64,000 nucleotides of DNA from Selenobaculum gibii (GTDB lineage: Bacteria > Bacillota > Negativicutes > ICN-92133): positions 352,401 to 416,400 of the forward strand of contig NZ_CP120678.1 in assembly GCF_030273445.1 (NCBI RefSeq). The letters run 5' to 3'. Below are positions 1 to 64,000 of the stretch, piece by piece. The notes under the pieces are model-generated. The model did not search any database and had not been told where the DNA came from. It saw only the letters and a program-made list of their open reading frames with translations. The number at the start of each line of letters is the position of its first letter. Within the stretch, counting starts at the first letter, position 1. The position numbers were made by a program, and so were the translations under genes.

Positions 1-1689
1 TTTCCAAAAGTGAAATTAATTATTGCGCCGCGTAATATTATGAGAGCGGATGAGATCGTTGACTTAGCACAACATTATCATTTTCGAGCATCGAAACGGA
101 CTGCATTAAAAGAAAAACTAACGAATCAGCATGATATTGTTATCTTAGATACGATTGGTGAATTGGGTAAAATTTATGGTGTTGGAGATATTGTTTATGT
201 GGGAGGAAGTCTAGTTTCGCATGGTGGACACAATATATTAGAGCCAGCGGCGCATGGTAAAGCGATTATTGTTGGGCCTAATATGTTTAACTTTAAAGAT
301 ACGTATGCGTTATTTTCAGCGCGTAAAGCATGTCTAACAGTAAAGAATGCAGAAGATTTAACTCAAGCCGTGCTTAGATTGTTAGAACAGCCTGAGGCAA
401 AAAAAGCGATGGAAGATGAAACGTTATCAATTGTACGTGAAAATCAAGGTGCATCACGTAAGAGTGCAGTAATTTTGCGTGAGGTGCTTGAAGAATATAA
501 AAGGAAATCTACTGTACACAATATTAATAAAAGTGATGATATTATCGAAAATATTCAGAGTTACTTATATAAGCTGGTACATGGTGAAACAAAAGGGGTT
601 ATTGCAAATATTTTCATGAGGGTGCTATACTTTTTTTCTTTCATTTATTGTCAGCTCTTAGATTTAAAGCTAGCGTTTTATCGCTGGGGGGTGCTAAAAC
701 AATATAAACTCGATTGTCATGTCATCAGTTTAGGAAATATCACAGTTGGTGGGACGGGGAAAACGCCAACTGCACAGCGATTGGCTGTAGCGATTCGCGA
801 TATGGGATATAAGGTAGTGATTTTAAATCGCGGGTATCGGGCAAAATGGAAAGGCGAAGTTGGCGTTGTTTCTGATGGGGAAAAAATTTACATGTCAGCA
901 ACTGAAGCTGGTGATGAAGCTTTTCTTTTAGCGAAAAACTTACCAAAGGTTCCTGTGTTAATTGGGGCGGATAGAGCCGTTACAGGACAATATGCTGTTG
1001 AACAGCTTCACGCTGACGTCGTTATTCTTGATGATGGTTATCAACATTGGCGATTGGTTCGCGATTTAGATATTTTGCTCATTGATGCCATTAATATTTT
1101 CGGTAATAATTACATGTTGCCGCGAGGCACTTTACGTGAGCCGTTAAACCATTTAAATCGAGCCGATGTTTGCTTATTGACAAAAGTTGACCAAGCAGAT
1201 CCTGATGCTTGTAACATCATTAAAAATACAGTGAAAAAATATAATGAAAAAGCATTAATTGTGACAAGTGTGCATAGTCCAAAATACTTTGTTGAAGTTG
1301 CTGATTGGTATAAGGGCGCTTCAACGCATATCACTTCAATTGATAGTTTACGAGGGAAAAAGGTTACAGCAGTATCGGCTATAGGAAATCCAGCATCCTT
1401 TGAACAGACGATTAACGACGTTGGTGCACAAGTGATTGAAAGCGTCAGATTTGCTGATCACCATGATTATACGATGGCAGAAATGCAAATTATTATGGAT
1501 AATGCCATTGAATCTGGGTCGGAAGCACTTATTATAACAGAAAAAGATTTAGTAAAAATACCATCTGAATTCATTCATTCTAGCCGTGATTTGCCAGTCT
1601 ATGTGTTAAGTATGGAAATTGGATTTATTGATGGCTATCATGAATTTATTGAATTGATTGGAACAAGTTTAAAAAACAAAAAGCGATAA
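1..1689 (+). CDS. waaA-lpxK: Kdo transferase / tetraacyldisaccharide 4'-kinase fusion (5' end outside window)
   Basis: The frame is open from base 1, so this is the 3' part of a longer gene. The first ~165 visible residues match the C-terminal half of WaaA (GGSLVSHGGHNILEPAAHG at about residues 66-84), the GT-B enzyme that adds Kdo to lipid IVA. After a linker of about 30 residues, the rest is LpxK, the inner-membrane kinase that phosphorylates the 4' position of the lipid A precursor. LpxK signs are a hydrophobic segment near residue 205, the P-loop GGTGKTPT near 250 and DDGYQH near 345. No stop separates the two halves, so one polypeptide carries both activities. kdsB follows 24 nt downstream. 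A GTG at position 10 lies inside the WaaA fold and is unlikely to be the real start. Confidence 0.9.
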   Translation, partial: FPKVKLIIAPRNIMRADEIVDLAQHYHFRASKRTALKEKLTNQHDIVILDTIGELGKIYGVGDIVYVGGSLVSHGGHNILEPAAHGKAIIVGPNMFNFKDTYALFSARKACLTVKNAEDLTQAVLRLLEQPEAKKAMEDETLSIVRENQGASRKSAVILREVLEEYKRKSTVHNINKSDDIIENIQSYLYKLVHGETKGVIANIFMRVLYFFSFIYCQLLDLKLAFYRWGVLKQYKLDCHVISLGNITVGGTGKTPTAQRLAVAIRDMGYKVVILNRGYRAKWKGEVGVVSDGEKIYMSATEAGDEAFLLAKNLPKVPVLIGADRAVTGQYAVEQLHADVVILDDGYQHWRLVRDLDILLIDAINIFGNNYMLPRGTLREPLNHLNRADVCLLTKVDQADPDACNIIKNTVKKYNEKALIVTSVHSPKYFVEVADWYKGASTHITSIDSLRGKKVTAVSAIGNPASFEQTINDVGAQVIESVRFADHHDYTMAEMQIIMDNAIESGSEALIITEKDLVKIPSEFIHSSRDLPVYVLSMEIGFIDGYHEFIELIGTSLKNKKR

Positions 1690-1713
1690 GCTTTATTTTT
1701 CGGAGATGAAACG

Positions 1714-2454
1714 ATGAAGATTTTATGTGTAATTCCTGCGCGATACGCATCTACACGTCTGCCAGGTAAGCCACTTGCTGATATTGCAGGTAAACCGATG
1801 ATTCAACGTGTATATGAACGCGCAAGCCTAGCAAAGTTACCAAATGAAGTTTTAGTTGCTACGGACAATGAAAAAGTTTTTGCAGCAGTGAAAAATTTTG
1901 GGGGATCTGTTGTTATGACATCGGCTGAGCATGCGACGGGAACGGATAGATTGGCAGAAGTAGCGCAAAAATATCCTGATGTTGATGTAATCATTAATGT
2001 ACAAGGCGATGAACCATTAATCGAACCTAGCATTATTGATAATTTAGCTGAAGTTTTTGAAAAAGATAGTGAATTAAATATGGCTACCTTAATGACGCCT
2101 ATTCCAGAGGCAGAGCAAAATAATCCAAACAATGTAAAGGTAGTGACGGATTTACAAGGCTATGCTTTATATTTTTCCAGGTCGCTTTTACCATATCCGC
2201 GTAAGGCAGATGAAATTCCTGTTTATAAACACATTGGCATTTATGCATATCGTCGTGATTTTTTACTTAAATTTGCAGCTATGCCATCAACTCCGCTAGA
2301 GAAAAGCGAATCACTAGAGCAGCTTCGGGCCTTGGAAAATGGCTATAAAATTAAAGTGTTAAAAACAGATTTTCATTTCATTGGTGTAGATACTGTGGAA
2401 GATTTAGAAAAAGTGAATCAATTATTAAAAAAAGAAATCGTGGAGGGATTATAA
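1714..2454 (+). CDS. kdsB: 3-deoxy-manno-octulosonate cytidylyltransferase
   Basis: Activates Kdo as CMP-Kdo in the cytoplasm, supplying the donor used by WaaA. The 246 residues are the family's normal length. Visible motifs are [15 protein letters not shown] at residues 6-20, the nucleotide-binding and sugar-binding start, and VQGDEPLI near residues 96-103, which carries the metal-binding acidic residue. The start is an ATG after GGAGATGAAACG. The stop overlaps the kdsA start by one base, so the two genes are translationally coupled. The gene lies in an unbroken Kdo operon downstream of the transferase that uses its product. Confidence 0.95.
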
Positions 2455-3278
2455 TGAATACAGTTCAAATTGGCTCAGTAAAGATTGGTGCGGGACAACC
2501 TCTTGCGCTTTTGGCAGGACCTTGTGTAATAGAAGGACTAGAGCGAAGTTTAAAGATTGGACGTGCAATAAAGGAAATTACGACTCGTTTAGGGATTCCG
2601 TATATTTTCAAAGCTTCGTTTGATAAAGCGAATCGTTCTTCCTATACAGCTTTTCGCGGACCGGGACTTGAAGAAGGTCTTAAAATTTTAAAAACGATTA
2701 AAGACGAGTTACAAGTTCCAATCGTTAGTGATATTCATTGTATAACACAAGTAGAAGCTGCTGCTGAAGTACTTGATGTATTGCAGATTCCAGCCTTTTT
2801 ATGCCGACAGACGGATTTATTAAATGCGGCGGCTAAAACAGGGAAAACGGTAAATATTAAGAAAGGTCAATTCTTATCGCCGAAAGATATGGAGAATGCA
2901 GCACGTAAAATTCGTGAGGCTGGCAATGAAAATATTTTATTAACTGAACGGGGCGCAAGCTTTGGTTATAACAATCTAGTTGTAGATATGCGCAGCTTCC
3001 CGATTATGCGTTCTTTTGGGTATCCGGTAGTTTTTGACGCGACGCATAGCGTTCAGTTGCCAGGTGGAGCCGGAACATCTTCTGCTGGACAACGTGAGTT
3101 TGTTGAATACTTAACACGTGGCGCTGTAGCTGTAGGCGTTGATGCACTCTTTATGGAGGTACATGACAATCCAGAAGAGGCACTTTGTGATGGGCCGAAC
3201 ATGGTTTATGTAGATAAGTTAGAAGCGCTTTTAAAAGATGCATTAGCAATTGATGAAGTTGTACGTAAACATAAGTAA
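2454..3278 (+). CDS. kdsA: 3-deoxy-8-phosphooctulonate synthase, metal-dependent type
   Basis: Condenses phosphoenolpyruvate and arabinose-5-phosphate to Kdo-8-phosphate. It has 274 residues in a TIM-barrel DAHP-synthase-like fold. LAGPCVIEG at residues 20-28 puts a cysteine (Cys24) where the metal-independent E. coli enzyme has asparagine, so this looks like the metal-dependent class typified by the Aquifex enzyme. [11 protein letters not shown] and [12 protein letters not shown] are the substrate-binding segments. It starts on the last base of the kdsB stop. Function is clear; the metal dependence is inferred from the cysteine. Confidence 0.95.
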
Positions 3279-3314
3279 TAAAAGTTTAAAAATATCTATA
3301 GGGAGCGGAGAAAA

Positions 3315-4283
3315 ATGTCTAATAAACAAGCAATAGATGTTTTAAATATTGAAGCTGAAGCAATAAAAGCATTAATTCCTCGAATTGATGAAGAGTTCAA
3401 TAGAGCTGTAGAAATGATTCTGGCTTGTAAGGGAAAAGTTATTGTAACAGGCATGGGGAAATCGGGAATCATTGGCAGAAAGATTGCTGCATCGTTTGCG
3501 AGTACGGGAACCCCATCCTTCTTTCTTCATCCAGCAGAAGCTTTTCATGGCGATTTAGGGATGGTGACTTGCCATGATATCGTCATTGCGATATCGAACA
3601 GCGGTGAAAGTGCTGAAGTGGTAAATATTTTACCGATTATTCAGCGCATTGGCGCACCGATTATCGCGATGTGTGGACGCAGAAAATCTACGATGGTTGA
3701 TCATGCAGAAGTGTTTATAGATATTAGTGTAGAGCGTGAAGCCTGTCCTTTGGGATTAGCTCCAACGGCTAGCACGACAGCTACACTTGCGATGGGAGAT
3801 GCATTAGCTGTTGCTTTGCTATCAGAACGCAATTTTACTCCACAAGATTTTGCATTATTTCATCCGGGTGGTGCGCTAGGGAAAAAGCTGTTGTTAAATG
3901 TGGAACATGCAATGCATAGTGGCGAAGATAATCCTGTCATTGGTCGAGATAAAACAGTAAAAGAAGCTATCTTTACAATGACGGAAAAAGGATTGGGTGC
4001 GACTTCTATTGTTGATGAAAATGGTATTTTAGTTGGAATTGTAACAGATGGAGACATTCGTCGCAGCATTGAAAAGGGACATCAATTCCTTGATGAAGCC
4101 GTTGCAAAAATCATGACGCCAAATCCAAAAACGATTACAAAAGAAAAACTGGCTGCTGCTGCACTTCATCTTATGGAAAAGCACCAGCCAAGACCAATTA
4201 CAGTACTACCAGTGATCAATGAGAAAAAAGAACCGATTGGTATTTTGCATCTTACTGACTTATTGCGTCAAGGAGTGGTATAA
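3315..4283 (+). CDS. kdsD: Arabinose-5-phosphate isomerase (KpsF/GutQ family)
   Basis: Interconverts ribulose-5-phosphate and arabinose-5-phosphate, the first committed step to Kdo. The 322-residue protein has an N-terminal SIS domain (VTGMGKSGIIG near residue 43, then SNSGESAEV) and two C-terminal CBS domains from about residue 205 to the end, the standard layout. The ATG at 3315 follows the ribosome site GGGAGCGGAG. The stop overlaps kdsC by one base. With kdsA, kdsB and kdsC it completes Kdo synthesis in one operon. Confidence 0.94.
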   Translation: MSNKQAIDVLNIEAEAIKALIPRIDEEFNRAVEMILACKGKVIVTGMGKSGIIGRKIAASFASTGTPSFFLHPAEAFHGDLGMVTCHDIVIAISNSGESAEVVNILPIIQRIGAPIIAMCGRRKSTMVDHAEVFIDISVEREACPLGLAPTASTTATLAMGDALAVALLSERNFTPQDFALFHPGGALGKKLLLNVEHAMHSGEDNPVIGRDKTVKEAIFTMTEKGLGATSIVDENGILVGIVTDGDIRRSIEKGHQFLDEAVAKIMTPNPKTITKEKLAAAALHLMEKHQPRPITVLPVINEKKEPIGILHLTDLLRQGVV

Positions 4284-4831
4284 TGTACTATAGTAAACGT
4301 GCCACTCGGATAAAAATGGTGATTTTTGATGTAGATGGCGTACTTACTGATGGAACTATTGTAGTAGGAACTACAGGGGAATTTATGAAGAACTTTAACT
4401 GCCAAGATGGACTTGGAATTAGCTTGTTGCATAAAGCAGGAATAAAGACAGCGATTATTACTGGAAGAACTTCGGAAATTGTCAAAATACGTAGTCAAGA
4501 GCTCAATATTACGGAAGTGTATCAAGGGGTGGCAAATAAATTATCAGCCTTTCATATGTTGAAAGAAAAGTATCATCTAGAAGATGATACGATCGCATAT
4601 GTTGGGGATGATTTAATCGATTTGCCGGTAATGCTTCAAGTAGGACTTGCCTGTGCAGTAGATAATGCTGCATATGAGGTAAAAGAAGTTGCGCATTATG
4701 TCGCAAGAAAAGAAGGCGGCAAAGGTGCAGTAAGAGAAATTGTTGAAATGATTTTAAAATCACAAGGAAAATGGGACAGTCTCATTGAAACTTATTTTAC
4801 AAGACAGCCATTGCTGGAAACAAAACAATAG
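4283..4831 (+). CDS. kdsC: 3-deoxy-manno-octulosonate-8-phosphatase
   Basis: HAD-family phosphatase that removes phosphate from Kdo-8-phosphate. At 182 residues it has no cap domain, as usual for this tetrameric family. The nucleophile motif is FDVDGVLTDG with Asp16 and Asp18. ITGRTSEIV is motif II, and YVGDDLIDLPVM is the metal-binding motif IV. Its ATG overlaps the kdsD stop by one base. A GC-rich hairpin follows about 40 nt downstream, so this may be the end of the Kdo transcription unit. Confidence 0.94.
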   Translation: MYYSKRATRIKMVIFDVDGVLTDGTIVVGTTGEFMKNFNCQDGLGISLLHKAGIKTAIITGRTSEIVKIRSQELNITEVYQGVANKLSAFHMLKEKYHLEDDTIAYVGDDLIDLPVMLQVGLACAVDNAAYEVKEVAHYVARKEGGKGAVREIVEMILKSQGKWDSLIETYFTRQPLLETKQ

Positions 4832-4873
4832 TTGAAATAAGATTACGATTCATTGATTTGTTGGTTATGGTGT

Positions 4874-4898
4874 GGGCGGGGTTTCTCGCCCTGATTTT
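4874..4898 (+). terminator. Possible intrinsic terminator between kdsC and the acyltransferase
   Basis: GGGCG and CGCCC pair across an 8-nt loop (4874-4891) and are followed by TGATTTTTG. The stem is short and the U tract is interrupted, so termination may be only partial. Confidence 0.45.
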
Positions 4899-4924
4899 TG
4901 TATATTGGAAAGGATGGCGGTTAT

Positions 4925-5842
4925 ATGCAATATTGGTTTTTTAAAGCACTCAGCCGCTTTTTGTGTTTATTACCTTATGGTTTAGTTCTAAGTACTGGAC
5001 GAATATTAGGCAAGTTGTATTATTATATTGCGGCGAAACAACGAAATCGTGCGACAAGGCAAATGATGCGTAGTTTAAATATCTCAAAAGTAGAGGCCGA
5101 TAGTTTAGCAAGAAAGATGTTCGATAATATTGGGAAGAATTTTGTAGAGATACTTAGAACGCCTAAATTAACAAAAGACAATTATCAAGATTTTATTACA
5201 ATAAATCACTTAGAACGTTTTGAGGACGCTTTAGCAAAAGGACATGGTGTTGTTTTGTTAACGGCGCATATTGGTAACTGGGAATGGCTCGGTGCAGCGC
5301 TTGCTTATGCGGGATTACCTTTGTCAAGTGTTATTAAACGCCAACCCAATGATCAGCATACAAGACTTTTAAATGAGTATCGCGAAATGGTGGGTATGGA
5401 AATATTTTCGCGTGGGACAACAGAATTAGTAGGAGCGGCAAAAGCGTTGAAAAAAGGCAGAGTATTAGCCTTCTTAGCCGATCAAGATGCAGGTCCAGGA
5501 GGGGCATTTATTGATTTTCTTGGCATCCCAGCATCAACGCCTTTAGGACCAGCGGTTTTTGCGAAACGATTTAAATCGCCAATTGTACCTGTATTCATGT
5601 TAAGGGATAAAGATGGAAAACATATAGCACAGGTGCATGAACCATTTTATTTTAATGACACAGGAAATGAAGAACAAGATTTATATAACATTACAGTAAA
5701 AATGACAAATTTGATTGAATCGGTAATTCGCGAGAATCCAAGTCAATGGATGTGGTTTCAAAAGCGTTGGAACACGCCGCTAAATGAAGAAAAACAAGCG
5801 GGAAAACATCATGCGAAGAAGGGAGCAGGTAAGCATGAATAA
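4925..5842 (+). CDS. Lipid A late acyltransferase (LpxL/HtrB family)
   Basis: Member of the LpxL/LpxM family, which adds a secondary acyl chain to Kdo-lipid A at the inner membrane. The protein has 305 residues counted from the ATG at 4925. That start is preceded by GGAAAGGATGG; an in-frame TTG at 4898 lacks a ribosome site and lies in a hairpin tail. The first ~20 residues form a membrane anchor (FFKALSRFLCLLPYGLVL). The catalytic H-x4-E motif is HIGNWE at residues 115-120. LADQDAGPGG and the FLG segment are also typical. The last 8 nt overlap lptC. Which acyl chain and position it uses cannot be told. Confidence 0.9.
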   Translation: MQYWFFKALSRFLCLLPYGLVLSTGRILGKLYYYIAAKQRNRATRQMMRSLNISKVEADSLARKMFDNIGKNFVEILRTPKLTKDNYQDFITINHLERFEDALAKGHGVVLLTAHIGNWEWLGAALAYAGLPLSSVIKRQPNDQHTRLLNEYREMVGMEIFSRGTTELVGAAKALKKGRVLAFLADQDAGPGGAFIDFLGIPASTPLGPAVFAKRFKSPIVPVFMLRDKDGKHIAQVHEPFYFNDTGNEEQDLYNITVKMTNLIESVIRENPSQWMWFQKRWNTPLNEEKQAGKHHAKKGAGKHE

Positions 5843-6383
5843 ATCAGTAATGACATTGTTTATCTGTACTTTTTTGGCTGTTGGTGGTGTTTTGTATTGG
5901 GCTTTTTCTGACAACACGCAAATTCATGTTCAAAAGGAAGAAGATGAAGCTCAAAAAATCCTAACATATGAAGGGAATACATTGAGCGAAGAAAAAGATG
6001 GCAAAAAGATTTGGGATCTTACAGCTGAAACGATCACGATTGATCCACAAACGAAAAATATTACATTGAAAAATATTCAAGGCGTTTTTTATCAAGACGA
6101 TGGGAATAACATTAACTTGACAGCACCGACTGCAGTGTATGATAATAAAACGCATGATATTATTATTACAGAAAAAGTAATTGCGACCAGAAATGATGGA
6201 TCTAACTTTACTGCAGATCAGGTTTTATGGCAAAATAGTATCCAAAAATTCTCCGGAGAGGGAAATATTAAAATTGTTCAAGCAGATACTGTGATTACTG
6301 GTGATAAAATGGAAACCGATTCGGGCATGAATAAAGTAAAAGTAGAAGGAAATGCTCATGTAATAAAAGGTGGTGCAGAGTAA
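5835..6383 (+). CDS. lptC: LPS export system protein LptC
   Basis: A bitopic inner-membrane protein that passes LPS from the LptBFG complex to LptA. Starting at the ATG at 5835, it has 182 residues: one transmembrane segment (about residues 5-24, LFICTFLAVGGVLYWAF) and a periplasmic beta-jellyroll rich in alternating hydrophobic residues. I chose 5835 because GGGAGCAGGTAAGC precedes it; an in-frame ATG 51 nt upstream would put a highly charged tail before the anchor. The gene overlaps the acyltransferase by 8 nt and lptA by 1 nt. Sequence similarity in this family is weak, so gene order supports the call. Confidence 0.85.
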   Translation: MNKSVMTLFICTFLAVGGVLYWAFSDNTQIHVQKEEDEAQKILTYEGNTLSEEKDGKKIWDLTAETITIDPQTKNITLKNIQGVFYQDDGNNINLTAPTAVYDNKTHDIIITEKVIATRNDGSNFTADQVLWQNSIQKFSGEGNIKIVQADTVITGDKMETDSGMNKVKVEGNAHVIKGGAE

Positions 6384-7096
6384 TGAATTTGAAAAAAATG
6401 TGTTTAACAACAATGTTATGTATGGCTATTGCCTCACCCTTATATGCCGCAAATGATAAGCCTATAGACTTATCGGCAGATGTGATTGAGTATGATTCAA
6501 CAACTGGTATGATGACAGCTACGGGCTCTGTAAAAATGGTACAGGAGAACGCGGTCATAACAGGCATGAAAGCAACTTATAATACAAAAAGTAAGGAAGC
6601 TGAAATCGATGGCGGTGTCCGTATGGTTAAAGAGGATATGGATTTAACGGCAGCAAATGTTAGGTCTATTGACAATAAACATGTTATAGCAGTTGGAGAT
6701 GTTGTACTCGTGAAAGGAACAAGTACGCTAACTGGACCGCAGGTGGACTATTTCTTAGACCAAGATTATGTGTTGATTAATAGCAATGCTAAGATTTCTA
6801 TGCCAGACGGAGTAATGACCTCTGAGAAGCTAGAGCATTTTGTCAAAGAAAATCGAGCTGTTGCTACTGAAAACGTTCATATTGTAAGCCAAACGCGCAA
6901 TCTTGATGCTACGGGCGATGTTGCAACTTATTATGGTGGAGAAGGACAGCAAGGAAAGATTGTCCTTTCTGGTAATGCAGTGGCTGTTCAAGACAATAAT
7001 ACTTTACGAGGTAAAACATTAACGATGTATTTGGAAGAAAAGCCAGCCTCACAAAGTAATCAGAGTGAATTAGTGATTAAACCAAATGAAAAATAA
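6383..7096 (+). CDS. lptA: Periplasmic LPS-bridge protein LptA (OstA-like)
   Basis: Forms the periplasmic beta-jellyroll bridge that carries LPS between LptC and LptD. The 237-residue protein begins with a signal peptide cleaved near residue 22 (ASPLYA, then AND). The mature part opens with the OstA signature PIDLSADVIEYDSTTGMM and continues as repeated beta-strand units. At 237 residues it is longer than the 185-residue E. coli protein, suggesting an extra beta-taco stretch. It is coupled to lptC by a 1-nt overlap, and lptB follows 20 nt downstream. Confidence 0.88.
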   Translation: MNLKKMCLTTMLCMAIASPLYAANDKPIDLSADVIEYDSTTGMMTATGSVKMVQENAVITGMKATYNTKSKEAEIDGGVRMVKEDMDLTAANVRSIDNKHVIAVGDVVLVKGTSTLTGPQVDYFLDQDYVLINSNAKISMPDGVMTSEKLEHFVKENRAVATENVHIVSQTRNLDATGDVATYYGGEGQQGKIVLSGNAVAVQDNNTLRGKTLTMYLEEKPASQSNQSELVIKPNEK

Positions 7097-7116
7097 CCGC
7101 AAAGTGAGGCGGATTC

Positions 7117-7836
7117 ATGTTTATTGAGACTGCAAATTTAATTAAAACTTTCAAAAAACGTAATGTTGTTGATGGAGTTTCCATTCGGGTTGAAAAAGGG
7201 GAAGTTGTTGGTTTGTTGGGGCCAAATGGAGCTGGAAAGACGACGACATTCTATATGATTGTTGGACTAGAAAGACCCACCAGTGGAGATGTTTCTATTT
7301 CAGGAGAAAGTGTTACGCATTTACCTATGTATAAGCGCTCTAAATATGGGGTGGGATACTTGGCACAAGAGGCTTCTATTTTTAAGAAGCTTACTGTTGA
7401 AGATAATCTTATGGCGATACTTGAAACAACGCCAATGAGTAGAAATGACAGAAAAATAAAAGTGGAAGATTTATTAAAGGAATTTCATGTGCTTCATGTG
7501 CGTGATAGAAAAGGAACTGAACTATCGGGTGGGGAGCGTAGACGGGTGGAAATTGCTCGTTGCTTAGCTACAGACCCTAATTTTATCCTTTTAGATGAAC
7601 CTTTTGCTGGAGTCGATCCGATTGCAGTTGCAGATATTCAAGATATTATTGCCTATCTGCGCGAACGTGGAATTGGGATATTAATCACTGATCATAATGT
7701 AAGAGAGACGCTTAGCATTGTGGATCGTGCTTATATATTAAATCAGGGAAAAATATTAATTGAGGGAGATAGACAAACGATTGCATCTAGTGAAATTGCA
7801 CGGAAATTCTATCTCGGTGAGAAATTTAGTCTATAG
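7117..7836 (+). CDS. lptB: LPS export ABC transporter ATPase LptB
   Basis: Cytoplasmic ATPase that drives LPS extraction through the LptF/LptG permease. At 239 residues it matches E. coli LptB in length. All core motifs are present: Walker [14 protein letters not shown] near residue 36, signature [15 protein letters not shown] near 138, Walker [17 protein letters not shown] near 158 and the switch histidine in [10 protein letters not shown]. The start follows GTGAGGCGG. It lies directly after lptA; its permease partner comes about 220 nt later, behind a structured leader. Confidence 0.96.
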
Positions 7837-7859
7837 TAAATTTTGGTTTGTATTAAGTT

Positions 7860-8040
7860 TAGAAAGTATCTAAAAGGTAAACCGTTAAAAATAAGAAACT
7901 GTTTACGTCTAGGATAAACACGGCTATTCAGTGAGAGTTTTAACTCTTCTGCGAGCAGATAAGTAGTCCAGAGGCTTACGGTGGTCTTTACTTCTATATT
8001 AAAGAGAGGGGCGCCCGTTAGTCATCGGATAAAACCCTAT
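7860..8040 (+). promoter_or_regulatory. Candidate structured leader RNA upstream of the LPS permease gene
   Basis: The 217 nt between lptB and the permease gene are markedly less AT-biased than other spacers here and contain several hairpins: TGTTTA/TAAACA (7900-7920), AGAGTT/AACTCT (7934-7947), CTGC/GCAG around 7949-7958, AAGTA/TACTT (7961-7993) and the palindrome GGGCGCCC near 8009-8016. I do not recognise a known riboswitch or T-box. No coding frame is evident. This may be a regulated 5' leader. Confidence 0.4.
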
Positions 8041-8053
8041 GAGGGAGAAGAAT

Positions 8054-9142
8054 ATGCGGATTTTAGACAAATATATCATCAAAGAAATGTTAGGTACTTT
8101 TATTTTTGGGATTTTTGCCTTTTCTAGCGTTTTTATTGGTTCAAGTACACTTTTTAGAATTGCGCAATATGTAACGAATTACGGTGCTTCTATTCAGGCG
8201 GTTATTAAGCTTTTTATTTATAGTTTGCCTAGCATTGTTGTTTTGACTTTTCCTATGTCGATGTTACTAGCAACGCTATTGTCATTTGGCAGGCTTTCGG
8301 CAAGTAGCGAAATAACAGCGATGAAGTCAGGTGGAATTAGTTTTTATCGCATCGCTATGCCTGTATTTATTATTGCACTTGTAGTTAGTATCTTTGCTAT
8401 TTTATTTAATGAGCATGTAGTACCCAGAGCCAATGAAGGATATAGTTATGTTGTTAACTTTGAAATAAAAGGCAATACTGCGCCAAAATCACAAGATCAT
8501 GTCGTATTGAAAGAGATAAAAGAAGGACAGATTAATCGATTGACTTATGCACGACGTTATGATGCGCAAACAATGGCGATGTATGGTGTTTCTATACAAG
8601 AGTTTGAAAATGATACGCTTGTGCGGGTGCAAAATGCTGAGAAGGCTGACTGGAGTAATGATCACTGGACGATGCATAATGGAATTCTTTATGATTTATC
8701 GGCAGAGGGGAATGTACAACGTACATTAAAATTCTCGCAGCAAATTTTGCCGATTTCGCAGTCGCCAAATGAAATTATACGCTCTCAGAAAAAACCTGAT
8801 GAAATGACGATGCGAGAGCTACGGCATCAAATTAAAGCTATGCAGATGCAATCTGTAGATACAAATGAATTGGAAGTAGAGTTGTATAAGCGAATTACGA
8901 TTCCCTTTGCAACGTTTATTTTTGCTTTAATTGGGACGCCTTTGGGTTTACAACCAAATCGGACGAGCTCATCTATTGGGTTTGGGATAAGTATTATTAT
9001 TATTTTTGTTTACTATACAATTATGACAATTTCCTCGACGCTTGCACAAGGCGGTTCGGTAAATCCTTTAGTTGCCGCTTGGATGCCGAATACCATAGGA
9101 TTAATTGTCGGGATTTCTTTAATGCGTAAAGCGGCAAAATAG
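8054..9142 (+). CDS. LPS export permease, LptF/LptG family
   Basis: Inner-membrane component of the LPS extractor. The ATG at 8054 follows GAGGGAG by 6 nt and gives 362 residues; an in-frame ATG five codons earlier overlaps the ribosome site. The N-terminal MRILDKYIIKEMLGTF and three transmembrane helices within residues 10-120 are typical. A periplasmic jellyroll follows (about 125-260), then three C-terminal helices (about 275-360). Only one YjgP/YjgQ-type gene is present in this window, so it may work as a homodimer or with a partner elsewhere. Confidence 0.88.
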   Translation: MRILDKYIIKEMLGTFIFGIFAFSSVFIGSSTLFRIAQYVTNYGASIQAVIKLFIYSLPSIVVLTFPMSMLLATLLSFGRLSASSEITAMKSGGISFYRIAMPVFIIALVVSIFAILFNEHVVPRANEGYSYVVNFEIKGNTAPKSQDHVVLKEIKEGQINRLTYARRYDAQTMAMYGVSIQEFENDTLVRVQNAEKADWSNDHWTMHNGILYDLSAEGNVQRTLKFSQQILPISQSPNEIIRSQKKPDEMTMRELRHQIKAMQMQSVDTNELEVELYKRITIPFATFIFALIGTPLGLQPNRTSSSIGFGISIIIIFVYYTIMTISSTLAQGGSVNPLVAAWMPNTIGLIVGISLMRKAAK

Positions 9143-9167
9143 ATAAGAATAAAAGGAGGGAGAGTCA

Positions 9168-10331
9168 GTGTACGGTATTGTTTTAGTAGTTATTCTAATT
9201 GTTATGGGCGGCGCAATTGCTTACATTGGTGATAAACTGGGAAGCAAAGTCGGCAAGAGAAAACTATCTATATTTGGATTAAGACCGAAGCATACTTCGA
9301 TTATTGTAACGATTATTACAGGAATACTGATTACTTCCTCAACGCTTGCAGTTTTAGCAATGACCTCTGAAAATGTTCGCGTTGCTTTGTTTGGAATGGA
9401 AGCATTAAATAAACAAATTCGGGAAACTGAATTTAATTTAAATACAATTCAAGCAGAGTTGGATAATGCCAATCAACAGAGGCAGAAAACAGTTGCAGAG
9501 CTTGAAAAGGTGACTGCTGCGTATGAAAAGGCAAATCAAGATATAGCGCAGTCGCAGGAACAAATTAGAGCATTAGAAGTTACAAAAAATACATTGGAAG
9601 AAGCTAAAACAGCTTTGGACGCAAAAGTTGCAACTTTGACAGAAGAACAATCTGTGCGTGAAGCAGATATTGAACGACTTAATATTTTGACAGAAAAACT
9701 TAATAAAGGTATTTTATTTGTCAGAGAAGGACAAATTATTTTTCGGGCTGGTGAAGTTATTACTAATGTCGTTGTTCCATATATCGATAATGAAGATAAA
9801 CGCATGCATATGCTTTCTGACATCGTTTATCAGGCAAATAAGCAAATCCTAGAACGATTGGCTATTAAGGAAGATATTGAGGTTTTGTGGCTATCTCAAG
9901 CTGAATTTAATGAGGCGACGAGGCAATTATCATCTTTAGGACAAAAAGAAGCTGTGGTACGAATCATAGCGGCGGGAAATATCGTCTATGGTGAACCAGT
10001 TAGGGTACAAATCAAGTTATATCCTAACCATCGTATCTATAATCAAAATGACTTTGTTTACAGTGAAGTTGTTTCAGTTGAAAAAGGGGATAATGCGGAG
10101 CAGGTTGTATTGGATTTTCTAGCGGATGTAAATGAAAAGGCGATTGCTAAGGGAATATTGCCAGATCCAATTCGAAGGACTGTTGGAAGCATGACGGGGT
10201 CGCAATTTTATGATATTGTGAATAATATAGAAAATTTAAACGGAAAAATTGAAATTTCAGCGTATGCTGGAGATGATGTTAATGCAGCAGGTCCATTACG
10301 CTTAAATGTCTACGTAAAAACGCTAAATTAA
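9168..10331 (+). CDS. DUF3084 domain-containing membrane coiled-coil protein
   Basis: A 387-residue protein starting with GTG at 9168 after the strong site AAAGGAGGG. Two N-terminal hydrophobic segments (about residues 3-22 and 45-66) flank GSKVGKRKLSIFGLRPKHT, the conserved start of DUF3084. A long coiled coil covers about residues 78-178, rich in Glu, Gln, Ala and Lys. A globular C-terminal part follows, with REGQIIFRAGEVI as its most conserved stretch. Its biochemical role is not established. It sits 25 nt after the permease gene in the same orientation, so a role in envelope or LPS transport is plausible but inferred. Confidence 0.8.
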   Translation: MYGIVLVVILIVMGGAIAYIGDKLGSKVGKRKLSIFGLRPKHTSIIVTIITGILITSSTLAVLAMTSENVRVALFGMEALNKQIRETEFNLNTIQAELDNANQQRQKTVAELEKVTAAYEKANQDIAQSQEQIRALEVTKNTLEEAKTALDAKVATLTEEQSVREADIERLNILTEKLNKGILFVREGQIIFRAGEVITNVVVPYIDNEDKRMHMLSDIVYQANKQILERLAIKEDIEVLWLSQAEFNEATRQLSSLGQKEAVVRIIAAGNIVYGEPVRVQIKLYPNHRIYNQNDFVYSEVVSVEKGDNAEQVVLDFLADVNEKAIAKGILPDPIRRTVGSMTGSQFYDIVNNIENLNGKIEISAYAGDDVNAAGPLRLNVYVKTLN

Positions 10332-10377
10332 ATAACAAATGAAATACAGTGTAGATTTTTATTTAAATTAAAAATGG

Positions 10378-10427
10378 AAAGTTGTTAAAATAAATGCCCT
10401 TTAAGGTATTGTTTTAGCAACTTTTTT
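10378..10427 (+). terminator. Intrinsic terminator after the DUF3084 gene
   Basis: A long stem AAAGTTG-T-TAAAA pairs with TTTTA-G-CAACTTT (10378-10424), with an inner AATGCC/GGTATT helix, and runs into a T-rich tract. It closes the lpt transcription unit. Confidence 0.85.
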
Positions 10428-10556
10428 ATTTTTAAAATTTATTCGATAACTAACGTGGTGTTTGGTAAATCATTTATAATACTACAAATGGTTACAAAAA
10501 AGAAAACGTATAACTGAAGACTGATATAATTTATCATACTTGGTAGAATTTTAAAC

Positions 10557-10585
10557 TAGATAAAAGTCGTTTTAAGAAGTATAGT
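10557..10585 (+). promoter_or_regulatory. Promoter candidate A before the first SLH porin
   Basis: TAGATA, 17 nt, TATAGT: four of six and five of six matches to the housekeeping consensus. It lies in the first copy of the direct repeat. Confidence 0.45.
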
Positions 10586-10668
10586 AATAGTACTAGAAGG
10601 AGCTAACTTAGGTAAGAGTTGAATAGATTTATCTAGATATGTTAATTTTAAAGCTTTATCTTGAGTTT

Positions 10669-10675
10669 TGTCGAA
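10669..10675 (+). promoter_or_regulatory. Putative Spo0A box (TGTCGAA)
   Basis: TTTTGTCGAAA at 10666-10676 is a perfect match to the Spo0A core TGTCGAA. It lies 18 nt upstream of the -35 of promoter candidate B and downstream of candidate A. Only the sequence match supports it. Confidence 0.5.
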
Positions 10676-10693
10676 ATTGGTAAAAATTTAAAC

Positions 10694-10722
10694 TAGACGG
10701 AAGTGAGTTTTGACGGTATAGT
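10694..10722 (+). promoter_or_regulatory. Promoter candidate B before the first SLH porin
   Basis: TAGACG, 17 nt, TATAGT, in the second repeat copy. If used, the transcript would carry a leader of about 300 nt. Confidence 0.5.
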
Positions 10723-10775
10723 AAGTATATCGGGTGACCTGATACAAAAGAAAAATAAATTTAAAACATATTACG

Positions 10776-10800
10776 AAAAAGATTTGCAAAAATCTTTTTT
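10776..10800 (+). terminator. AT-rich hairpin with GCAA loop in the first porin leader
   Basis: AAAAAGATTT (10776-10785) pairs perfectly with AAATCTTTTT (10790-10799) across a GCAA loop. It resembles a terminator downstream of the two promoter candidates, so it may attenuate. The U tract is mostly within the stem, and TTGCAA at 10784-10789 could instead be a -35 element. Confidence 0.4.
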
Positions 10801-10924
10801 AAAAAATCATGAATGACTGACTAGTCTACACACATATGACAATCCTACCGATGAATTTAATTTAGTCTACATACCTGCGAAATGCTGCAGGGACATAAAA
10901 GGGACTTAGTGAGTTGGAAGCTTT

Positions 10925-10942
10925 GAGGAAACGTGGATACTC
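10925..10942 (+). promoter_or_regulatory. 18-nt conserved porin leader element, copy 1
   Basis: GAGGAAACGTGGATACTC, identical in the leaders of all three SLH porin genes. Here it ends 90 nt before the start codon. GAG and CTC at its ends can pair around a 12-nt loop. Its role is unknown. Confidence 0.75.
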
Positions 10943-11032
10943 GGAGTGGATGCCAATAAACGAAATACCTTGAATGTCGGTGCTTGCACCAGCAAAAAAA
11001 CATTTAAATTTATTCAAGGGGGATTTCCGAAA

Positions 11033-12169
11033 ATGAACAAAAAATTATTAAAGGTTGCCGTTACAAGTGCATTAACTGTTGCATTTGCTGTACCAGCATT
11101 TGCAAATCCATTCGTTGATGTATCTAAAGATCATTGGGCATATGATGCAGTTGTTGAGTTAGCTAAAGAAGGTGTAATTGAAGGTTATGGCGATAACACT
11201 TTCCGTGGTGAGCAAAACATTACTCGTTATGAAATGGCTCAAATGGTAGCAAAAGCTATGGATCAAGATCTAACTGGTGAACAAAAAGCCACTGTTGAAA
11301 AACTAGCGAGAGAATTTGCTAAAGAATTAAACTCTTTAGGTAAAGATGTTAAAAATCTTAAAGCTGAACAAGAACGTGTAAAAATTTCCGGTGATGCTCG
11401 TGTTCGTTATGGTTCTAACGATGAAAGCGACAAAACTGACTTCAGAGCACGTGTTACTCTTGACGGAAAAATTTCTGACAACTTAAAATTCAACACTCGT
11501 GTATCCAGTGGTGACATTAGTTATGACGAAAATAGTGAAGGCATCGTTTTAGATACTGCAAACTTAAGCTTTAATGCACTTGGCTTAGAAAATACAGTTG
11601 GTCGCCAAGACTTAACTTTAGGTACTGGTACAATCATTGACGATACAATGACTGGTATTAGCTCTGAAGTTGGCGGTTTAAAAGTATTCTATGGCAACCA
11701 TGCATCTGAAGAACAAGACTTATTTGGTGCTGAATACGGTACTGAATTGTTTGGTGCAGATGTGAACCTTGATTATATGAAAGCTGATGCTAAACAAGGT
11801 GAAGATAAAGAGTTCTATGGCGTGAATACTTCTTTCGGTATCACAAAAAATATCAGCATGAACGCTGAATATGCAAAAGAAAATAAATCCGGTGATGATG
11901 CAGTAGCTTATGGTATCAAATTCGATAAATTAGGTTTATCTGCAACTTACAAAGATGTAGAATCTGGTGCAGCTACTAACTATGGTACACAAGCATACGA
12001 TATCAATAACGTATCTTTCTTAAGTGAAGGTTACAAAGGTATGGAATACAAACTTGAAAGAGAATTAAATGAAAATACTCTATTCACTGTAAAATACCAA
12101 GACTTTGAAAACCAAGCTGGTACAAAAGATGATAACCGTACTTCTGCTTACTTGAATGTTAAATTCTAA
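11033..12169 (+). CDS. SLH-domain outer membrane porin (OmpM-like), copy 1
   Basis: Outer-membrane beta-barrel anchored to the cell wall, the Negativicutes counterpart of a structural porin. Starting at the ATG at 11033 after AAGGGGGA, it has 378 residues. An upstream in-frame extension has no ribosome site and would bury the signal peptide. The layout is a signal peptide (to AFA, about residue 23), one SLH domain (about 24-75, with FVDVSKDHWAYDAV and ITRYEMAQMVAKAM), a coiled coil (about 80-115) and a barrel ending in a C-terminal phenylalanine (LNVKF). The SLH domain binds polyamine-modified peptidoglycan in characterised relatives. Its barrel differs strongly from those of the two downstream porins. 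Confidence 0.9.
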   Translation: MNKKLLKVAVTSALTVAFAVPAFANPFVDVSKDHWAYDAVVELAKEGVIEGYGDNTFRGEQNITRYEMAQMVAKAMDQDLTGEQKATVEKLAREFAKELNSLGKDVKNLKAEQERVKISGDARVRYGSNDESDKTDFRARVTLDGKISDNLKFNTRVSSGDISYDENSEGIVLDTANLSFNALGLENTVGRQDLTLGTGTIIDDTMTGISSEVGGLKVFYGNHASEEQDLFGAEYGTELFGADVNLDYMKADAKQGEDKEFYGVNTSFGITKNISMNAEYAKENKSGDDAVAYGIKFDKLGLSATYKDVESGAATNYGTQAYDINNVSFLSEGYKGMEYKLERELNENTLFTVKYQDFENQAGTKDDNRTSAYLNVKF

Positions 12170-12191
12170 TTATTAAAAGAGTTAGTTTCTG

Positions 12192-12230
12192 AAAACAGCC
12201 GCCTTGCGATTGCAAGGTGGCTGTTTTATA
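12192..12230 (+). terminator. Intrinsic terminator of the first porin
   Basis: A 16-bp stem with one G-U pair, AAAACAGCCGCCTTGC against GCAAGGTGGCTGTTTT (12192-12227), leads into a short T-rich end. Confidence 0.9.
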
Positions 12231-12254
12231 CTGTAGGCAGAGAGAGGTGAGTTG

Positions 12255-12659
12255 ATGAATATTTTATCTATTGATCCAGGACGAGAAAAGAGCGGTGTAG
12301 CTATTTTAAATCAAGATGAAATTTTGCTGCATCAAGTAATAGAAAGTGAGATATTAATAGAATTTTGTATCGCAAATATCAAAAAATTTAAGATTTTAGC
12401 AATTGTTATTGGAGATGGAACCTCTTCAAAAGAAGCAATAAAAAATCTGAAAAATGAGATAAAGGAAATGCCTATTTATAAAATCAATGAGTATCGTACA
12501 ACTGATGCGGCAAAAATTCGTTATTGGAAGGATAATCCCCCAAAGGGGTTGAAAAGATTTTTTCCTAAAGGTCTGTTAGTTCCTCCGCGCCCTATAGATG
12601 ATTATGCAGCAATTATTTTAGGTGAACGATATTTGGAAAATAATAAAAAGAAAAAGTAG
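12255..12659 (+). CDS. Small RNase H-fold protein, YqgF/RuvC-like
   Basis: A 134-residue protein read from the ATG at 12255 (AGAGAGGTGAG upstream; a TTG one codon earlier is also possible). ILSIDPGREKSGVAI near residues 3-17 is the first acidic strand of RuvC/YqgF-type RNase H folds. VIGDGTSS near 55 and RPIDDYAAIILGERYL near 114-129 supply further acidic residues. Relatives process nucleic acids, but this is not canonical YqgF (RuvX), whose gene usually neighbours alaS, and its substrate is unknown. It sits alone between two porin genes, flanked by terminators, so it is probably its own transcription unit or reads through from the porin. Confidence 0.6.
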   Translation: MNILSIDPGREKSGVAILNQDEILLHQVIESEILIEFCIANIKKFKILAIVIGDGTSSKEAIKNLKNEIKEMPIYKINEYRTTDAAKIRYWKDNPPKGLKRFFPKGLLVPPRPIDDYAAIILGERYLENNKKKK

Positions 12660-12693
12660 CAAAATAAATTTATTTTGCTACTTTTTCTTTTTA
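12644..12693. terminator. Perfect 25-bp inverted repeat, bidirectional terminator
   Basis: The sequence ending the small RNase H-fold gene is perfectly complementary to the 25 nt after it, centred at 12668/12669. The stem has a GC-containing middle and A/T-rich ends, so it can terminate transcription from either side. Confidence 0.8.
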
Positions 12694-12701
12694 TCCTATT
12701 T

Positions 12702-12925
12702 TGTCGAAAAAAGAAGAATGTAAATGACCTTTATTAAGTTTTTTAAGATTTAAAAACTTAAATAATGAGGTTTTTGGTGATAAATATGATTTTAAACTTG
12801 CTTTTTCGACAAAATGAATTATAATATAGATAAGATTTCGACAAAATATACATAATAAATTGACGAAAAAAGTCGAAAATTTATAAAATGTAGAAAAAAA
12901 TATTAATTTAGGGTATTGTGTCGAA
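12702..12925. promoter_or_regulatory. Cluster of putative Spo0A boxes upstream of the second porin
   Basis: Core matches to TGTCGAA lie at 12702-12708 (+), 12805-12811 (-), 12837-12843 (-) and 12919-12925 (+). TGACGAA (12861-12867) and AGTCGAA (12871-12877) are near matches. The first three are embedded in TTTTGTCGAAA, the extended Spo0A box. Site 12805 lies in the spacer of one promoter candidate and site 12919 overlaps the -35 of the other. The rest of the gap 12660-13135 is AT-rich leader. Confidence 0.6.
12798..12825 (+). promoter_or_regulatory. Promoter candidate P1 of the second SLH porin
   Basis: TTGCTT, 16 nt, TATAAT. A minus-strand Spo0A-like box falls in its spacer. Confidence 0.5.
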
Positions 12926-12944
12926 ATATGAAATGGGTTATAAT
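12916..12944 (+). promoter_or_regulatory. Promoter candidate P2 of the second SLH porin
   Basis: TTGTGT, 17 nt, TATAAT. A TGTCGAA box at 12919-12925 overlaps the -35 hexamer. The predicted leader is about 185 nt. Confidence 0.7.
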
Positions 12945-13039
12945 AAACCCGTAAAGAAAATACAGCACAGGATTTATATGGCTGTAAATGAAGAGTTTAC
13001 ATATTTGGGATTGAATTCAAGTAAGGAAATATAATTGAA

Positions 13040-13057
13040 GAGGAAACGTGGATACTC
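13040..13057 (+). promoter_or_regulatory. 18-nt conserved porin leader element, copy 2
   Basis: GAGGAAACGTGGATACTC, ending 78 nt before the porin start. Upstream flanking sequence (GTTTACATATTT, GGAAATA) is also shared with copy 3. Confidence 0.75.
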
Positions 13058-13135
13058 TTGAAACGTATTTTCTGAAAAAATTTTTTTCTGGAAACGAAAC
13101 TCGAAAAAATAATTTATTTTGAGGGGGATTTTCTC

Positions 13136-14482
13136 ATGAAAAAAACACTTGCTGCTGCAATTACTTCAGCATTAGTTATCGGCGTAGCTGGTACAACTTT
13201 TGCTGCTGCAAATCCATTTTCCGATGTAAAGGCTGATCATTGGTCTTTCGACGCTGTTGCTAAATTAGCACAAGAAGGCGTTATTGAAGGTTATGGCGAC
13301 AACTCTTTCCGCGGTGATTCTCACATCACTCGTTATGAAATGGCTCAAATGGTAGCAAAAGCTATGGCAAAAGAAGACAAAGTGAATAAACAACAAAAAG
13401 CTATGATTGACAAATTGGCTGCAGAATATGCTGCAGAATTAGATAATCTTGGCGTTCGCGTTGCTAACTTAGAAAGCAAAATTGATAATGTAACTTGGAA
13501 CGGACAACTTCGTCTTCGTACACAAAAATGGGAAACAGAAGGTTCAGATGCTGCTTCCCAAAATCAAGTGTATTACGATTTAAATCTATCTGCAAAAATT
13601 AATGATGCATGGACAGGTCATGTTGAATTAGAAGGCGAACGTGTAATGAATGGCGTGGAATCTAATCCAATGGCAGATGATGATGGTTATGCAACTTCTA
13701 ATGTTTATGTAGAAGGTCCTTTATTTGGGGCAAATGCAAAAATTGGTAAATTTGATTCTTGGTCTGCACAAGGTCATGTATTAGATGATGCTATGCGTGG
13801 TATTGAATTAAACTATACTAGTGATAAATTAGATACTGTTATTAGAGCTGGACGTATAAACGGTGGTAACGATGATTACTATACTTGGCAACATGATAGA
13901 GGAGACAAAGGTGGAGACGGTTTAAATAACATGTCAGAACCAGCGAATTATGCAGCTATTGAATTTGATTATCGCACATCTCCTGCAACTACTTTACAAT
14001 TAGGTTATCATCATTTAACATCTGCAAATAAATTTGCTACTGTAAATGGAACTTTTGATGGTATGAAAGATGATACAAATAATATCTTTACTGCTGGTTT
14101 CCAAACTAAATTAACTAATGATTTAAAATTAGATGCTATTTATGCTAAATCAAGTACTGACAGCAATGTTCCACAAACTGCTGATTCTTGGGGTTATAAT
14201 TACGACGACAACGATGGTTATGCTGTTTATTTAAGATATAAAGGTGCTGATATTTCTGACAAAGGAAGTTATGGTATGTGGGTTGGATATTTTGATATTC
14301 CAATTTCTACAGTAATTTCTCCAACATACTATCTAGGTCATAGCTATGAAGCATTAGAAGTTGGTGTAGGTTACGTTCCTGCTGAAAACGTATTAGCAAA
14401 AGTTTACTACTGGGATGCAAAAGGTATTGGCGATACTCCAGATGCTGATATGTATCGTGCTCAAGTACAATTCTTCTTCTAA
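13136..14482 (+). CDS. SLH-domain outer membrane porin (OmpM-like), copy 2
   Basis: A 448-residue outer-membrane porin tethered to peptidoglycan. The signal peptide ends near residue 24 (TTFAAA). The SLH domain (about 25-78) is nearly identical to that of copy 3, with NPFSDVKADHWSFDAV and HITRYEMAQMVAKAM. A short coiled coil follows (about 85-118, LAAEYAAELDNLGVRV), then a barrel ending QVQFFF, a C-terminal phenylalanine signal for outer-membrane insertion. The start follows TTGAGGGGGA. Codon use is highly biased, as in abundant proteins. It has its own strong promoter and terminator. Confidence 0.93.
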   Translation: MKKTLAAAITSALVIGVAGTTFAAANPFSDVKADHWSFDAVAKLAQEGVIEGYGDNSFRGDSHITRYEMAQMVAKAMAKEDKVNKQQKAMIDKLAAEYAAELDNLGVRVANLESKIDNVTWNGQLRLRTQKWETEGSDAASQNQVYYDLNLSAKINDAWTGHVELEGERVMNGVESNPMADDDGYATSNVYVEGPLFGANAKIGKFDSWSAQGHVLDDAMRGIELNYTSDKLDTVIRAGRINGGNDDYYTWQHDRGDKGGDGLNNMSEPANYAAIEFDYRTSPATTLQLGYHHLTSANKFATVNGTFDGMKDDTNNIFTAGFQTKLTNDLKLDAIYAKSSTDSNVPQTADSWGYNYDDNDGYAVYLRYKGADISDKGSYGMWVGYFDIPISTVISPTYYLGHSYEALEVGVGYVPAENVLAKVYYWDAKGIGDTPDADMYRAQVQFFF

Positions 14483-14518
14483 TCCTAAAATTAAAAAATT
14501 ATTGCGCGATAATTTTAC

Positions 14519-14548
14519 AAGGCTCTTGCAGATGCAAGAGCCTTTTTT
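14519..14548 (+). terminator. Intrinsic terminator of the second porin
   Basis: AAGGCTCTTGCA pairs with TGCAAGAGCCTT across a 2-nt spacer (14519-14544) and is followed by TTTTA. Confidence 0.93.
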
Positions 14549-14621
14549 ATTTAAAAAATAAAAAAAGTTTTTGGAAATTTTTTAAAATAAAATAAAATTT
14601 AAATTTTTATTATAAATTTAG

Positions 14622-14663
14622 AAAAACACCTTATCAATATTATGATTTTAGGTGTTTTTTTTT
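14622..14663 (+). terminator. Second terminator-like hairpin
   Basis: AAAACACCT and AGGTGTTTT flank an 18-nt loop and are followed by a run of T. It may back up the terminator 100 nt upstream. Confidence 0.6.
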
Positions 14664-14704
14664 ATTTTATAAATTTAAAATTCTTCATTAATATGTAAAA
14701 AAAC

Positions 14705-14739
14705 TTTATTTCCATTTATGAAAATTAAATGGAAATAAA
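14705..14739. repeat. Perfect 14-bp inverted repeat in the gap before the third porin
   Basis: TTTATTTCCATTTA and TAAATGGAAATAAA flank a 7-nt loop; TTTCCA recurs at 14749. The rest of the 796-nt gap up to the promoter at 15050 is very AT-rich, and I see no gene in it. Confidence 0.6.
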
Positions 14740-15049
14740 TTGATTATATTTCCAAATTAAAAGAAGGAGTTTTATTTTAGTTGGAGAATCTTACAAAATC
14801 AAAGAGTTAAATTGCCAAATATAAGAAGTAAAAAGGAGCTCATTATAAATACTTTACAAAAAAGAAATATTTTAACATGAATAAAATTGCTTAAAAAGCA
14901 ATAAATTGATATTGCTGGAATTTAAAATAAAAGTATAAAATTCAAATAAAAATAACATCATAATAAAAATTCCCAGTAAATTAAAGGATTTAAAGTATGT
15001 TTAATACATTTTATCAGTAAAATTCTAAAAAAAATATTTATTTCAAGTA

Positions 15050-15078
15050 TTGCAAAAAAAATCTTTTAAATGTATAAT
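15050..15078 (+). promoter_or_regulatory. Promoter of the third SLH porin
   Basis: TTGCAA, 17 nt, TATAAT. The leader of about 195 nt contains a CGCGAA/TTCGCG hairpin (15109-15123) and the 18-nt element. No Spo0A-like box is present here. Confidence 0.7.
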
Positions 15079-15178
15079 ATGCCATGTAAAAGCTTGGAAA
15101 GCTATTAGCGCGAAATATTCGCGTTATAATAGAGAGTTACATATTTTGGATAAATTGAAGAAGGAAATAATATTTGAT

Positions 15179-15196
15179 GAGGAAACGTGGATACTC
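15179..15196 (+). promoter_or_regulatory. 18-nt conserved porin leader element, copy 3
   Basis: GAGGAAACGTGGATACTC, ending 82 nt before the porin start. Confidence 0.75.
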
Positions 15197-15278
15197 TTAA
15201 ATTGAATTTCTAACTGAGATTTTTTCTGAAAATGAACTCAAAAAATAAAAAAATATTTATTTTAAGGGGGATTTTCTC

Positions 15279-16541
15279 ATGAAAAAAACACTTGCTGCTG
15301 CAATCACTTCAGCACTAGTAATCGGTGCGGCTAGCACAACATTTGCTGCTGCAAATCCATTCTCTGATGTTGCAACTGACCATTGGTCTTTCGACGCTGT
15401 TGCTAAATTAGCTCAAGAAGGCGTTATCGAAGGTTATGGCGACAACACTTTCCGTGGTGATTCTCATATCACTCGTTATGAAATGGCTCAAATGGTAGCA
15501 AAAGCTATGGCTAAAGAAGACAAAGCTAATGCACAACAAAAAGCTATGATTGATAAATTAGCTGCTGAATATGCTGCTGAATTAGACAATCTTGGTGTTC
15601 GTGTAGCAAACTTAGAAGAAAAAGTTGGCAACGTAACTTGGGGTGGTAAAGTTCGTTTGCGTTTAATTTCTGATGATCCAAGTGATGGTGACAGAAACAC
15701 TACAACTAGCCAATCATATGCTGAATTATGGGCAAATGCAAAAATTAATAGTGATTGGTCAGCTCATGTAAAAGTTACATCTGATCGCACAATGGATAAA
15801 GAGGAAACTCATTTAATTGGGAATGATGCTTCTTCTAACAATGTGTTTGTTGAGGGGCCTTTATTTGGTGCAGATGCTAAATTTGGTAAATTTGATGTAT
15901 TTACAAACAACTATGGTTATGTAATGGATGATCCTATGACTGGTGCTCAATTGACTTGGAAAGGTGATAAACTTACAACTACTGTACGTGCAGGACGTTT
16001 AACAGATGAATTTTGGGTAAATGAAAAATATGATGATGCTGACAATTTCTTGGGTTATGACAATGCAGATACTCAATCCATTGAATTAACTTACGGGTTG
16101 AGCAATTCAGCGAATGTAAATGCTGCTTATTATAATGTATCAACTCAAAATTGGGATGATGAGAATCTTCACATTTGGACATTGGGATTTGACAGTAAAC
16201 TAGGGGAAGATTGGAAAATTGATGCTGTTTATGCAAAATCTAATGCTGATGGAGACGATATCAAAGATAACGGTTATTCTGTAAACTTAACTTATAAAGG
16301 TGCTGATATCAAAACAGTAGGTTCTTATGACGTTTGGTTAGGATACCGTAACACTCCTGTTTCAACACAAATTAGCACAACTAACTTTGGTAAAAAAGAT
16401 TATAAAGGTTGGGAACTTGGTTTTGATTACGTTCCTGCTGAAAATATTCAATTCCAAGCTAGATATTTTGATTCTAAAAATATCTACGATAGCGATATCA
16501 AAGATAAACAAGTTCGTGCGCAAGTTGAATTTTTCTTCTAA
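15279..16541 (+). CDS. SLH-domain outer membrane porin (OmpM-like), copy 3
   Basis: A 420-residue paralogue of copy 2. The signal peptide, SLH domain (about residues 25-78) and coiled coil are almost the same; the barrel is diverged but shares VEGPLFGA and VPAENI blocks and ends VEFFF. This pattern of a fixed anchor and a variable barrel suggests duplication followed by selection on surface-exposed loops, or recombination. The start follows TTAAGGGGGA, with the same 16 nt before the ATG as in copy 2. It has its own promoter and terminator. Confidence 0.93.
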   Translation: MKKTLAAAITSALVIGAASTTFAAANPFSDVATDHWSFDAVAKLAQEGVIEGYGDNTFRGDSHITRYEMAQMVAKAMAKEDKANAQQKAMIDKLAAEYAAELDNLGVRVANLEEKVGNVTWGGKVRLRLISDDPSDGDRNTTTSQSYAELWANAKINSDWSAHVKVTSDRTMDKEETHLIGNDASSNNVFVEGPLFGADAKFGKFDVFTNNYGYVMDDPMTGAQLTWKGDKLTTTVRAGRLTDEFWVNEKYDDADNFLGYDNADTQSIELTYGLSNSANVNAAYYNVSTQNWDDENLHIWTLGFDSKLGEDWKIDAVYAKSNADGDDIKDNGYSVNLTYKGADIKTVGSYDVWLGYRNTPVSTQISTTNFGKKDYKGWELGFDYVPAENIQFQARYFDSKNIYDSDIKDKQVRAQVEFFF

Positions 16542-16577
16542 TTTGAACGAACAAAAGGCAGTACTCGCTGGCTTTCG

Positions 16578-16608
16578 AAAGACTCCTGCATTTGCAGGAG
16601 TCTTTTTT
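16578..16608 (+). terminator. Intrinsic terminator of the third porin
   Basis: AAAGACTCCTGCA pairs with TGCAGGAGTCTTT across a TT loop plus neighbours (16578-16605), followed by T residues. Confidence 0.93.
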
Positions 16609-16681
16609 ATTTTCCTTTTTGCAGGATTTTCACGATTCATTTAGAATTATGATAGAAAAAGGAAATATAGGAGGAAAAGGA

Positions 16682-17605
16682 ATGTTACGTAAACCAATTG
16701 CAGTATTACTTATGCTAGTATTTTGTTTTTCTAGTATAGCTTTAGCCGCGGAAAATAAAGCGGAAATGACGGTATTAGGAAAAGTTATTGCTGTTGAAAA
16801 TGCATTTTATGGAAGTGAGCAAACTGGCTCACTATTAGAGCGTATCGGAAAATTGGAACGCGATTTATATGGTGCAGAAACAAATAATGCGATGGTAGCA
16901 AAAATGGATGCAATATATGATAATGTGTTTCATAATACAAGTGGACCATCTTTAATTATGAAAGCCAATTCTGTGGAATGGGCAATTATGCACGAGGTGT
17001 CAACGGCACCAATTAAAACTCGTATAGAACAAATGGAAATGATGATTCATGGCACAGCAAATATGGGATCGTATACAGAGCGACTAAGCTCTCTTATGCA
17101 ACTATCATTTGTTGATGGTGATGTCACTTTAGTAAATAAATTTGTAGAACCAGATACATTGGTGAAAATAAAATTGGTTACTTCTATTGATAGTAAAACA
17201 TCTCGCGTAGGAGATGCTGTGCATTATGTAGCTGCTGAAGATGTAGTTTATCAAGGGGCTTTATTAGTTGCAAAAGGAGCAGAGGGAACTGGCATAATTA
17301 CAAAAGTTTCTCAAGCACAGAATTTTGGACGTGATGCAAAAATAGATATTGATTTTCAAAATATTACTACCCTTGATGGTACAAAAATGAACACTTTCCT
17401 AGGGGAAAAAGCGCAAAAAGAAACTGAAACAATGGTAATTGCAGCAGGTGCAACTGTGGCAGGACTCGCTATTTTGGGACCTGTAGGTATCGTGACTGGT
17501 GCCTTTGTTAAAGGGAAAAATATAGAAATTCCGGAAGGCACTGAAATATATATTCAAACGAAAAATGAGTCTTCTGTTGACGGAATTCAAATAGAGGCAC
17601 TGTAA
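16682..17605 (+). CDS. Secreted protein of unknown function
   Basis: I do not recognise a characterised family. From the ATG at 16682 (GGAGGAAAAGG upstream) it has 307 residues; in-frame codons further upstream overlap the porin terminator. A signal peptide ends near residue 23 (IALAAE). Two similar amphipathic segments follow, with GSLLERIGKLERDLYG near 48-63 and TRIEQMEMMIHG near 112-123, the latter followed by GSYTERLSSL. Residues about 150-235 look beta-rich. A glycine-rich hydrophobic stretch (about 250-275, AAGATVAGLAILGPVG) could insert in or lie on a membrane. Its position between porins and lptD suggests an envelope role, which is inference. Confidence 0.75.
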   Translation: MLRKPIAVLLMLVFCFSSIALAAENKAEMTVLGKVIAVENAFYGSEQTGSLLERIGKLERDLYGAETNNAMVAKMDAIYDNVFHNTSGPSLIMKANSVEWAIMHEVSTAPIKTRIEQMEMMIHGTANMGSYTERLSSLMQLSFVDGDVTLVNKFVEPDTLVKIKLVTSIDSKTSRVGDAVHYVAAEDVVYQGALLVAKGAEGTGIITKVSQAQNFGRDAKIDIDFQNITTLDGTKMNTFLGEKAQKETETMVIAAGATVAGLAILGPVGIVTGAFVKGKNIEIPEGTEIYIQTKNESSVDGIQIEAL

Positions 17606-17618
17606 TTTTGTCATTGAT

Positions 17619-17657
17619 AAAATAGCCATACATATTTTGTGTATGGTTATTTTCTAT
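17619..17657 (+). terminator. Intrinsic terminator before lptD
   Basis: AAAATAGCCATACA pairs with TGTATGGTTATTTT with one G-U pair (17619-17653), followed by a T-rich end. A second small hairpin (CTAGGA/TCCTAG, near 17749-17763) lies just before the lptD ribosome site. Confidence 0.85.
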
Positions 17658-17786
17658 TTACATATATTAACATAAGAGCTAAGAAGGAAATAGGCGATAA
17701 TTGTAGAATAATAAATAGTTAATAAATTAACACTAATTAGATTTCTGCTAGGAAAATCCTAGATTAGAGTAGGAGTAATATTTATT

Positions 17787-19307
17787 ATGAATAAGCCAGT
17801 AAAGGCATTGTGTGCAGCAATTACGTTGTCGATTTTTTTAGGAACAAGTGTAGTTGTTTTAGCAGCAGAAGAAATAAATGAAAATATTGATACAGTGCAA
17901 GAGGTAGAGATTGCAACAAGTCAGCAAAATACTTCAAAAAATCAAGACAATCATAAAGTAAAAAATAAAGATAAGAAAAGTAAAAAAAATGAGAATAAAA
18001 AAATAGAACAGGAAGCTGCTCCACCAGCCCCTGTATTTTTTGATGGGGATGATATTTCTTTTGATAGTAATAGTGGAGATGTTTACGCACGTGGAAATGT
18101 AATAATTATTCAAGAACCTGCGAAAATTATCACTGATGAAGTAGAAGGTAATACAAAAACAAATGAAGTTTGGATCAAAGATTGGGCAAATATAAAACAG
18201 CCGAATGTAGATTTAAATGGGCATGATATTTTTTATAACTATCAACAAAAGACCGGGAAAATGGGGAAAACTGATGGTGTTGTAGATAAAAAGTTCATTC
18301 ATGGGGAGAATGTTGAAGTATCTCCAGAAATGATCACTATTTATAATGGAACTATCACAAAATGTCCTGCAAAGAAACCAGATTATCGTATTAGTGCTGA
18401 GAAAATTGAAGTTTGGCCAAATGATAAGCTGATTGCTTATAATGCGAAATTTTGGGTGAAAGATGTAGTAATTTATAGTACAAAGAAGTATACAACTGAA
18501 ATAGGCGAAAATCGCGAAGATGCTGTTTTCCCAGAAATGGGGTATAATAGTAGTGATGGCTTCTTCATCAAGCAAACTTTTACTGAGCCAATAGGGGGAG
18601 AGGATTCTTCAGTATCAGCCTTTTTTGACTTTGGATACTATACAAAACATGAGTTGAAAAATAGTTATGGCTTTGTGCAGAGAAAGCCTAACTATACCTT
18701 GCTGTTACAACAAGGTCACTTTATGGATGATGATGATGAATGGATAAAAAAGGAGCCTGAGATTAAGTTTAATTATGCAACACAGCGTATTGGTGATGGC
18801 CCTTGGAAATATGATTTTGAAGCTATTTATGGTAAGTGGAAGGATGAAGATAAATCAAGTTGGCATCAAGACTATACGATTTATTTTTCTCGTGATGTGA
18901 TAAAATTAAGTGACACCTTAAATCTTTATGTAGGAGCTGGGTATGAAATAGTTAGAGAAAGTTATGATCATTCTCAAACGAACAGTCTAAAGTATGATGT
19001 AACTTTTGTGAATAGATTTAGCGATAAGCTTACAGGCTGGTCAGGATATCACTATACGCAAAATAATAATAGTTTGTTTGATTATGACAGTACTGATGTA
19101 GCGAAAGAATTAGCAAGCGGAATAAACTATAAGCTTGATGATAAAAATTCTATTACGCTTGAGCAAAGTTATGATTTAGAAAATAAAAGAGTTGCAGATA
19201 TGGATTATACATTATCTCATGATTTACATTGCTGGGGTATGGATATAACGTATCGAGAAAAACGTGATGAATGGAAATTTATGCTTAAGACAAAACATTG
19301 GTTCTAG
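17787..19307 (+). CDS. lptD: LPS-assembly outer membrane protein LptD (short form)
   Basis: Outer-membrane translocon that receives LPS from LptA and places it in the outer leaflet. The signal peptide ends near residue 27. A linker rich in Lys and Asn (about 50-72) comes next. The OstA jellyroll follows (about 80-200, DDISFDSNSGDVYARGNV), then a barrel ending KTKHWF. At 506 residues it is much shorter than E. coli LptD (784), so the barrel is smaller or has short loops. The mature protein has only two cysteines, Cys193 in the jellyroll and Cys482 near the end. The ATG follows AGGAGTAATATTTATT. I see no lptE. Confidence 0.85.
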   Translation: MNKPVKALCAAITLSIFLGTSVVVLAAEEINENIDTVQEVEIATSQQNTSKNQDNHKVKNKDKKSKKNENKKIEQEAAPPAPVFFDGDDISFDSNSGDVYARGNVIIIQEPAKIITDEVEGNTKTNEVWIKDWANIKQPNVDLNGHDIFYNYQQKTGKMGKTDGVVDKKFIHGENVEVSPEMITIYNGTITKCPAKKPDYRISAEKIEVWPNDKLIAYNAKFWVKDVVIYSTKKYTTEIGENREDAVFPEMGYNSSDGFFIKQTFTEPIGGEDSSVSAFFDFGYYTKHELKNSYGFVQRKPNYTLLLQQGHFMDDDDEWIKKEPEIKFNYATQRIGDGPWKYDFEAIYGKWKDEDKSSWHQDYTIYFSRDVIKLSDTLNLYVGAGYEIVRESYDHSQTNSLKYDVTFVNRFSDKLTGWSGYHYTQNNNSLFDYDSTDVAKELASGINYKLDDKNSITLEQSYDLENKRVADMDYTLSHDLHCWGMDITYREKRDEWKFMLKTKHWF

Positions 19308-19331
19308 AAAATTTGATGGGGTGCACAGCGA

Positions 19332-20324
19332 ATGAAAGATGATTTAGTTGAAATAGTTGAGCAAATTCAAAGACAATGTATTTTGGTTATTGGGGATATG
19401 GTTGCAGATGTATATTTAGATGGAAGAATCTCAAGAATTTCGCGTGAGGCACCTGTACTTGTTCTTGAACAGGAAAAAGAAAATTTTGTTCCAGGCGGGG
19501 CTGCAAATGTTGTTCACAATGTGGCAACTTTGGGTGGCTTAGTTTGGGCTGTAGGTATATTGGGATCTGATGAGCAGGGGAGAGGCCTTCGGTTAGTATT
19601 GGAAGAGAAAGGTGTGAATACCGAAGGTCTTGTCCATGACAGTAGTCGATTAACGATTAGTAAAACTAGGGTTGTTGCTGGTGGGGCTGGAACGGTGAGT
19701 CAGCAAATTGTGCGAATTGATCGAGAAACAAAAGCTCCTTTAAGTCAATTTGTAGAGGCTGAATTGAGTAAAGTTCTAGCAGAATTACTACCTAAAGTTA
19801 AAGGCGTTGTGCTCAGCGATTATGGAAGTGGAACGATTACAGAAGCTTTGCGGAAACAGGTGATTGAATTCTGTGATAACAATGTGATTCCTTGTGTTGT
19901 GGATTCAAGATATGACTTGTTGTCCTTTAAAGGAGTACACTATATTAAACAAAATGATGCAGAAGCTGCAAAAGTTGCTGGATTTGAGATAACAAATGAT
20001 GAACTTTTACTGAAAGCAGGAGCAATTATTTTAGAAAAAATGAATGCAAAAGGTGTGCTTATTACTCGTGGAAGTAAGGGTATGACGTTGTTTGAAAATA
20101 ATGGAGCTATTCACCATGTTCCGGTAACGAATAAAAGTGAGGTATTCGATGTAAGTGGAGCTGGCGATACGGCGGTAGCGACGTTTATTTTATGTTTGGC
20201 ATCAGGTGTAGAGCCTGTTCTAGCTGCGGAACTTGCTAATTTTGCTTCTGGAATTGCAGTGCGAAAGTTTGGTACAGCGGCGGTTACGGCGAAAGAATTA
20301 AAACAAGTGATAGGAGCGAATTGA
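19332..20324 (+). CDS. PfkB-family heptose-7-phosphate kinase, RfaE1-like (divergent)
   Basis: A 330-residue ribokinase-fold enzyme related to the kinase half of HldE, which makes D-glycero-D-manno-heptose-1,7-bisphosphate. GDMVADVYLDGRISRISREAP opens it (residues about 25-45), GGAANVVHN follows, and VSGAGDTAVA near 275 carries the catalytic aspartate. Compared with the second kinase at 28530, it lacks the DPKG segment, having DSRYD instead. It may therefore have a different substrate preference or be a less active paralogue. The adenylyltransferase gene follows after 3 nt, which supports a heptose role. Confidence 0.78.
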   Translation: MKDDLVEIVEQIQRQCILVIGDMVADVYLDGRISRISREAPVLVLEQEKENFVPGGAANVVHNVATLGGLVWAVGILGSDEQGRGLRLVLEEKGVNTEGLVHDSSRLTISKTRVVAGGAGTVSQQIVRIDRETKAPLSQFVEAELSKVLAELLPKVKGVVLSDYGSGTITEALRKQVIEFCDNNVIPCVVDSRYDLLSFKGVHYIKQNDAEAAKVAGFEITNDELLLKAGAIILEKMNAKGVLITRGSKGMTLFENNGAIHHVPVTNKSEVFDVSGAGDTAVATFILCLASGVEPVLAAELANFASGIAVRKFGTAAVTAKELKQVIGAN

Positions 20325-20327
20325 CAA

Positions 20328-20795
20328 ATGTTAATACCTAGACGTGATATTGGTGTTCTTGCTGATCAGATTCATATGGCAAAACAAAAAATCGTATTTA
20401 CTAATGGTTGTTTTGATATACTCCATGCAGGACATGTCCGTTATTTAAAGAATGCGAAGTGCTTTGGGGATGTTTTAATTATTGGGCTAAATAGTGATAA
20501 ATCAGTGCGCGCGCTAAAAGGAATGGGGCGACCTGTGAATGGAGAACAAGATCGTGTTGAAGTTCTCGGAGCATTAAAACCTGTAGATTATGTTGTTTTG
20601 TTTGATGATGAAACAGCGGAATCATTGATTGAAGAAATTGAACCTGATATTTATGTAAAGGGTGGAGATTATACACTTGATACTTTGCCGGAAGCTAAGG
20701 TTGTAGAATCTTATGGTGGAGAAACCAAGCTAATTCCATTAGTCCCAGGGCGATCTTCAACTAATATTATTAATCGTATAAAAGCTTGTAAATAG
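20328..20795 (+). CDS. rfaE2: D-glycero-beta-D-manno-heptose 1-phosphate adenylyltransferase
   Basis: Transfers AMP to heptose-1-phosphate, giving ADP-D-glycero-D-manno-heptose. The 155 residues correspond to the C-terminal half of E. coli HldE as a separate protein. TNGCFDILHAGHVRYL near residues 25-40 contains the HxGH nucleotidyltransferase motif, and GRSSTNIINRI near the end is the phosphate-binding signature. It follows the divergent kinase by 3 nt and is the only such transferase in the window, so it probably serves both kinases. Confidence 0.9.
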   Translation: MLIPRRDIGVLADQIHMAKQKIVFTNGCFDILHAGHVRYLKNAKCFGDVLIIGLNSDKSVRALKGMGRPVNGEQDRVEVLGALKPVDYVVLFDDETAESLIEEIEPDIYVKGGDYTLDTLPEAKVVESYGGETKLIPLVPGRSSTNIINRIKACK

Positions 20796-20843
20796 AGTAA
20801 TTAGACTAAACTTAAAATATTTCATAGGTTGAGGATTTTAGCT

Positions 20844-21866
20844 ATGACAATAAATAATATTATGGTTGTAAAATTAAGCGCGATTGGCGATGTGATTCAT
20901 GCATTGCCAGTTTCTTATGCAATAAAAGAAAGTTTTCCAAATTGTAGATTAACGTGGGTAGTTGAGCCACCTGCCTATGATTTATTAAGAAATAATCCAT
21001 ATATTGATAAAATTATTGTATTTGAAAAGAAAAAATTTAAATCATTGGGAGGGTTTTTGAAAAATATACCCTCTTTTTCTTCTGTTATACGGCAAGAAAA
21101 ATATGATGTAGTTTTGGATTTACAAGGACTTGGGAAAAGTGCAGCTATTGCATATTTAAGTAATGCACCAATAAAATTAGGGTGTGCTAATATGCGTGAA
21201 TTCAGTGGCTGGGTGAGCAAACCAGTTTGTGGGCGAAATCAAAATGGCCATATTGTTGAGCGTTATCTTGATGTAGCAAGGGAGCTTGGGTGCAAGGTGA
21301 ATCAAGTGGTTTTCCCTGTGAAAATTACGCAAGAAGAATCTGAATTGGCAGAACGTATTGCTCAGCAGGCAGGAATGAATATTGAAAATAAATATGTTGT
21401 GTTAGCTGTTGGTGCAAATTGGCCGAATAAACGCTGGCCGACAAGTTATTATGCGAAACTGGTGGATTGGTTGTATGATAAAAATATCATTCCTGTTGTA
21501 ATTGGCGGTGGAGTAGTAGATGATAGGCTTATCGCTGAAATTAACGAAAAGTCAGAAATCCCTCCAATTGATTTAGTTGGAAAAACGACATTGAAACAGT
21601 TAGCGTATTTAATAAAAAAATCCGTTGCCTTAGTCGGTGGTGATACAGGCCCAATGCATTTAGCGGCGGGGCTTGGAAAATCTGTAGTTGCATTAATGGG
21701 GCCGACAGACGCAAATCGTAATGGTCCATATGGACAATTGGGGAATATAATTGAAATAGATGCAGATTGTAAATATTGTTGGAAAAGAAAGTGTCCATTA
21801 GATAAAGATTGTTTAGCACAAATTAGCGTTGAACAAGTGAAAGAAAAATTAATTCATTTTATTTAG
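20844..21866 (+). CDS. Glycosyltransferase family 9 (LPS heptosyltransferase)
   Basis: Cytoplasmic-side GT-B enzyme that adds heptose from ADP-heptose to the LPS inner core. From the ATG at 20844 (GAGG 9 nt upstream) it has 340 residues. VKLSAIGDVIHALPV near residues 9-23 and GGDTGPMHLAAGLGK near 268-282 are the family's acceptor and ADP-heptose motifs. A C-terminal CKYCWKRKCPLDKDC segment is rich in cysteine. It probably acts as heptosyltransferase I or II, which cannot be separated by eye. Confidence 0.88.
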   Translation: MTINNIMVVKLSAIGDVIHALPVSYAIKESFPNCRLTWVVEPPAYDLLRNNPYIDKIIVFEKKKFKSLGGFLKNIPSFSSVIRQEKYDVVLDLQGLGKSAAIAYLSNAPIKLGCANMREFSGWVSKPVCGRNQNGHIVERYLDVARELGCKVNQVVFPVKITQEESELAERIAQQAGMNIENKYVVLAVGANWPNKRWPTSYYAKLVDWLYDKNIIPVVIGGGVVDDRLIAEINEKSEIPPIDLVGKTTLKQLAYLIKKSVALVGGDTGPMHLAAGLGKSVVALMGPTDANRNGPYGQLGNIIEIDADCKYCWKRKCPLDKDCLAQISVEQVKEKLIHFI

Positions 21867-21880
21867 GAGATAGATTAGAG

Positions 21881-22456
21881 ATGAAATTTGCTATTGTAGA
21901 AGGTACCGTTATTTTTAATAAGGAACAAAAACAAGAGATTGATCAAATTGCCGGTGATTTAATTAATATGGGACATGAAGTTGAGGTTTTTGTTGCGGAA
22001 GATTCGAAGTTTTGCAGTACCGCCAATGGCTTAGTAGTAAATAAACTTTCTGGTGTTTTTTCATATAATACGGAGAAAACTATATTAAACTCACTTTTTG
22101 TTTCTGTAAAGCGTGAATTATCTTTACGTTCTTTATATAATAAAGTAATGCAGATTGCAAAACCAAATAGATTTGATGCTGTAGTCTTCCCAGAAGCCAC
22201 ATGCTCTTATATGCGTGTACTCAGCATGCATGAGCTAAAACGAGGACAAGTGCCGATGGTTTTTATTATACAGGGATTAGTACCGCGGGATTGCAAAAAT
22301 CTTGGGTCTTACTCAGATCGCCTATTATTAAAAACGAATATACGGATTGCAGTACCACGGTCAGGTAAATATGGATTTGAAGTTGCTGTTCCCAATATTG
22401 AACTGATTTATTCTAGAAAATTGGCTGAGCATATAGTAACTTTAGCAACGGATTAA
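21881..22456 (+). CDS. Protein of unknown function in the LPS core locus
   Basis: I do not recognise this 191-residue protein. It has no signal peptide or membrane segment. The N-terminal part alternates beta strands and helices like half of a Rossmann or GT-B fold (MKFAIVEGTVIF, then GHEVEVFV), with FDAVVFPEATC near 105 and VPMVFIIQGLVPRD near 128. It could be a degenerate or single-domain glycosyltransferase relative. It lies 14 nt after one heptosyltransferase and 13 nt before a GT4 gene, so it is probably part of the core operon. Confidence 0.6.
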   Translation: MKFAIVEGTVIFNKEQKQEIDQIAGDLINMGHEVEVFVAEDSKFCSTANGLVVNKLSGVFSYNTEKTILNSLFVSVKRELSLRSLYNKVMQIAKPNRFDAVVFPEATCSYMRVLSMHELKRGQVPMVFIIQGLVPRDCKNLGSYSDRLLLKTNIRIAVPRSGKYGFEVAVPNIELIYSRKLAEHIVTLATD

Positions 22457-22469
22457 ATGGGGGAAAACC

Positions 22470-23579
22470 ATGAATATTTTGATTTTATTTTCACAACCGT
22501 GGCGTGTTGGTGGTGCTGAAACACATACAGAAGCCTTAATTAAAGGACTTGTTGGACACGACGTTTATCTCGTTGTTAATCATGGAAGCGATGAAAAAAA
22601 ACTGGGGAAAATAAAAGAACTGTATCCATATACTAAGATTACAAGGATTCAAACGCGCGGTGCAAATTTATTTAAGTGGCGACGAGACTTTCAAAAACTT
22701 TGTGCTTTAATTAAAGAGAAGCGTATCGAAATTATTAGTGCGCAACAGCGAACTTCTGGAATATGGGCTCATTTGCTAAAGCGAAACTTAAAAATTCCTT
22801 ATACTGTTACGATGCATGACCCATGGCATCGGGCTTTTCTTAAACCTTTGTATGCAAACGTATTTTCAGAAGTGTTTGCTATTAGTGAGAATTTAGCAAA
22901 TACCTTAGCGCAAGATTTTAAGATACCTAGAGAGTCGATTCATCTGATTAATAATGGAATTGATTTTTCTTCTTTTTATCCGCTAAATAAATATGCGTGT
23001 CGAGAAAAATTGGGATTAAGTGCAAATGATAAGATTATTTTACATGTAAGCCGATTAAGTAGGATAAAAGGTGCTGTATCACTACGTATTATTGAAGGTA
23101 TGGAAAAGGTTCTCGAGCATTGTCCAACGGCAAAGTTGGTCATTATTGGTGAAGGTCCGTTACGTTTAGAGATAGAAAAGAAAATAAATGAGCTAAAAAG
23201 CAAATTTGAAAATCGGTTTGAAATTCATAATTTTGTAGATAATATTCTCGAATGGTATAATGCTTCAGACATTCTAGTTGGTGAGGGGCGTGTTGCAATG
23301 GAGACACTAGCCTGTGAAAAACCGATTGTAGCGATTCGCAATGCAGAATCATTTATTGGTGTAATCACCATGAAAAATATTGCCTATGCGTGTGATGTAA
23401 ATTTTGATGGACGAGATAGGGATGCTTGTACTCAACAAGTGGCGCTAGAAATAGAAAAAGCTTTTGCTGTGACGAACGAGGAATGCAAGCAGATTGCAAA
23501 CTATATTAAAACGCGTCTTAGTATTGAAACAATGGTAAACAAATATTTGACTGTATTTGAGAGCTTGACTAAAAAATAA
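22470..23579 (+). CDS. Glycosyltransferase family 4
   Basis: A 369-residue GT-B enzyme, probably adding a hexose to the LPS core. FSQPWRVGGAETHTEAL near residues 7-23 is the acceptor-side glycine motif, HVSRLSRIKG near 192 starts the donor domain, and VIIGEGPLRLEIE lies near 227. The usual EGxxxxxxEA motif is modified to VGEGRVAMETLACEKPIVA, still with the conserved acidic residue. The start follows GGGGGAAAACC. Donor and linkage are unknown. Confidence 0.85.
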   Translation: MNILILFSQPWRVGGAETHTEALIKGLVGHDVYLVVNHGSDEKKLGKIKELYPYTKITRIQTRGANLFKWRRDFQKLCALIKEKRIEIISAQQRTSGIWAHLLKRNLKIPYTVTMHDPWHRAFLKPLYANVFSEVFAISENLANTLAQDFKIPRESIHLINNGIDFSSFYPLNKYACREKLGLSANDKIILHVSRLSRIKGAVSLRIIEGMEKVLEHCPTAKLVIIGEGPLRLEIEKKINELKSKFENRFEIHNFVDNILEWYNASDILVGEGRVAMETLACEKPIVAIRNAESFIGVITMKNIAYACDVNFDGRDRDACTQQVALEIEKAFAVTNEECKQIANYIKTRLSIETMVNKYLTVFESLTKK

Positions 23580-23608
23580 TGCGATTGTCGTATGTTTTGG
23601 AGTAAATG

Positions 23609-24583
23609 ATGAGAAAAATTTTAGTTTTTAATCGGTTAGGAATTGGCGATGTCGTAGTTACGACACCTCTAGCACAATTGATAAAAGAAAATTTTGATGC
23701 AAAAGTTGGTTTTGTTGTGGCAGCGAAATCAGCAGATATATTAAAAAATCATGACTATATTGATGATGTTTTCCCTTATACAAAACGGACGAAACGAGAA
23801 GTCATTTCACAAATTAAAGCAAAATGTTATAATGAAGCAATTATTGTGGATGAAAGATTTAGCTCGTCACTCTTGGCTTGGAAATCAGGCGCAAAATTAT
23901 TAAATGTAGGAAAAGAAATGTCTGTCGGGATAAAACGCATTTTTATTCGTAAACAACATGAATTACGCGCGAGTGAAGATTTTGGCAGTTATATAAAATT
24001 ATTAAGTCCAACAATTCAATACAAAGGGATATTACCTAAAGTCGGTAATATGGATGAGACGAGAGCTGAGTATGTGAAGGATTGGTTGAATAAAATTTTT
24101 GCAATGAGTAAACAGCTAGTCTTGATCGTACCGCGAAGTGCAGCTGATAATAAAAATTGGCCGCGTGAATCTTTTGCTGAATTGAATCGTTATTTAAATC
24201 AACGAGGTGTTGTTCCTGCATATATTGGATCGCCGGCAGATAAAGAATATATTGATCAAATCGGCGGTAAAAAGTATAATGCGGCTGGTGAGTTATCACT
24301 CAGGGAATTGCCAGTCATCGCAAAAAAAGCTGCTTTTGCAGTCTCAGTTTGTACAGGACCACTACATATTATTGGAACCGCAAATATACCGATTTTAGCG
24401 ATCTATGGACAAGGCGAGCCAAAACGATGGGCACCAGCGAGTGCGATTGTTGTACAAAGTAAATTGCCTTGTGTACCATGTCTAAGATTGGATTGCTCAC
24501 AGCCAAAAGGACAAACGTGTATGGATGAGATTTTACCATCTAGATTAGTCGATATTATTGAAACTAATAAACTGCTTCAGTAG
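23609..24583 (+). CDS. Glycosyltransferase family 9 (heptosyltransferase family), second copy
   Basis: A 324-residue GT9 member. FNRLGIGDVVVTTPLAQLI near the start is the acceptor motif. Near residue 250, SVCTGPLHIIGTANIPILA replaces the more usual GDTGPMH form, so the donor may still be ADP-heptose but this is less certain. It has a cysteine-rich tail (CVPCLRLDC). I chose the second of two adjacent ATG codons because GGAG lies 6 nt before it. It may add the second heptose of the inner core. Confidence 0.82.
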   Translation: MRKILVFNRLGIGDVVVTTPLAQLIKENFDAKVGFVVAAKSADILKNHDYIDDVFPYTKRTKREVISQIKAKCYNEAIIVDERFSSSLLAWKSGAKLLNVGKEMSVGIKRIFIRKQHELRASEDFGSYIKLLSPTIQYKGILPKVGNMDETRAEYVKDWLNKIFAMSKQLVLIVPRSAADNKNWPRESFAELNRYLNQRGVVPAYIGSPADKEYIDQIGGKKYNAAGELSLRELPVIAKKAAFAVSVCTGPLHIIGTANIPILAIYGQGEPKRWAPASAIVVQSKLPCVPCLRLDCSQPKGQTCMDEILPSRLVDIIETNKLLQ

Positions 24584-24591
24584 GTGAAGAT

Positions 24592-25671
24592 ATGGGGAAA
24601 CGAATATTACTAGTTGTACCGCGTTTTAATATTGGTGGTGCTGAATCTTATGTATTAACGATTGCTTTAGCCTTAAGAAAGGCAGGTTTTATCGTTTTTG
24701 TTGCATCGGGTGGAGGGATGTTAGTAAAGCGATTAGAAGAAGTACAAATTAAACATTTTTTTGTACCAATTCGCTTGAATGCAAAGTTTGCAGCTACACT
24801 ATTAAAGAGAATCGTTAAACGATATGAAATTGATATTATCCATGCGAATTCTGCCGCTGCTGGAATTGCAGCTGTTTTAGTGAAAAAAGAGATTTCTGTT
24901 CCAGTTGTTTACACTGCACACGGCGTGTTTGGGCATAATCAGGCAGAAATGACACTCAACGAATGTGATAAAATAATTTGTGTAAGTGAATTCGTTCGTG
25001 AGTCAGCAATTTCACGTGGATTTAATAAAGATAAATTAGTTACAATTTATAATGGAATAGATATTGACAAATTTAATCCTAAAAAGGAAAATAATAATAT
25101 TATTAGAAATAAATTTAATATACCCGAAGCTGCCTTCACGATTGCGATTGTATCACGTATCAAGAATTTGCGGGATAAGGGACACGGAGATTTACTCAAT
25201 ATATTAAACCGTTATAAAGATGCTGAGAATTGGCATCTACTTGTGATTGGTAAAGGTAAAGCTCTTTGGAAATTAAGGTATGAGTCGTGGAGGCTGGGAA
25301 TCAGCGATCGCGTACATTTAGCTGGACATATTGTCGATGTACAGAAAGTTTTAGATGGCATTGATGTAGTGGCTTTGCCCTCACAATTTGAAACTTTTGG
25401 TTTGGTTTTGACCGAAGCAATGGCAATGGAAAAACCGGTAATTACTTATGCTGTAGGTGGCACACCTGAGGTATTGGAAAATGGGAAAGAAGGTTTTCTC
25501 GTTGGGAAAAATAATTTGGATGCATTATTTGAACGATTAAAATTTTTATCCAAAGCAAATGAAGAAAGGCTTGTTATGGGGCAAGCAGGGCGAAATCGCG
25601 TTGTAGAATATTTTACAAGTGAAGTGATGCTTGAAAAGTTGTTACGACTCTACTCGGAATTAAAGAGATAA
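24592..25671 (+). CDS. Glycosyltransferase family 4
   Basis: A 359-residue retaining GT-B enzyme. VPRFNIGGAESYVLTIA at residues 8-24 and YTAHGVFGHNQ near 105 belong to the acceptor domain. The donor domain has VSRIKNLRDKGHGDLL near 185 and the PSQFETFGLVLTEAMAMEKP motif near 264-283, with the conserved E-x7-E. It starts 8 nt after the GT9 gene, so they are co-transcribed. It probably builds the outer core. Confidence 0.88.
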   Translation: MGKRILLVVPRFNIGGAESYVLTIALALRKAGFIVFVASGGGMLVKRLEEVQIKHFFVPIRLNAKFAATLLKRIVKRYEIDIIHANSAAAGIAAVLVKKEISVPVVYTAHGVFGHNQAEMTLNECDKIICVSEFVRESAISRGFNKDKLVTIYNGIDIDKFNPKKENNNIIRNKFNIPEAAFTIAIVSRIKNLRDKGHGDLLNILNRYKDAENWHLLVIGKGKALWKLRYESWRLGISDRVHLAGHIVDVQKVLDGIDVVALPSQFETFGLVLTEAMAMEKPVITYAVGGTPEVLENGKEGFLVGKNNLDALFERLKFLSKANEERLVMGQAGRNRVVEYFTSEVMLEKLLRLYSELKR

Positions 25672-25686
25672 TTTGGATGTGAAACA

Positions 25687-26703
25687 ATGAAACAAAAAAT
25701 TTTAAACATCGTATCTGGTGCAAAATCAGGAGCATTAAATGTCGCTGTAACTATTGGTGATTTTCTAAAATGCGAAGGATTTGAAGTAAAGCTGATCTTG
25801 CGAAAGTATAATAAAGCAGGGATAGCTGAAGCTGATGTAATAAAAGATTGTTGTACTGTAGATTATATTTATTGCTTGGCAAAGCTTATTGATGCAGAAA
25901 AACCTGATATTATTATGGTGCATGGATATAGTACGCACTTATGGACAAAACTTGCATTATTAAAAGCAAATCACAGAGCGAGGCTAATTCATATTGAGCA
26001 TAATGTAGAACGTTATACAAAGTTTAGGGCGTATTTATTAAAAAAATTAGATTGTTGTACGGAAAAATATATTTGTGTCTCAGAAGGCGTTGCAAATTCG
26101 TTGCGAAAGTTTAATCTTCCAGATGAAAAGATACAAGTGATTTATAATGGAATTGATATAAACAAATTTGCGATAGAAAAGCAACCTCACTCTGAATTTA
26201 CAATTGGTATGGTCGCGCGTTTTACGAAGCAGAAAGATCAAATGACACTGATAAAAGCAGTAGAAATACTTACCAAAATAAAAAAAATCCCAGTAAAGTT
26301 AATTTTAATGGGAGAAGGAAAGTTAAAGGAACAATGCATGGAATATGTAAAAAAACATAATTTAGCAGAAACTATTTCCTTTGAAACAGGTTTTTTTACG
26401 GATTTAATTCCAAGGATTGATTTATTTGTTTTATCGACACATTATGAAGGCTTGCCGCTGGTTTTGTGCGAAGCTATGGCTGCAAAATTGCCAGTGATAG
26501 CAACCAATGTGGCTGGTGTAAATGAAATTGTAATTTCGAAAGAAACAGGTATGTTAGTAAAGGAAAATAACAGCGTAGATTTAGCTGAAAAAATAGAAGA
26601 AGCAAGGCAGGGAAAAAACTTATACATAGAAAAAGCTTATCAAAAAGTAAATGAGCAATTTTCTTTTAAAAATATGTGCGAAGAATATAAAAAAATTATT
26701 TAA
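25687..26703 (+). CDS. Glycosyltransferase family 4
   Basis: A 338-residue GT4 enzyme. The N-terminal motif ends in SGAKSGALNVAVTIGDFL rather than the common GG form. HIEHNVERYTKFRAYLL near 98 and VIYNGIDINKF near 146 follow. STHYEGLPLVLCEAMAAKLP near 252-271 carries the donor-binding E-x7-E. It lies 15 nt after the preceding GT4 gene and 23 nt before the ligase gene. Its product is probably an outer-core or side-chain sugar linkage. Confidence 0.86.
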   Translation: MKQKILNIVSGAKSGALNVAVTIGDFLKCEGFEVKLILRKYNKAGIAEADVIKDCCTVDYIYCLAKLIDAEKPDIIMVHGYSTHLWTKLALLKANHRARLIHIEHNVERYTKFRAYLLKKLDCCTEKYICVSEGVANSLRKFNLPDEKIQVIYNGIDINKFAIEKQPHSEFTIGMVARFTKQKDQMTLIKAVEILTKIKKIPVKLILMGEGKLKEQCMEYVKKHNLAETISFETGFFTDLIPRIDLFVLSTHYEGLPLVLCEAMAAKLPVIATNVAGVNEIVISKETGMLVKENNSVDLAEKIEEARQGKNLYIEKAYQKVNEQFSFKNMCEEYKKII

Positions 26704-26726
26704 ATTAGTAAAAAGGGGTTATTTAT

Positions 26727-27938
26727 TTGAGTTCTAATATTGGAAAATTGGATAGATATATATATATTATTATATGCTTATTTGCTGTTACTTCATGTAT
26801 TAATAATGTCATTGCGAATAATATATTAGCAATTGGAGTTTTACTTGGAATAATAAGATGTTACAAAGAACGACTAAATATAAAAATTTACAAGGGATAT
26901 ATACAGGCAATACTAATTTTTTTTGGATTTATATTTATTTCTATTTTTGTTAGTCCGGATATATTAAAATCATCAAAAGAGTTTTGGCGATACTTTAATA
27001 GAATGTTTGCATTTTTATTAATTTTATTTTTTGCTCGAGAAAAGAAGCAAATATTAACTATTTTTTTTGCTTTTTTACTTTCTATGTTTATTAATAATTT
27101 GTATGCTGCTTATAAGGGAGCTTTTTTTATCTATAATGGTGTACAAAATATGCGTATAACTGGATTTGAAAATGGCATCATAATTTTTGCTGGACATTTA
27201 TTAATTATGTTACCAATTTTATTCATTTTAATATTTAACAAGCAAATAAAGAACAAAGGATATTTAAAATATATCCTTTTAGCATTTATTATTAGTTTTA
27301 TTGCATTATTAGAAAATGGAACGAGAATAGCATGGCTTGCGATGGGGATTATTTTACCATTAATCTTTATTTTAAAAGTGCAAAATCTTAAAAAAATTTT
27401 ATTTACGGGTTGTATTGGTTTGCTCTTTGTGGGAATATTCGTTTATATGAGTCCTTTTTTACAAACGAGATTATATAGTTTTATTGATTATAAAAACACA
27501 TCTAATCAGGGGCATTATATGATTGCTCGGGATTCGATAGAATTGATAAAAGATAATCCAATAATGGGAGTCGGATTAGGGCGTTATAAAGAAGTTTTTA
27601 ATGAGGAGTATCGATCAGAAGAGCACTTTAGATTAGAGGATGGATTTACACCTCATGCTCATAATAATACCTTAACACTTTGGGCAGAAACAGGAATTTT
27701 TGGTTGTATGACCTTTTGGTATATGTATTTGTCTTTTTTATATTATAGTTTTAGAAGATGGCTAAAAGAAAAAAATGATTCAGATCTAATGTTTTTTATG
27801 ATAACATTAGCTACAGTTTTACAAGGAATAACAGACTATAGCTTTGGCTTAAATCAAGTGGTGAAAATTTATTTCTGTATGTTAGCTATATATTTAAATT
27901 ATCAAATATATGAAAAGCAAGTGGAAACAATTAAATAA
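26727..27938 (+). CDS. O-antigen ligase/polymerase (WaaL/Wzy family)
   Basis: A 403-residue polytopic protein with about ten hydrophobic segments. A large loop near residues 245-325 carries GVGLGRYKEVF and TPHAHNNTLTLWAETGIFG; the histidine-asparagine pair is the O-antigen ligase (Wzy_C) signature. It starts with TTG at 26727 after AAAAGGGG. Such enzymes join O-antigen from undecaprenyl diphosphate to lipid A-core in the periplasm. Its place at the end of the core glycosyltransferase run favours ligase (WaaL) over polymerase, though the two cannot be told apart by sequence alone. Confidence 0.85.
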   Translation: MSSNIGKLDRYIYIIICLFAVTSCINNVIANNILAIGVLLGIIRCYKERLNIKIYKGYIQAILIFFGFIFISIFVSPDILKSSKEFWRYFNRMFAFLLILFFAREKKQILTIFFAFLLSMFINNLYAAYKGAFFIYNGVQNMRITGFENGIIIFAGHLLIMLPILFILIFNKQIKNKGYLKYILLAFIISFIALLENGTRIAWLAMGIILPLIFILKVQNLKKILFTGCIGLLFVGIFVYMSPFLQTRLYSFIDYKNTSNQGHYMIARDSIELIKDNPIMGVGLGRYKEVFNEEYRSEEHFRLEDGFTPHAHNNTLTLWAETGIFGCMTFWYMYLSFLYYSFRRWLKEKNDSDLMFFMITLATVLQGITDYSFGLNQVVKIYFCMLAIYLNYQIYEKQVETIK

Positions 27939-27970
27939 AATTTTTGAATCAAAATATGGAGATTATGCAA

Positions 27971-28540
27971 ATGGATTTTAAAGCAATAATAAGGGAACAT
28001 CAAGAGACTGTTGAACAATTGCTTCAGCAATCTATTCCTACAATAGAGAACATTGCAAAAAAATGTAGTGATGCATTGAAAGATGGTCATATGATATTTT
28101 TATGTGGTAATGGGGGAAGTGCAGCAGATTGCCAACATATTGCAGCTGAATTAGTCGGTAGATTTGTAAATGAGCGTTGCAGTTTGCCAGCGATTGCATT
28201 AACTACAGATACATCAAATTTAACAGCAATTGCCAATGATTATGGGTATGAATATGTATTTGCACGTCAAGTAGAATCTTTAGTGCGTGAAGGTGACGTT
28301 GTTATTGGAATTTCTACTTCTGGAAATAGCAAAAACATTGTACGAGCTTTTGAAGTTGCAAAAGAAAAGGGAGCAACCCTTATTGGTATGACTGGAAAAA
28401 AGGATGGAGAAATTGAAAGACTGGCGGATATTTGTTTAAAAGTTCCATCGATAGTTACTGCAAGAATTCAAGAATGTCATATTATGGTTGGTCATATGAT
28501 TTGTGCCTATATTGACGAGGTGATTGGGCTTGAACCGTAA
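27971..28540 (+). CDS. gmhA: Phosphoheptose isomerase
   Basis: Converts sedoheptulose-7-phosphate to D-glycero-D-manno-heptose-7-phosphate, the first step to ADP-heptose. Several in-frame starts are possible; the ATG at 27971 has GGAG 9 nt upstream and gives 189 residues, normal for GmhA. The SIS domain has FLCGNGGSAADCQHIAAEL near residues 43-61 and GISTSGNSKNIV near 112. Zinc-site histidines appear in CQHIAAE and in ECHIMVGH near the end. The end overlaps the next gene, the canonical heptose kinase. Confidence 0.93.
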   Translation: MDFKAIIREHQETVEQLLQQSIPTIENIAKKCSDALKDGHMIFLCGNGGSAADCQHIAAELVGRFVNERCSLPAIALTTDTSNLTAIANDYGYEYVFARQVESLVREGDVVIGISTSGNSKNIVRAFEVAKEKGATLIGMTGKKDGEIERLADICLKVPSIVTARIQECHIMVGHMICAYIDEVIGLEP

Positions 28541-29543
28541 AGAAATCTTAGCAACAAAGGAATTTGTTTTAGGTAAAGTTAATCAGTGTAGAATTCTTGT
28601 TGTAGGCGATGTGATGCTTGATAAATATTATTTTGGGGAAGTTAAGCGCATTTCTCCAGAGGCGCCAGTGCCGATTACTCGCGTAATTAGACAAAAGGAA
28701 GCATTAGGTGGTGCAGCAAATGTTGCACACAATTTATCTTTATTAGGTTGCCAGACTTTTTTAGCTGGAATTGTTGGTGATGATATACATTGCCTGAGTC
28801 TTGAGAATGAGTTGAAAAAAGAAAAAATTTATGCAGGTGGACTTATCAAAACAAAACGTCCGACCACAACAAAATTGCGTGTGATGGGCGGTCATCAACA
28901 AATGCTCAGATTGGACTTTGAAGAAAATCATGCTTTAGAAACTGAATATGAAATAAGTTTGATTCAATATATTTCTGATTTACTCAAGAAAGGAATAAAT
29001 TGTGTAATTATTTCGGATTATGCAAAGGGCGTTTGCACGTATAGTTTTTGTCAACAAATAATCCAATTATCTGCGATGCATCAAGTGCCTGTAATTATAG
29101 ATCCTAAAGGAGATAATTGGAGTAAATATAAAAATGCAGATTACTTAACGCCTAACTTAAAAGAACTTAATGAAGTTTTAGTGGAGTCAATTATAAATGA
29201 AGACGAGGCGGTTAAAACATCAGGGCAAATTGTAAAACGCAAATTTAAGATTAAGAATATTATTGTTACGCGTTCTGAACGTGGACTAAGTTTAATTGGA
29301 AATAGGCAAGTTGTCCATATTCCAACGGTTGCACAAGAAGTTTTTGATGTATCTGGTGCGGGGGATACGGTAATCGCAGTATTTGGGGCATCAATTAGTG
29401 CAGGACTTTCGCCTAAAGTGGCTGCATCTTTAGCGAATATAGCAGCTGGAATTGTTGTGGGTAAATTAGGAACGTATGCAGTTAGTCAAGAAGAGTTATT
29501 GCAGAAATTAGAGGAATTAACTAGAGTGGAAAAAGGGGAATAA
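28530..29543 (+). CDS. rfaE1: D-glycero-beta-D-manno-heptose-7-phosphate kinase
   Basis: Canonical HldE N-terminal kinase as a separate 337-residue protein. I chose TTG at 28530 because GAGGTGA lies 7 nt upstream; another TTG two codons earlier is too close to that site. GDVMLDKYYFGEVKRISPEAP, GGAANVAHN, PVIIDPKGDNWSKY and VSGAGDTVIAV are all present, as expected for the sugar and ATP sites. It overlaps gmhA and lies 2 nt from the GT8 gene. The linked adenylyltransferase half is not attached here but at 20328. Confidence 0.92.
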   Translation: MNRKEILATKEFVLGKVNQCRILVVGDVMLDKYYFGEVKRISPEAPVPITRVIRQKEALGGAANVAHNLSLLGCQTFLAGIVGDDIHCLSLENELKKEKIYAGGLIKTKRPTTTKLRVMGGHQQMLRLDFEENHALETEYEISLIQYISDLLKKGINCVIISDYAKGVCTYSFCQQIIQLSAMHQVPVIIDPKGDNWSKYKNADYLTPNLKELNEVLVESIINEDEAVKTSGQIVKRKFKIKNIIVTRSERGLSLIGNRQVVHIPTVAQEVFDVSGAGDTVIAVFGASISAGLSPKVAASLANIAAGIVVGKLGTYAVSQEELLQKLEELTRVEKGE

Positions 29544-29544
29544 A

Positions 29545-30549
29545 ATGGATTTTTCATTTTTGGATGATGCCATAAAAAAACGTGAATGTATTACTTATAC
29601 AGATACAGAGCCGAAAATAAATGATAATGTGTTTCATATTGCGTATGGAATTGATGCGAATTTTGTTCGCCCAATGGGAGTGGCAATGACATCCATCGTT
29701 GAAAATAATCAAGAATCTGAATTCGTTTTTCATGTATTAACTGATGGATTAGATGATGAAGGAAAAGCTTCATTGCGGGAATTTGCAAAGCAATATAAAC
29801 AGCATATTTTTTTATACTATATAAATAGTATTGTATTTGATCGTTTGCCATCGACTGCACATTTTACAAAAGCAACCTATAATCGCTTTTTGTTACCCAA
29901 AGCCTTAGCGAAAATTGCAAAACGAGTTATTTATTTAGATGCTGATATTTTATGTCTTGCCAATTTTACGGATCTGTTGAATTTAGATTTTAAAGATAAA
30001 GTTGTTAGTGTTGTTCATGATATAGATGCAGTTGCAAAACGGCAAATTCGCAGTTTAGGTTTAAAGGAAAATCAATATTTTAATGCCGGATTCCTTTATA
30101 TTGATATAGAAGCATGGAATCGTGAACACATATCGGAAAAAGCTTTAGAGGTATCTTTTGCACGGTTAGGGCAGCTTGACTGGCTTGATCAAGATGCTCT
30201 GAATATTGTCTTAGAGGGAAAAGTCCAATATATTGATCAAAAATACGATTATATTTTTGATTTGGGAGGAAATAAATCTATAGAAAATTTGCCTCAAAAT
30301 ACGGTTTTTGTACATTATGCAGGAAGGTTTAAGCCTTGGCACGAATGGTGTATGCATCCATTAAAGGATGATTTTATACATTATGCTGTATTATCTCCAT
30401 GGGCAGATGTTCCATTGGTACAACCGCAAAGCTATAAAGATATGAAGAAAATGGCGAAGTCATATTTTTACTACAACAAAGTTATCGATGGGTTGCTATG
30501 GTACGCAAAATATTCATTATATAAAATAAAAGCTAAAATAGGTATGTAA
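29545..30549 (+). CDS. Glycosyltransferase family 8 (LPS galactosyl/glucosyltransferase type)
   Basis: A 334-residue GT-A fold enzyme related to LPS core enzymes such as WaaI, WaaJ and WaaO. FHIAYGIDANFVRPMGVAMTS near residues 31-51 begins the catalytic domain. YLDADILCLANF near 131 contains the metal-binding DxD, and FNAGFLYIDIEAWN near 173 and VHYAGRFKPWHEW near 254 are typical. It begins 1 nt after the heptose kinase stop. Probably adds glucose or galactose to the outer core. Confidence 0.9.
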   Translation: MDFSFLDDAIKKRECITYTDTEPKINDNVFHIAYGIDANFVRPMGVAMTSIVENNQESEFVFHVLTDGLDDEGKASLREFAKQYKQHIFLYYINSIVFDRLPSTAHFTKATYNRFLLPKALAKIAKRVIYLDADILCLANFTDLLNLDFKDKVVSVVHDIDAVAKRQIRSLGLKENQYFNAGFLYIDIEAWNREHISEKALEVSFARLGQLDWLDQDALNIVLEGKVQYIDQKYDYIFDLGGNKSIENLPQNTVFVHYAGRFKPWHEWCMHPLKDDFIHYAVLSPWADVPLVQPQSYKDMKKMAKSYFYYNKVIDGLLWYAKYSLYKIKAKIGM

Positions 30550-30571
30550 TATGTACGATGGAGTGGATTTC

Positions 30572-31456
30572 ATGGAAGAAGAGATTACATTAGTCACGGC
30601 TTATTTTGATATTGGTCGCGGTGAATGGGGAAAGTTTAAACGTGGCGATAACAAATATATTTCGTACTTTAAACTTTGGGCAAGAATGAAGAATAAACTA
30701 ATTGTTTATACCAATGCTGAAGTTGCCAAAGAAGTATTGGCGATTCGAGAATCTTATGGCTTGAGAGATCAAACGCAAGTTATTGTTGTTGATGATGTTA
30801 GAAGTTGTGACATGGATATTTATCAAAAAATAGAAAAAACAATGCAGCATCCTGTATCGAGAAGATTTCATCGACATCCAAATTATCCAGAATCTTTTTC
30901 CCCTATTTTTAATTATGTAGTTTTGTTAAAACCTTATTTTGTCGCTGATGCGGTAAAGCGTAATTTAGTTACTGGGACCGCTGCTTGGATTGATTTTGGC
31001 TTTAACCATGGGGGGGAATTATTTTATAAGGCGGAAGAATTTGATTACATATGGAAGTATGATTTTACTGATAAAATACATATTTTTACTGCACGTGAAT
31101 TAGATGATGAACCTATATTTCAAGTTGTGAAATATATGGATGTTTACATACGAGGAAATTTAATTATTGCTCAGGATTATCATTGGGCGGAGTTATGGCA
31201 GCTATGGCGTAATGCAATGGTATCTTTAACAGATGTTGGTTTGTCAGACGACGATCAGACGATTAGCTTAATGGCATATCGGGCTAAGCCTGAATTATTT
31301 GAGGCGCATTATATGCAGACTTGGTGTTTACCATTAAAATTATATGGTGGGGAACATTTTACGATGCGTGAAGAAAAAAAACGTAGTAAAGTAAGTTTGT
31401 TTTTCCGTAACTTAGAAAAAAAAGTAAAACTAAAATTACGAGAACATGATTTATAA
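30572..31456 (+). CDS. HtrL/YibB family protein (putative glycosyltransferase)
   Basis: From the ATG at 30572 (GGAG 8 nt upstream) it has 294 residues. ITLVTAYFDIGRGEW at the start and YFKLWARMKNKLIVYT are hallmarks of the HtrL/YibB family, found in enteric LPS core loci and Campylobacter surface loci. The family is thought to be GT-A-like, but its reaction is not well defined. A TAAWIDFGFNHGG segment near 145 could be metal-binding. It ends the core-type operon; a structured leader follows. Confidence 0.75.
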   Translation: MEEEITLVTAYFDIGRGEWGKFKRGDNKYISYFKLWARMKNKLIVYTNAEVAKEVLAIRESYGLRDQTQVIVVDDVRSCDMDIYQKIEKTMQHPVSRRFHRHPNYPESFSPIFNYVVLLKPYFVADAVKRNLVTGTAAWIDFGFNHGGELFYKAEEFDYIWKYDFTDKIHIFTARELDDEPIFQVVKYMDVYIRGNLIIAQDYHWAELWQLWRNAMVSLTDVGLSDDDQTISLMAYRAKPELFEAHYMQTWCLPLKLYGGEHFTMREEKKRSKVSLFFRNLEKKVKLKLREHDL

Positions 31457-31469
31457 CTCGGAATAAGAT

Positions 31470-31580
31470 TTTTCCCACAGCTACAGGCGGCGGGAACTGT
31501 AACTAGGTGGATATTACCTCCTGCCTCGTTGAAACGTCGAGTGGTAGGTTTTCCAGAGGAAAACTTTGAACAATGACGTT
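31470..31580 (+). promoter_or_regulatory. Candidate structured leader upstream of the sulfatase-family gene
   Basis: The 141-nt gap has base composition unlike its AT-rich neighbours and folds well by eye: AGGT/ACCT, AGGC/GCCT, CTCG/CGAG and a perfect GTTTTCC/GGAAAAC hairpin with a 3-nt AGA loop near 31552-31568. It does not match a riboswitch known to me. Confidence 0.4.
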
Positions 31581-31597
31581 ATAAGTTTTTTGATGAA

Positions 31598-33583
31598 ATG
31601 AGTAGAGTTAAAATGAAGTGGACGAATTTTTTTAATCAATTACAACAAGATTTAAAAGTATTTTTTAGTATTTGGCTGTTGCTTTGTTTATTTCGTATCG
31701 GATTTATCTTATGTATGAATCGCTATATTAGTCCTAGTTCAGATTGGACGGATTTTGTTTTAAATTTTTACTATGGAATGAAAATGAGTTTAAAAAGTGC
31801 GGGGGTAGCTTTATTATTTACATTTTTATTTTCAACACTGCCACAACTTGTACTAAACAGAACAAATTTTCAATATATCCGCTATTTTATAGGAAATGTG
31901 TTTATCATACTTATCTGCATATTATTTATGGCAAGATTTGCTTTCTATGAAGAATTCCATGTTGGTTTTAATCAATTTGTTTTTAACGCAGTGAATGATG
32001 ATATGCAGGCATTGTTTATGACGATAATTGATCAGTATCAGTTGGTATGGCGCTTGGCAGGTGCTATATTATTCTCGGGGATTTTTATTTGGCTGTTCAA
32101 ACGTATTTTAGCTTTACCTGTTTATCAATGGACAGGTAGTAGCGTAAAATGGCGAGAATATGGAAAACGTATTGGAGTTGTTACCACATTTATATTATTT
32201 GCATTATTTATTCGCTTCGGGGGAAGCTTTAGTTACGCATCGTCGCTTCATTGGGAAAATTGTGCGAAAACAAAAGATGATTTTCTGAATGAAATGATTC
32301 TTGATGATATCCAAGCGATGTATCGTGGTTATAGTATCAATGAGCGAATTACCCATGGCATTATGACAGGCGTAGAAAAAGATAAGATAAAGGTATTTGC
32401 CGCACAAATGAATCAAGGGGATACCGCCGGGGAAAAACTAGAGGATTGTTTATTACATAAAGCAAATGGTGCTGTGATTGAAAGGCCAAATAAAATTTTT
32501 ATTATCGTCGGTGAAAGCTATGCGCAATGGCCTCTATTGGAAAAGTATAAAGAGTTAAATTTATACCCCAACTTACGCAAGTTAATGCTGCAAGAGAATG
32601 CAGATAGTGTCTCGACCTTCTTACCAAATGGGGCCTTCACACCTATGGCTGTAAATGCGCTTATTAGTGGATTGTCTGATGTAAACATTTATCCCAATCA
32701 GCAGGCTGAATCCTATAAATCTGTTTATGCATCAGGTTTAGCTCCACAAATGAAAAAACTAGGCTATAAAACAGAGTTTTGGTATGCTGGATTTAGTTCA
32801 TGGGAACGTATTAAGGATTTTGCACTAGCGCAGGGTTTTGATTCATTTTATAGCTGTTCTGACTACCCTTATGAAAAAGGCAATGTTTGGGGAGCTGATG
32901 ATCGGTTTATGTTTCAAGCGGTGACTAAAAAAATTCAAGCTGAAAATGAGCCTATGGTATCTGTGATTTTAACTGTTTCAAACCATGCTCCTTATAGTGT
33001 AGATTTAGTAAGTGAGGGATTTCCAAAAGAAGCGGTTCGTTCGTTGTTACCGGAAGAGTGCCGCCAAAATGAAGATTTATTGAATAGATTAGGACATCTT
33101 TGGTATACGGATAAAATGATTGGTGAATTTATTGAAAAAACTGAACGTCAATATCCTGACAGTCTATTTATTATTACTGGAGATCATGCAGACCGAACGA
33201 ATATTGAGGATAAGCCTAGTTTATATGAACGCTATACTATACCTTTTGTCATATATGGAAAAGGTGTACATAAAGGTTTATTAGGAGAAAATATTGCAGG
33301 AAGTCATGTGAATATTATTCCGACACTAATTGAATTAATTGCACCAAAAGATTTTGCTTACTACGCGGTTTCGGATAGTTTAACAGAAGATGCACCAGTA
33401 GGATTTAACCATAATCTTTGGATTACATCTAAAGCAATCGGGAAGATTGAGGATGATACTGTAGAAATATTACAAAATGCCAATGTTAATATAGAGAACG
33501 AACATGAAAAAGCAATGGATGAAATGCATCGAATGAGAACGATTTCCTGGTGGAGAACGATGAAGGGAAATGATTTAAATTAA
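31598..33583 (+). CDS. Sulfatase-family membrane transferase (LtaS/EptA-like)
   Basis: A 661-residue protein with four or five N-terminal membrane helices (to about residue 215) and a large extracytoplasmic alkaline-phosphatase-fold domain. IIVGESYAQWPLL near residue 300 holds the metal-binding glutamate, Thr348 in GAFTPMAVNAL is in the nucleophile position, and TGDHAD (Asp529, His530) is a second metal site. Relatives transfer phosphoethanolamine or phosphoglycerol to lipid A, glycans or lipoteichoic acid. In this LPS setting, decoration of core or O-antigen is likeliest. An in-frame ATG five codons later is an alternative start. Confidence 0.82.
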   Translation: MSRVKMKWTNFFNQLQQDLKVFFSIWLLLCLFRIGFILCMNRYISPSSDWTDFVLNFYYGMKMSLKSAGVALLFTFLFSTLPQLVLNRTNFQYIRYFIGNVFIILICILFMARFAFYEEFHVGFNQFVFNAVNDDMQALFMTIIDQYQLVWRLAGAILFSGIFIWLFKRILALPVYQWTGSSVKWREYGKRIGVVTTFILFALFIRFGGSFSYASSLHWENCAKTKDDFLNEMILDDIQAMYRGYSINERITHGIMTGVEKDKIKVFAAQMNQGDTAGEKLEDCLLHKANGAVIERPNKIFIIVGESYAQWPLLEKYKELNLYPNLRKLMLQENADSVSTFLPNGAFTPMAVNALISGLSDVNIYPNQQAESYKSVYASGLAPQMKKLGYKTEFWYAGFSSWERIKDFALAQGFDSFYSCSDYPYEKGNVWGADDRFMFQAVTKKIQAENEPMVSVILTVSNHAPYSVDLVSEGFPKEAVRSLLPEECRQNEDLLNRLGHLWYTDKMIGEFIEKTERQYPDSLFIITGDHADRTNIEDKPSLYERYTIPFVIYGKGVHKGLLGENIAGSHVNIIPTLIELIAPKDFAYYAVSDSLTEDAPVGFNHNLWITSKAIGKIEDDTVEILQNANVNIENEHEKAMDEMHRMRTISWWRTMKGNDLN

Positions 33584-33584
33584 T

Positions 33585-33619
33585 AAAAGAACGCAAACAA
33601 AAAATGTTTGCGTTCTTTT
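33585..33619. terminator. Bidirectional terminator between convergent genes
   Basis: AAAAGAACGCAAACA pairs perfectly with TGTTTGCGTTCTTTT (33585-33619). It serves the sulfatase gene on the plus strand and reaches the stop codon of the deacetylase gene on the minus strand. Confidence 0.92.
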
Positions 33620-34430
33620 ATTTCTGTCTTAAATTTTTTATCCAACGCTCTAGTTGGCGCATAACGATAAAAATTGTATGGATTTTACTTACTTTTAACT
33701 TAAATTCATTTAGTGATTGACGAGAGGAAATTTGAATTCGTGGTAATGCAAAAAGATTAATGTTCCAAAGTGGAACTTGATCAAAAATTGCAAATGCTGC
33801 TTTATAACCAACATTTTTGGCTATCAGCATAGTTTCTTTATTAAAATTTCCATAGGGATAGCAAAGAAAATCAATAGATGTGTTTAACTCTTTACTAAGA
33901 TAGTTTTTACTTTCTAGAAGCTCTGCTTGTAATTGACTTCCTTTACAGGTAGATAGAAAAGGATGGTTTACTGTATGCGAAGCAATTTCCATACCATTTT
34001 TTTGCCATGATTTTAATTCGTCTAGAGTCATGGTTAGCGTTGCAGCTTTATGAAAGTCTTCCCATTGGTTTTCTCGCCCAATCCAATTAGAAATAGGGAA
34101 AACGACAGCGCTCATTTTATATTTTTTTAGTAGGGGCAAAGCTGTTATATAATTATCCTTATAGCCATCATCAAAAGTTAATAAGACGGATTTTGTGGGG
34201 AGCTTTTTTTGTTTAGTATAATGCATATAAACATCGTTCATTGTGACAGTTTGGTAGCCGTTGTGATATAGATATTCAAGTTGTTCAATAAATTTTTCAA
34301 CAGGTAAAGAATTTCTATCCCCGGGAATGTCAGCAATACGATGGTACATTAATATAGGAATACGTGTAGAAAAACGTAAGTATAGCCATACTATGAAGCA
34401 AAAGATGAGAAATAATAAAAGATAGGACAA
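33618..34430 (-). CDS. Membrane-anchored polysaccharide deacetylase
   Basis: The only minus-strand gene in the window. The 270-residue protein starts with TTG, preceded by GAGGTGATTTT on the minus strand. One N-terminal membrane segment (residues 2-21) is followed by a NodB/CE4 domain: LMYHRI near 28, TFDDGYKDN near 88 (catalytic and metal aspartates), EIASHTVNHPFLS near 150 (metal histidines) and FLCYPYGNFN near 190. It could remove acetyl groups from a surface glycan or peptidoglycan. Its substrate is unknown. Confidence 0.9.
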   Translation of the reverse strand: MSYLLLFLIFCFIVWLYLRFSTRIPILMYHRIADIPGDRNSLPVEKFIEQLEYLYHNGYQTVTMNDVYMHYTKQKKLPTKSVLLTFDDGYKDNYITALPLLKKYKMSAVVFPISNWIGRENQWEDFHKAATLTMTLDELKSWQKNGMEIASHTVNHPFLSTCKGSQLQAELLESKNYLSKELNTSIDFLCYPYGNFNKETMLIAKNVGYKAAFAIFDQVPLWNINLFALPRIQISSRQSLNEFKLKVSKIHTIFIVMRQLERWIKNLRQK

Positions 34431-34469
34431 AAAATCACCTCAAACAAGTTATCGTAATTATTTAAATAT

Positions 34470-34497
34470 AGTATACCGTAAGGTAGCTGTTTAACAA
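34470..34497 (-). promoter_or_regulatory. Promoter of the polysaccharide deacetylase
   Basis: On the minus strand TTGTTA, 16 nt, TATACT, about 40 nt before the start codon. A separate TATAAT at 34531-34536 faces hldD on the plus strand but lacks a good -35. Confidence 0.55.
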
Positions 34498-34588
34498 AGA
34501 AATATTTAAAAAATATTGCTTTTATAGTAGTATAATAAGTAGATGAATAAAAATGTATATAAATTTCGTTGGAAAGGATAGATAATAG

Positions 34589-35554
34589 ATGATTATAGTA
34601 ACTGGTGGTGCCGGATTTATTGGCAGCAATATTGTTAAGACGTTAAATGAAGAAGGATATGAAGAAATCCTTATTGTAGATGATTTAGGAACGGGAGAAA
34701 AATTTAAAAATCTTATTGGGTTAAAATACTTTGATTATCGCCATAAAGATGATTTTTTGCGTGACATTGAAGAGGGGCTTTATGACGGTGCAAATATTGA
34801 TGCAGTCTTTCATGAAGGTGCTTGCTCTGATACGATGGAATATGATTGTAACTTTATGATGGAAACTAATTACGAGTATTCAAAAACATTGTTACATTTT
34901 TGCTTGGACCGTAGAATTCCATTTTTGTATGCCTCTTCTGCATCGACATACGGAAGCGGAAAAAATGGATTTATTGAAGGCGATCAATGCGAAGATGCGT
35001 TAAATATTTATGCCTTTTCAAAATTAGCGTTTGATCGCTATGTTCGTCAAATGCTTCCAGAAGCAAAGAGCCAAGTTGTGGGATTAAAGTACTTTAATGT
35101 CTATGGACCACAAGAACATCATAAAGGGAAAATGGCATCTATTGTTTATCAATTGTATAATCAAATGAAATCAAATGGTTATGTGAAATTGTTTAAAGGA
35201 ATAGATGGTTATGCTGATGGAGAGCAACTTCGTGATTTTGTTTATGTGAAAGACTTAGTAAAGGTAAATCTTTGGTTTTGGAAGAATAACGCGCCGAGTG
35301 GAATTTATAATTGTGGAACAGGAAAGGCTCATACTTTTAAAGCTGTAGCAGAAACAATTATTGCGCATTTTAATAAAGGAAGAATTGAATATATTGATTT
35401 TCCAGAGGTTTTAAAAGGAAAATATCAAAACTATACGCAAGCTGATTTAGCGAAACTTGAAGCGGCAGGATATGACGGTGGTTTTTATTCATTAGAAGAT
35501 GCTGTAAGAGAATATTGCGAGTTTCTTGATGCGGGCGGTTACTTTACGCGATGA
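34589..35554 (+). CDS. hldD: ADP-L-glycero-D-manno-heptose-6-epimerase
   Basis: Extended SDR enzyme that epimerises ADP-D-glycero- to ADP-L-glycero-D-manno-heptose, the last step of the donor pathway. It has 321 residues. [12 protein letters not shown] binds the nucleotide at residues 5-16. VFHEGACSDTMEYD near 73 is specific to the family, as are SSASTYGSG and the Y-x3-K catalytic pair in NIYAFSKLAFDRY near 139-151. The ATG follows GGAAAGGATAGATAAT. The stop overlaps gmhB by 4 nt. Confidence 0.94.
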   Translation: MIIVTGGAGFIGSNIVKTLNEEGYEEILIVDDLGTGEKFKNLIGLKYFDYRHKDDFLRDIEEGLYDGANIDAVFHEGACSDTMEYDCNFMMETNYEYSKTLLHFCLDRRIPFLYASSASTYGSGKNGFIEGDQCEDALNIYAFSKLAFDRYVRQMLPEAKSQVVGLKYFNVYGPQEHHKGKMASIVYQLYNQMKSNGYVKLFKGIDGYADGEQLRDFVYVKDLVKVNLWFWKNNAPSGIYNCGTGKAHTFKAVAETIIAHFNKGRIEYIDFPEVLKGKYQNYTQADLAKLEAAGYDGGFYSLEDAVREYCEFLDAGGYFTR

Positions 35555-36066
35555 AAAAACGAGCCGTTTTTTTTGACCGTGATGGTGTCCTGAACCAAGA
35601 TATTGGTTATTTGTATAAAAAAGCAGACTTTGTTTGGATGCCAAATGCGATTGAAGCAATTCGCTACATAAATCAAAAGCAGATTTATGTTTTTGTCATT
35701 ACCAATCAAAGCGGTATAGCGCGAGGCTACTATGAAGAAGAGGATGTAAAGCAACTTCATCAGTGGATGAATGAAGAGCTAGCGAAATATGATGCACATA
35801 TTGATGATTTCTTTTACTGTCCGCATTATGAAAACGGCAATGTTGAAAAATATGCGATATCATGCAATTGTCGTAAGCCTAAAACAGGATTAATTGAACA
35901 AGCTTTTAGCAAATATGAGGATGTTGATAGGCAAAATAGTATAATGATTGGTGACAAGTTATCTGATGTAGAATGTGCTGAAACTGCAGGATTAAGAGGA
36001 ATCCACTATAAGGGGGAAAATTTGCTAAATTTGGTGCAATGCGAATTGAGAAATAGAAACTCTTAA
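35551..36066 (+). CDS. gmhB: D,D-heptose 1,7-bisphosphate phosphatase
   Basis: HAD-superfamily enzyme that removes the C7 phosphate before adenylylation. The 171 residues are the normal length. FFDRDGVLNQDIGY near residues 7-20 has the nucleophile pair DxD. VITNQSGIARGYY follows, a zinc-type cluster is seen in CPHYENG and CNCRKPK, and MIGDKLSDVECAETAG near the end is the metal-binding motif. It overlaps hldD by the ATGA arrangement. With gmhA, rfaE1, rfaE2 and hldD it completes the ADP-heptose pathway. Confidence 0.93.
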   Translation: MKKRAVFFDRDGVLNQDIGYLYKKADFVWMPNAIEAIRYINQKQIYVFVITNQSGIARGYYEEEDVKQLHQWMNEELAKYDAHIDDFFYCPHYENGNVEKYAISCNCRKPKTGLIEQAFSKYEDVDRQNSIMIGDKLSDVECAETAGLRGIHYKGENLLNLVQCELRNRNS

Positions 36067-36107
36067 TATTTAGATTATCTTCTATTTAGAATGTACCTAA
36101 ATAGGAG

Positions 36108-36245
36108 GTGTATGGATTTCCAATGGTAGTATCAGCTTATTTGCTGGTACGCATAGAAGGAAAACTAGAGCAGTTGCAACAAAGTATCCATGAATTACTC
36201 GAACAATTGAAAAATGGTGATATAAGGATTCGTTGCGTTATATGA
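36108..36245 (+). CDS. YvrJ-family small protein
   Basis: A 45-residue protein if read from GTG at 36108, or 40 residues from ATG at 36123. GFPMVVSAYLLVRIEGKLE is the signature of the YvrJ family: one short membrane segment followed by a charged amphipathic helix. Both starts fit the AGGAGG site poorly (too close for GTG, about 14 nt for ATG), so expression is uncertain and the 5' end may have decayed. The function of the family is not known. A terminator hairpin overlaps its end. Confidence 0.6.
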   Translation: MYGFPMVVSAYLLVRIEGKLEQLQQSIHELLEQLKNGDIRIRCVI

Positions 36246-36266
36246 ATAATGCAACGAATCTTTATA
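36224..36266 (+). terminator. Intrinsic terminator at the end of the YvrJ gene
   Basis: AAGGATTCGTTGC pairs with GCAACGAATCTTT with one G-U pair (36224-36263), followed by a T/A-rich tail. Confidence 0.8.
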
Positions 36267-36333
36267 TATAAGTGGTATGATTATTAAATCAAAAATATAG
36301 CTTGCAAATTTTTACTGAAAATACATTTGTATA

Positions 36334-36362
36334 TGTAACTTAGTGCGATAATATGTTATAAT
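36334..36362 (+). promoter_or_regulatory. Weak promoter candidate of the O-antigen operon
   Basis: TATAAT at 36357-36362 with TGTAAC 17 nt upstream. The -10 is perfect, the -35 poor. Confidence 0.4.
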
Positions 36363-36411
36363 AAAAAACACATAAAATCGTTATATTATATAATAATTTA
36401 TGTGTTTTTTG
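36363..36411 (+). terminator. Terminator-like hairpin in the leader of the O-antigen operon
   Basis: AAAAAACACATAAA pairs perfectly with TTTATGTGTTTTTT (14 bp), directly after the -10 sequence and 25 nt before the first gene. It could stop readthrough from upstream or act as an attenuator. Confidence 0.6.
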
Positions 36412-36435
36412 ATTTTAAATAAAAGGGTGTTTTGT

Positions 36436-37833
36436 GTGCAAAAAAACTTTCCCACATTACGAAAATTGATTTTGCTGGTTGGGGATATAAGTGCCACTGT
36501 AGTTGCAACGTATTTAGCTGTTAATGTTGTTTTCATCTTTATGCCTGAACAAGCGAATATGAAAATATATTATGATATGATGCCGATTAATGTGATATTA
36601 ATGGGAATGTTATTTAATGTATATGGATTGTTTTCGTTAAAGAAAAAACGCTATGGCGAGATTTTTTTAGGCATATTGATATCAGTATTTTATAGCTTAG
36701 TTATTATGATGGCGATTAGCTTTTTTTTACGTGAATTTGCGTATTCAAGAAGTGTACTACTTCTCACTGCGATAGGACAACTATTCCTCTTGAATTTTTG
36801 GCAATATAGTATGTGGCGGATAGAAATGATGTTATCCGCGCCGCAAAGGGCTTTAATTATTGGGAGCCAAGAGGAAGCGGTACGTGTTTTAGCTAGGCTC
36901 AGCATATCGCCGCAATTGAAATATGAGGTTAGCTATGTATCGACAGATAGTGATAGTGATGAATGGAAAGATGTTATCTATACCATAGATCTCATTATTA
37001 TTTGTTCTGATTTGCCATTAAAAAAGAAAGAAAATATCGTGAATTTTTGTCAGCAACTAGATAAACAGGTACTGTTAATGCCATCTGTATATGAATTGTT
37101 CTGTAGTGGTTTGGAGATAGATAAAATAGATGATATTCCATTTTTTCAGCCTAAATATTTAAAGCTAACGCTAGAAAAAAGATCGTTAAAAAGAATCGTT
37201 GATTTAATCATATCTAGTTTAGCGATTATTTTATTAAGCCCAATTATGGTTTTAATAGCGATTACCATTAAGCTGGATAGCAAAGGTCCTATTTTATATA
37301 GTCAAGTCCGTACTGGCAGGTATGAAAATGAATTTAAAGTATATAAATTCCGTAGTATGAAGCAAGATGCTGAACGGAATTCTGGGCCAGTTATGGCGCA
37401 AGAGCAAGATGCACGTATTACGAAAGTAGGAAAGTTTATTCGTGCTACTAGGTTAGATGAATTACCACAGCTATTTAACGTTCTCATGGGGGATATGAGT
37501 ATTGTAGGGCCAAGACCAGAACGTCCGTTTTTTGTAAAACAGTTTAAAAAGGAGATTACAGAATATTTATATCGACACAATGTAAAACCAGGGATAACTG
37601 GAATGGCACAAGTATATGGGAAGTATAACACGACGGTCTACGATAAATTGATTTATGACTTAATGTACATTCAAAAATGTGATTTGTTTATGGATTTTGT
37701 GATTATGATACAAACCGTACGAGTACTTTTAATGAAAAGTAGTACTGAAGGTGTGAGTGAAAGTAAAGGAAAACATGGAGTAAGGAATAATTTGAAGAAA
37801 TATAGAATTAAAGAAGATTTAAATAAAGGATAA
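36436..37833 (+). CDS. Undecaprenyl-phosphate sugar phosphotransferase (WbaP-type)
   Basis: Initiates O-unit assembly by moving a sugar-1-phosphate to undecaprenyl phosphate at the inner membrane. From GTG at 36436 (AAAAGGGTG upstream) it has 465 residues. An ATG 36 nt earlier lies in the hairpin tail. Four N-terminal helices (to about 130) and a nucleotide-fold middle (ALIIGSQEEAVRVL near 135) precede the C-terminal bacterial sugar transferase domain from about 255: KRIVDLIISSLAIILLSPI, then VYKFRSMKQDAE and RLDELPQLFNVLMGDMSIVGPRP read in pieces. Galactose, glucose or an amino sugar may be its substrate. Confidence 0.9.
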   Translation: MQKNFPTLRKLILLVGDISATVVATYLAVNVVFIFMPEQANMKIYYDMMPINVILMGMLFNVYGLFSLKKKRYGEIFLGILISVFYSLVIMMAISFFLREFAYSRSVLLLTAIGQLFLLNFWQYSMWRIEMMLSAPQRALIIGSQEEAVRVLARLSISPQLKYEVSYVSTDSDSDEWKDVIYTIDLIIICSDLPLKKKENIVNFCQQLDKQVLLMPSVYELFCSGLEIDKIDDIPFFQPKYLKLTLEKRSLKRIVDLIISSLAIILLSPIMVLIAITIKLDSKGPILYSQVRTGRYENEFKVYKFRSMKQDAERNSGPVMAQEQDARITKVGKFIRATRLDELPQLFNVLMGDMSIVGPRPERPFFVKQFKKEITEYLYRHNVKPGITGMAQVYGKYNTTVYDKLIYDLMYIQKCDLFMDFVIMIQTVRVLLMKSSTEGVSESKGKHGVRNNLKKYRIKEDLNKG

Positions 37834-37851
37834 GATGGAGGCATTTATTAG

Positions 37852-38940
37852 ATGGAGAAAGTAGCGTTAATAACAGGAATTACGGGACAAGATGGTGCAT
37901 ATTTAGCAGAACTTTTGCTTGAAAAGGGCTATGAAGTACATGGAATCAAGCGCAGATCATCTTTATTTAATACGGATAGAATTGACCATTTATATAAAGA
38001 TTTACATGAAAAAAATGTGAAATTCTTTTTGCACTATGGAGATTTAACTGATTCGACGAATTTAATTCGTATTATTCAACAGGTACAGCCGGATGAAATT
38101 TATAATCTTGCAGCACAAAGTCATGTCCAAGTTTCCTTTGACACACCAGAATATACGGCAAATGCTGATGCACTTGGAACACTTAGGATTTTAGAAGCAA
38201 TTCGAATTTTGAAACTAGAGAAGAAGACAAAATTTTATCAAGCATCTACGAGTGAGTTGTATGGCTTGGTACAAGAAACTCCACAGAAAGAAACGACTCC
38301 GTTTTATCCTCGTAGTCCGTATGCAGTTGCTAAACTGTATGGCTATTGGATAACAGTAAACTATAGGGAAGCATATGGAATCTATGCTTGTAATGGGATT
38401 CTTTTCAATCATGAATCGCCACTTCGCGGGGAAACCTTTGTAACGCGGAAGATTACAAGAGCGGTTGCTAGAATAAAACTTGGACTTCAAGAAAAGCTAT
38501 ACTTAGGAAATCTCAGTGCAAAACGTGACTGGGGCTATGCCAAAGACTATGTTGAAGCGATGTGGCTAATGCTTCAACAAGATAAACCAGAAGACTTTGT
38601 TGTTGCAACAGGAGAGACACATAAAGTGCGAGAGTTTGTTACACTTGCGTTTAAAGAAGTAGGAATAAATATTAAGTGGCAAGGTACAGGTATTGATGAA
38701 AAAGGGATTGATGAAGCTACAGGAAAAACTATTATTGAGGTAGATCCTAGATATTTTAGACCAACAGAAGTAGAACTACTACTAGGGGATGCGACAAAAG
38801 CACAACAAAAATTAGGCTGGGAGCCAAAAACTAACTTAGCAGAGCTTTGTGCAATGATGGTAAAAGAAGATTTAACGAGTGCGAAACGAGATTTGCTTTG
38901 TGAACAACATGGCTTTGAAACGCACCAATATAATGAGTAA
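37852..38940 (+). CDS. gmd: GDP-mannose 4,6-dehydratase
   Basis: Converts GDP-D-mannose to GDP-4-keto-6-deoxy-D-mannose. It is a 362-residue extended [18 protein letters not shown] near residues 7-21 is the dinucleotide site, followed by GIKRRSS. STSELYG and [12 protein letters not shown] near 150-165 carry the catalytic Ser/Thr-Glu and Y-x3-K residues. [19 protein letters not shown] is characteristic. Its partner, GDP-fucose synthase, is 18 kb downstream at 57057, and manC lies just after that. The ATG follows GATGGAGGC. Confidence 0.95.
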
Positions 38941-38957
38941 TTGAGGGGTTAATTTTA

Positions 38958-41699
<2,742 letters not shown>

Positions 41700-41700
<1 letters not shown>

Positions 41701-42854
41701 TGATTTCGTATGGAAAACAAAATATTTCGCAAAAAGATATTGATAATGTTATTGAAGTTTTAAAATCAGATTTTTTAACGCAAGGACCGACTATAGAAAA
41801 TTTTGAACGATATGTGGCTAATTATTGTGGGGCGAAGTATGCAGTCGCAGTTACTAATGCAACATCAGCACTTCACATTGCCTGTTTAGCAGCAGGGCTT
41901 AAAAAAGGTGATATTCTTTGGACAAGTCCAAATACTTTTGTTGCATCTGCTAATTGTGGATTGTATTGTGGAGCTGACATTGACTTTGTTGATATTGATG
42001 ATAATACATATAACATGAGCATAGCGGAATTAGAACAAAAACTAAAAGAAACAAAAATAAAACCGAAGGTAGTCATTCCAGTACATTTTGCTGGTCAATC
42101 ATGTGATATGTTGAGATTAAAAGAGTTGGCAGAAAAATATGGTTTTATGATTATTGAGGATGCATCACATGCAACTGGTGCAGATTATCTGAAGACTAAA
42201 ATTGGCTCATGTCAATATTCTGATATGACGGTTTTTAGCTTTCATCCTGTCAAGATTGTTACGACTGGTGAAGGGGGAATGGTTTTAACTAACAGTAAAG
42301 AGTTATATGACAAACTTATTTTATTTCGTAGTCATGGAATAACCCGTAATAAAGATTTTATGAAGCGTGAATCTGATGGTCCTTGGTATTATGAGCAAGT
42401 GGATTTAGGGTTTAACTATCGGATGACTGATATACAGGCGGCGTTAGGAATAAGTCAAATGGCGCGAATTGATGAGTTTGTGGCAAAAAGAAGATATCTA
42501 GCAAATCGTTATAATGAATTATTGAAAAATATGCCACTAAAACTTCCATATCAATCGCAGAATACAAATTCATCTTGGCATATTTACGTTGTAAGAGCAG
42601 ATTTTTCTAAATTGAAAATAACAAAACAAGAGTTGTTTGCTAAAATGCGTGAAAAGGGGATTAATTTAAACCTTCATTATATTCCAGTACATACTCAGCC
42701 ATATTATATAAAACTTGGTTTTAATAAAGGTGATTTCCCTATTAGTGAAAAATATTATGAAGAAGTATTTACATTGCCACTATTTTATGATTTAACAGAT
42801 AAACAGCAAGAATATGTTGTGAAATGTTTAGGTGGGATTCTAAAAAATGCCTAG
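41700..42854 (+). CDS. pseC: UDP-4-amino-4,6-dideoxy-L-AltNAc transaminase
   Basis: PLP-dependent aminotransferase of the DegT/DnrJ family that acts on the PseB product. The ATG at 41700 gives 384 residues; AGGGAGATGAATCC lies upstream. The PLP lysine is Lys185 in FHPVKIVTTGEGGM. IISYGKQNISQKDIDNV-like sequence opens the protein and NFNYRMTDIQAALG-type sequence (here GFNYRMTDIQAALG) lies near 240. It overlaps pseB by one base and the AKR gene by 8 nt. Confidence 0.93.
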
Positions 42855-43725
42855 TAAGCTTTGCTTAGGAACCGTTCAATTTGGATTGAAGTATGGAATT
42901 AATAATGCAATAGGCAGACAGCCAGTTAAAACAGAAACTTTTGACTTGTTAAAAAAAGCAATAGATTTAGGTATTACTACATTTGACACAGCAAGTGTTT
43001 ATGGAAATGCAGAAGATTTATTAGGCGATTTTAATATTGCTAAAGATTCTGTAAAGGTAATATCTAAATTGAAGCCTAATATAATGGATGATATTGTGAA
43101 CAATGTAATAAAGGAAGTCGAAAGATCATTAAAACGTTTAAAGTTGGCACTTATAGATGGATATTTATTACATGATGCAAAAGATTTTTATCGACAGGAA
43201 ATTATGAAAGGGTTACAAATTTGTAAAGAAAAAAGTTTAGTCAAAAATATCGGAGTATCTGTTTATGGTGTAGAAGATGCTCTTAATGCAGTGAAAAGTG
43301 GACTAATTGATTACATACAAATACCTTATAATGTTTTTGATCAGCGACTAAATGAAACTGATTTTTTTGAATTAGCTGACAAAAATAAAGTGAAAGTTTT
43401 TGCAAGAAGTGCATTTTTACAAGGTTTATTATTAATGGATATAGATAAATTGCCTGCACATTTAATTGAAGCAAGACCTTATTTGGAAAAATTTAATAAT
43501 ATTACAAACGACTATGGATACTCACGGAGTGAAGCTGCTTTTTTATTTAGTTATTGTAATCCATCAATAGATAAAGTTGTTTTTGGTGTAGAAACTAAAC
43601 AGCAATTAGAATTTAATCTAAAGATTGTCTCGGAAAGTGATGGCTTTAAAGGTTGTTATGATGAGTTATATAACAGATTCAATAAAATTGAACGAAAAAT
43701 AATTGTTCCAAGTCTATGGAATTAA
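42847..43725 (+). CDS. Aldo/keto reductase within the pseudaminic acid operon
   Basis: A 292-residue TIM-barrel oxidoreductase. The AKR tetrad appears complete: Asp47 and Tyr52 in FDTASVYGNAEDLLG, Lys74 in ISKLKP and His109 in GYLLHDAKD. LGTVQFGLKYGI opens the fold. It overlaps pseC by 8 nt and precedes an SDR gene by 15 nt. Classical pseudaminic acid synthesis needs no AKR, so it may modify the nonulosonic acid or a precursor, or make another sugar of the O-unit. Confidence 0.85.
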   Translation: MPSKLCLGTVQFGLKYGINNAIGRQPVKTETFDLLKKAIDLGITTFDTASVYGNAEDLLGDFNIAKDSVKVISKLKPNIMDDIVNNVIKEVERSLKRLKLALIDGYLLHDAKDFYRQEIMKGLQICKEKSLVKNIGVSVYGVEDALNAVKSGLIDYIQIPYNVFDQRLNETDFFELADKNKVKVFARSAFLQGLLLMDIDKLPAHLIEARPYLEKFNNITNDYGYSRSEAAFLFSYCNPSIDKVVFGVETKQQLEFNLKIVSESDGFKGCYDELYNRFNKIERKIIVPSLWN

Positions 43726-43740
43726 AGAGGTTAAAGTTAT

Positions 43741-44532
43741 ATGATTGATAATATTTTTTCTTTAAAAAATAAAACAATTGTCATTACAGGAGGTGCTGGT
43801 CACTTAGGGAAAGCAATGAGTGAAGCATTGGCCGCGTTTGGTGCAAATTTATTTATAGTAGGATATGATGAAGATAAAAATAAAAAATATGCTATGAATT
43901 TAAAAGATAAATATAAATTAGATGTATGTATTGGTGGTAATATTGATTTAAAAGATGAAGACTCAATAAAAATACAATTGGCTAATATCATAGATAAAAC
44001 AGGGAAAATTGATATTTTGATTAATAATGCTGCATTTAGTTGTGCTGGTAAAGTAGAAAATATGACGAATGATGACTGGTGCAAAGGGATAGATGGAACG
44101 ATTAATGGTGTATTTCGTGTTACTAAATATACTTTGCAACAGATGATAAAGCAACAATATGGCAATATTATAAATATTGCGTCTATGTATGGTATGGTGG
44201 CTCCTGATTCAAGAATCTATGGGAATAGCGGTTTTAATAATCCGGCAAATTATGGTGCGGGTAAAGCTGCTATTATACAATTTACGAAATATCTTGCAAC
44301 CACGTATGGTAATAAAAACATTCGAGCGAATTCTATTTCTCCAGGACCTTTTCCAAGTTGTGAAGTGCAAAAAAATAAGGAATTTATTAAAAATTTATCT
44401 AGCAAAAATCCACTGGGCCGTATTGGACGACCAGAAGATTTACAAGGTATTATTGTTTTGTTAGCTTCTGATGCTAGTTCATATTTGACAGGACAGAATA
44501 TAGCAGTTGATGGAGGTTGGACAGCATGGTAG
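43741..44532 (+). CDS. Short-chain dehydrogenase/reductase within the pseudaminic acid operon
   Basis: A 263-residue classical SDR. TGGAGHLGKAMSEAL near residues 16-30 is the cofactor site, NNAAFS near 97 the NNAG motif, and NIASMYG with NYGAGKAAIIQ near 140-180 the catalytic Ser and Tyr-x3-Lys. Similar SDRs (PtmA-type) occur in Campylobacter nonulosonate clusters, but with uncertain roles. It overlaps the cytidylyltransferase gene by 7 nt, tying it closely to activation of the sugar. Confidence 0.87.
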   Translation: MIDNIFSLKNKTIVITGGAGHLGKAMSEALAAFGANLFIVGYDEDKNKKYAMNLKDKYKLDVCIGGNIDLKDEDSIKIQLANIIDKTGKIDILINNAAFSCAGKVENMTNDDWCKGIDGTINGVFRVTKYTLQQMIKQQYGNIINIASMYGMVAPDSRIYGNSGFNNPANYGAGKAAIIQFTKYLATTYGNKNIRANSISPGPFPSCEVQKNKEFIKNLSSKNPLGRIGRPEDLQGIIVLLASDASSYLTGQNIAVDGGWTAW

Positions 44533-45281
44533 CTAAAATTGGGTGTATCATCCAGGCAAGAATGGGATCAACTCGTTTGCCAGGTAAAGTATTAATGAAG
44601 TTAGAAGACAAAACTGTGCTAGGTCATATATTAACGAGATTAAAGCAAGTAAAAAATGCGGATGTGATTATCGTTGCAACTAGTACAAGCATTGAGGATA
44701 ATAAAATTAAAGATGAATGTAATAAATATGGTGTGGAGTGCTTTAGAGGCGAGCTAAAGAATGTTTTATCACGATATTATCATGCTGCTACGTTATACGG
44801 GTTAACGGATATTGTTCGTATATGTGCTGATAATACAATACTTAATTGGGAAATTATAGATAAACAGATTGAAGCGTATTTGAAAAGTAAACCCGATATC
44901 TTATGTTGTGGAGAGAATATCACGTTGGGAACTGGCGGTGAGATATTTTCCTATGATATGCTGAAACAGGCATATTTAAATGCAAAAGAAGATTATCAAT
45001 ACGAACATGTAACACCATATATTTATGAAAATAGTAATCATATTGTACGTTACGATATTGAAGAAGATTTATCAAAATATCGTTTCACTTTAGATACACA
45101 AGATGATTGGGCTTTGATTCAAAAAATTTATGAGCATTTATATAAAAAAAATGCATTATTTACGTTGGAAGAAGCTATTGAGCTGATAAATACACATCCT
45201 GAGTTATATAGGATTAATGAGAATATAAAACAAATAAAAGTACTCAAAATGAATAGAGATAATAAATATGTGAAGGTGTAA
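44526..45281 (+). CDS. pseF: Cytidylyltransferase, PseF/SpsF-type
   Basis: Probably activates pseudaminic acid as CMP-Pse. From the ATG at 44526 (GGAGG about 10 nt upstream) it has 251 residues. IGCIIQARMGSTRLPGKVLM near residues 5-24 is the CTP-binding start, and VRICADNTILNWEIID near 97 resembles the metal-site segment, though with Ala-Asp-Asn where Gly-Asp is usual. Bacillus SpsF is the nearest named relative. The position before pseG and pseH supports the PseF role. Confidence 0.85.
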   Translation: MVAKIGCIIQARMGSTRLPGKVLMKLEDKTVLGHILTRLKQVKNADVIIVATSTSIEDNKIKDECNKYGVECFRGELKNVLSRYYHAATLYGLTDIVRICADNTILNWEIIDKQIEAYLKSKPDILCCGENITLGTGGEIFSYDMLKQAYLNAKEDYQYEHVTPYIYENSNHIVRYDIEEDLSKYRFTLDTQDDWALIQKIYEHLYKKNALFTLEEAIELINTHPELYRINENIKQIKVLKMNRDNKYVKV

Positions 45282-45287
45282 TATTCT

Positions 45288-46367
45288 ATGCGATATATTA
45301 TTTTTCGAGTAGATTCATCAACACAAATAGGTAGCGGTCATCTAATGAGATGCCTTACACTAGCAAATCAATTAAAAACAAAAGCTGAAATTCGTTTTAT
45401 TTCACGTAATTTAGTAGGTAACTTAAATTATTTAATAACACAGAATGGGTTTAAATGTATAGAACTTTTACCTGCTAATGATAGAAATAATGTATTGTGT
45501 GGTTATGAGAAGTGGCTGACAGTTAAGCAGGAACAAGATGCAAAAGAAGTAAAAGAAATATTAAAAAATTTGGATACTGAATTGTTAGTAGTAGATAGTT
45601 ATGCTATTGATGAAACTTGGGAGAAAGCTATTCGACCATTTGTAAAAAAGATTGTGGTGATTGATGACTTGGCAAATCGAAAGCATGAGTGTGATATATT
45701 GCTTGACCAAAACTATTATATTGATATGAATAATAGATATAAAGGTCTGGTAAGTGGTAAGTGTAAGTTGCTATTAGGTCCGACCTATGCACTACTTAGA
45801 GAAGAATTTTATATAGAAAAGAAAAAACAACGACAACGGAATGGGCGAATAAAAAATATTCTCGTATTTTTTGGTGGTAGTGACTTAACCAATGAAACAA
45901 TGAAAACTTTAAAAGCATTGGTCTTATTAAATAAAGAAGATATTACTGTGAATGTTGTTGTGGGTGGAAGCAATCAGTATAAAGAAGAAGTAAAAGAATT
46001 TTGTCAGCGATATCACTGGATGAATTATTATTGCCAAATAAATAATATGGCAGAAATGATGAATCAAGCAGATTTAGCAATCGGTGCTGGTGGAACTACT
46101 ATGTGGGAGAGATGCTTTTTAGGATTGCCAGCGATTGTAATTACTGTAGCAGAAAATCAGATTAAGATTGCCCAAGATTGTGATGAAAGCGGGTTTATTA
46201 AGTATTTAGGTAAAAGCTCTTTGGTAACCGAGCTTGTTATTTTCGAAGTCATATTAAGCTTGCATGGGGAAAAATATAAAAAATTGGAATACAATTGTAC
46301 TAGGTTCAGGAGAGATAAAAATAATGAATGGATTAAATTGTTATTTGCGGGCAGTGGAATTGGATGA
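45288..46367 (+). CDS. pseG: UDP-2,4-diacetamido-2,4,6-trideoxy-L-altropyranose hydrolase
   Basis: Releases UDP from the PseH product to give the free sugar for PseI. It is a 359-residue GT-B-fold hydrolase. VDSSTQIGSGHLMRCLTLA near residues 8-26 holds the catalytic histidine His18 in IGSGHxxRC. FFGGSDLTNETMK near 190 and AIGAGGTTMWERCFLGLP near 265-282 are the nucleotide-binding segments. Its last 44 nt overlap pseH in another frame. Confidence 0.92.
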   Translation: MRYIIFRVDSSTQIGSGHLMRCLTLANQLKTKAEIRFISRNLVGNLNYLITQNGFKCIELLPANDRNNVLCGYEKWLTVKQEQDAKEVKEILKNLDTELLVVDSYAIDETWEKAIRPFVKKIVVIDDLANRKHECDILLDQNYYIDMNNRYKGLVSGKCKLLLGPTYALLREEFYIEKKKQRQRNGRIKNILVFFGGSDLTNETMKTLKALVLLNKEDITVNVVVGGSNQYKEEVKEFCQRYHWMNYYCQINNMAEMMNQADLAIGAGGTTMWERCFLGLPAIVITVAENQIKIAQDCDESGFIKYLGKSSLVTELVIFEVILSLHGEKYKKLEYNCTRFRRDKNNEWIKLLFAGSGIG

Positions 46368-46788
46368 TGCTAAGTTATTGTATATATGGCGCAATGAAAA
46401 AGAGACTCGTAAGAATTCATTTAATAGTAATTTGATAGATTTTAATGAACATTTAAATTGGTTGGAAAAAAAACTAGAGAATAATGCAAGACTATTTTAT
46501 ATTTTAGTGTGTGATGGTATGGAAGTAGGACAGGTTCGTGTAGATATAGAAGGAAAAATAGGTGTGGTTAATTATAGTATTGATTCAAAATATAGAAAAA
46601 TGGGTTATGGCAAGCGTGTATTAGAGTTGGCGGAACAGGAATTATTAAAAAGTACTGCCAATTTAAAAAAAATAGTTGGTTATGTGAAATCGGAAAATGT
46701 AGCATCGCGACATATTTTTCAAATTCTTAATTATCAGGAAGAGTTAAAAGGTAATATGTGTATCTACACGAAATCGTTAATTGATTAA
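46324..46788 (+). CDS. pseH: UDP-4-amino-4,6-dideoxy-L-AltNAc N-acetyltransferase
   Basis: GNAT-family enzyme that acetylates N4 of the PseC product. From the ATG at 46324 (CAGGAGAG upstream) it has 154 residues. A longer frame opens 60 nt earlier but has no ribosome site. LRAVELDDAKLLYIWRN at the start and YRKMGYGKRVLELAEQEL near 88-105, the acetyl-CoA loop, are typical, as is ENVASRHIFQILNY near the end. It overlaps pseG by 44 nt. Confidence 0.9.
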   Translation: MNGLNCYLRAVELDDAKLLYIWRNEKETRKNSFNSNLIDFNEHLNWLEKKLENNARLFYILVCDGMEVGQVRVDIEGKIGVVNYSIDSKYRKMGYGKRVLELAEQELLKSTANLKKIVGYVKSENVASRHIFQILNYQEELKGNMCIYTKSLID

Positions 46789-46847
46789 AGTATATATGGT
46801 GAATTTTAATAACATTTTTTATGAAGGCTTTTTTGAATTGGATGTGA

Positions 46848-47885
46848 ATGCAAGTGAATATAACTAAGAAAAATATAGAAAAACCTTTTATTATTGCTGA
46901 AATGTCAGGCAATCATAATCAGTCTCTAGATAGAGCATTAGAAATTGTAGAGTTGTCTGCAAAAGCTGGTGTTGATGCACTTAAATTACAAACATATACA
47001 GCAGATACAATGACATTAAACATTGCAGAACGGGAGTTTTTCATTAAAGATAAAAACAGTTTGTGGGGTGGTACTTCATTATATGATTTATACAAAAAAG
47101 CTTATACTCCATGGGAATGGCATGGGCCAATTTTTAAACGATGTAAGGAACTTGGAATTCTAGGATTTAGTACACCTTTTGATTCTACATCGGTTGAATT
47201 TTTAGAATCACTAGATGTTCCAATGTACAAAATTGCTTCATTTGAAAATATAGATTTACCGTTAATCAAAAAAGTGGCTCAAACAGGTAAGCCGATAATT
47301 GCCTCTACAGGAATGGCAAGTATTGCTGAACTAGATGAATTAGTCAGGACAGCTAGAGAAAATGGTTGCAGGGATTTAACATTATTAAAATGTACAAGTA
47401 ATTATCCATCAACTCCAGAAGGAACAAATTTGCTAACAATACCACATATGAGGGAGTTATTTAATTGTAAAGTAGGCTTATCTGATCATACGTTAGGAAT
47501 AGGAGCGGCTGTTGCAAGCGTCGCTTTGGGGGCAGCTGTAATTGAGAAACATTTTACAATTTCTCGTGCCGATGGTGGAGTAGATTCAGTTTTTTCATTA
47601 GAGCCAACCGAAATGAAAATGTTAGTAGAAGAAGCAAACAGAGCATATGAAGCATTGGGTGAGATTCATTATGGAATTAGTGAGCAAGAAAAGAAGTCAT
47701 TACAGTTTAGAAGAAGTTTATATATTGTAGAAGATATGAAAGCAGGAGATGTAATAACGGAAAAGAATATGAGAAGTATTAGACCAGGGGTAGGATTGAG
47801 CCCGAAGTATTATGATGTATTGATAGGGAAAACGGTAAAGTCAGATGTAAAAAAAGGAACACCACTATCCTTTGAAGTGCTTTAG
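46848..47885 (+). CDS. pseI: Pseudaminic acid synthase
   Basis: NeuB-family enzyme that condenses phosphoenolpyruvate with 2,4-diacetamido-2,4,6-trideoxyaltrose. It has 345 residues: a TIM barrel (PFIIAEMSGNHNQSLDRAL near residues 13-31; IASTGMAS near 150; LLKCTSNYPS near 180; GLSDHTLG near 206) and a C-terminal antifreeze-like SAF domain (about 285-345, RRSLYIVEDMKAGDVI). The ribosome site is weak and a GTG two codons downstream is possible. It closes the pse set. Confidence 0.94.
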   Translation: MQVNITKKNIEKPFIIAEMSGNHNQSLDRALEIVELSAKAGVDALKLQTYTADTMTLNIAEREFFIKDKNSLWGGTSLYDLYKKAYTPWEWHGPIFKRCKELGILGFSTPFDSTSVEFLESLDVPMYKIASFENIDLPLIKKVAQTGKPIIASTGMASIAELDELVRTARENGCRDLTLLKCTSNYPSTPEGTNLLTIPHMRELFNCKVGLSDHTLGIGAAVASVALGAAVIEKHFTISRADGGVDSVFSLEPTEMKMLVEEANRAYEALGEIHYGISEQEKKSLQFRRSLYIVEDMKAGDVITEKNMRSIRPGVGLSPKYYDVLIGKTVKSDVKKGTPLSFEVL

Positions 47886-47901
47886 GAGGGTGAATAGTGT
47901 A

Positions 47902-49182
47902 ATGAATACAGATGGTCAAAATATGTATCATTTAGCAGAAAGGTTATTCCCAATCTGCCGAAGTATTACGGGAAATGGTGTGCGAGATACTTTAGATATT
48001 TTAAAAAGTATTTATGTAAATATGAATATTTACGAAGTAGCAACTGGTACAAAAGTTTTTGATTGGACTGTGCCAAAAGAATGGAATATCTATGATGCAT
48101 ACATTGCAAATGCTAAAGGTGAAAAAATTATTGATTTCAAACAACAAAATCTTCATGTAGTTGGTTATTCCCTACCTGTCGATAAAAAAGTTTCTCTAAA
48201 TGAATTAAAAACAATAATTTATACACAGTCTGATCAGCCAGATGTAATTCCCTATGTAACATCTTATTACAAAGAAAGATATGGTTTTTGTATGTCAGAA
48301 AATCAAAAACAATCTTTAGTAGAAGATGAATATCATATATTTATTGATAGTAAACTAAAAGATGGCAATTTAACATATGGAGAAATCATTATTCCTGGAG
48401 AAACTAAGGAAGAAGTTTTTTTATCTACTTATATATGTCATCCTTCTATGGCAAATAATGAATTATCTGGTCCAGTAGTAGCAATTCATTTAGCAAAATG
48501 GCTAGCTAGTTTAGAAAAACGACGTTATACATATCGAATTATTTTCATTCCGGAAACTATTGGCTCTATTACATATTTAAGTAGAAATTTAGATTATCTA
48601 AAACAAAATGTAATCGCAGGATTTAATTTATCTTGTGTAGGCGATAATAGAACCTTTTCTTATGTAGAATCACGTTACGGAAATACATTAGCAGATAAGG
48701 TTGCAAAAAATATATTAAAATACTATTATCCGGATTATAAAACATACACATTTTTACAACGAGGCTCAGATGAAAGACAGTATAATGCTCCAGGGGTTGA
48801 TTTGCCATTATGTGCTATTTGTCGTTCGAAATATGGTGAATATCCGGAATATCATACATCAAAAGATGATATGACTTTGATTTCTCCAGATGGTTTGCAG
48901 GGGGCTTATGAGGTTTATCAAGAGTGTATTATGGGATTAGAATATAATGATAAATATAAAATAAATTGTTTATGTGAACCTCAACTTGGCAAGCGAGGAT
49001 TGTATCCAACGATTAGCCAAAAGGACACTTATAATGAAGTTAGGACAATGACTGATTTTATTGCATATGCAGATGGTAGTAATGATTTATTTGATATAAG
49101 TAATATTATTGGGGTGCCAGTAAAAAAAATAATATCAGTTGTTGATAAACTGATACAAAATAATTTAATTATGAAAGTGTAG
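47902..49182 (+). CDS. DUF4910 aminopeptidase-like protein
   Basis: From the ATG at 47902 (AGGAGGG upstream) it has 427 residues. LFPICRSITGNGVRDTLDIL near residues 15-34 and FDWTVPKEWNIYDAYI near 55 are the conserved DUF4910/DUF2172 start. An M28-like peptidase core follows, with STYICHPSMANNELSGP near 180-196 and IFIPETIGS near 222, and EYHTSKDD near 320 supplies another histidine. A winged-helix-like tail ends the protein. Relatives are frequent in glycan loci, but their substrates are unknown. It may trim an amino-acyl or amide group on a sugar; this is conjecture. Confidence 0.8.
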   Translation: MNTDGQNMYHLAERLFPICRSITGNGVRDTLDILKSIYVNMNIYEVATGTKVFDWTVPKEWNIYDAYIANAKGEKIIDFKQQNLHVVGYSLPVDKKVSLNELKTIIYTQSDQPDVIPYVTSYYKERYGFCMSENQKQSLVEDEYHIFIDSKLKDGNLTYGEIIIPGETKEEVFLSTYICHPSMANNELSGPVVAIHLAKWLASLEKRRYTYRIIFIPETIGSITYLSRNLDYLKQNVIAGFNLSCVGDNRTFSYVESRYGNTLADKVAKNILKYYYPDYKTYTFLQRGSDERQYNAPGVDLPLCAICRSKYGEYPEYHTSKDDMTLISPDGLQGAYEVYQECIMGLEYNDKYKINCLCEPQLGKRGLYPTISQKDTYNEVRTMTDFIAYADGSNDLFDISNIIGVPVKKIISVVDKLIQNNLIMKV

Positions 49183-49191
49183 TTGGCGACA

Positions 49192-50055
49192 ATGAATAAA
49201 TTAACAGAAGAAGATTTTGAATTATTAAACACTTGCCCATGGCATTTAGATAATGATCAAAGTATTGATTTTTTATATAAAGACAATATGGGGTGCAATA
49301 TAGTAAAATGCAAGAAATGTGGGATAGTATTTGCACAGAAAAGACTAAATAAAAATGGGTTAAAAAAATATTGGGATGATTATCTAAGTCGAATTCATGT
49401 ACATGACGATGAATTAGTAGAAAAAAGAAATAAAATGTATAAAATAGATTTTAGTTTTATTCAACAATATAAAAAGAATGGAAAGGTTTTAGATGTTGGT
49501 TGTGGAAATGGTTCATTTTTAGATTTATTTAATGAGTATGGATATAAAACTTTTGGTGTAGAGTTTGGAAGAGAAGCAGCAGAAAAGGCAGAAAAGAAAC
49601 ATAATATATATTGTGGAGAATTTTCTAAACTTGATTTGAAAGAAAAATATGATTTGATTATTTTTCGTGGAGTTTTACAATATGTACCTAATTCTAGAGA
49701 ATACCTAGATAAAGCAGTTTCCTTATTAAATGACGGTGGATGTATTTTTATTACAGCACAACCGAACATGGATTCATTTTGTTTTAAATTATTTAAAGAG
49801 AAATTTACGCAACCAGTTACTGGTGTGGATTTTATAGGATACACAGAAAAAGTTTTAACACATTTTTTTGAATATAGAAATTTTAAAAAAGTAGGAGAAA
49901 AATATTTTTATGAAGAAACTCCATATGCTGATATTGAAAATGATATATTGATAGTAGCAAAGGCAATTCAGATAAAAGAAAGTAATGAAAAAATAACATT
50001 TAGAGCACCAGCTTTTTGGGGAAATATGATGAGTGTAGTCTATCGAAAGTATTAA
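49192..50055 (+). CDS. Class I SAM-dependent methyltransferase with N-terminal zinc-like motif
   Basis: A 287-residue protein. The N-terminal part has CPWHL and VKCKKCGIVFAQ, a likely zinc-binding site. VLDVGCGNGSFLDLFNEYGY near residues 99-118 is SAM motif I and FGVEFGREAAEKAE follows. IFRGVLQYVPNSREYL near 158 is motif IV. The same layout appears in sugar C- or O-methyltransferases of O-antigen loci. An in-frame TTG three codons upstream is an alternative start. The substrate is unknown. Confidence 0.85.
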   Translation: MNKLTEEDFELLNTCPWHLDNDQSIDFLYKDNMGCNIVKCKKCGIVFAQKRLNKNGLKKYWDDYLSRIHVHDDELVEKRNKMYKIDFSFIQQYKKNGKVLDVGCGNGSFLDLFNEYGYKTFGVEFGREAAEKAEKKHNIYCGEFSKLDLKEKYDLIIFRGVLQYVPNSREYLDKAVSLLNDGGCIFITAQPNMDSFCFKLFKEKFTQPVTGVDFIGYTEKVLTHFFEYRNFKKVGEKYFYEETPYADIENDILIVAKAIQIKESNEKITFRAPAFWGNMMSVVYRKY

Positions 50056-50073
50056 TTATTGAAGGAGGAAATT

Positions 50074-50982
50074 GTGAAATTGAAAAAGTTCTTAGAAAAA
50101 ATAATTAAAACTTTATTGATTTTTTTGCCATATGGGGTTGTTAAATTTTTATATTCCAGAAAAGCGTATATAAAAAAAATGTTTCAAAATCCGGTTCTTT
50201 TATTTAGGACGTTGAGAATTTTAAAAAAAAATAAAGTTTATAATAATGTCCATAAAGGGCAGCGCTGTTTCATTTTATGTACTGGTCCTTCGATAAAAGA
50301 ACAAAATTTAAAAGTTTTAAAAAATGAGATTGTATTTTCTGTTTCTGACGGGTATTTGTGTCGGGATTACGCGGATATATCGCCGAAATATCATTGTTCG
50401 GTTCAATTTACTTATATGGATGAATTTGACGAACAAGTTGCTTTAGAAAGATTAAAGACTATGGAGCAAAAGGTTACGAGTAAAGAATTGTTTTTTAATA
50501 TATCTGAAAGGTGTTTAATTGAAAAACATCATTTATTTCAAAATAAAAATGTGAACTATGTATGCTTGGAAAAAATTTTTGAACAAGATAGAAAAAAAAT
50601 ATATTCAATTGAAAATATTATTCCTAGTGTGAAGTCTGTACCTATTATGGTACTTATGATCGCTATGTATATGGGATTTAAAGAAATATTTTTAATAGGG
50701 ACAGAACATGATGCAGGGTTAGTCAAGGAAAAATACGAGCATGCGTTTAAAGAATCTTCAAATAGATTTTACAGTAAACACATTAGCAAAAATAATGTCT
50801 TATTAGCAAAAAAGGTTGATATTGTAAAAAGCAGGGCAGAATTATTTCATCAGTATGCTTGTTTAAATAAAATTGCGAGTTATAATGAGGTGAAAATATA
50901 TAATGCGACAAACGGAGGAATTTTAGATGAGTTTGAACGAGTAGAATTTGATAGGATATTTTTGCAGCATGTTAGCAATTAA
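50074..50982 (+). CDS. DUF115-like putative glycosyltransferase
   Basis: GTG at 50074 follows AAGGAGG by 5 nt and gives 302 residues. After a basic, partly hydrophobic N-terminus, GQRCFILCTGPSIKEQNLKVL near residues 67-87 resembles the GxGPS nucleotide motif of DUF115/Maf-type proteins. MGFKEIFLIGTEHDAG near 201-216 resembles their second motif. Maf proteins transfer nonulosonic acids to flagellin in other bacteria, so a role in adding pseudaminic acid is attractive here but unproven. A sialyltransferase-like fold is an alternative. Confidence 0.55.
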   Translation: MKLKKFLEKIIKTLLIFLPYGVVKFLYSRKAYIKKMFQNPVLLFRTLRILKKNKVYNNVHKGQRCFILCTGPSIKEQNLKVLKNEIVFSVSDGYLCRDYADISPKYHCSVQFTYMDEFDEQVALERLKTMEQKVTSKELFFNISERCLIEKHHLFQNKNVNYVCLEKIFEQDRKKIYSIENIIPSVKSVPIMVLMIAMYMGFKEIFLIGTEHDAGLVKEKYEHAFKESSNRFYSKHISKNNVLLAKKVDIVKSRAELFHQYACLNKIASYNEVKIYNATNGGILDEFERVEFDRIFLQHVSN

Positions 50983-50995
50983 GGAGTAAAATTTA

Positions 50996-52135
50996 ATGAC
51001 CTTTAAAGTTAAAAATCACCTTAAAAAACACCCTAAAGTTTATAAAGTTTTGCAATTGATTAATTTTGTATTAAGAAGTAAGTGGTTTCCTAAAAGTTTT
51101 AAAAAAAATCGATATCCCGAAATATTACAATTCCCTATCACTAATCGTTGTAATGCGAAGTGCGTAATGTGCAATGTTCATCAACTATCTTCTAAAAAAG
51201 AAATGAATTTAGAGGAATTTAAAAAAGTTATAAACGATGATGTTTTTAAAGATATTCGTACGGTGGGAATAAATGGCGGAGAACCTTTTTTAAAGCCGGA
51301 TTTAATAATGTTTATTGAAGAAATATTAAAAATGGAAAAAATAGAATCATTAAATATTATCTCTAATGGATTTTTAACAAATTTTATTTTAACACAAATA
51401 GAGGCTATTTATTTGAAGTGTAAAGAAAAAAATGTTCATTTTCATATATCTATTTCGTTGGACGGATATGGACAAATTCATGATAAAGTTAGAGGGGTAA
51501 ATCAATCATTTGAAAAGACACTGATGACAATTCAAGAGATTGCAAAAAATTCAACTAAGTATTGTGATACATATGATATTGGTTGTACTATTGTAAAACA
51601 AAATGTAGACTATTTAGTGGAGTTGGATAGTTTTGCAGCGCGAAAAGGATTTAAAATAAAATATCGCTTAGGAATTGAAAATAATAGATTAAATAATCAA
51701 GAATTAAAGGATAAATATAGCGTCATAGATGATCCGCACTTTAAGCAAAGTTCAGCTGAATTTTTATTTTCAATGATTTTTAAGGCGGAAACCATATATG
51801 AGAAATTTAAATATTATTCATTATTTTCTTTTTTATCTCATAGTTCAAAACGAAAACTAGGATGTGACTGGAAAGAGAAGGGCATAACTTTAGATGGAGA
51901 AGGTAATATTTACTATTGTGCAGTAAAAAGCCCTTGCCTTGCAAATTTAAAAGAAAGAAGAGGTAAAGAAGTATTATTTTCATCTAAAGCTGTAAAAGAA
52001 AAAAAGAAAATCATGGATTTGTATTGCGAAAACTGTATTCATGACTATTATGGAACTCCAGATTTAAAAAATGTACTAAGGTTTTTAAAATTTATCTATC
52101 AGAATAAAATGTGGATAAAAAAATATAGGAGGTAA
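50996..52135 (+). CDS. Radical SAM protein with SPASM-like C-terminus
   Basis: A 379-residue protein. Cys52, Cys56 and Cys59 in TNRCNAKCVMCNVHQL form the CxxxCxxC site for a [4Fe-4S] cluster and SAM. GINGGEPFLKPDLIMFIEEIL near 90-110 and SISLDGYGQIHDKVRG near 150-165 are core motifs. C-terminal cysteines (LGCDWKEKG, YYCAVKSP, YCENCIHDYYG) suggest auxiliary clusters. Relatives epimerise, dehydrogenate or link small substrates and sugars. Its reaction is unknown. Confidence 0.85.
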   Translation: MTFKVKNHLKKHPKVYKVLQLINFVLRSKWFPKSFKKNRYPEILQFPITNRCNAKCVMCNVHQLSSKKEMNLEEFKKVINDDVFKDIRTVGINGGEPFLKPDLIMFIEEILKMEKIESLNIISNGFLTNFILTQIEAIYLKCKEKNVHFHISISLDGYGQIHDKVRGVNQSFEKTLMTIQEIAKNSTKYCDTYDIGCTIVKQNVDYLVELDSFAARKGFKIKYRLGIENNRLNNQELKDKYSVIDDPHFKQSSAEFLFSMIFKAETIYEKFKYYSLFSFLSHSSKRKLGCDWKEKGITLDGEGNIYYCAVKSPCLANLKERRGKEVLFSSKAVKEKKKIMDLYCENCIHDYYGTPDLKNVLRFLKFIYQNKMWIKKYRR

Positions 52136-52136
52136 A

Positions 52137-53300
52137 ATGAAAATATGTGTTTTAGGTTGGTATGGAACTGAAACCATTGGTGATAGAGCTATTTTGGCAG
52201 GAATTATTTCTTTAATAAATCAAAAAAATAATGAGTATAAAATTTATTTAGGTAGTTTATACCCATTTTATTCAAAACGCATGTTGAAAGAAGATTATAA
52301 ATTATATGAATTATTGTTAAATAGAAAACTAGAGATTGAATTGTTTAATAGTAAGGATATATGTGAGTTAGAATTAAAAATTGAAGCTTCAGATGTTGTT
52401 ATGATTGCTGGAGGGCCCCTGATGGATTTGCCCGAACTACATATGCTGAAGTACGCTTTTCGATATGCACATAAAAAAAATAAAAAAAATATTATTTTTG
52501 GGTGTGGCATAGGGCCTTTATTTTGTGAAGAATTTCGGCAATGTGTTTTAGATATTACAAAAATGGCAGATGTTATTATATTAAGAGATACTATATCTAA
52601 AAGAAATTTATTAGATATATCGCAAAAATATAATTATAATATTGACATAACAAAGATATTTGTAAGTTTTGATCCGGCTGTTGAGTGTGCATGGAAATAT
52701 AAAATAAATAATTCTTATAGTAAAAATGCAAAAAAAAATACAATTGTTGTAAATTTAAGAGAATTCCCAATGGAATATTCAAAAGATAAAAGCATCAAAG
52801 ATCAAGTAAATAAAAGGATAATTAATTTCTTATATGAAATAGTGCAGAACAACAGGGATAAGAGTATATTGTTATTGCCAATGCATTATTTTTTTATTGG
52901 CAATGATGATAGATATTATTTAAATTATTTACTTCAAACTCATATGAAAAATTATAAAAATATCTTTGTTCAAAATAAACCATTAAGTTTAGTTGAAACT
53001 ATGGATAAATTTATAGATGCAGATTATGCAATTGGAATGAGGTTCCATTCTATTGTATTGGAGACTATTTTAAACGGAAACAACTATATATTAGATTATA
53101 CAGAATTTAAAAAAGGAAAAATATCAGGATTCATTGATGATTGTGACAAAAATGGATTTTATAATGAAAGATATGTATGCTTACAAAATGAATTTAGTAA
53201 AATTGATTTGCGATTTAGTAAAAATGTATTCGAAATGTCAGATTCATATTATTTATCAAATAGAAGGATTTATATGAAAGCAATGAGTTCTATCTTTTAA
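52137..53300 (+). CDS. Polysaccharide pyruvyltransferase family protein
   Basis: A 387-residue member of the CsaB/WcaK family, which adds a pyruvate ketal from phosphoenolpyruvate to sugars. LGWYGTETIGDRAILAGII near residues 6-24 opens the fold. IAGGPLMDLPELHML near 89-103, FGCGIGPLF near 121 and IGMRFHSIVLETI near 299-311 are conserved. It starts 1 nt after the radical SAM stop. It may decorate the O-unit with pyruvate; some relatives act as glycosyltransferases. Confidence 0.85.
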   Translation: MKICVLGWYGTETIGDRAILAGIISLINQKNNEYKIYLGSLYPFYSKRMLKEDYKLYELLLNRKLEIELFNSKDICELELKIEASDVVMIAGGPLMDLPELHMLKYAFRYAHKKNKKNIIFGCGIGPLFCEEFRQCVLDITKMADVIILRDTISKRNLLDISQKYNYNIDITKIFVSFDPAVECAWKYKINNSYSKNAKKNTIVVNLREFPMEYSKDKSIKDQVNKRIINFLYEIVQNNRDKSILLLPMHYFFIGNDDRYYLNYLLQTHMKNYKNIFVQNKPLSLVETMDKFIDADYAIGMRFHSIVLETILNGNNYILDYTEFKKGKISGFIDDCDKNGFYNERYVCLQNEFSKIDLRFSKNVFEMSDSYYLSNRRIYMKAMSSIF

Positions 53301-53312
53301 AAAGGTGATAAA

Positions 53313-54587
53313 ATGAAAATATTACACGTAAATACAAATGATGTTGAAGGTGGGGCAGCTCGAGCTGCATATAGAATTCATAAAGGATTAATACAAAATG
53401 AGGTCGCTTCTATGCTAATCGTTCAAAATAAAAAAACAGATGATTATACTGTGAAAAGTTTAGCTCAGAATAAATTTGTTAAGTTAAGAGATAAAGTGGT
53501 ACCAAAAATTGATAATGGTATAAAAAGTTTTTATCAGAACAAGTTAGATCTTCCTTGGAGCGTAAATTTTTTTGATAATAAAAAAATTGTGGATTTTATA
53601 AATAGGTCGGATGCTGATATTGTACATTTTCATTGGGTTAATAATGCATTTATATCTATTGATGATATTGCTTCTTTGAATAAACCTATTGTGTGGACAC
53701 TACATGACACTTGGGCATTTACTGGTGGATGTCATTATTTTGGTAATTGTTTAAGATATAAAAAGGGATGCGGACTTTGTAATCAACTAAAGAGTTCTCA
53801 AAAGTTTGATTTAAGTAAAATTTTATTTATAAAAAAGAAAAAAAGCTATTTGAAAAGTAATATTACAGTTGTAACGCCTAGTAAATGGATGGGAAACTGT
53901 GCTTCAGAAAGTTTATTACTAGCAGATAAAAAAATAAAGGTAATTCCAAATGGAATTGATTTAAACTTGTATAAAATGATTCGCAAGGAAACATTTCGGG
54001 AAATATTTGGTTTGAAGAATAATGATATTGTTATAATGTTTGGTGCGATGCAATCTACAAGTGATCCAAGAAAAGGATATTTTTACTTAAAAGAAGCATT
54101 AGTAAAGCTAAAAGAAAAAATAGGACTTGAGGCTAATTATAGAATAAAAATTCTTGTATTTGGAGCTGACAAACCCGAATATGAATTATTTCCGGATTAT
54201 CAAACCATATATACAGGACATATTTATGATGATATAAGTTTAACTTTGCTATATAATTGTGCAGATGTGTTTGTTGCACCTTCTAAAGAAGATAATTTAC
54301 CGAATACGGTTGTAGAAGCTTTGGCATGTGGTACTCCTTGTGTTGCATTTCAGATTGGTGGCATGCCAGATATGATTACTCATAAGTTAAATGGATATTT
54401 AGCAAAACCTTTTGATACAGATGATTTAGCTCAAGGAATAGCCTTTGTAATAGAAGATCAAGAAAGAAGAAATTTATTATCTATAGAAGCTAGAAAAAAG
54501 GCTGAAGAAGAATATGATATTAATGTGATTATTAAGAAGTATTTAGATTTATATAGAGAAATTTTAAAAAGTAGGATTAATAATTAG
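53313..54587 (+). CDS. Glycosyltransferase family 4 (WcaC-like)
   Basis: A 424-residue GT-B enzyme resembling colanic acid WcaC-type transferases: VNTNDVEGGAARAAYRIHKG near residues 5-24 and WTLHDTWAFTGGCHYFGNC near 126-144 with the C-x6-C-type cysteines. VIPNGIDLNLYK near 208, FGAMQSTSDPRKGYFYL near 245 and PSKEDNLPNTVVEALACGTP near 323-342 belong to the donor domain. A 48-nt gap separates it from the next gene. Donor is unknown. Confidence 0.88.
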   Translation: MKILHVNTNDVEGGAARAAYRIHKGLIQNEVASMLIVQNKKTDDYTVKSLAQNKFVKLRDKVVPKIDNGIKSFYQNKLDLPWSVNFFDNKKIVDFINRSDADIVHFHWVNNAFISIDDIASLNKPIVWTLHDTWAFTGGCHYFGNCLRYKKGCGLCNQLKSSQKFDLSKILFIKKKKSYLKSNITVVTPSKWMGNCASESLLLADKKIKVIPNGIDLNLYKMIRKETFREIFGLKNNDIVIMFGAMQSTSDPRKGYFYLKEALVKLKEKIGLEANYRIKILVFGADKPEYELFPDYQTIYTGHIYDDISLTLLYNCADVFVAPSKEDNLPNTVVEALACGTPCVAFQIGGMPDMITHKLNGYLAKPFDTDDLAQGIAFVIEDQERRNLLSIEARKKAEEEYDINVIIKKYLDLYREILKSRINN

Positions 54588-54635
54588 TTCAAATTTGAAT
54601 ACGGAGATATTTTTTAGTAGTTATGAGGTACGGAT

Positions 54636-55454
54636 ATGGACAAGGATAAAACCCTTAAAATTACAATTATAACAGTATCATATAATGCTGCTGAAACAAT
54701 AGAACAAACAATTCTTAGTGTAGTCAATCAAACCTATGATAATATTGAATACATTATTATTGATGGTGGATCAACTGATGGAACAGTTGATATTATAAAA
54801 AAATATGAAGATCAGATTGCTCATTGGGAAAGTGAGCCTGATAAGGGCATTTATGATGCAATGAATAAGGGAATAGATGCGGCAATAGGCGAGTATATTT
54901 ATTTTATTGGTGCAGATGATGAACTTTATGATGTAAATGCAATTGATAAAATTTGTAGAGAACTTTTAAAATTTCCTAGAATTGATGTGTGCTGTGGATG
55001 TGTAATAGCGGTTGATAATAAATTAAAGTTGCAGAAAAATATGGGTGGACATATTTTAAAAAAAGACATTTTATGTGGGATAATGACTCCGCATCAAGGT
55101 ATGTTTGTAAAACGGACATTGTTATTAAAATATAAATTTAATTGTGATTATAAAATTGCTGCTGATTTTGATGTATTTATTCAGTTAGCAATAAAGAACT
55201 CAATAATACATTTTTCAGATATCATAGTAGCAAAATATAATATTGGTGGATATAGTTCAAATTTTAATTTGCTATATCATGAATATGAACAGATTTTATA
55301 TAAACGTAGTACTATCGATTCAATGAGAAGATTTTCGGTGAGAAAAAGGAAGAATCTTTTTAAATTTAAATTAGAGTGTATTTTACCGAGACGTTTAGTA
55401 TATTTTTTAAAAAAGATGAATGGATGGAAAGATAGGATATTGGTGAAAAGATGA
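54636..55454 (+). CDS. Glycosyltransferase family 2
   Basis: A 272-residue GT-A enzyme. ITVSYNAAETIEQTILSVV near residues 12-30, IDGGSTDGT near 47 and YFIGADDELYD near 93 (the metal-binding acidic motif) are typical of WcaA-type transferases. SEPDKGIYDAMNKGID near 67-82 is strongly conserved in this group. The stop overlaps the next gene by 4 nt. Confidence 0.9.
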   Translation: MDKDKTLKITIITVSYNAAETIEQTILSVVNQTYDNIEYIIIDGGSTDGTVDIIKKYEDQIAHWESEPDKGIYDAMNKGIDAAIGEYIYFIGADDELYDVNAIDKICRELLKFPRIDVCCGCVIAVDNKLKLQKNMGGHILKKDILCGIMTPHQGMFVKRTLLLKYKFNCDYKIAADFDVFIQLAIKNSIIHFSDIIVAKYNIGGYSSNFNLLYHEYEQILYKRSTIDSMRRFSVRKRKNLFKFKLECILPRRLVYFLKKMNGWKDRILVKR

Positions 55455-56236
55455 CGTTTCAAGTGCTATTATCAATGATGAATAAAAATGACAACAGCTT
55501 TATAGAAAAAATGAATATACATAGTGATTTATTAGTAATTAACCAGAGTGATGAAAATGAACTTGAGAATTTTAAATATAATAACTATGAAATAAAAATT
55601 TTTTCTTTTGCTGAAAAAGGTGTTGGTTTAAGTAGAAATAATGCTTTAATGAGGACTAATGCTGATATTGCGTTAGTTGCAGATGATGATTGTGTATATG
55701 TGAACAATTATAAAAATTTAATTATAGACTCCTTTAAAAAATATCCAATGGCTGATGTTATTTTTTTTAATATGATATCTAAGAATCAAAAGCGTGTAGA
55801 AAAATTAACAGGAAAAGCATATAGAGTTCGATGGTATAATTGTTTGAAATTTGGTGCATTTCGTATGGCTATAAAGGTTCAAAAAATTAGAAAGATGAAT
55901 ATCAATTTTTCATTATTATTTGGGGGTGGGGCAAGATATAGTTGTGGAGAGGATACCTTATTTATTGTAGAGTGCTTAAAAAAAGGATTGAAACTATATG
56001 CCGTTCCAGTTGAAATTGGAACTGTAGAACAAAAGGAATCTACTTGGTTTAAAGGCTATACAGAAAAATATTTTTTTGATAAGGGTGCATTATTTGCGGC
56101 AATTTCTAAACAGTGGGCCTGGTTATTATGCTTACAATTCCTATTTAGATATAGACATTTTTATAAAAAGTTAGGAAGTTTTTTTTATGTTTTTAAACTG
56201 ATGACTCGAGGGGGAAAGGACTTCAACAAGTTATAA
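55451..56236 (+). CDS. Glycosyltransferase family 2-like protein
   Basis: A 261-residue protein that starts inside the stop of the preceding GT2 gene. It lacks the usual N-terminal VSxYN motif, having MTFQVLLSMMNKNDNSFIEK. GVGLSRNNALMRTNADIALV and ADDDCVY near 57-82 give the GT-A acidic site. GGGARYSCGEDTLFIVECL near 157-175 is the acceptor-side EDxxxxxR-like region. This may be a divergent galactosyl- or rhamnosyl-type enzyme. Confidence 0.78.
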   Translation: MTFQVLLSMMNKNDNSFIEKMNIHSDLLVINQSDENELENFKYNNYEIKIFSFAEKGVGLSRNNALMRTNADIALVADDDCVYVNNYKNLIIDSFKKYPMADVIFFNMISKNQKRVEKLTGKAYRVRWYNCLKFGAFRMAIKVQKIRKMNINFSLLFGGGARYSCGEDTLFIVECLKKGLKLYAVPVEIGTVEQKESTWFKGYTEKYFFDKGALFAAISKQWAWLLCLQFLFRYRHFYKKLGSFFYVFKLMTRGGKDFNKL

Positions 56237-56249
56237 AATGGAGAAAATA

Positions 56250-57008
56250 ATGTACAAATCTTTTGATTTGGGAAGAATTTCTATAATTATGCCGGTATAT
56301 AATAATTTAGATTATATACAAGATAGTATATTGTCAGTAATTAATCAAACCTATAATAATTGGGAATTAATTATTATAGATGATGCGTCTAATGTGGATA
56401 TAAAATCAGCAATCGGTCAATATTTGAAAGAATATTGCATTATCTATTTTAAGTTAGAAGAAAATTTAGGTGTAGCTGCGGCAAGAAATCGTGGGATAGA
56501 AATAGCAAATGGGCAATATCTTGCTTTTTTAGATAGTGATGATATTTGGCATCCACAAAAGCTTGAAAAGCAAATTTCTTTTATGAAGAAAAATGATATT
56601 GCATTTTCATATACACAGTATAGGCATTTTTCGGAGAAAGATAAATATGAAGGGAAACTTATAGATGTAAAAGAGCGTGTTACATATAAAGAGCTTTTAA
56701 AAGGTAATATAATTGGATGTTTGACTGTAGTTATTGATCGTGAAAAAATAAAAAACATTATGATGCGAAGTGAGAGGCATGAAGATTATATTTTATGGCT
56801 TCAGATATTAAAAAGTGGATATGAAGCTTATGGGTTGAAAGAAGATTTGGCTAGGTATCGTATTTCGTCGAATTCTTTAAGTGGAAATAAATTCAAAAGT
56901 GCAATTTGGACGTGGAGGATTTATAGAAATATTGAAAAATTAAATTTGTGGGAATCATTATATTATTTTTTGCATTATTTATTAAGAGGTGTCTTAAAAC
57001 GATTATAG
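56250..57008 (+). CDS. Glycosyltransferase family 2
   Basis: A 252-residue GT-A enzyme. I chose the ATG at 56250, with GGAG 6 nt upstream; an in-frame ATG at 56238 overlaps that site. IIMPVYNNLDYIQDSILSVI near residues 11-30, IIDDASN near 47 and FLDSDDIWHPQKLEKQI near 89-105 carry the nucleotide and metal motifs. RHEDYILWLQ near 174 is the catalytic-base region. It is the last of the clustered transferases; a 48-nt gap precedes the fucose gene. Confidence 0.9.
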   Translation: MYKSFDLGRISIIMPVYNNLDYIQDSILSVINQTYNNWELIIIDDASNVDIKSAIGQYLKEYCIIYFKLEENLGVAAARNRGIEIANGQYLAFLDSDDIWHPQKLEKQISFMKKNDIAFSYTQYRHFSEKDKYEGKLIDVKERVTYKELLKGNIIGCLTVVIDREKIKNIMMRSERHEDYILWLQILKSGYEAYGLKEDLARYRISSNSLSGNKFKSAIWTWRIYRNIEKLNLWESLYYFLHYLLRGVLKRL

Positions 57009-57056
57009 CATTTAGATAAGACAGTGTTTCTTACCTAGATAATTAGAGGTGTTACA

Positions 57057-57983
57057 ATGGACAAGCAAGCGAAAATATATGTTGCTGGGCATCGAGGATT
57101 GGTTGGATCGGCACTAATTAGAGAACTTCATAGACAGGGTTATACGAACATTGTGGTGAAGACACATGCTGAGTTAGATTTAATTAATCAAGAGGCTGTG
57201 AATGCTTTTTTTATGGTTGAAAAGCCCGACTATGTATTTTTATCTGCAGCTAAAGTTGGTGGAATTGGCGCGAATTCTACCTATCCAGCAGAGTTTATTT
57301 ATCAGAATCTCATGATTACTACTAATATTATTCATGCAGCATATAAGAACAATGTGAAAAAACTCCTGTTTTTGGGTAGTTCCTGCATTTATCCTAAAAT
57401 GGCGGAGCAGCCGATAAAAGAGGAAAGTTTATTGACTGGAGCTTTAGAGTCGACAAATGAAGCGTATGCTTTAGCAAAGATTACAGGGATAAAAATGTGC
57501 CAAGCTTATAATCAGCAATATGGAACGAAATATATTTCTGTAATGCCGACGAATCTTTATGGGATTAATGATAATTTTGACTTAGAAACATCACATGTCT
57601 TTCCCGCATTGATTCGGAAATTCCATCAAGCCAAAATAAATAATGAACCTATAGTAACGATTTGGGGTACTGGTGCGCCTATTCGTGAATTTTTATTTGT
57701 AGATGATTTAGCAGAGGCTTGCATATATCTGATGAATACATATGAAGAAGATAAGATCGTAAATATAGGAACTGGCGTTGGGGTAACAATTAAAGAATTA
57801 GCGGAATCCATAATGCAAGTTGTCGGGTACAAAGGAGAGCTAGTCTTTGATACAAGCAAACCGGATGGTACACCAATAAAAATAAATGATGTAAGTTATT
57901 TAAATAGCCTTGGGTGGAAAGCTAAAGTTAGTTTGCTAGATGGCATTAAAAGGACGTATGAATGGTATAAAAGTAAATCATGA
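57057..57983 (+). CDS. fcl: GDP-L-fucose synthase
   Basis: Bifunctional epimerase-reductase that turns the Gmd product into GDP-L-fucose. It has 308 residues. [16 protein letters not shown] near residues 9-24 binds [21 protein letters not shown] near 105 has the catalytic Ser and Cys, and [15 protein letters not shown] near 134-148 the Tyr-x3-Lys pair. [20 protein letters not shown] is also conserved. Gmd is about 18 kb upstream in the same orientation. A terminator hairpin begins within 10 nt of the stop. Confidence 0.95.
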
Positions 57984-57991
57984 TTAAGTTT

Positions 57992-58026
57992 ATAACTCGT
58001 ACTGTATTGGTGCGAGTTATTTATTT
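57992..58026 (+). terminator. Intrinsic terminator after the GDP-fucose synthase gene
   Basis: ATAACTCGTAC pairs with GTGCGAGTTAT with one wobble pair (57992-58020), followed by TTATTTTTA. It lies inside the N-terminal extension that an earlier start for the next gene would need. Confidence 0.8.
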
Positions 58027-58081
58027 TTATGGTAAGATAATATTAAAAGTATTTGTGAAATTTAGAGAGGTTGAGCGACAG

Positions 58082-59446
58082 GTGAAAGTTGTTATTTTAG
58101 CTGGCGGGGGTGGTACGAGGTTATTTCCTTTATCGCGTCCTTCTTTTCCAAAGCAATTTTTAAAAATAGATGGGGAAAATTCTCTGCTGGGACAAACTGT
58201 AGCGAGGTTTTTATCTAGAGTAGAGGCGAAGGATATTCTTGTTGTTACAAATCAAGAGTATCTTTATCATGTGCAGAGTGAACTTGCTGATTGCGGGGCA
58301 TCGGATGCTCATGTTATTTTGGAGCCAATTGGAAGAAATACAGCGCCGGCGATTGCTTTGGCGGTGAAGTATTGTACGGATGTATTAGATTGCAATCACA
58401 ATGAGGTTATTTTTGTATCGCCGGCTGATCATGTGATTCGCTCGGGAAAAGAATTTTTACAGTGTGTAGATTTTGCTATTACCTTAGCACGGCGAGATAA
58501 ACTTGTCACTTTTGGTATTTTGCCAAGTAAGCCTGAAACTGGTTATGGATATATAGAGGCGGAAGAGAAAAATAATAATGAATATGAAGTGATTTCCTTT
58601 AAAGAAAAGCCAGAACTTGCTTTAGCTAAGGCGTATCTTAAAGCTGGTAATTATTATTGGAATTCAGGGATGTTTGCTTTTACTATTGGTCTGATGTTAG
58701 CAGAGTTAAATCGGTATCAACCTGAAATTGTTAAGTTGTTAGAAGCGGATTATGAAAAAGTTATCGGAAATTTTGGCGCTATGCCAAATATATCGATTGA
58801 CTATGCAATTGCAGAACGTTCAACATCAGTTATGATGGTGCCGTTGACTTGCTATTGGAATGATATCGGTTCATGGGATGCGATTTATGAAGTGCTGGAG
58901 AAAGATGAAGCAGGAAATTCATTAGATGGTGATTGTTTAGCTGTGGATTGCAAAAACTCTCTGTTTATGGGAAGAGATCGATTAATTGTTGGTATTGGAT
59001 TAGATGATATTTTGTTAGTGGAAACAAATGATGTCATCGTGGCTGCGAAAAAGGGTGAGTCGCAAAAGGTCAAAGATGTAGTTGATGAATTAAAACGTCA
59101 TAATCGTAAAGAAGCGTATGAGCATACTACTCTTTATCGCTCTTGGGGGAATACTAGTTTGCTTGGTGAAGGTAGTAGTTATCGGATGAAGAAAATCCAT
59201 GTAAAACCTGGCGGTAAACTAAGCTTGCAGATGCATTATCATCGCAGTGAACATTGGATTGTGATTTCTGGGACGGCAAAGGTAACCATGGGAGAGGAAG
59301 TACACTTAATTCATGAAAATGAATCAGTATTTATTCCGCAAAATGTGAAACATCGTTTAGAGAATCCAGGAAAGATTCCATTAGAGATTATTGAAGTGCA
59401 GAATGGTAGTTATATTGGTGAAGATGATATTGTACGATTTGATTAA
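58082..59446 (+). CDS. manC: Mannose-1-phosphate guanylyltransferase / mannose-6-phosphate isomerase
   Basis: Makes GDP-mannose, the precursor of GDP-fucose. From GTG at 58082 it has 454 residues, the usual length; AGAGAGGTTGAG precedes it. An ATG at 57980 is in frame but reads through the terminator hairpin. VVILAGGGGTRLFPLSRPSF and PKQF open the nucleotidyltransferase domain (about 1-340), and the C-terminal type II isomerase cupin (about 345-454) has GGKLSLQMHYHRSEHWIV, with the metal histidines. No phosphomannomutase is seen in the window. Confidence 0.93.
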   Translation: MKVVILAGGGGTRLFPLSRPSFPKQFLKIDGENSLLGQTVARFLSRVEAKDILVVTNQEYLYHVQSELADCGASDAHVILEPIGRNTAPAIALAVKYCTDVLDCNHNEVIFVSPADHVIRSGKEFLQCVDFAITLARRDKLVTFGILPSKPETGYGYIEAEEKNNNEYEVISFKEKPELALAKAYLKAGNYYWNSGMFAFTIGLMLAELNRYQPEIVKLLEADYEKVIGNFGAMPNISIDYAIAERSTSVMMVPLTCYWNDIGSWDAIYEVLEKDEAGNSLDGDCLAVDCKNSLFMGRDRLIVGIGLDDILLVETNDVIVAAKKGESQKVKDVVDELKRHNRKEAYEHTTLYRSWGNTSLLGEGSSYRMKKIHVKPGGKLSLQMHYHRSEHWIVISGTAKVTMGEEVHLIHENESVFIPQNVKHRLENPGKIPLEIIEVQNGSYIGEDDIVRFD

Positions 59447-59466
59447 CGTAGATTGAAGGTGAAACT

Positions 59467-60528
59467 ATGAAAACAATTATTGTAACAGGTGGGGCTGGTT
59501 TTATTGGCTCAAACTTTGTCCATACAGTTTTAGAAGCTCAAAAAGATGTTCAGGTAATTAATTTGGATAAATTGACTTATGCGGGGAATTTGGATTCACT
59601 TAAAGATATTGAGGATGATTCTAGATATACTTTTGTGAAGGGGGATATTTGTGACAGTTCGTTAGTTGAGGATCTTTTTGGGAAGTATGAGCCCGATGCA
59701 ATTGTACATTTTGCGGCGGAGTCGCATGTGGATCGTTCAATCGATGGGCCGGCGGAGTTTATTCGAACAAATATTAATGGAACGTTTAATCTTTTAGAAA
59801 ATACGAGAAAGTATTGGTTGAAACTAGAGCGGGCGAAAAAGGATAGTTTTCGTTTTGTTCATATTTCCACGGATGAGGTATATGGCAGTCTTGGAAGTAC
59901 GGGCTATTTTACTGAAGAAACTGCTTATGCACCGAACTCCCCTTATTCAGCATCAAAGGCGTCGGCAGACTTATTAGTTCGTTCTTATTATCATACATAT
60001 GGATTGCCTACGATTATTACGAATTGTTCAAATAATTATGGTCCTTATCATTTCCCTGAAAAGTTAATTCCCTTGATTTTACTCAACGCCTTAGAAGGAA
60101 AAGATTTGCCTATCTATGGAAATGGATTAAATGTACGAGACTGGTTATATGTAAAAGATCATTGTGAGGCAATTTGGCAAGTATTAACGCAGGGGAAAAT
60201 AGGAGAAAAATATAATATTGGTGGACATAATGAAAAAACGAACTTGTGTATTGTTGAAACTTTATGCGATATTTTAGATGGGAGAGTACCAAAGGAAAAT
60301 GGAAAATCATATCGTGAGCAGATTGTATTTGTAAAAGACCGTCCAGGACATGATTTACGTTATGCGATTGATGCGTCTAAAATAGAAAAAGAGCTTGGAT
60401 GGGTACCCAAAGAAACTTTTGATACAGGAATTGTTAGAACGGTAGATTGGTATTTGGAAAATAGAGATTGGTGTAATCGGGTGCTAGATGGTAGTTATCA
60501 ATGTGAACGACTTGGACTTGTAGAATAG
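59467..60528 (+). CDS. rfbB: dTDP-glucose 4,6-dehydratase
   Basis: Second step of dTDP-L-rhamnose synthesis. The 353-residue extended SDR has [12 protein letters not shown] at residues 7-18, [19 protein letters not shown] near 82-100, STDEVYGSL near 134 with the catalytic Asp-Glu, and [15 protein letters not shown] near 161-175 with Tyr-x3-Lys. The ATG follows GAAGGTGAAACT. It leads the run rfbB, rfbA, rfbC, rfbD, each with a gap of under 15 nt or an overlap. Confidence 0.96.
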
Positions 60529-60540
60529 GAGGAAGCTATT

Positions 60541-61416
60541 ATGGCAATTCGTAAAGGCATTATTTTAGCAGGTGGATCTGGCACGCGCCTTTATCCAATT
60601 ACAAAGGGCATAAGTAAGCAGTTAGTTCCCGTTTATGATAAACCTATGATCTATTATCCATTGACGACTTTGATGTTAGCGGGAATTCGTGATATTTTGA
60701 TTATTACGACTCCTGAAGATTGTCGTACGTTTCAAACTTTATTAAAGGATGGGAGTCAGTGGGGAATTCAATTATCTTATGAAGTTCAGCCGAGTCCTGA
60801 TGGCTTGGTACAGGCTTTTTTGATTGGTGAGGACTTCATTGGCGATGAAGGGTGTGCTTTAGTATTAGGGGATAACATCTTTTACGGCTATGGATTTACG
60901 AAGAAGCTGCAAGAAGCGGTACAAAGAGAAAGTGGAGCAACCGTTTTTGCTTATTGGGTGAAAGACCCACAGCGATATGGTGTTGTGGGGTTTGATAATA
61001 AGGAGCAGGCAATAAGTATTGAAGAAAAACCGCAAATGCCCAAATCAAATTATGCAGTTACAGGTCTGTATTTTTATGATAAAAATGTAGTGAAGCTTGC
61101 AAAACAGATTCGCCCATCAGCGCGAGGGGAACTTGAGATTACGGATTTAAATCGTCTATATTTAGAACAGAAAAATCTGTATGTAGAGACTTTGGGACGC
61201 GGTTATGCTTGGCTTGATACGGGTACATATGATTCTTTATTACAGGCATCAAACTATATTGCAACACTGCAAGAACGACAAGGGTTAATGGTTTCTTGCC
61301 CAGAGGAAATTGCTTATCATAATGGTTATATTACAAAAGAAGAATTAATCACACTGGCAAATACGATGAAGAAGAATGCATATGGTGAGTACTTAATGTC
61401 TTTGGTGAAAGAGTAG
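60541..61416 (+). CDS. rfbA: Glucose-1-phosphate thymidylyltransferase
   Basis: Forms dTDP-glucose from dTTP and glucose-1-phosphate. At 291 residues it matches Rfb[21 protein letters not shown] near residues 8-27 is the nucleotide-binding signature, followed by [25 protein letters not shown] near 107-119 contains the metal-site Asp, and [20 protein letters not shown] near 159-178 the sugar site. The start follows AGGAGGAAGCTATT. rfbC follows directly. Confidence 0.96.
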
Positions 61417-61428
61417 GTGATTTGCAAG

Positions 61429-62001
61429 ATGAAAGTAGAAGAGACGAGATTGGAAGGTGTACTATTAATTACACCTAAAGTTTTTGGGGATTCGCGCGGT
61501 TTCTTTTTAGAAACTTGGAGTAGGGATAGATATAAAGAGGTCGGAATTTCTTTAGAATTTGTGCAAGACAATCAATCTTTTTCAACGAAGAACGTATTAC
61601 GCGGATTACATTTTCAAAATCCGCATGCGCAGGGAAAACTTGTATCAGTGGTTAAAGGTTGCGTATTTGATGTAGCAGTAGATATTAGACGAGGTTCAAG
61701 AACATTCGGTGAATGGGTGGGAGTCGAGTTATCGGAAGAAAATCATCAACAGTTATGGGTGCCACCAGGATTTGCGCATGGATTTTGTGTGTTGAGCGAT
61801 ACGACGCTTTTCACTTATAAATGTACGGATGTATATACACCTTCAGCAGAGGGAGGAATCCTTTGGAACGATCCTGAAATTGGAATTGAGTGGCCGGTAG
61901 AAAATCCAATTTTATCGGATAAAGATCAAGTGTATCCACAATTACGCGATTTACCAGAAGGTCGGTTGTTTACTTATGTACAGAAAGAAGCGATAAAATG
62001 A
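61429..62001 (+). CDS. rfbC: dTDP-4-dehydrorhamnose 3,5-epimerase
   Basis: Cupin-fold epimerase, third step to dTDP-rhamnose. From the ATG at 61429 (AGGTGA upstream) it has 190 residues; a GTG at 61417 overlaps that ribosome site. GDSRGFFLETW near residues 21-31, QDNQSFSTKNVLRGLHFQ near 46-63 with the catalytic His, and PPGFAHGFCVLSD near 115-127 are typical. The stop overlaps rfbD by 4 nt. Confidence 0.95.
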   Translation: MKVEETRLEGVLLITPKVFGDSRGFFLETWSRDRYKEVGISLEFVQDNQSFSTKNVLRGLHFQNPHAQGKLVSVVKGCVFDVAVDIRRGSRTFGEWVGVELSEENHQQLWVPPGFAHGFCVLSDTTLFTYKCTDVYTPSAEGGILWNDPEIGIEWPVENPILSDKDQVYPQLRDLPEGRLFTYVQKEAIK

Positions 62002-62846
62002 AGATTGTAGTTACAGGATCGAATGGACAACTTGGTAGAGAGATTGCTATGCAAGGTCATGCTCATGAACTTATTTTGACGGATTATGATAATTTAGATA
62101 TTACGAATGCAAAAGAAACACAGTCATTTTTTCGTGAGGTAAAGCCAGATGCAGTGATTCATTGTGCAGCCTATACGAATGTAGATAAAGCTGAAAATGA
62201 TTTTGATGGCGCTTATAAAGTAAATGTGATAGGGGCACAAAATGTTGCCGCTGGATGTTTAGAATGTGGTGCGCGGATGGTATATGTAAGTACGGATTAT
62301 GTTTTTGATGGTTTAGAAAATAAGGTTTACCGTGAGTACGATACAGTAAATCCGCAGAGTGTTTATGGAAAGACGAAACAGCTTGGAGAACAGATGGTTC
62401 GAGATATTTTAGGACGTCACTATATTACGCGGACAGCCTGGCTCTATGGAGAGGGAAATAATTTTGTTCGGACGATGCTAAACCTTGCGAAAACAAATCC
62501 AGAATTACGAGTAGTAAATGATCAAATAGGCACTCCGACATCGACAACGGAATTAGCAAGGAGTATTTTTAGATTATTAAATACGGATGCATATGGGACG
62601 TATCATACGACGTGCAAGGGGCAATGTTCTTGGCACGATTTTGCGTGTGAGATTTTTCGCCAAGCTAATTTAGATGTTAAGGTTATGCCAGTATCAACTT
62701 CAGAGTTTCCGCGTCCAGCAAAACGTCCGCCGTTTGCAGTATTAGACAATTATCTGCTGGAAATGACGATTGGGGATGAGATGTGTCAATGGAAAGAAGC
62801 TTTGAAAGTGTACTTGGAAAAAGAAAAGCGTAATAAAGGTATTTAA
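61998..62846 (+). CDS. rfbD: dTDP-4-dehydrorhamnose reductase
   Basis: Last step of dTDP-L-rhamnose synthesis, NAD(P)H-dependent. It has 282 residues. VTGSNGQLGREIAMQ near residues 5-19 binds cofactor, HCAAYTNVDKAENDFD near 55-70 is conserved, and STDYVFDG plus PQSVYGKTKQLGEQMV near 100-135 carry the catalytic Thr and Tyr-x3-Lys. It overlaps rfbC by 4 nt and ends the rhamnose operon. A promoter follows 35 nt later. Confidence 0.95.
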   Translation: MKIVVTGSNGQLGREIAMQGHAHELILTDYDNLDITNAKETQSFFREVKPDAVIHCAAYTNVDKAENDFDGAYKVNVIGAQNVAAGCLECGARMVYVSTDYVFDGLENKVYREYDTVNPQSVYGKTKQLGEQMVRDILGRHYITRTAWLYGEGNNFVRTMLNLAKTNPELRVVNDQIGTPTSTTELARSIFRLLNTDAYGTYHTTCKGQCSWHDFACEIFRQANLDVKVMPVSTSEFPRPAKRPPFAVLDNYLLEMTIGDEMCQWKEALKVYLEKEKRNKGI

Positions 62847-62881
62847 ATAAGAAAGCATCAATTTATTATAAAAATAAATAG

Positions 62882-62910
62882 TTGACCAGTATAAATTTGC
62901 TATCTATAAT
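62882..62910 (+). promoter_or_regulatory. Promoter of gtrA
   Basis: TTGACC, 17 nt, TATAAT: five of six and six of six matches. Predicted transcription start is near 62917, 18 nt before a terminator-like hairpin. Confidence 0.75.
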
Positions 62911-62934
62911 ACATAATGAGATTGGTTAATTTTT

Positions 62935-62963
62935 AATCCTCTTTGCGTAAGAGGATTTTATTT
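62935..62963 (+). terminator. Terminator-like hairpin in the gtrA leader
   Basis: AATCCTCTT pairs with AAGAGGATT around a 5-nt loop (62935-62957), followed by TTATTTTT and the gtrA ribosome site. It may attenuate transcription from the promoter just upstream, and may also end rfbD readthrough. Confidence 0.7.
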
Positions 62964-62977
62964 TTGGGAGTTATTAT

Positions 62978-63361
62978 ATGAAAAACAAAAGAATAGCAGA
63001 AATTTTACGCTTCTTATTTGTTGGAGGAGTATGTTTTTTTATTGATTATTTTTTACTTTATGCATTTACTGAGTACTGTGGAGTTTCTTATTTAGCTTCA
63101 TCTGGATTATCGTTTACAATTTCTTTCATTTTGAACTATTTTCTTTGTATAGTATGGGTGTTTTCAAAGGTAAAGAAACAAAATGTTAAGCAAGGGATTG
63201 TTTTTATTGGTTCGAGTTTAGCAGGGCTTGGAATTAATCAGCTTTGCATGTGGGGTTTTGTGGAGTTTTTGGCCATGCATTATATGGTTGCTAAAATTTT
63301 TGCGGCAGCGATTGTAATGGTATGGAATTATATATTGAAGCGAAGGGCTGTACAAATGTAA
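62978..63361 (+). CDS. GtrA-family membrane protein
   Basis: A 127-residue protein with four predicted membrane helices (about residues 8-28, 36-58, 72-92 and 98-118). RFLFVGGVCFFIDYFLLYAF and the asparagine-containing SFTISFILNYFL are family hallmarks. GtrA proteins are thought to move undecaprenyl-phosphate-linked sugars across the inner membrane or support O-antigen glucosylation and teichoic or arabinogalactan synthesis. The start follows TGGGAG. It is a single-gene unit between its own promoter and terminator. Confidence 0.88.
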   Translation: MKNKRIAEILRFLFVGGVCFFIDYFLLYAFTEYCGVSYLASSGLSFTISFILNYFLCIVWVFSKVKKQNVKQGIVFIGSSLAGLGINQLCMWGFVEFLAMHYMVAKIFAAAIVMVWNYILKRRAVQM

Positions 63362-63402
63362 AAGGCAAAGAAATAATTATGAATATCATTTCTTTGTCTT
63401 TA
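63361..63402 (+). terminator. Intrinsic terminator of gtrA
   Basis: AAAGGCAAAGAAAT pairs with ATTTCTTTGTCTTT with one G-U pair (63361-63401), overlapping the last base of the stop codon. Confidence 0.85.
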
Positions 63403-63503
63403 ATTATATTTTAGTATTGATCATTCAGTATAAATTCATAATTTAATCTTATAATTGTGGTATACTGTAAGAGTAAAAATTTAATTTTATTGAGGTTGTT
63501 ATC

Positions 63504-64000
63504 ATGAAAAAAATATTAATTACAGGTGGAGCTGGATTTATTGGTTCACATATTATAGAACTTTTACAGAAAGAAAACTGTGATATTACGGTTTTAGATA
63601 ATTTACATACAGGGCTTAGAGAAAATGTTCCAGAAAATGTTCGCTTGATTGAAATGGATATACGCGATAAAAGAGTGATCGATGTATTTGAAAAATACCA
63701 ATTTGATGTGGTACTTCATTTAGCAGGACAAACGATGGTGAATGTTTCAGTCGATGATCCTTTTTATGATGCAGATGTAAATATTATGGGTACAGTGAAT
63801 ATCTTAGAAGCATGTCGTAAAACAGGTGTAAAACGTATTGTATTTTCATCGACTGCCGCGACATATGGTGATATAGAAGAAGTCCCAATTCGTGAAGAAT
63901 TTTCAGTCAATCCATTATCTTTTTATGGATTGAGCAAATTAACAGTAGAGAAATATTTAAAACTTTATCATGATTTATATGGATTAGAGTATGTGATTTT
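63504..64000 (+). CDS. NAD-dependent sugar epimerase, UDP-glucose 4-epimerase-like (3' end outside window)
   Basis: The first ~165 residues of an extended [18 protein letters not shown] near residues 7-21 binds NAD, VLHLAGQTMVNVSVDDP near 71-87 and FSSTAATYGDIEEVPI near 113-128 contain the catalytic Ser/Thr region, and SFYGLSKLTVEKYL near 138-151 the Tyr-x3-Lys. This pattern fits GalE-type epimerases, but UDP-glucuronate or UDP-GlcNAc epimerases cannot be excluded. The ATG follows TTGAGGTTGTTATC. A TATACT at 63461-63466 may be its -10, with a poor -35. Confidence 0.85.
   Translation, partial: MKKILITGGAGFIGSHIIELLQKENCDITVLDNLHTGLRENVPENVRLIEMDIRDKRVIDVFEKYQFDVVLHLAGQTMVNVSVDDPFYDADVNIMGTVNILEACRKTGVKRIVFSSTAATYGDIEEVPIREEFSVNPLSFYGLSKLTVEKYLKLYHDLYGLEYVI

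Follow-up and report, generated by a model that had tools for sequence, protein, structure and literature searches.

A conserved hairpin in the leaders of outer-membrane porin genes of diderm Bacillota and Synergistota, probably an RNA switch

Three porin genes and their leaders in Selenobaculum gibii

This study concerned a 64,000-nt stretch (the window) of the Selenobaculum gibii chromosome (NZ_CP120678.1, positions 352,401 to 416,400), which carries three SLH porin genes on the plus strand: porin 1 (OmpM-like, 378 aa, 11033..12169), porin 2 (448 aa, 13136..14482) and porin 3 (420 aa, 15279..16541). A Pfam SLH domain was detected in all three (E=1.1e-12, 6e-14 and 4.7e-14), with an additional Porin_5 match in the third (E=1.9e-05). 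The 18-mer GAGGAAACGTGGATACTC occurred exactly, on the plus strand, at 10925-10942, 13040-13057 and 15179-15196, ending 90, 78 and 82 nt before the respective ATG codons, in agreement with the first-pass annotation, which had described three identical copies lying 78-90 nt ahead of the porin starts. The rest of the window held no further match at ≤3 mismatches, and shuffled windows averaged 0.02 matches, none of 100 shuffles reaching three. Across the 2.68 Mb genome, the three exact copies were joined by two places with three mismatches (the reversed-pattern control gave one), and there was no second locus at ≤2 mismatches.

Beyond what had been noted earlier, the 18-mer proved to be the tip of a long imperfect hairpin, made up of three base pairs and a 12-nt loop (GAAACNNGGNNA), the 3' arm of which is able to sequester the Shine-Dalgarno (SD) sequence. 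All of the following features are on the plus strand. The tips scored 38.9, 42.7 and 39.2 bits with covariance model R1, of which all three are training sequences. The tip of copy 1 consists of the GAG/CTC helix and the apical loop GAAACGTGGATA (10928..10939), delimited by its place within the core and by loop conservation. The hairpin of copy 1 spans 10882..10989 (stretch 10880-10990: MFE -33.8 kcal/mol, z -3.75), and the anti-SD stretch in its 3' arm (10968..10976) forms a computed duplex of -14.9 kcal/mol with the SD region of porin 1 (TTATTCAAGGGGGATTTCCG, 11010..11029). The hairpin of copy 2 (12992..13103; stretch 13000-13100: MFE -18.2 kcal/mol, z -2.0) and that of copy 3 (15133..15240; stretch 15135-15235: MFE -18.1 kcal/mol, z -2.2) have weak anti-SD duplexes: a U-rich stretch at 13076..13089 with the SD region of porin 2 (13120..13132; -7.0 kcal/mol), and 15216..15237 with that of porin 3 (15255..15275; -8.1 kcal/mol). 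By eye, a TATAAT sequence lies near, and upstream of, the 5' base of the hairpin of copy 3.

Distribution and association with porin genes

The presence of the element in porin leaders of related genomes had been set beforehand as a test of the claim that it is a strongly constrained RNA site, and the claim was borne out: 295 of the 380 genomes of the same class carried it at ≤1 mismatch. Its range also exceeds what the first-pass annotation had considered, in that it extends beyond Negativicutes, to other classes of Bacillota and to Synergistota, and beyond SLH porins. Nearly all sites were in sense orientation, 36-145 nt ahead of genes that encode beta-barrel porins of the outer membrane, whether these have an SLH domain or not. 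Among the fetched Negativicutes loci, a porin gene, as called by a regular expression on the N-terminus, directly followed 158 of the 169 exact sites and 16 of the 35 with one mismatch; the exceptions among exact sites mostly fell in masked sequence, at the end of a contig or locus, or before starts that were distant or went unrecognised. SLH porins followed 157 of the 174 Negativicutes porin-class leaders, and 48 of 59 SLH starts in Synergistota were preceded by the element. A C-terminal Phe was found in nearly all complete target ORFs (Negativicutes 158/161, other Bacillota 29/31, Synergistota 37/37). Model R1, trained only on Negativicutes, returned 46 hits; 45 were leaders from a set dominated by Synergistota, and the last was a divergent leader from Negativicutes.

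In the genomes tested, the element tracks the outer membrane. Outside Negativicutes, Omp85/BamA was found in 38/38 element-positive versus 2/42 element-negative genomes, the positives having been chosen, for several or helix-conforming sites, from 65 pattern-positive genomes (the 27 left aside probably include chance hits), and the negatives being 42 of 176. Apparent non-carriers, with no hit at ≤1 mismatch, possessed an OmpM relative in 18 of the 19 searched, and most of their leaders hold a variant of the element, with GG-CA-ACTC loops, 13-nt loops (family f4) or altered closing pairs; a variant was not seen in leaders L173 (genome G013), L179 and L194 (G275) and L188 (G349). Part of the leader set also displays a CCTGC..GCAGG hairpin and GGTGGYAACACC.

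The hairpin and a competing helix over the Shine-Dalgarno sequence

The loop follows the consensus GAAAC-NN-GG-N2-3-A, of 12 and sometimes 13 nt, on a short closing helix; the Negativicutes sites were collected by pattern, so that its invariance there is partly built in. Positions N9, N10 and N14 vary even among paralogues of a single genome (e.g. G023). The tip covaries: pair 1/18 was G-C in 143, A-T in 29, and G-T and A-C in one each of 174 Negativicutes porin leaders, T-A pairs replaced 1/18 in leader L176 and 2/17 in leader L202, and the covariation score of 0.396 exceeded that of shuffles (0.174) and of slid controls (0.215 at most). RNAalifold recovered only the four innermost pairs of the anchored leaders, since indels displace the lower stems, and arm-swap tests were used instead. 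Matched arms paired at -21.4 kcal/mol and swapped arms at -11.9 (z -45, n=155); the arms change in sequence while their complementarity is kept. Given this free change, an upstream ORF was set aside as a reading.

The 3' arm and linker are also fitted to the SD region of their own gene, with computed values of -13.6 for matched versus -10.5 for swapped partners in Negativicutes (z -16, n=133). Pairing of the 5' arm with the SD, and of the 3' arm with coding sequence, gave z values of only -0.7 and 0.4. The signal was replicated in independent sets from other Bacillota (z -6.5, n=37) and Synergistota (z -6.8, n=38), from which leaders L359 and L360 were left out as chance hits. Base composition contributes to it, since in Negativicutes the reversed 3' arm, too, differed to some degree from its swapped versions (z -4.8), and two controls in other Bacillota reached z -3.8.

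Of the anti-SD bases, 71% are also paired within the hairpin. Deletion of the 5' arm lowered the mean probability of an unpaired SD from 0.345 to 0.218 (101 of the 133 leaders showed a drop); when the 3' arm was shuffled, the value rose again to 0.328. The mean shift in accessibility is no more than moderate. By computation, then, the leaders keep two mutually exclusive conserved helices, one of them over the SD, which is the arrangement of an anti-SD switch and points to control of translation. In the known anti-SD/anti-anti-SD leader switches, such as translational riboswitches and ribosomal-protein leaders, exclusive helices likewise decide whether the SD is covered. The porin element differs from these in that sensing would reside in a single conserved hairpin loop carried by a stem that evolves fast, and in its targets, outer-membrane porins across two phyla. 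Of 133 leaders, 130 favour the hairpin over the anti-SD duplex (median -11.2 kcal/mol), so the switch might never throw without a factor.

Proposed control of porin synthesis and alternative explanations

These features together suggest that the element is probably a cis-acting RNA that controls outer-membrane porin mRNAs by working as a switch. The leader would form the long imperfect hairpin and expose the conserved apical loop, and the 3' arm would double as an anti-SD matched to its own gene. With the hairpin standing, the SD would be freer; were the 5' arm displaced or cut off, the 3' arm would cover it. As the hairpin forms first and is the stronger of the two folds, the default state would be ON, and the regulated step, its opening or cleavage in response to a physiological signal, would reduce porin synthesis. 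The loop is the most likely recognition site for a trans-acting factor, which we infer to be a protein, and which would read all porin mRNAs together and set the prevailing fold. Scanning for promoters ahead of the element revealed no clear peak (best-site score 8.87 versus 8.31 shuffled), and the transcription of the element is deduced from structure.

In Proteobacteria, sigmaE-dependent sRNAs control porins post-transcriptionally, and the first-pass annotation had drawn an analogy with sRNA targeting of this type, besides naming a protein target or stability element as the role of the site. The latter two are possible. Post-transcriptional control of a porin regulon is likewise proposed here, but through a conserved cis hairpin, with no sRNA found and Hfq not required. 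More tentatively, the loop may dock a dedicated RNA-binding protein through which diderm Bacillota and Synergistota coordinate their porins; this would be an old counterpart, working without Hfq, of the system in Proteobacteria, and would be present or absent with the outer membrane. Porin adjustment in these bacteria has apparently been little studied; one short RNA element that tags their porin mRNAs offers the hunt for a regulator both a bait (the loop hairpin) and a readout (SD accessibility).

It is possible, although not the favoured account, that the hairpin serves as a 5'-terminal stability or processing element, by shielding the mRNA from 5'-dependent decay or as an RNase site, with the loop needed for folding or nuclease recognition. 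The 5' stem of E. coli ompA is a parallel, and the length and stability of the hairpin, its position close to the presumed 5' end, the expected abundance of porins, and the TATAAT upstream of copy 3 are all consistent with it, but stability alone would need neither a conserved 12-nt loop nor a leader-specific anti-SD.

Rather unlikely is a translation enhancer or ribosome standby site, in which a far-upstream SD-like sequence, GAAAGGAGGUG, loads the 30S subunit and the hairpin brings it to the true start. GGAGGTG does occur in the 200 nt that precede the loop in 33/46 leaders of other Bacillota, 17/49 of Synergistota and 18/173 of Negativicutes (controls: none on the other strand, 0-1 in the -400..-200 region), and in 7 of these 68 leaders it is followed by a start-like triplet at a distance of 4-14 nt. 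However, most Negativicutes leaders, among them the three of the window, lack this sequence, and standby leaves the invariant loop unexplained.

The element is probably the SLH motif of Stav et al. 2019 (PMC6429828, Fig. 3e), an uncharacterised riboswitch candidate found in Thermovirga lienii and reported, with 80 examples, upstream of SLH-domain genes in Synergistaceae and Firmicutes (Clostridia, Negativicutes). The comparison is one of gene association and taxa, not of consensus, and the porin element shares both traits, lying upstream of SLH-protein genes in Synergistota, Negativicutes and other Bacillota. The approximately 40% of SLH motifs said to precede genes of unknown function would fit the non-SLH barrels found here. 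The porin element is known from hundreds of genomes, and its two features, porin targets and an anti-SD switch, are not mentioned in the published description of the motif as far as that was available. A ligand-binding riboswitch was envisaged there, with c-di-GMP as a guess, and the match in genes and taxa, together with an aptamer-like loop and an expression platform, is in keeping with a metabolite riboswitch. This reading is nonetheless unlikely, given that the conserved part is one short loop and that Rfam gave no family at gathering level (up to E 5 there was no c-di-GMP family, and the weak matches were taken as chance). A search of 29 genomes detected no GGDEF domain in 16; each of these had element hits, some being known as carriers from the pattern alone. 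With GGDEF absent from many carriers, c-di-GMP was rejected as a general ligand. The evidence thus weighs against the proposed ligand, while a probable orphan riboswitch candidate would gain a function and a testable anatomy.

Pairing of a trans-encoded sRNA with the loop is improbable. An exposed, purine-rich loop within a porin leader would suit it, but N9, N10 and N14 differ between paralogues of one genome, a search of the genome with the full 18-mer gave no further locus at ≤2 mismatches, and Hfq was not found in 18 of 45 element-bearing genomes; the sigmaE-type analogy was not upheld. CsrA or Hfq binding is highly improbable: the loop contains GGA motifs similar to CsrA sites, yet no CsrA was detected in 9 of the 38 carriers searched and, with each protein missing from many carriers, both were ruled out as general partners. 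A short palindromic DNA operator is hardly to be expected: it, too, would fit the GAG/CTC covariation, but the sites in the leaders examined are oriented toward the porin, and 30-nt arms of changing sequence stay complementary, also to the SD region, which only an RNA explains well.

The hairpin and its conservation

The 18-nt site that precedes the three SLH porin genes of the window (11033..12169, 13136..14482 and 15279..16541) forms the tip, 3 bp and a 12-nt loop, of a long imperfect hairpin, and belongs to an RNA element that is real and widespread, targets porins and shows a conserved two-fold anatomy. As the first-pass annotation had reported, identical copies lie at 10925, 13040 and 15179, 90, 78 and 82 nt upstream of their genes. 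No further site was found in the window at ≤3 mismatches (shuffled windows held 0.02 matches on average), nor any extra copy in the whole genome at ≤2 mismatches. A covariance model trained on leaders from Negativicutes detected only these three copies in the window, all of them members of its training set, and as hairpins over 101-111 nt the three leaders gave folding z-scores of -3.75, -2.0 and -2.2.

Among 174 sites, the pair at positions 1/18 of the core was G-C in 143, A-T in 29, G-T in one and A-C in one, and T-A was also seen at 1/18 and at 2/17. The named 8-pair helix had a covariation score of 0.396 in 38 aligned sequences, compared with 0.174 for shuffles and a maximum of 0.215 for slid controls. 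Outside the core, the arms change freely in sequence while complementarity is kept: matched arms fold at -21.4 kcal/mol, but swapping arms between loci weakens the hairpin to -11.9 and reversing the 3' arm to -12.9 kcal/mol (arm-swap z -45, 155 non-redundant leaders).

The expected conservation in related genomes of the class was borne out, the 18-mer occurring in 30 of 40 at ≤2 mismatches. Allowing ≤1 mismatch, RAGGAAACNTGGANACTY was present in 295/380 genomes of the class, and in 194/234 of those with completeness ≥90% and contamination ≤5%. An OmpM relative was found in 18 of the 19 genomes searched that had no such match, and most leaders inspected in match-less genomes carried a variant, with the ending GGCAACTC, a loop of 13 nt or altered closing pairs. 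The 13-nt loop, GAAACNNGG-NNN-A, characterizes a single family, f4 (leaders L180, L181, L184, L185, L195, L198 and L201), which retains the flanking GAG/CTC. No variant was seen in leaders L173, L179, L188 and L194.

Target genes and taxonomic range

RAGGAAACNNGGNNACTY matched 204 distinct sites (≤1 mismatch) in the fetched Negativicutes loci, and porin genes followed directly after 158 of 169 exact and 16 of 35 one-mismatch sites; 157 of these targets have an SLH domain and 17 do not. In a Pfam scan of ten non-SLH targets, drawn from Negativicutes and other Bacillota, Porin_4 was above cut-off in L020, L103 and L336, barrel-type matches in L022 and L142 were weak and below cut-off, and L168, L325, L340, L343 and L352 had no match. 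A C-terminal Phe, which is a beta-barrel signature, ends 158 of 161 complete target ORFs. The element marks porins and not every outer-membrane protein, since the LptD-like gene of the window (17787-19307, a weak NCBIfam match) has no site by either 18-mer or covariance-model search.

A search with SLH proteins returned 70 loci, nearly all from Synergistota, in which the element preceded 48 of the 59 SLH starts whose upstream sequence was long enough; exact RAGGDAACNNGGNNACTY was present in 67/100 Synergistota genomes. From the window's phylum, 72 of 249 genomes matched, and in 40 loci fetched from these matches nearly all sites precede secreted SLH or barrel-like proteins, while those of L359 and L360 look like chance matches. 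The Negativicutes-only covariance model gave 46 matches in 81 loci, 45 in the Synergistota-dominated set and one in a divergent Negativicutes leader. Outside Negativicutes, Omp85 was found in all 38 element-positive genomes tested, chosen from 65 pattern-positive genomes, versus 2 of 42 negative genomes (Fisher p 1.6e-20).

Two genomes of the phylum search, G514 and G542, have Omp85 and no exact element match, and may hold variants like those in Negativicutes. A MAG labelled 'Clostridiales bacterium Firm_16' (L203) may be misnamed, as the SLH porin that it carries with the element is Synergistota-like and shares 88% identity with a Synergistota-style query.

Alternative fold, possible partner and published motif

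The stretch from core to start pairs with its own Shine-Dalgarno (SD) region at -13.6 kcal/mol versus -10.5 with those of other leaders (z -16, 133 leaders); neither the 5' arm (z -0.7) nor the coding start (z 0.4) shows a match of this kind. Of the anti-SD bases, a mean of 71% also lie in the 3' arm of the hairpin. Without the 5' arm, the SD is unpaired with a mean probability of 0.218 instead of 0.345, with a drop in 101/133 leaders; a shuffled 5' arm gave 0.266, and the 5'-arm-deleted form gave 0.328 once its 3' arm was shuffled. The pairing was replicated in leaders outside those that prompted the idea, at z -6.5 in other Bacillota (n=37; reversed control -1.2) and z -6.8 in Synergistota (n=38; reversed control -1.4). 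Two further controls in other Bacillota reach z -3.8, so part of the signal there is composition.

The simplest remaining idea for a trans-acting partner is a protein that would read GAAAC..GG..A in the loop. The sRNA target proposed in the first-pass annotation fared less well, because loop positions 9, 10 and 14 differ between paralogues within one genome, which argues against pairing with a single sRNA. CsrA, Hfq and GGDEF proteins, and with the last c-di-GMP, were ruled out as a general partner because each of these proteins is missing from many carriers (CsrA not found in 9/38 and Hfq in 18/45 carriers; GGDEF not found in 16 of 29 genomes searched, all 16 with element matches).

The element is probably the 'SLH motif' of PMC6429828, given the close agreement in genes and taxa. 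That report describes a motif found in T. lienii and known from Synergistaceae, Clostridia and Negativicutes; of its 80 examples about 60% precede SLH genes, and it is presented as a riboswitch candidate with c-di-GMP as possible ligand. No other description of the element was found in the literature searched, within which four points are new: that the shared targets are porins, not SLH proteins as such, that the element is tied to genomes with Omp85, that it has an anti-SD partner fold, and that evidence speaks against c-di-GMP. The present set probably expands an orphan published motif.

Further leader pieces and neighbouring genes

A second leader element, GGAGGTG, usually within GAAAGGAGGTG, lies ~75-90 nt upstream of the loop in 33/46 leaders of other Bacillota, 17/49 of Synergistota and 18/173 of Negativicutes (GAAAGGAGGTG in L325-L358, L203-L262, L010, L105, L158 and others), and is absent from all three window copies; the control counts were 0 for the opposite strand and 0-1 for positions -400..-200. 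It resembles a full-length Shine-Dalgarno, the complement of the 16S 3' end, and GAAAGGAGGTG looks perfect as one. Mostly no start codon follows (a start-like triplet 4-14 nt downstream in 7/68 leaders), and the piece may be a ribosome standby or decoy site. Among 174 Negativicutes leaders, 22 have regex matches to an extra conserved hairpin, CCTGC..GCAGG, upstream of the element, 16 to another, GGTGGYAACACC, between element and SD, and 14 to both (leaders with extra hairpins include L018, L023, L028, L030 and L125).

In the window, a DUF3084 gene (9168-10331, Pfam E=2.3e-31) directly precedes the first porin leader. Porins 1 and 2 are separated by a short ORF (12252-12692) that is RuvX-like at a score below the Pfam cut-off, and after it comes a 20-bp inverted repeat with U-tract, resembling a bidirectional terminator.

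Follow-up and report, generated by a model that had tools for sequence, protein, structure and literature searches.

The analysed window is a stretch of 64,000 nt from the genome of strain ICN-92133, a gut bacterium possessing an outer membrane. The genome consists of one contig of 2,679,003 bases, and the window has a G+C content of 33.7%, the value published for Selenobaculum gbiensis ICN-92133 being 35.5% (PMC10491768). Three OmpM-type SLH porin genes are arranged in tandem, 3' of an LptF/LptG gene and a DUF3084 gene:

11033..12169, + strand: preceding OmpM-type porin, 378 aa
13136..14482, + strand: target gene, OmpM-type porin with SLH domain and barrel region, 448 aa
15279..16541, + strand: third OmpM-type porin, 420 aa

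The SLH domain was confirmed in all three porins. The barrel was assigned from a Porin_5 match in one paralogue and otherwise from homology, and the signal peptide was assessed by eye only. An SLH domain followed by a barrel is also the organization of Veillonella parvula OmpM, which the corresponding paper presents as an outer-membrane tether and a nutrient channel/diffusion porin, with no mention of Spo0A or sporulation in its main text (PMC10628300). A preliminary description had designated the target as the main outer-membrane anchor porin; it is indeed an SLH-domain OmpM-type porin, but the word "main" was not supported, the gene being one of three tandem paralogues.

Spo0A is the switch that starts sporulation. 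In C. difficile it recognizes TGTCGAA, a consensus box predicts binding, the box has been described as a core with A/T flanks, and mutation of G2, C4 or G5 in the abrB box weakens Spo0A binding (PMC3485338). Upstream of the target gene there are four exact TGTCGAA cores within 224 nt (12702-12925), at 12702-12708(+), 12805-12811(-), 12837-12843(-) and 12919-12925(+), three of the four having the extended form TTTTGTCGAAA. Two near matches, TGACGAA (12861-12867) and AGTCGAA (12871-12877), constitute a single head-to-tail pair with a 10-bp period. The initial report of four exact cores, three of them extended, and two near matches in 224 nt is confirmed. An additional one-mismatch core, TGTAGAA, was found at 12889-12895. 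None of the four exact boxes has a good partner 10 bp away, and strong tandem geometry is restricted to one site. The whole window contains five TGTCGAA cores, the fifth (10669-10675), overlooked in the preliminary description, lying 5' of the adjacent porin gene. Upstream of the third porin, a search tolerating one mismatch gave no 0A core. The boxes and the candidate promoters are as follows:

10666..10676, + strand: one 0A box, TTTTGTCGAAA, 5' of the preceding porin gene
12699..12709, + strand: 0A box 1, TTTTGTCGAAA, upstream of P1
12798..12825, + strand: candidate promoter P1, TTGCTT - 16 nt - TATAAT, by sequence; weak -35; missed by the consensus scan
12804..12814, - strand: 0A box 2, TTTTGTCGAAA, inside the P1 spacer
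12836..12846, - strand: 0A box 3, TTTTGTCGAAA, shortly 3' of the predicted P1 start (about 12832)
12860..12889, + strand: candidate promoter P1', TTGACG - 18 nt - TAAAAT, consensus scan 10/12; -35 overlaps the tandem 0A site
12861..12877, + strand: tandem 0A site TGACGAA-AAA-AGTCGAA, 10-bp spacing
12916..12926, + strand: 0A box 4, TTGTGTCGAAA, overlaps the P2 -35
12916..12944, + strand: candidate promoter P2, TTGTGT - 17 nt - TATAAT, by sequence; missed by the consensus scan

P1, P1' and P2 are predicted promoters, and the consensus scan returned no more promoter-like sites in this region than in shuffled sequences. With this reading of the promoters, the two placements proposed in the preliminary description were recovered: the core at 12805-12811 falls between the P1 elements TTGCTT (12798-12803) and TATAAT (12820-12825), and the core at 12919-12925 overlaps the -35 of P2 (TTGTGT, 12916-12921; TATAAT, 12939-12944). 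The locus combines cores, A/T flanks and proximity to candidate promoters, which is the pattern expected of Spo0A-controlled promoters. An inverted repeat, GGGTTATAATAAACCC as read on the + strand, spans the P2 -10 at 12935-12950 and could be a further operator. The third porin is preceded by a TTATAATA motif resembling P2.

The spo0A gene that the preliminary description called for is present. Its product, encoded by the single gene for a Spo0A_C protein in the genome, aligns over the whole length of the B. subtilis Spo0A DNA-binding domain (1lq1), through the recognition helix, which is nearly identical to that of B. subtilis; a 22-residue stretch differs from 1lq1 at two positions. The genes spo0A, spoIIE, spoIIGA and spoIVA were all found, with open frames. 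The region upstream of abrB contains TTGACA/TACTAT followed directly by TGTCGAA-TGT-TGTTGAA, together with a second site bearing TTTTGTCGAAA, and that upstream of spo0A contains TGTCGGA-AAA-TGTTGAA plus another TGTCGAA. A relaxed tandem pattern gave 18 matches in the genome, most of those besides the porin site being inside ORFs; the intergenic ones comprise two weaker sites besides those at abrB, the target porin, spo0A and a methyl-accepting chemotaxis gene. In the stretches scanned, spoIIE showed near-matches only, and for spoIIGA even a tolerance of one mismatch gave no core; degenerate boxes of low affinity have been described at the spoIIE and spoIIGA promoters of other organisms (PMC3485338). 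Since the upstream regions of abrB, spo0A and one chemotaxis receptor share the tandem code, the reading of the boxes as Spo0A operators is well supported, and this agreement within one genome is the strongest reason to regard the porin boxes as Spo0A sites.

Other occurrences of the boxes were noted along the contig (C1). A perfect tandem, TGTCGAA-TAT-TGTCGAA, lies at C1:2163638-2163654 just 5' of the methyl-accepting-chemotaxis-like ORF in an abrB-like layout, and this gene is likely to be another Spo0A target. TTTGTCGAA is found at C1:797434, about 20 nt 5' of a small ORF resembling, by eye, a Spo0B-type phosphotransferase. TTTTGTCGAAA precedes a dnaG-like primase gene at C1:801049 and lies at C1:28207 between a gyrA-like gene and a gene for another outer-membrane-like protein.

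The distribution of the boxes was analyzed on 136 OmpM-type porin starts taken from the window, from named Selenomonadales and from class-level genomes. TTTGTCGAA was present within 500 nt upstream of the two window porins only, and TGTCGAA upstream of 6 of the 136 starts, four of these six being outside the window. The porins of a Massilibacillus-like genome (G081), the closest relative found, have no boxes, and box arrays were not found at OmpM genes of the named Selenomonadales or at the class-level loci. Any generality of the arrangement was therefore not borne out in relatives, and the array is lineage-specific as judged on these genomes, because TTTGTCGAA is limited to the two window porins and the G081 porins lack boxes. 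One G081 locus (L185) considered as a porin array was rejected, its tandem site preceding an exported-oxidoreductase-like ORF and not a porin. This locus carries TGTCGAA-TGA-GGACGAA and TTTTGTCGAA 5' of the ORF, which has a twin-arginine-like start and is a possible Spo0A target.

As a null model for the clustering, the region 12660-13135 was submitted to 20,000 dinucleotide-preserving shuffles. These yielded a mean of 0.05 TGTCGAA cores and a maximum of 2, compared with the four observed. The boxes are locally far more frequent than by chance, and the refuting outcome named in the preliminary description, a frequency no higher than base composition predicts, was not obtained; GTCGAAA and TGTCGAA were the top two over-represented 7-mers of the intergenic region relative to the remaining window. 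Clustering by chance in an A+T-rich intergenic region would fit the frequency of the core across the window, which is at chance level (5 found, 5.5 expected), but we regard it as extremely improbable in view of the shuffle maximum and of the genomic distribution of the extended box: TTTTGTCGAAA has 10 copies in the 2.68-Mb genome, three of them here within 148 bp and one at the neighbouring porin, when, by our own arithmetic, ten sites placed at random would produce about 1e-6 such triples per genome. Since the core is at chance level in the window and the extended box shows no genome-wide excess (10 sites versus 9 for the reversed control), the signal is one of local clustering, without window-wide or genome-wide enrichment. 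The same genome-wide count, along with the lack of conservation in relatives, could be explained by a genuine cluster that does not work as an operator, made of relics, of a decoy titrating Spo0A or of sites for a regulator with a similar motif. This seems quite improbable, given that abrB and spo0A carry the same code and that Spo0A is the only Spo0A_C protein encoded; moreover, the boxes occur in both orientations with different flanking sequences and so are not a simple repeat.

We infer from these sequences Spo0A binding, the promoter positions, the sign of regulation, its physiology and its link to sporulation. The 224-nt stretch is probably a multi-site Spo0A operator that covers the promoters of a single OmpM porin gene, and its net effect would most likely be repression because the boxes sit in the P1 spacer, just beyond the P1 start and over the P1' and P2 -35 regions. 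Spo0A~P would bind the tandem site in addition to the four consensus boxes, the boxes at these positions would mostly block RNA polymerase, and vegetative transcription of the porin would fall as Spo0A~P rises during stationary phase or when sporulation begins, as at abrB. In B. subtilis, the abrB boxes located 3' of the promoter are roadblocks, and box effects at spo0A are chiefly repressive (PMC12090719). The target region resembles B. subtilis abrB in having TGTCGAA-type boxes, including a 10-bp tandem pair, at a vegetative promoter, and differs from it by four more single boxes over about 220 nt, several candidate promoters and an outer-membrane porin as target. It also resembles the Pv/Ps region of B. 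subtilis spo0A, where two promoters and several 0A boxes are intermingled (PMC12090719), although there is no evidence of a sigma-H promoter here and the controlled gene is structural, not regulatory.

The main rival to net repression is a switch from P1 to P2 or net activation, in which Spo0A~P would shut P1 and activate P1' or P2, the porin being kept or raised during the sporulation transition. P2 associates a good -10 (TATAAT) with a poor, box-overlapped -35 (TTGTGT), P2 has the tandem site on its 5' side, boxes extend across the P1' and P2 -35 regions, and at the two promoters of B. subtilis spo0A an individual box can act positively on one and negatively on the other (PMC12090719). Blocking fits the position of the P2 box equally well or better, however, since this box is on and just 3' of the -35 (about -32 to -26 from the predicted start), and the third porin has a similar weak promoter without boxes. 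Such a switch is possible but rather unlikely, and we judge repression likelier than either activation or switching as the direction of control.

The best-characterized Spo0A regulons are those of single-membrane Firmicutes, and engulfment at sporulation must reshape the envelope. The unusually dense, non-random set of boxes at the porin promoter suggests, short of proof, that the outer membrane may be altered upon the sporulation or stationary-phase decision. A stronger statement, namely that in this Firmicute with two membranes an outer-membrane tether/porin is controlled directly by Spo0A, thereby resetting attachment or permeability at commitment to stationary phase or sporulation, appears to us evenly poised between right and wrong. 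Concerning the initial proposal of a porin under Spo0A, the boxes, the presence of Spo0A and the code shared with abrB and spo0A speak in its favour, while the direction of regulation and the link to sporulation did not stand to the same extent. Sporulation of ICN-92133 was not observed under the growth conditions used (PMC10491768). The strain may be a conditional sporulator, given its open spo0A, spoIVA, spoIIGA and spoIIE frames. In agreement with the earlier statement that no such case was described, no paper on Spo0A control of a porin or of OmpM was found in the open-access literature searched, as judged by titles and abstracts. If binding and regulation were confirmed, the locus would connect the sporulation switch with outer-membrane tethering in a way open to testing, a connection that, if true, would bear on sporulation in two-membrane bacteria and on how outer membranes could be lost.

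Another element, separate from the Spo0A question and more widely conserved than the boxes, was observed in the 5' leaders of the porins:

10925-10942: hairpin copy
13012..13089, + strand: conserved leader hairpin region of the target gene, with core GAGGAAACGTGGATACTC at 13040-13057
15179-15196: hairpin copy

The hairpin displays a 12-nt conserved loop, GAAACRTGGAYA, and a short closing stem, in which one pair is either G-C or A-U and the adjoining pair is highly variable (94.4% of cells paired over 40 sequences). A lower stem extends it, as flanks out-folded shuffled flanks when the core was kept fixed (mean z -2.5, 84 sequences). No credible match to the leader hairpin was obtained in Rfam for the stretches searched. 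An exact pattern located it roughly 70-110 nt upstream in 85 of the 136 porin starts, with variants at several others. The hairpin, with its conserved loop and covarying stem in leaders of OmpM-type porins across Negativicutes, is a candidate new cis-regulatory RNA.
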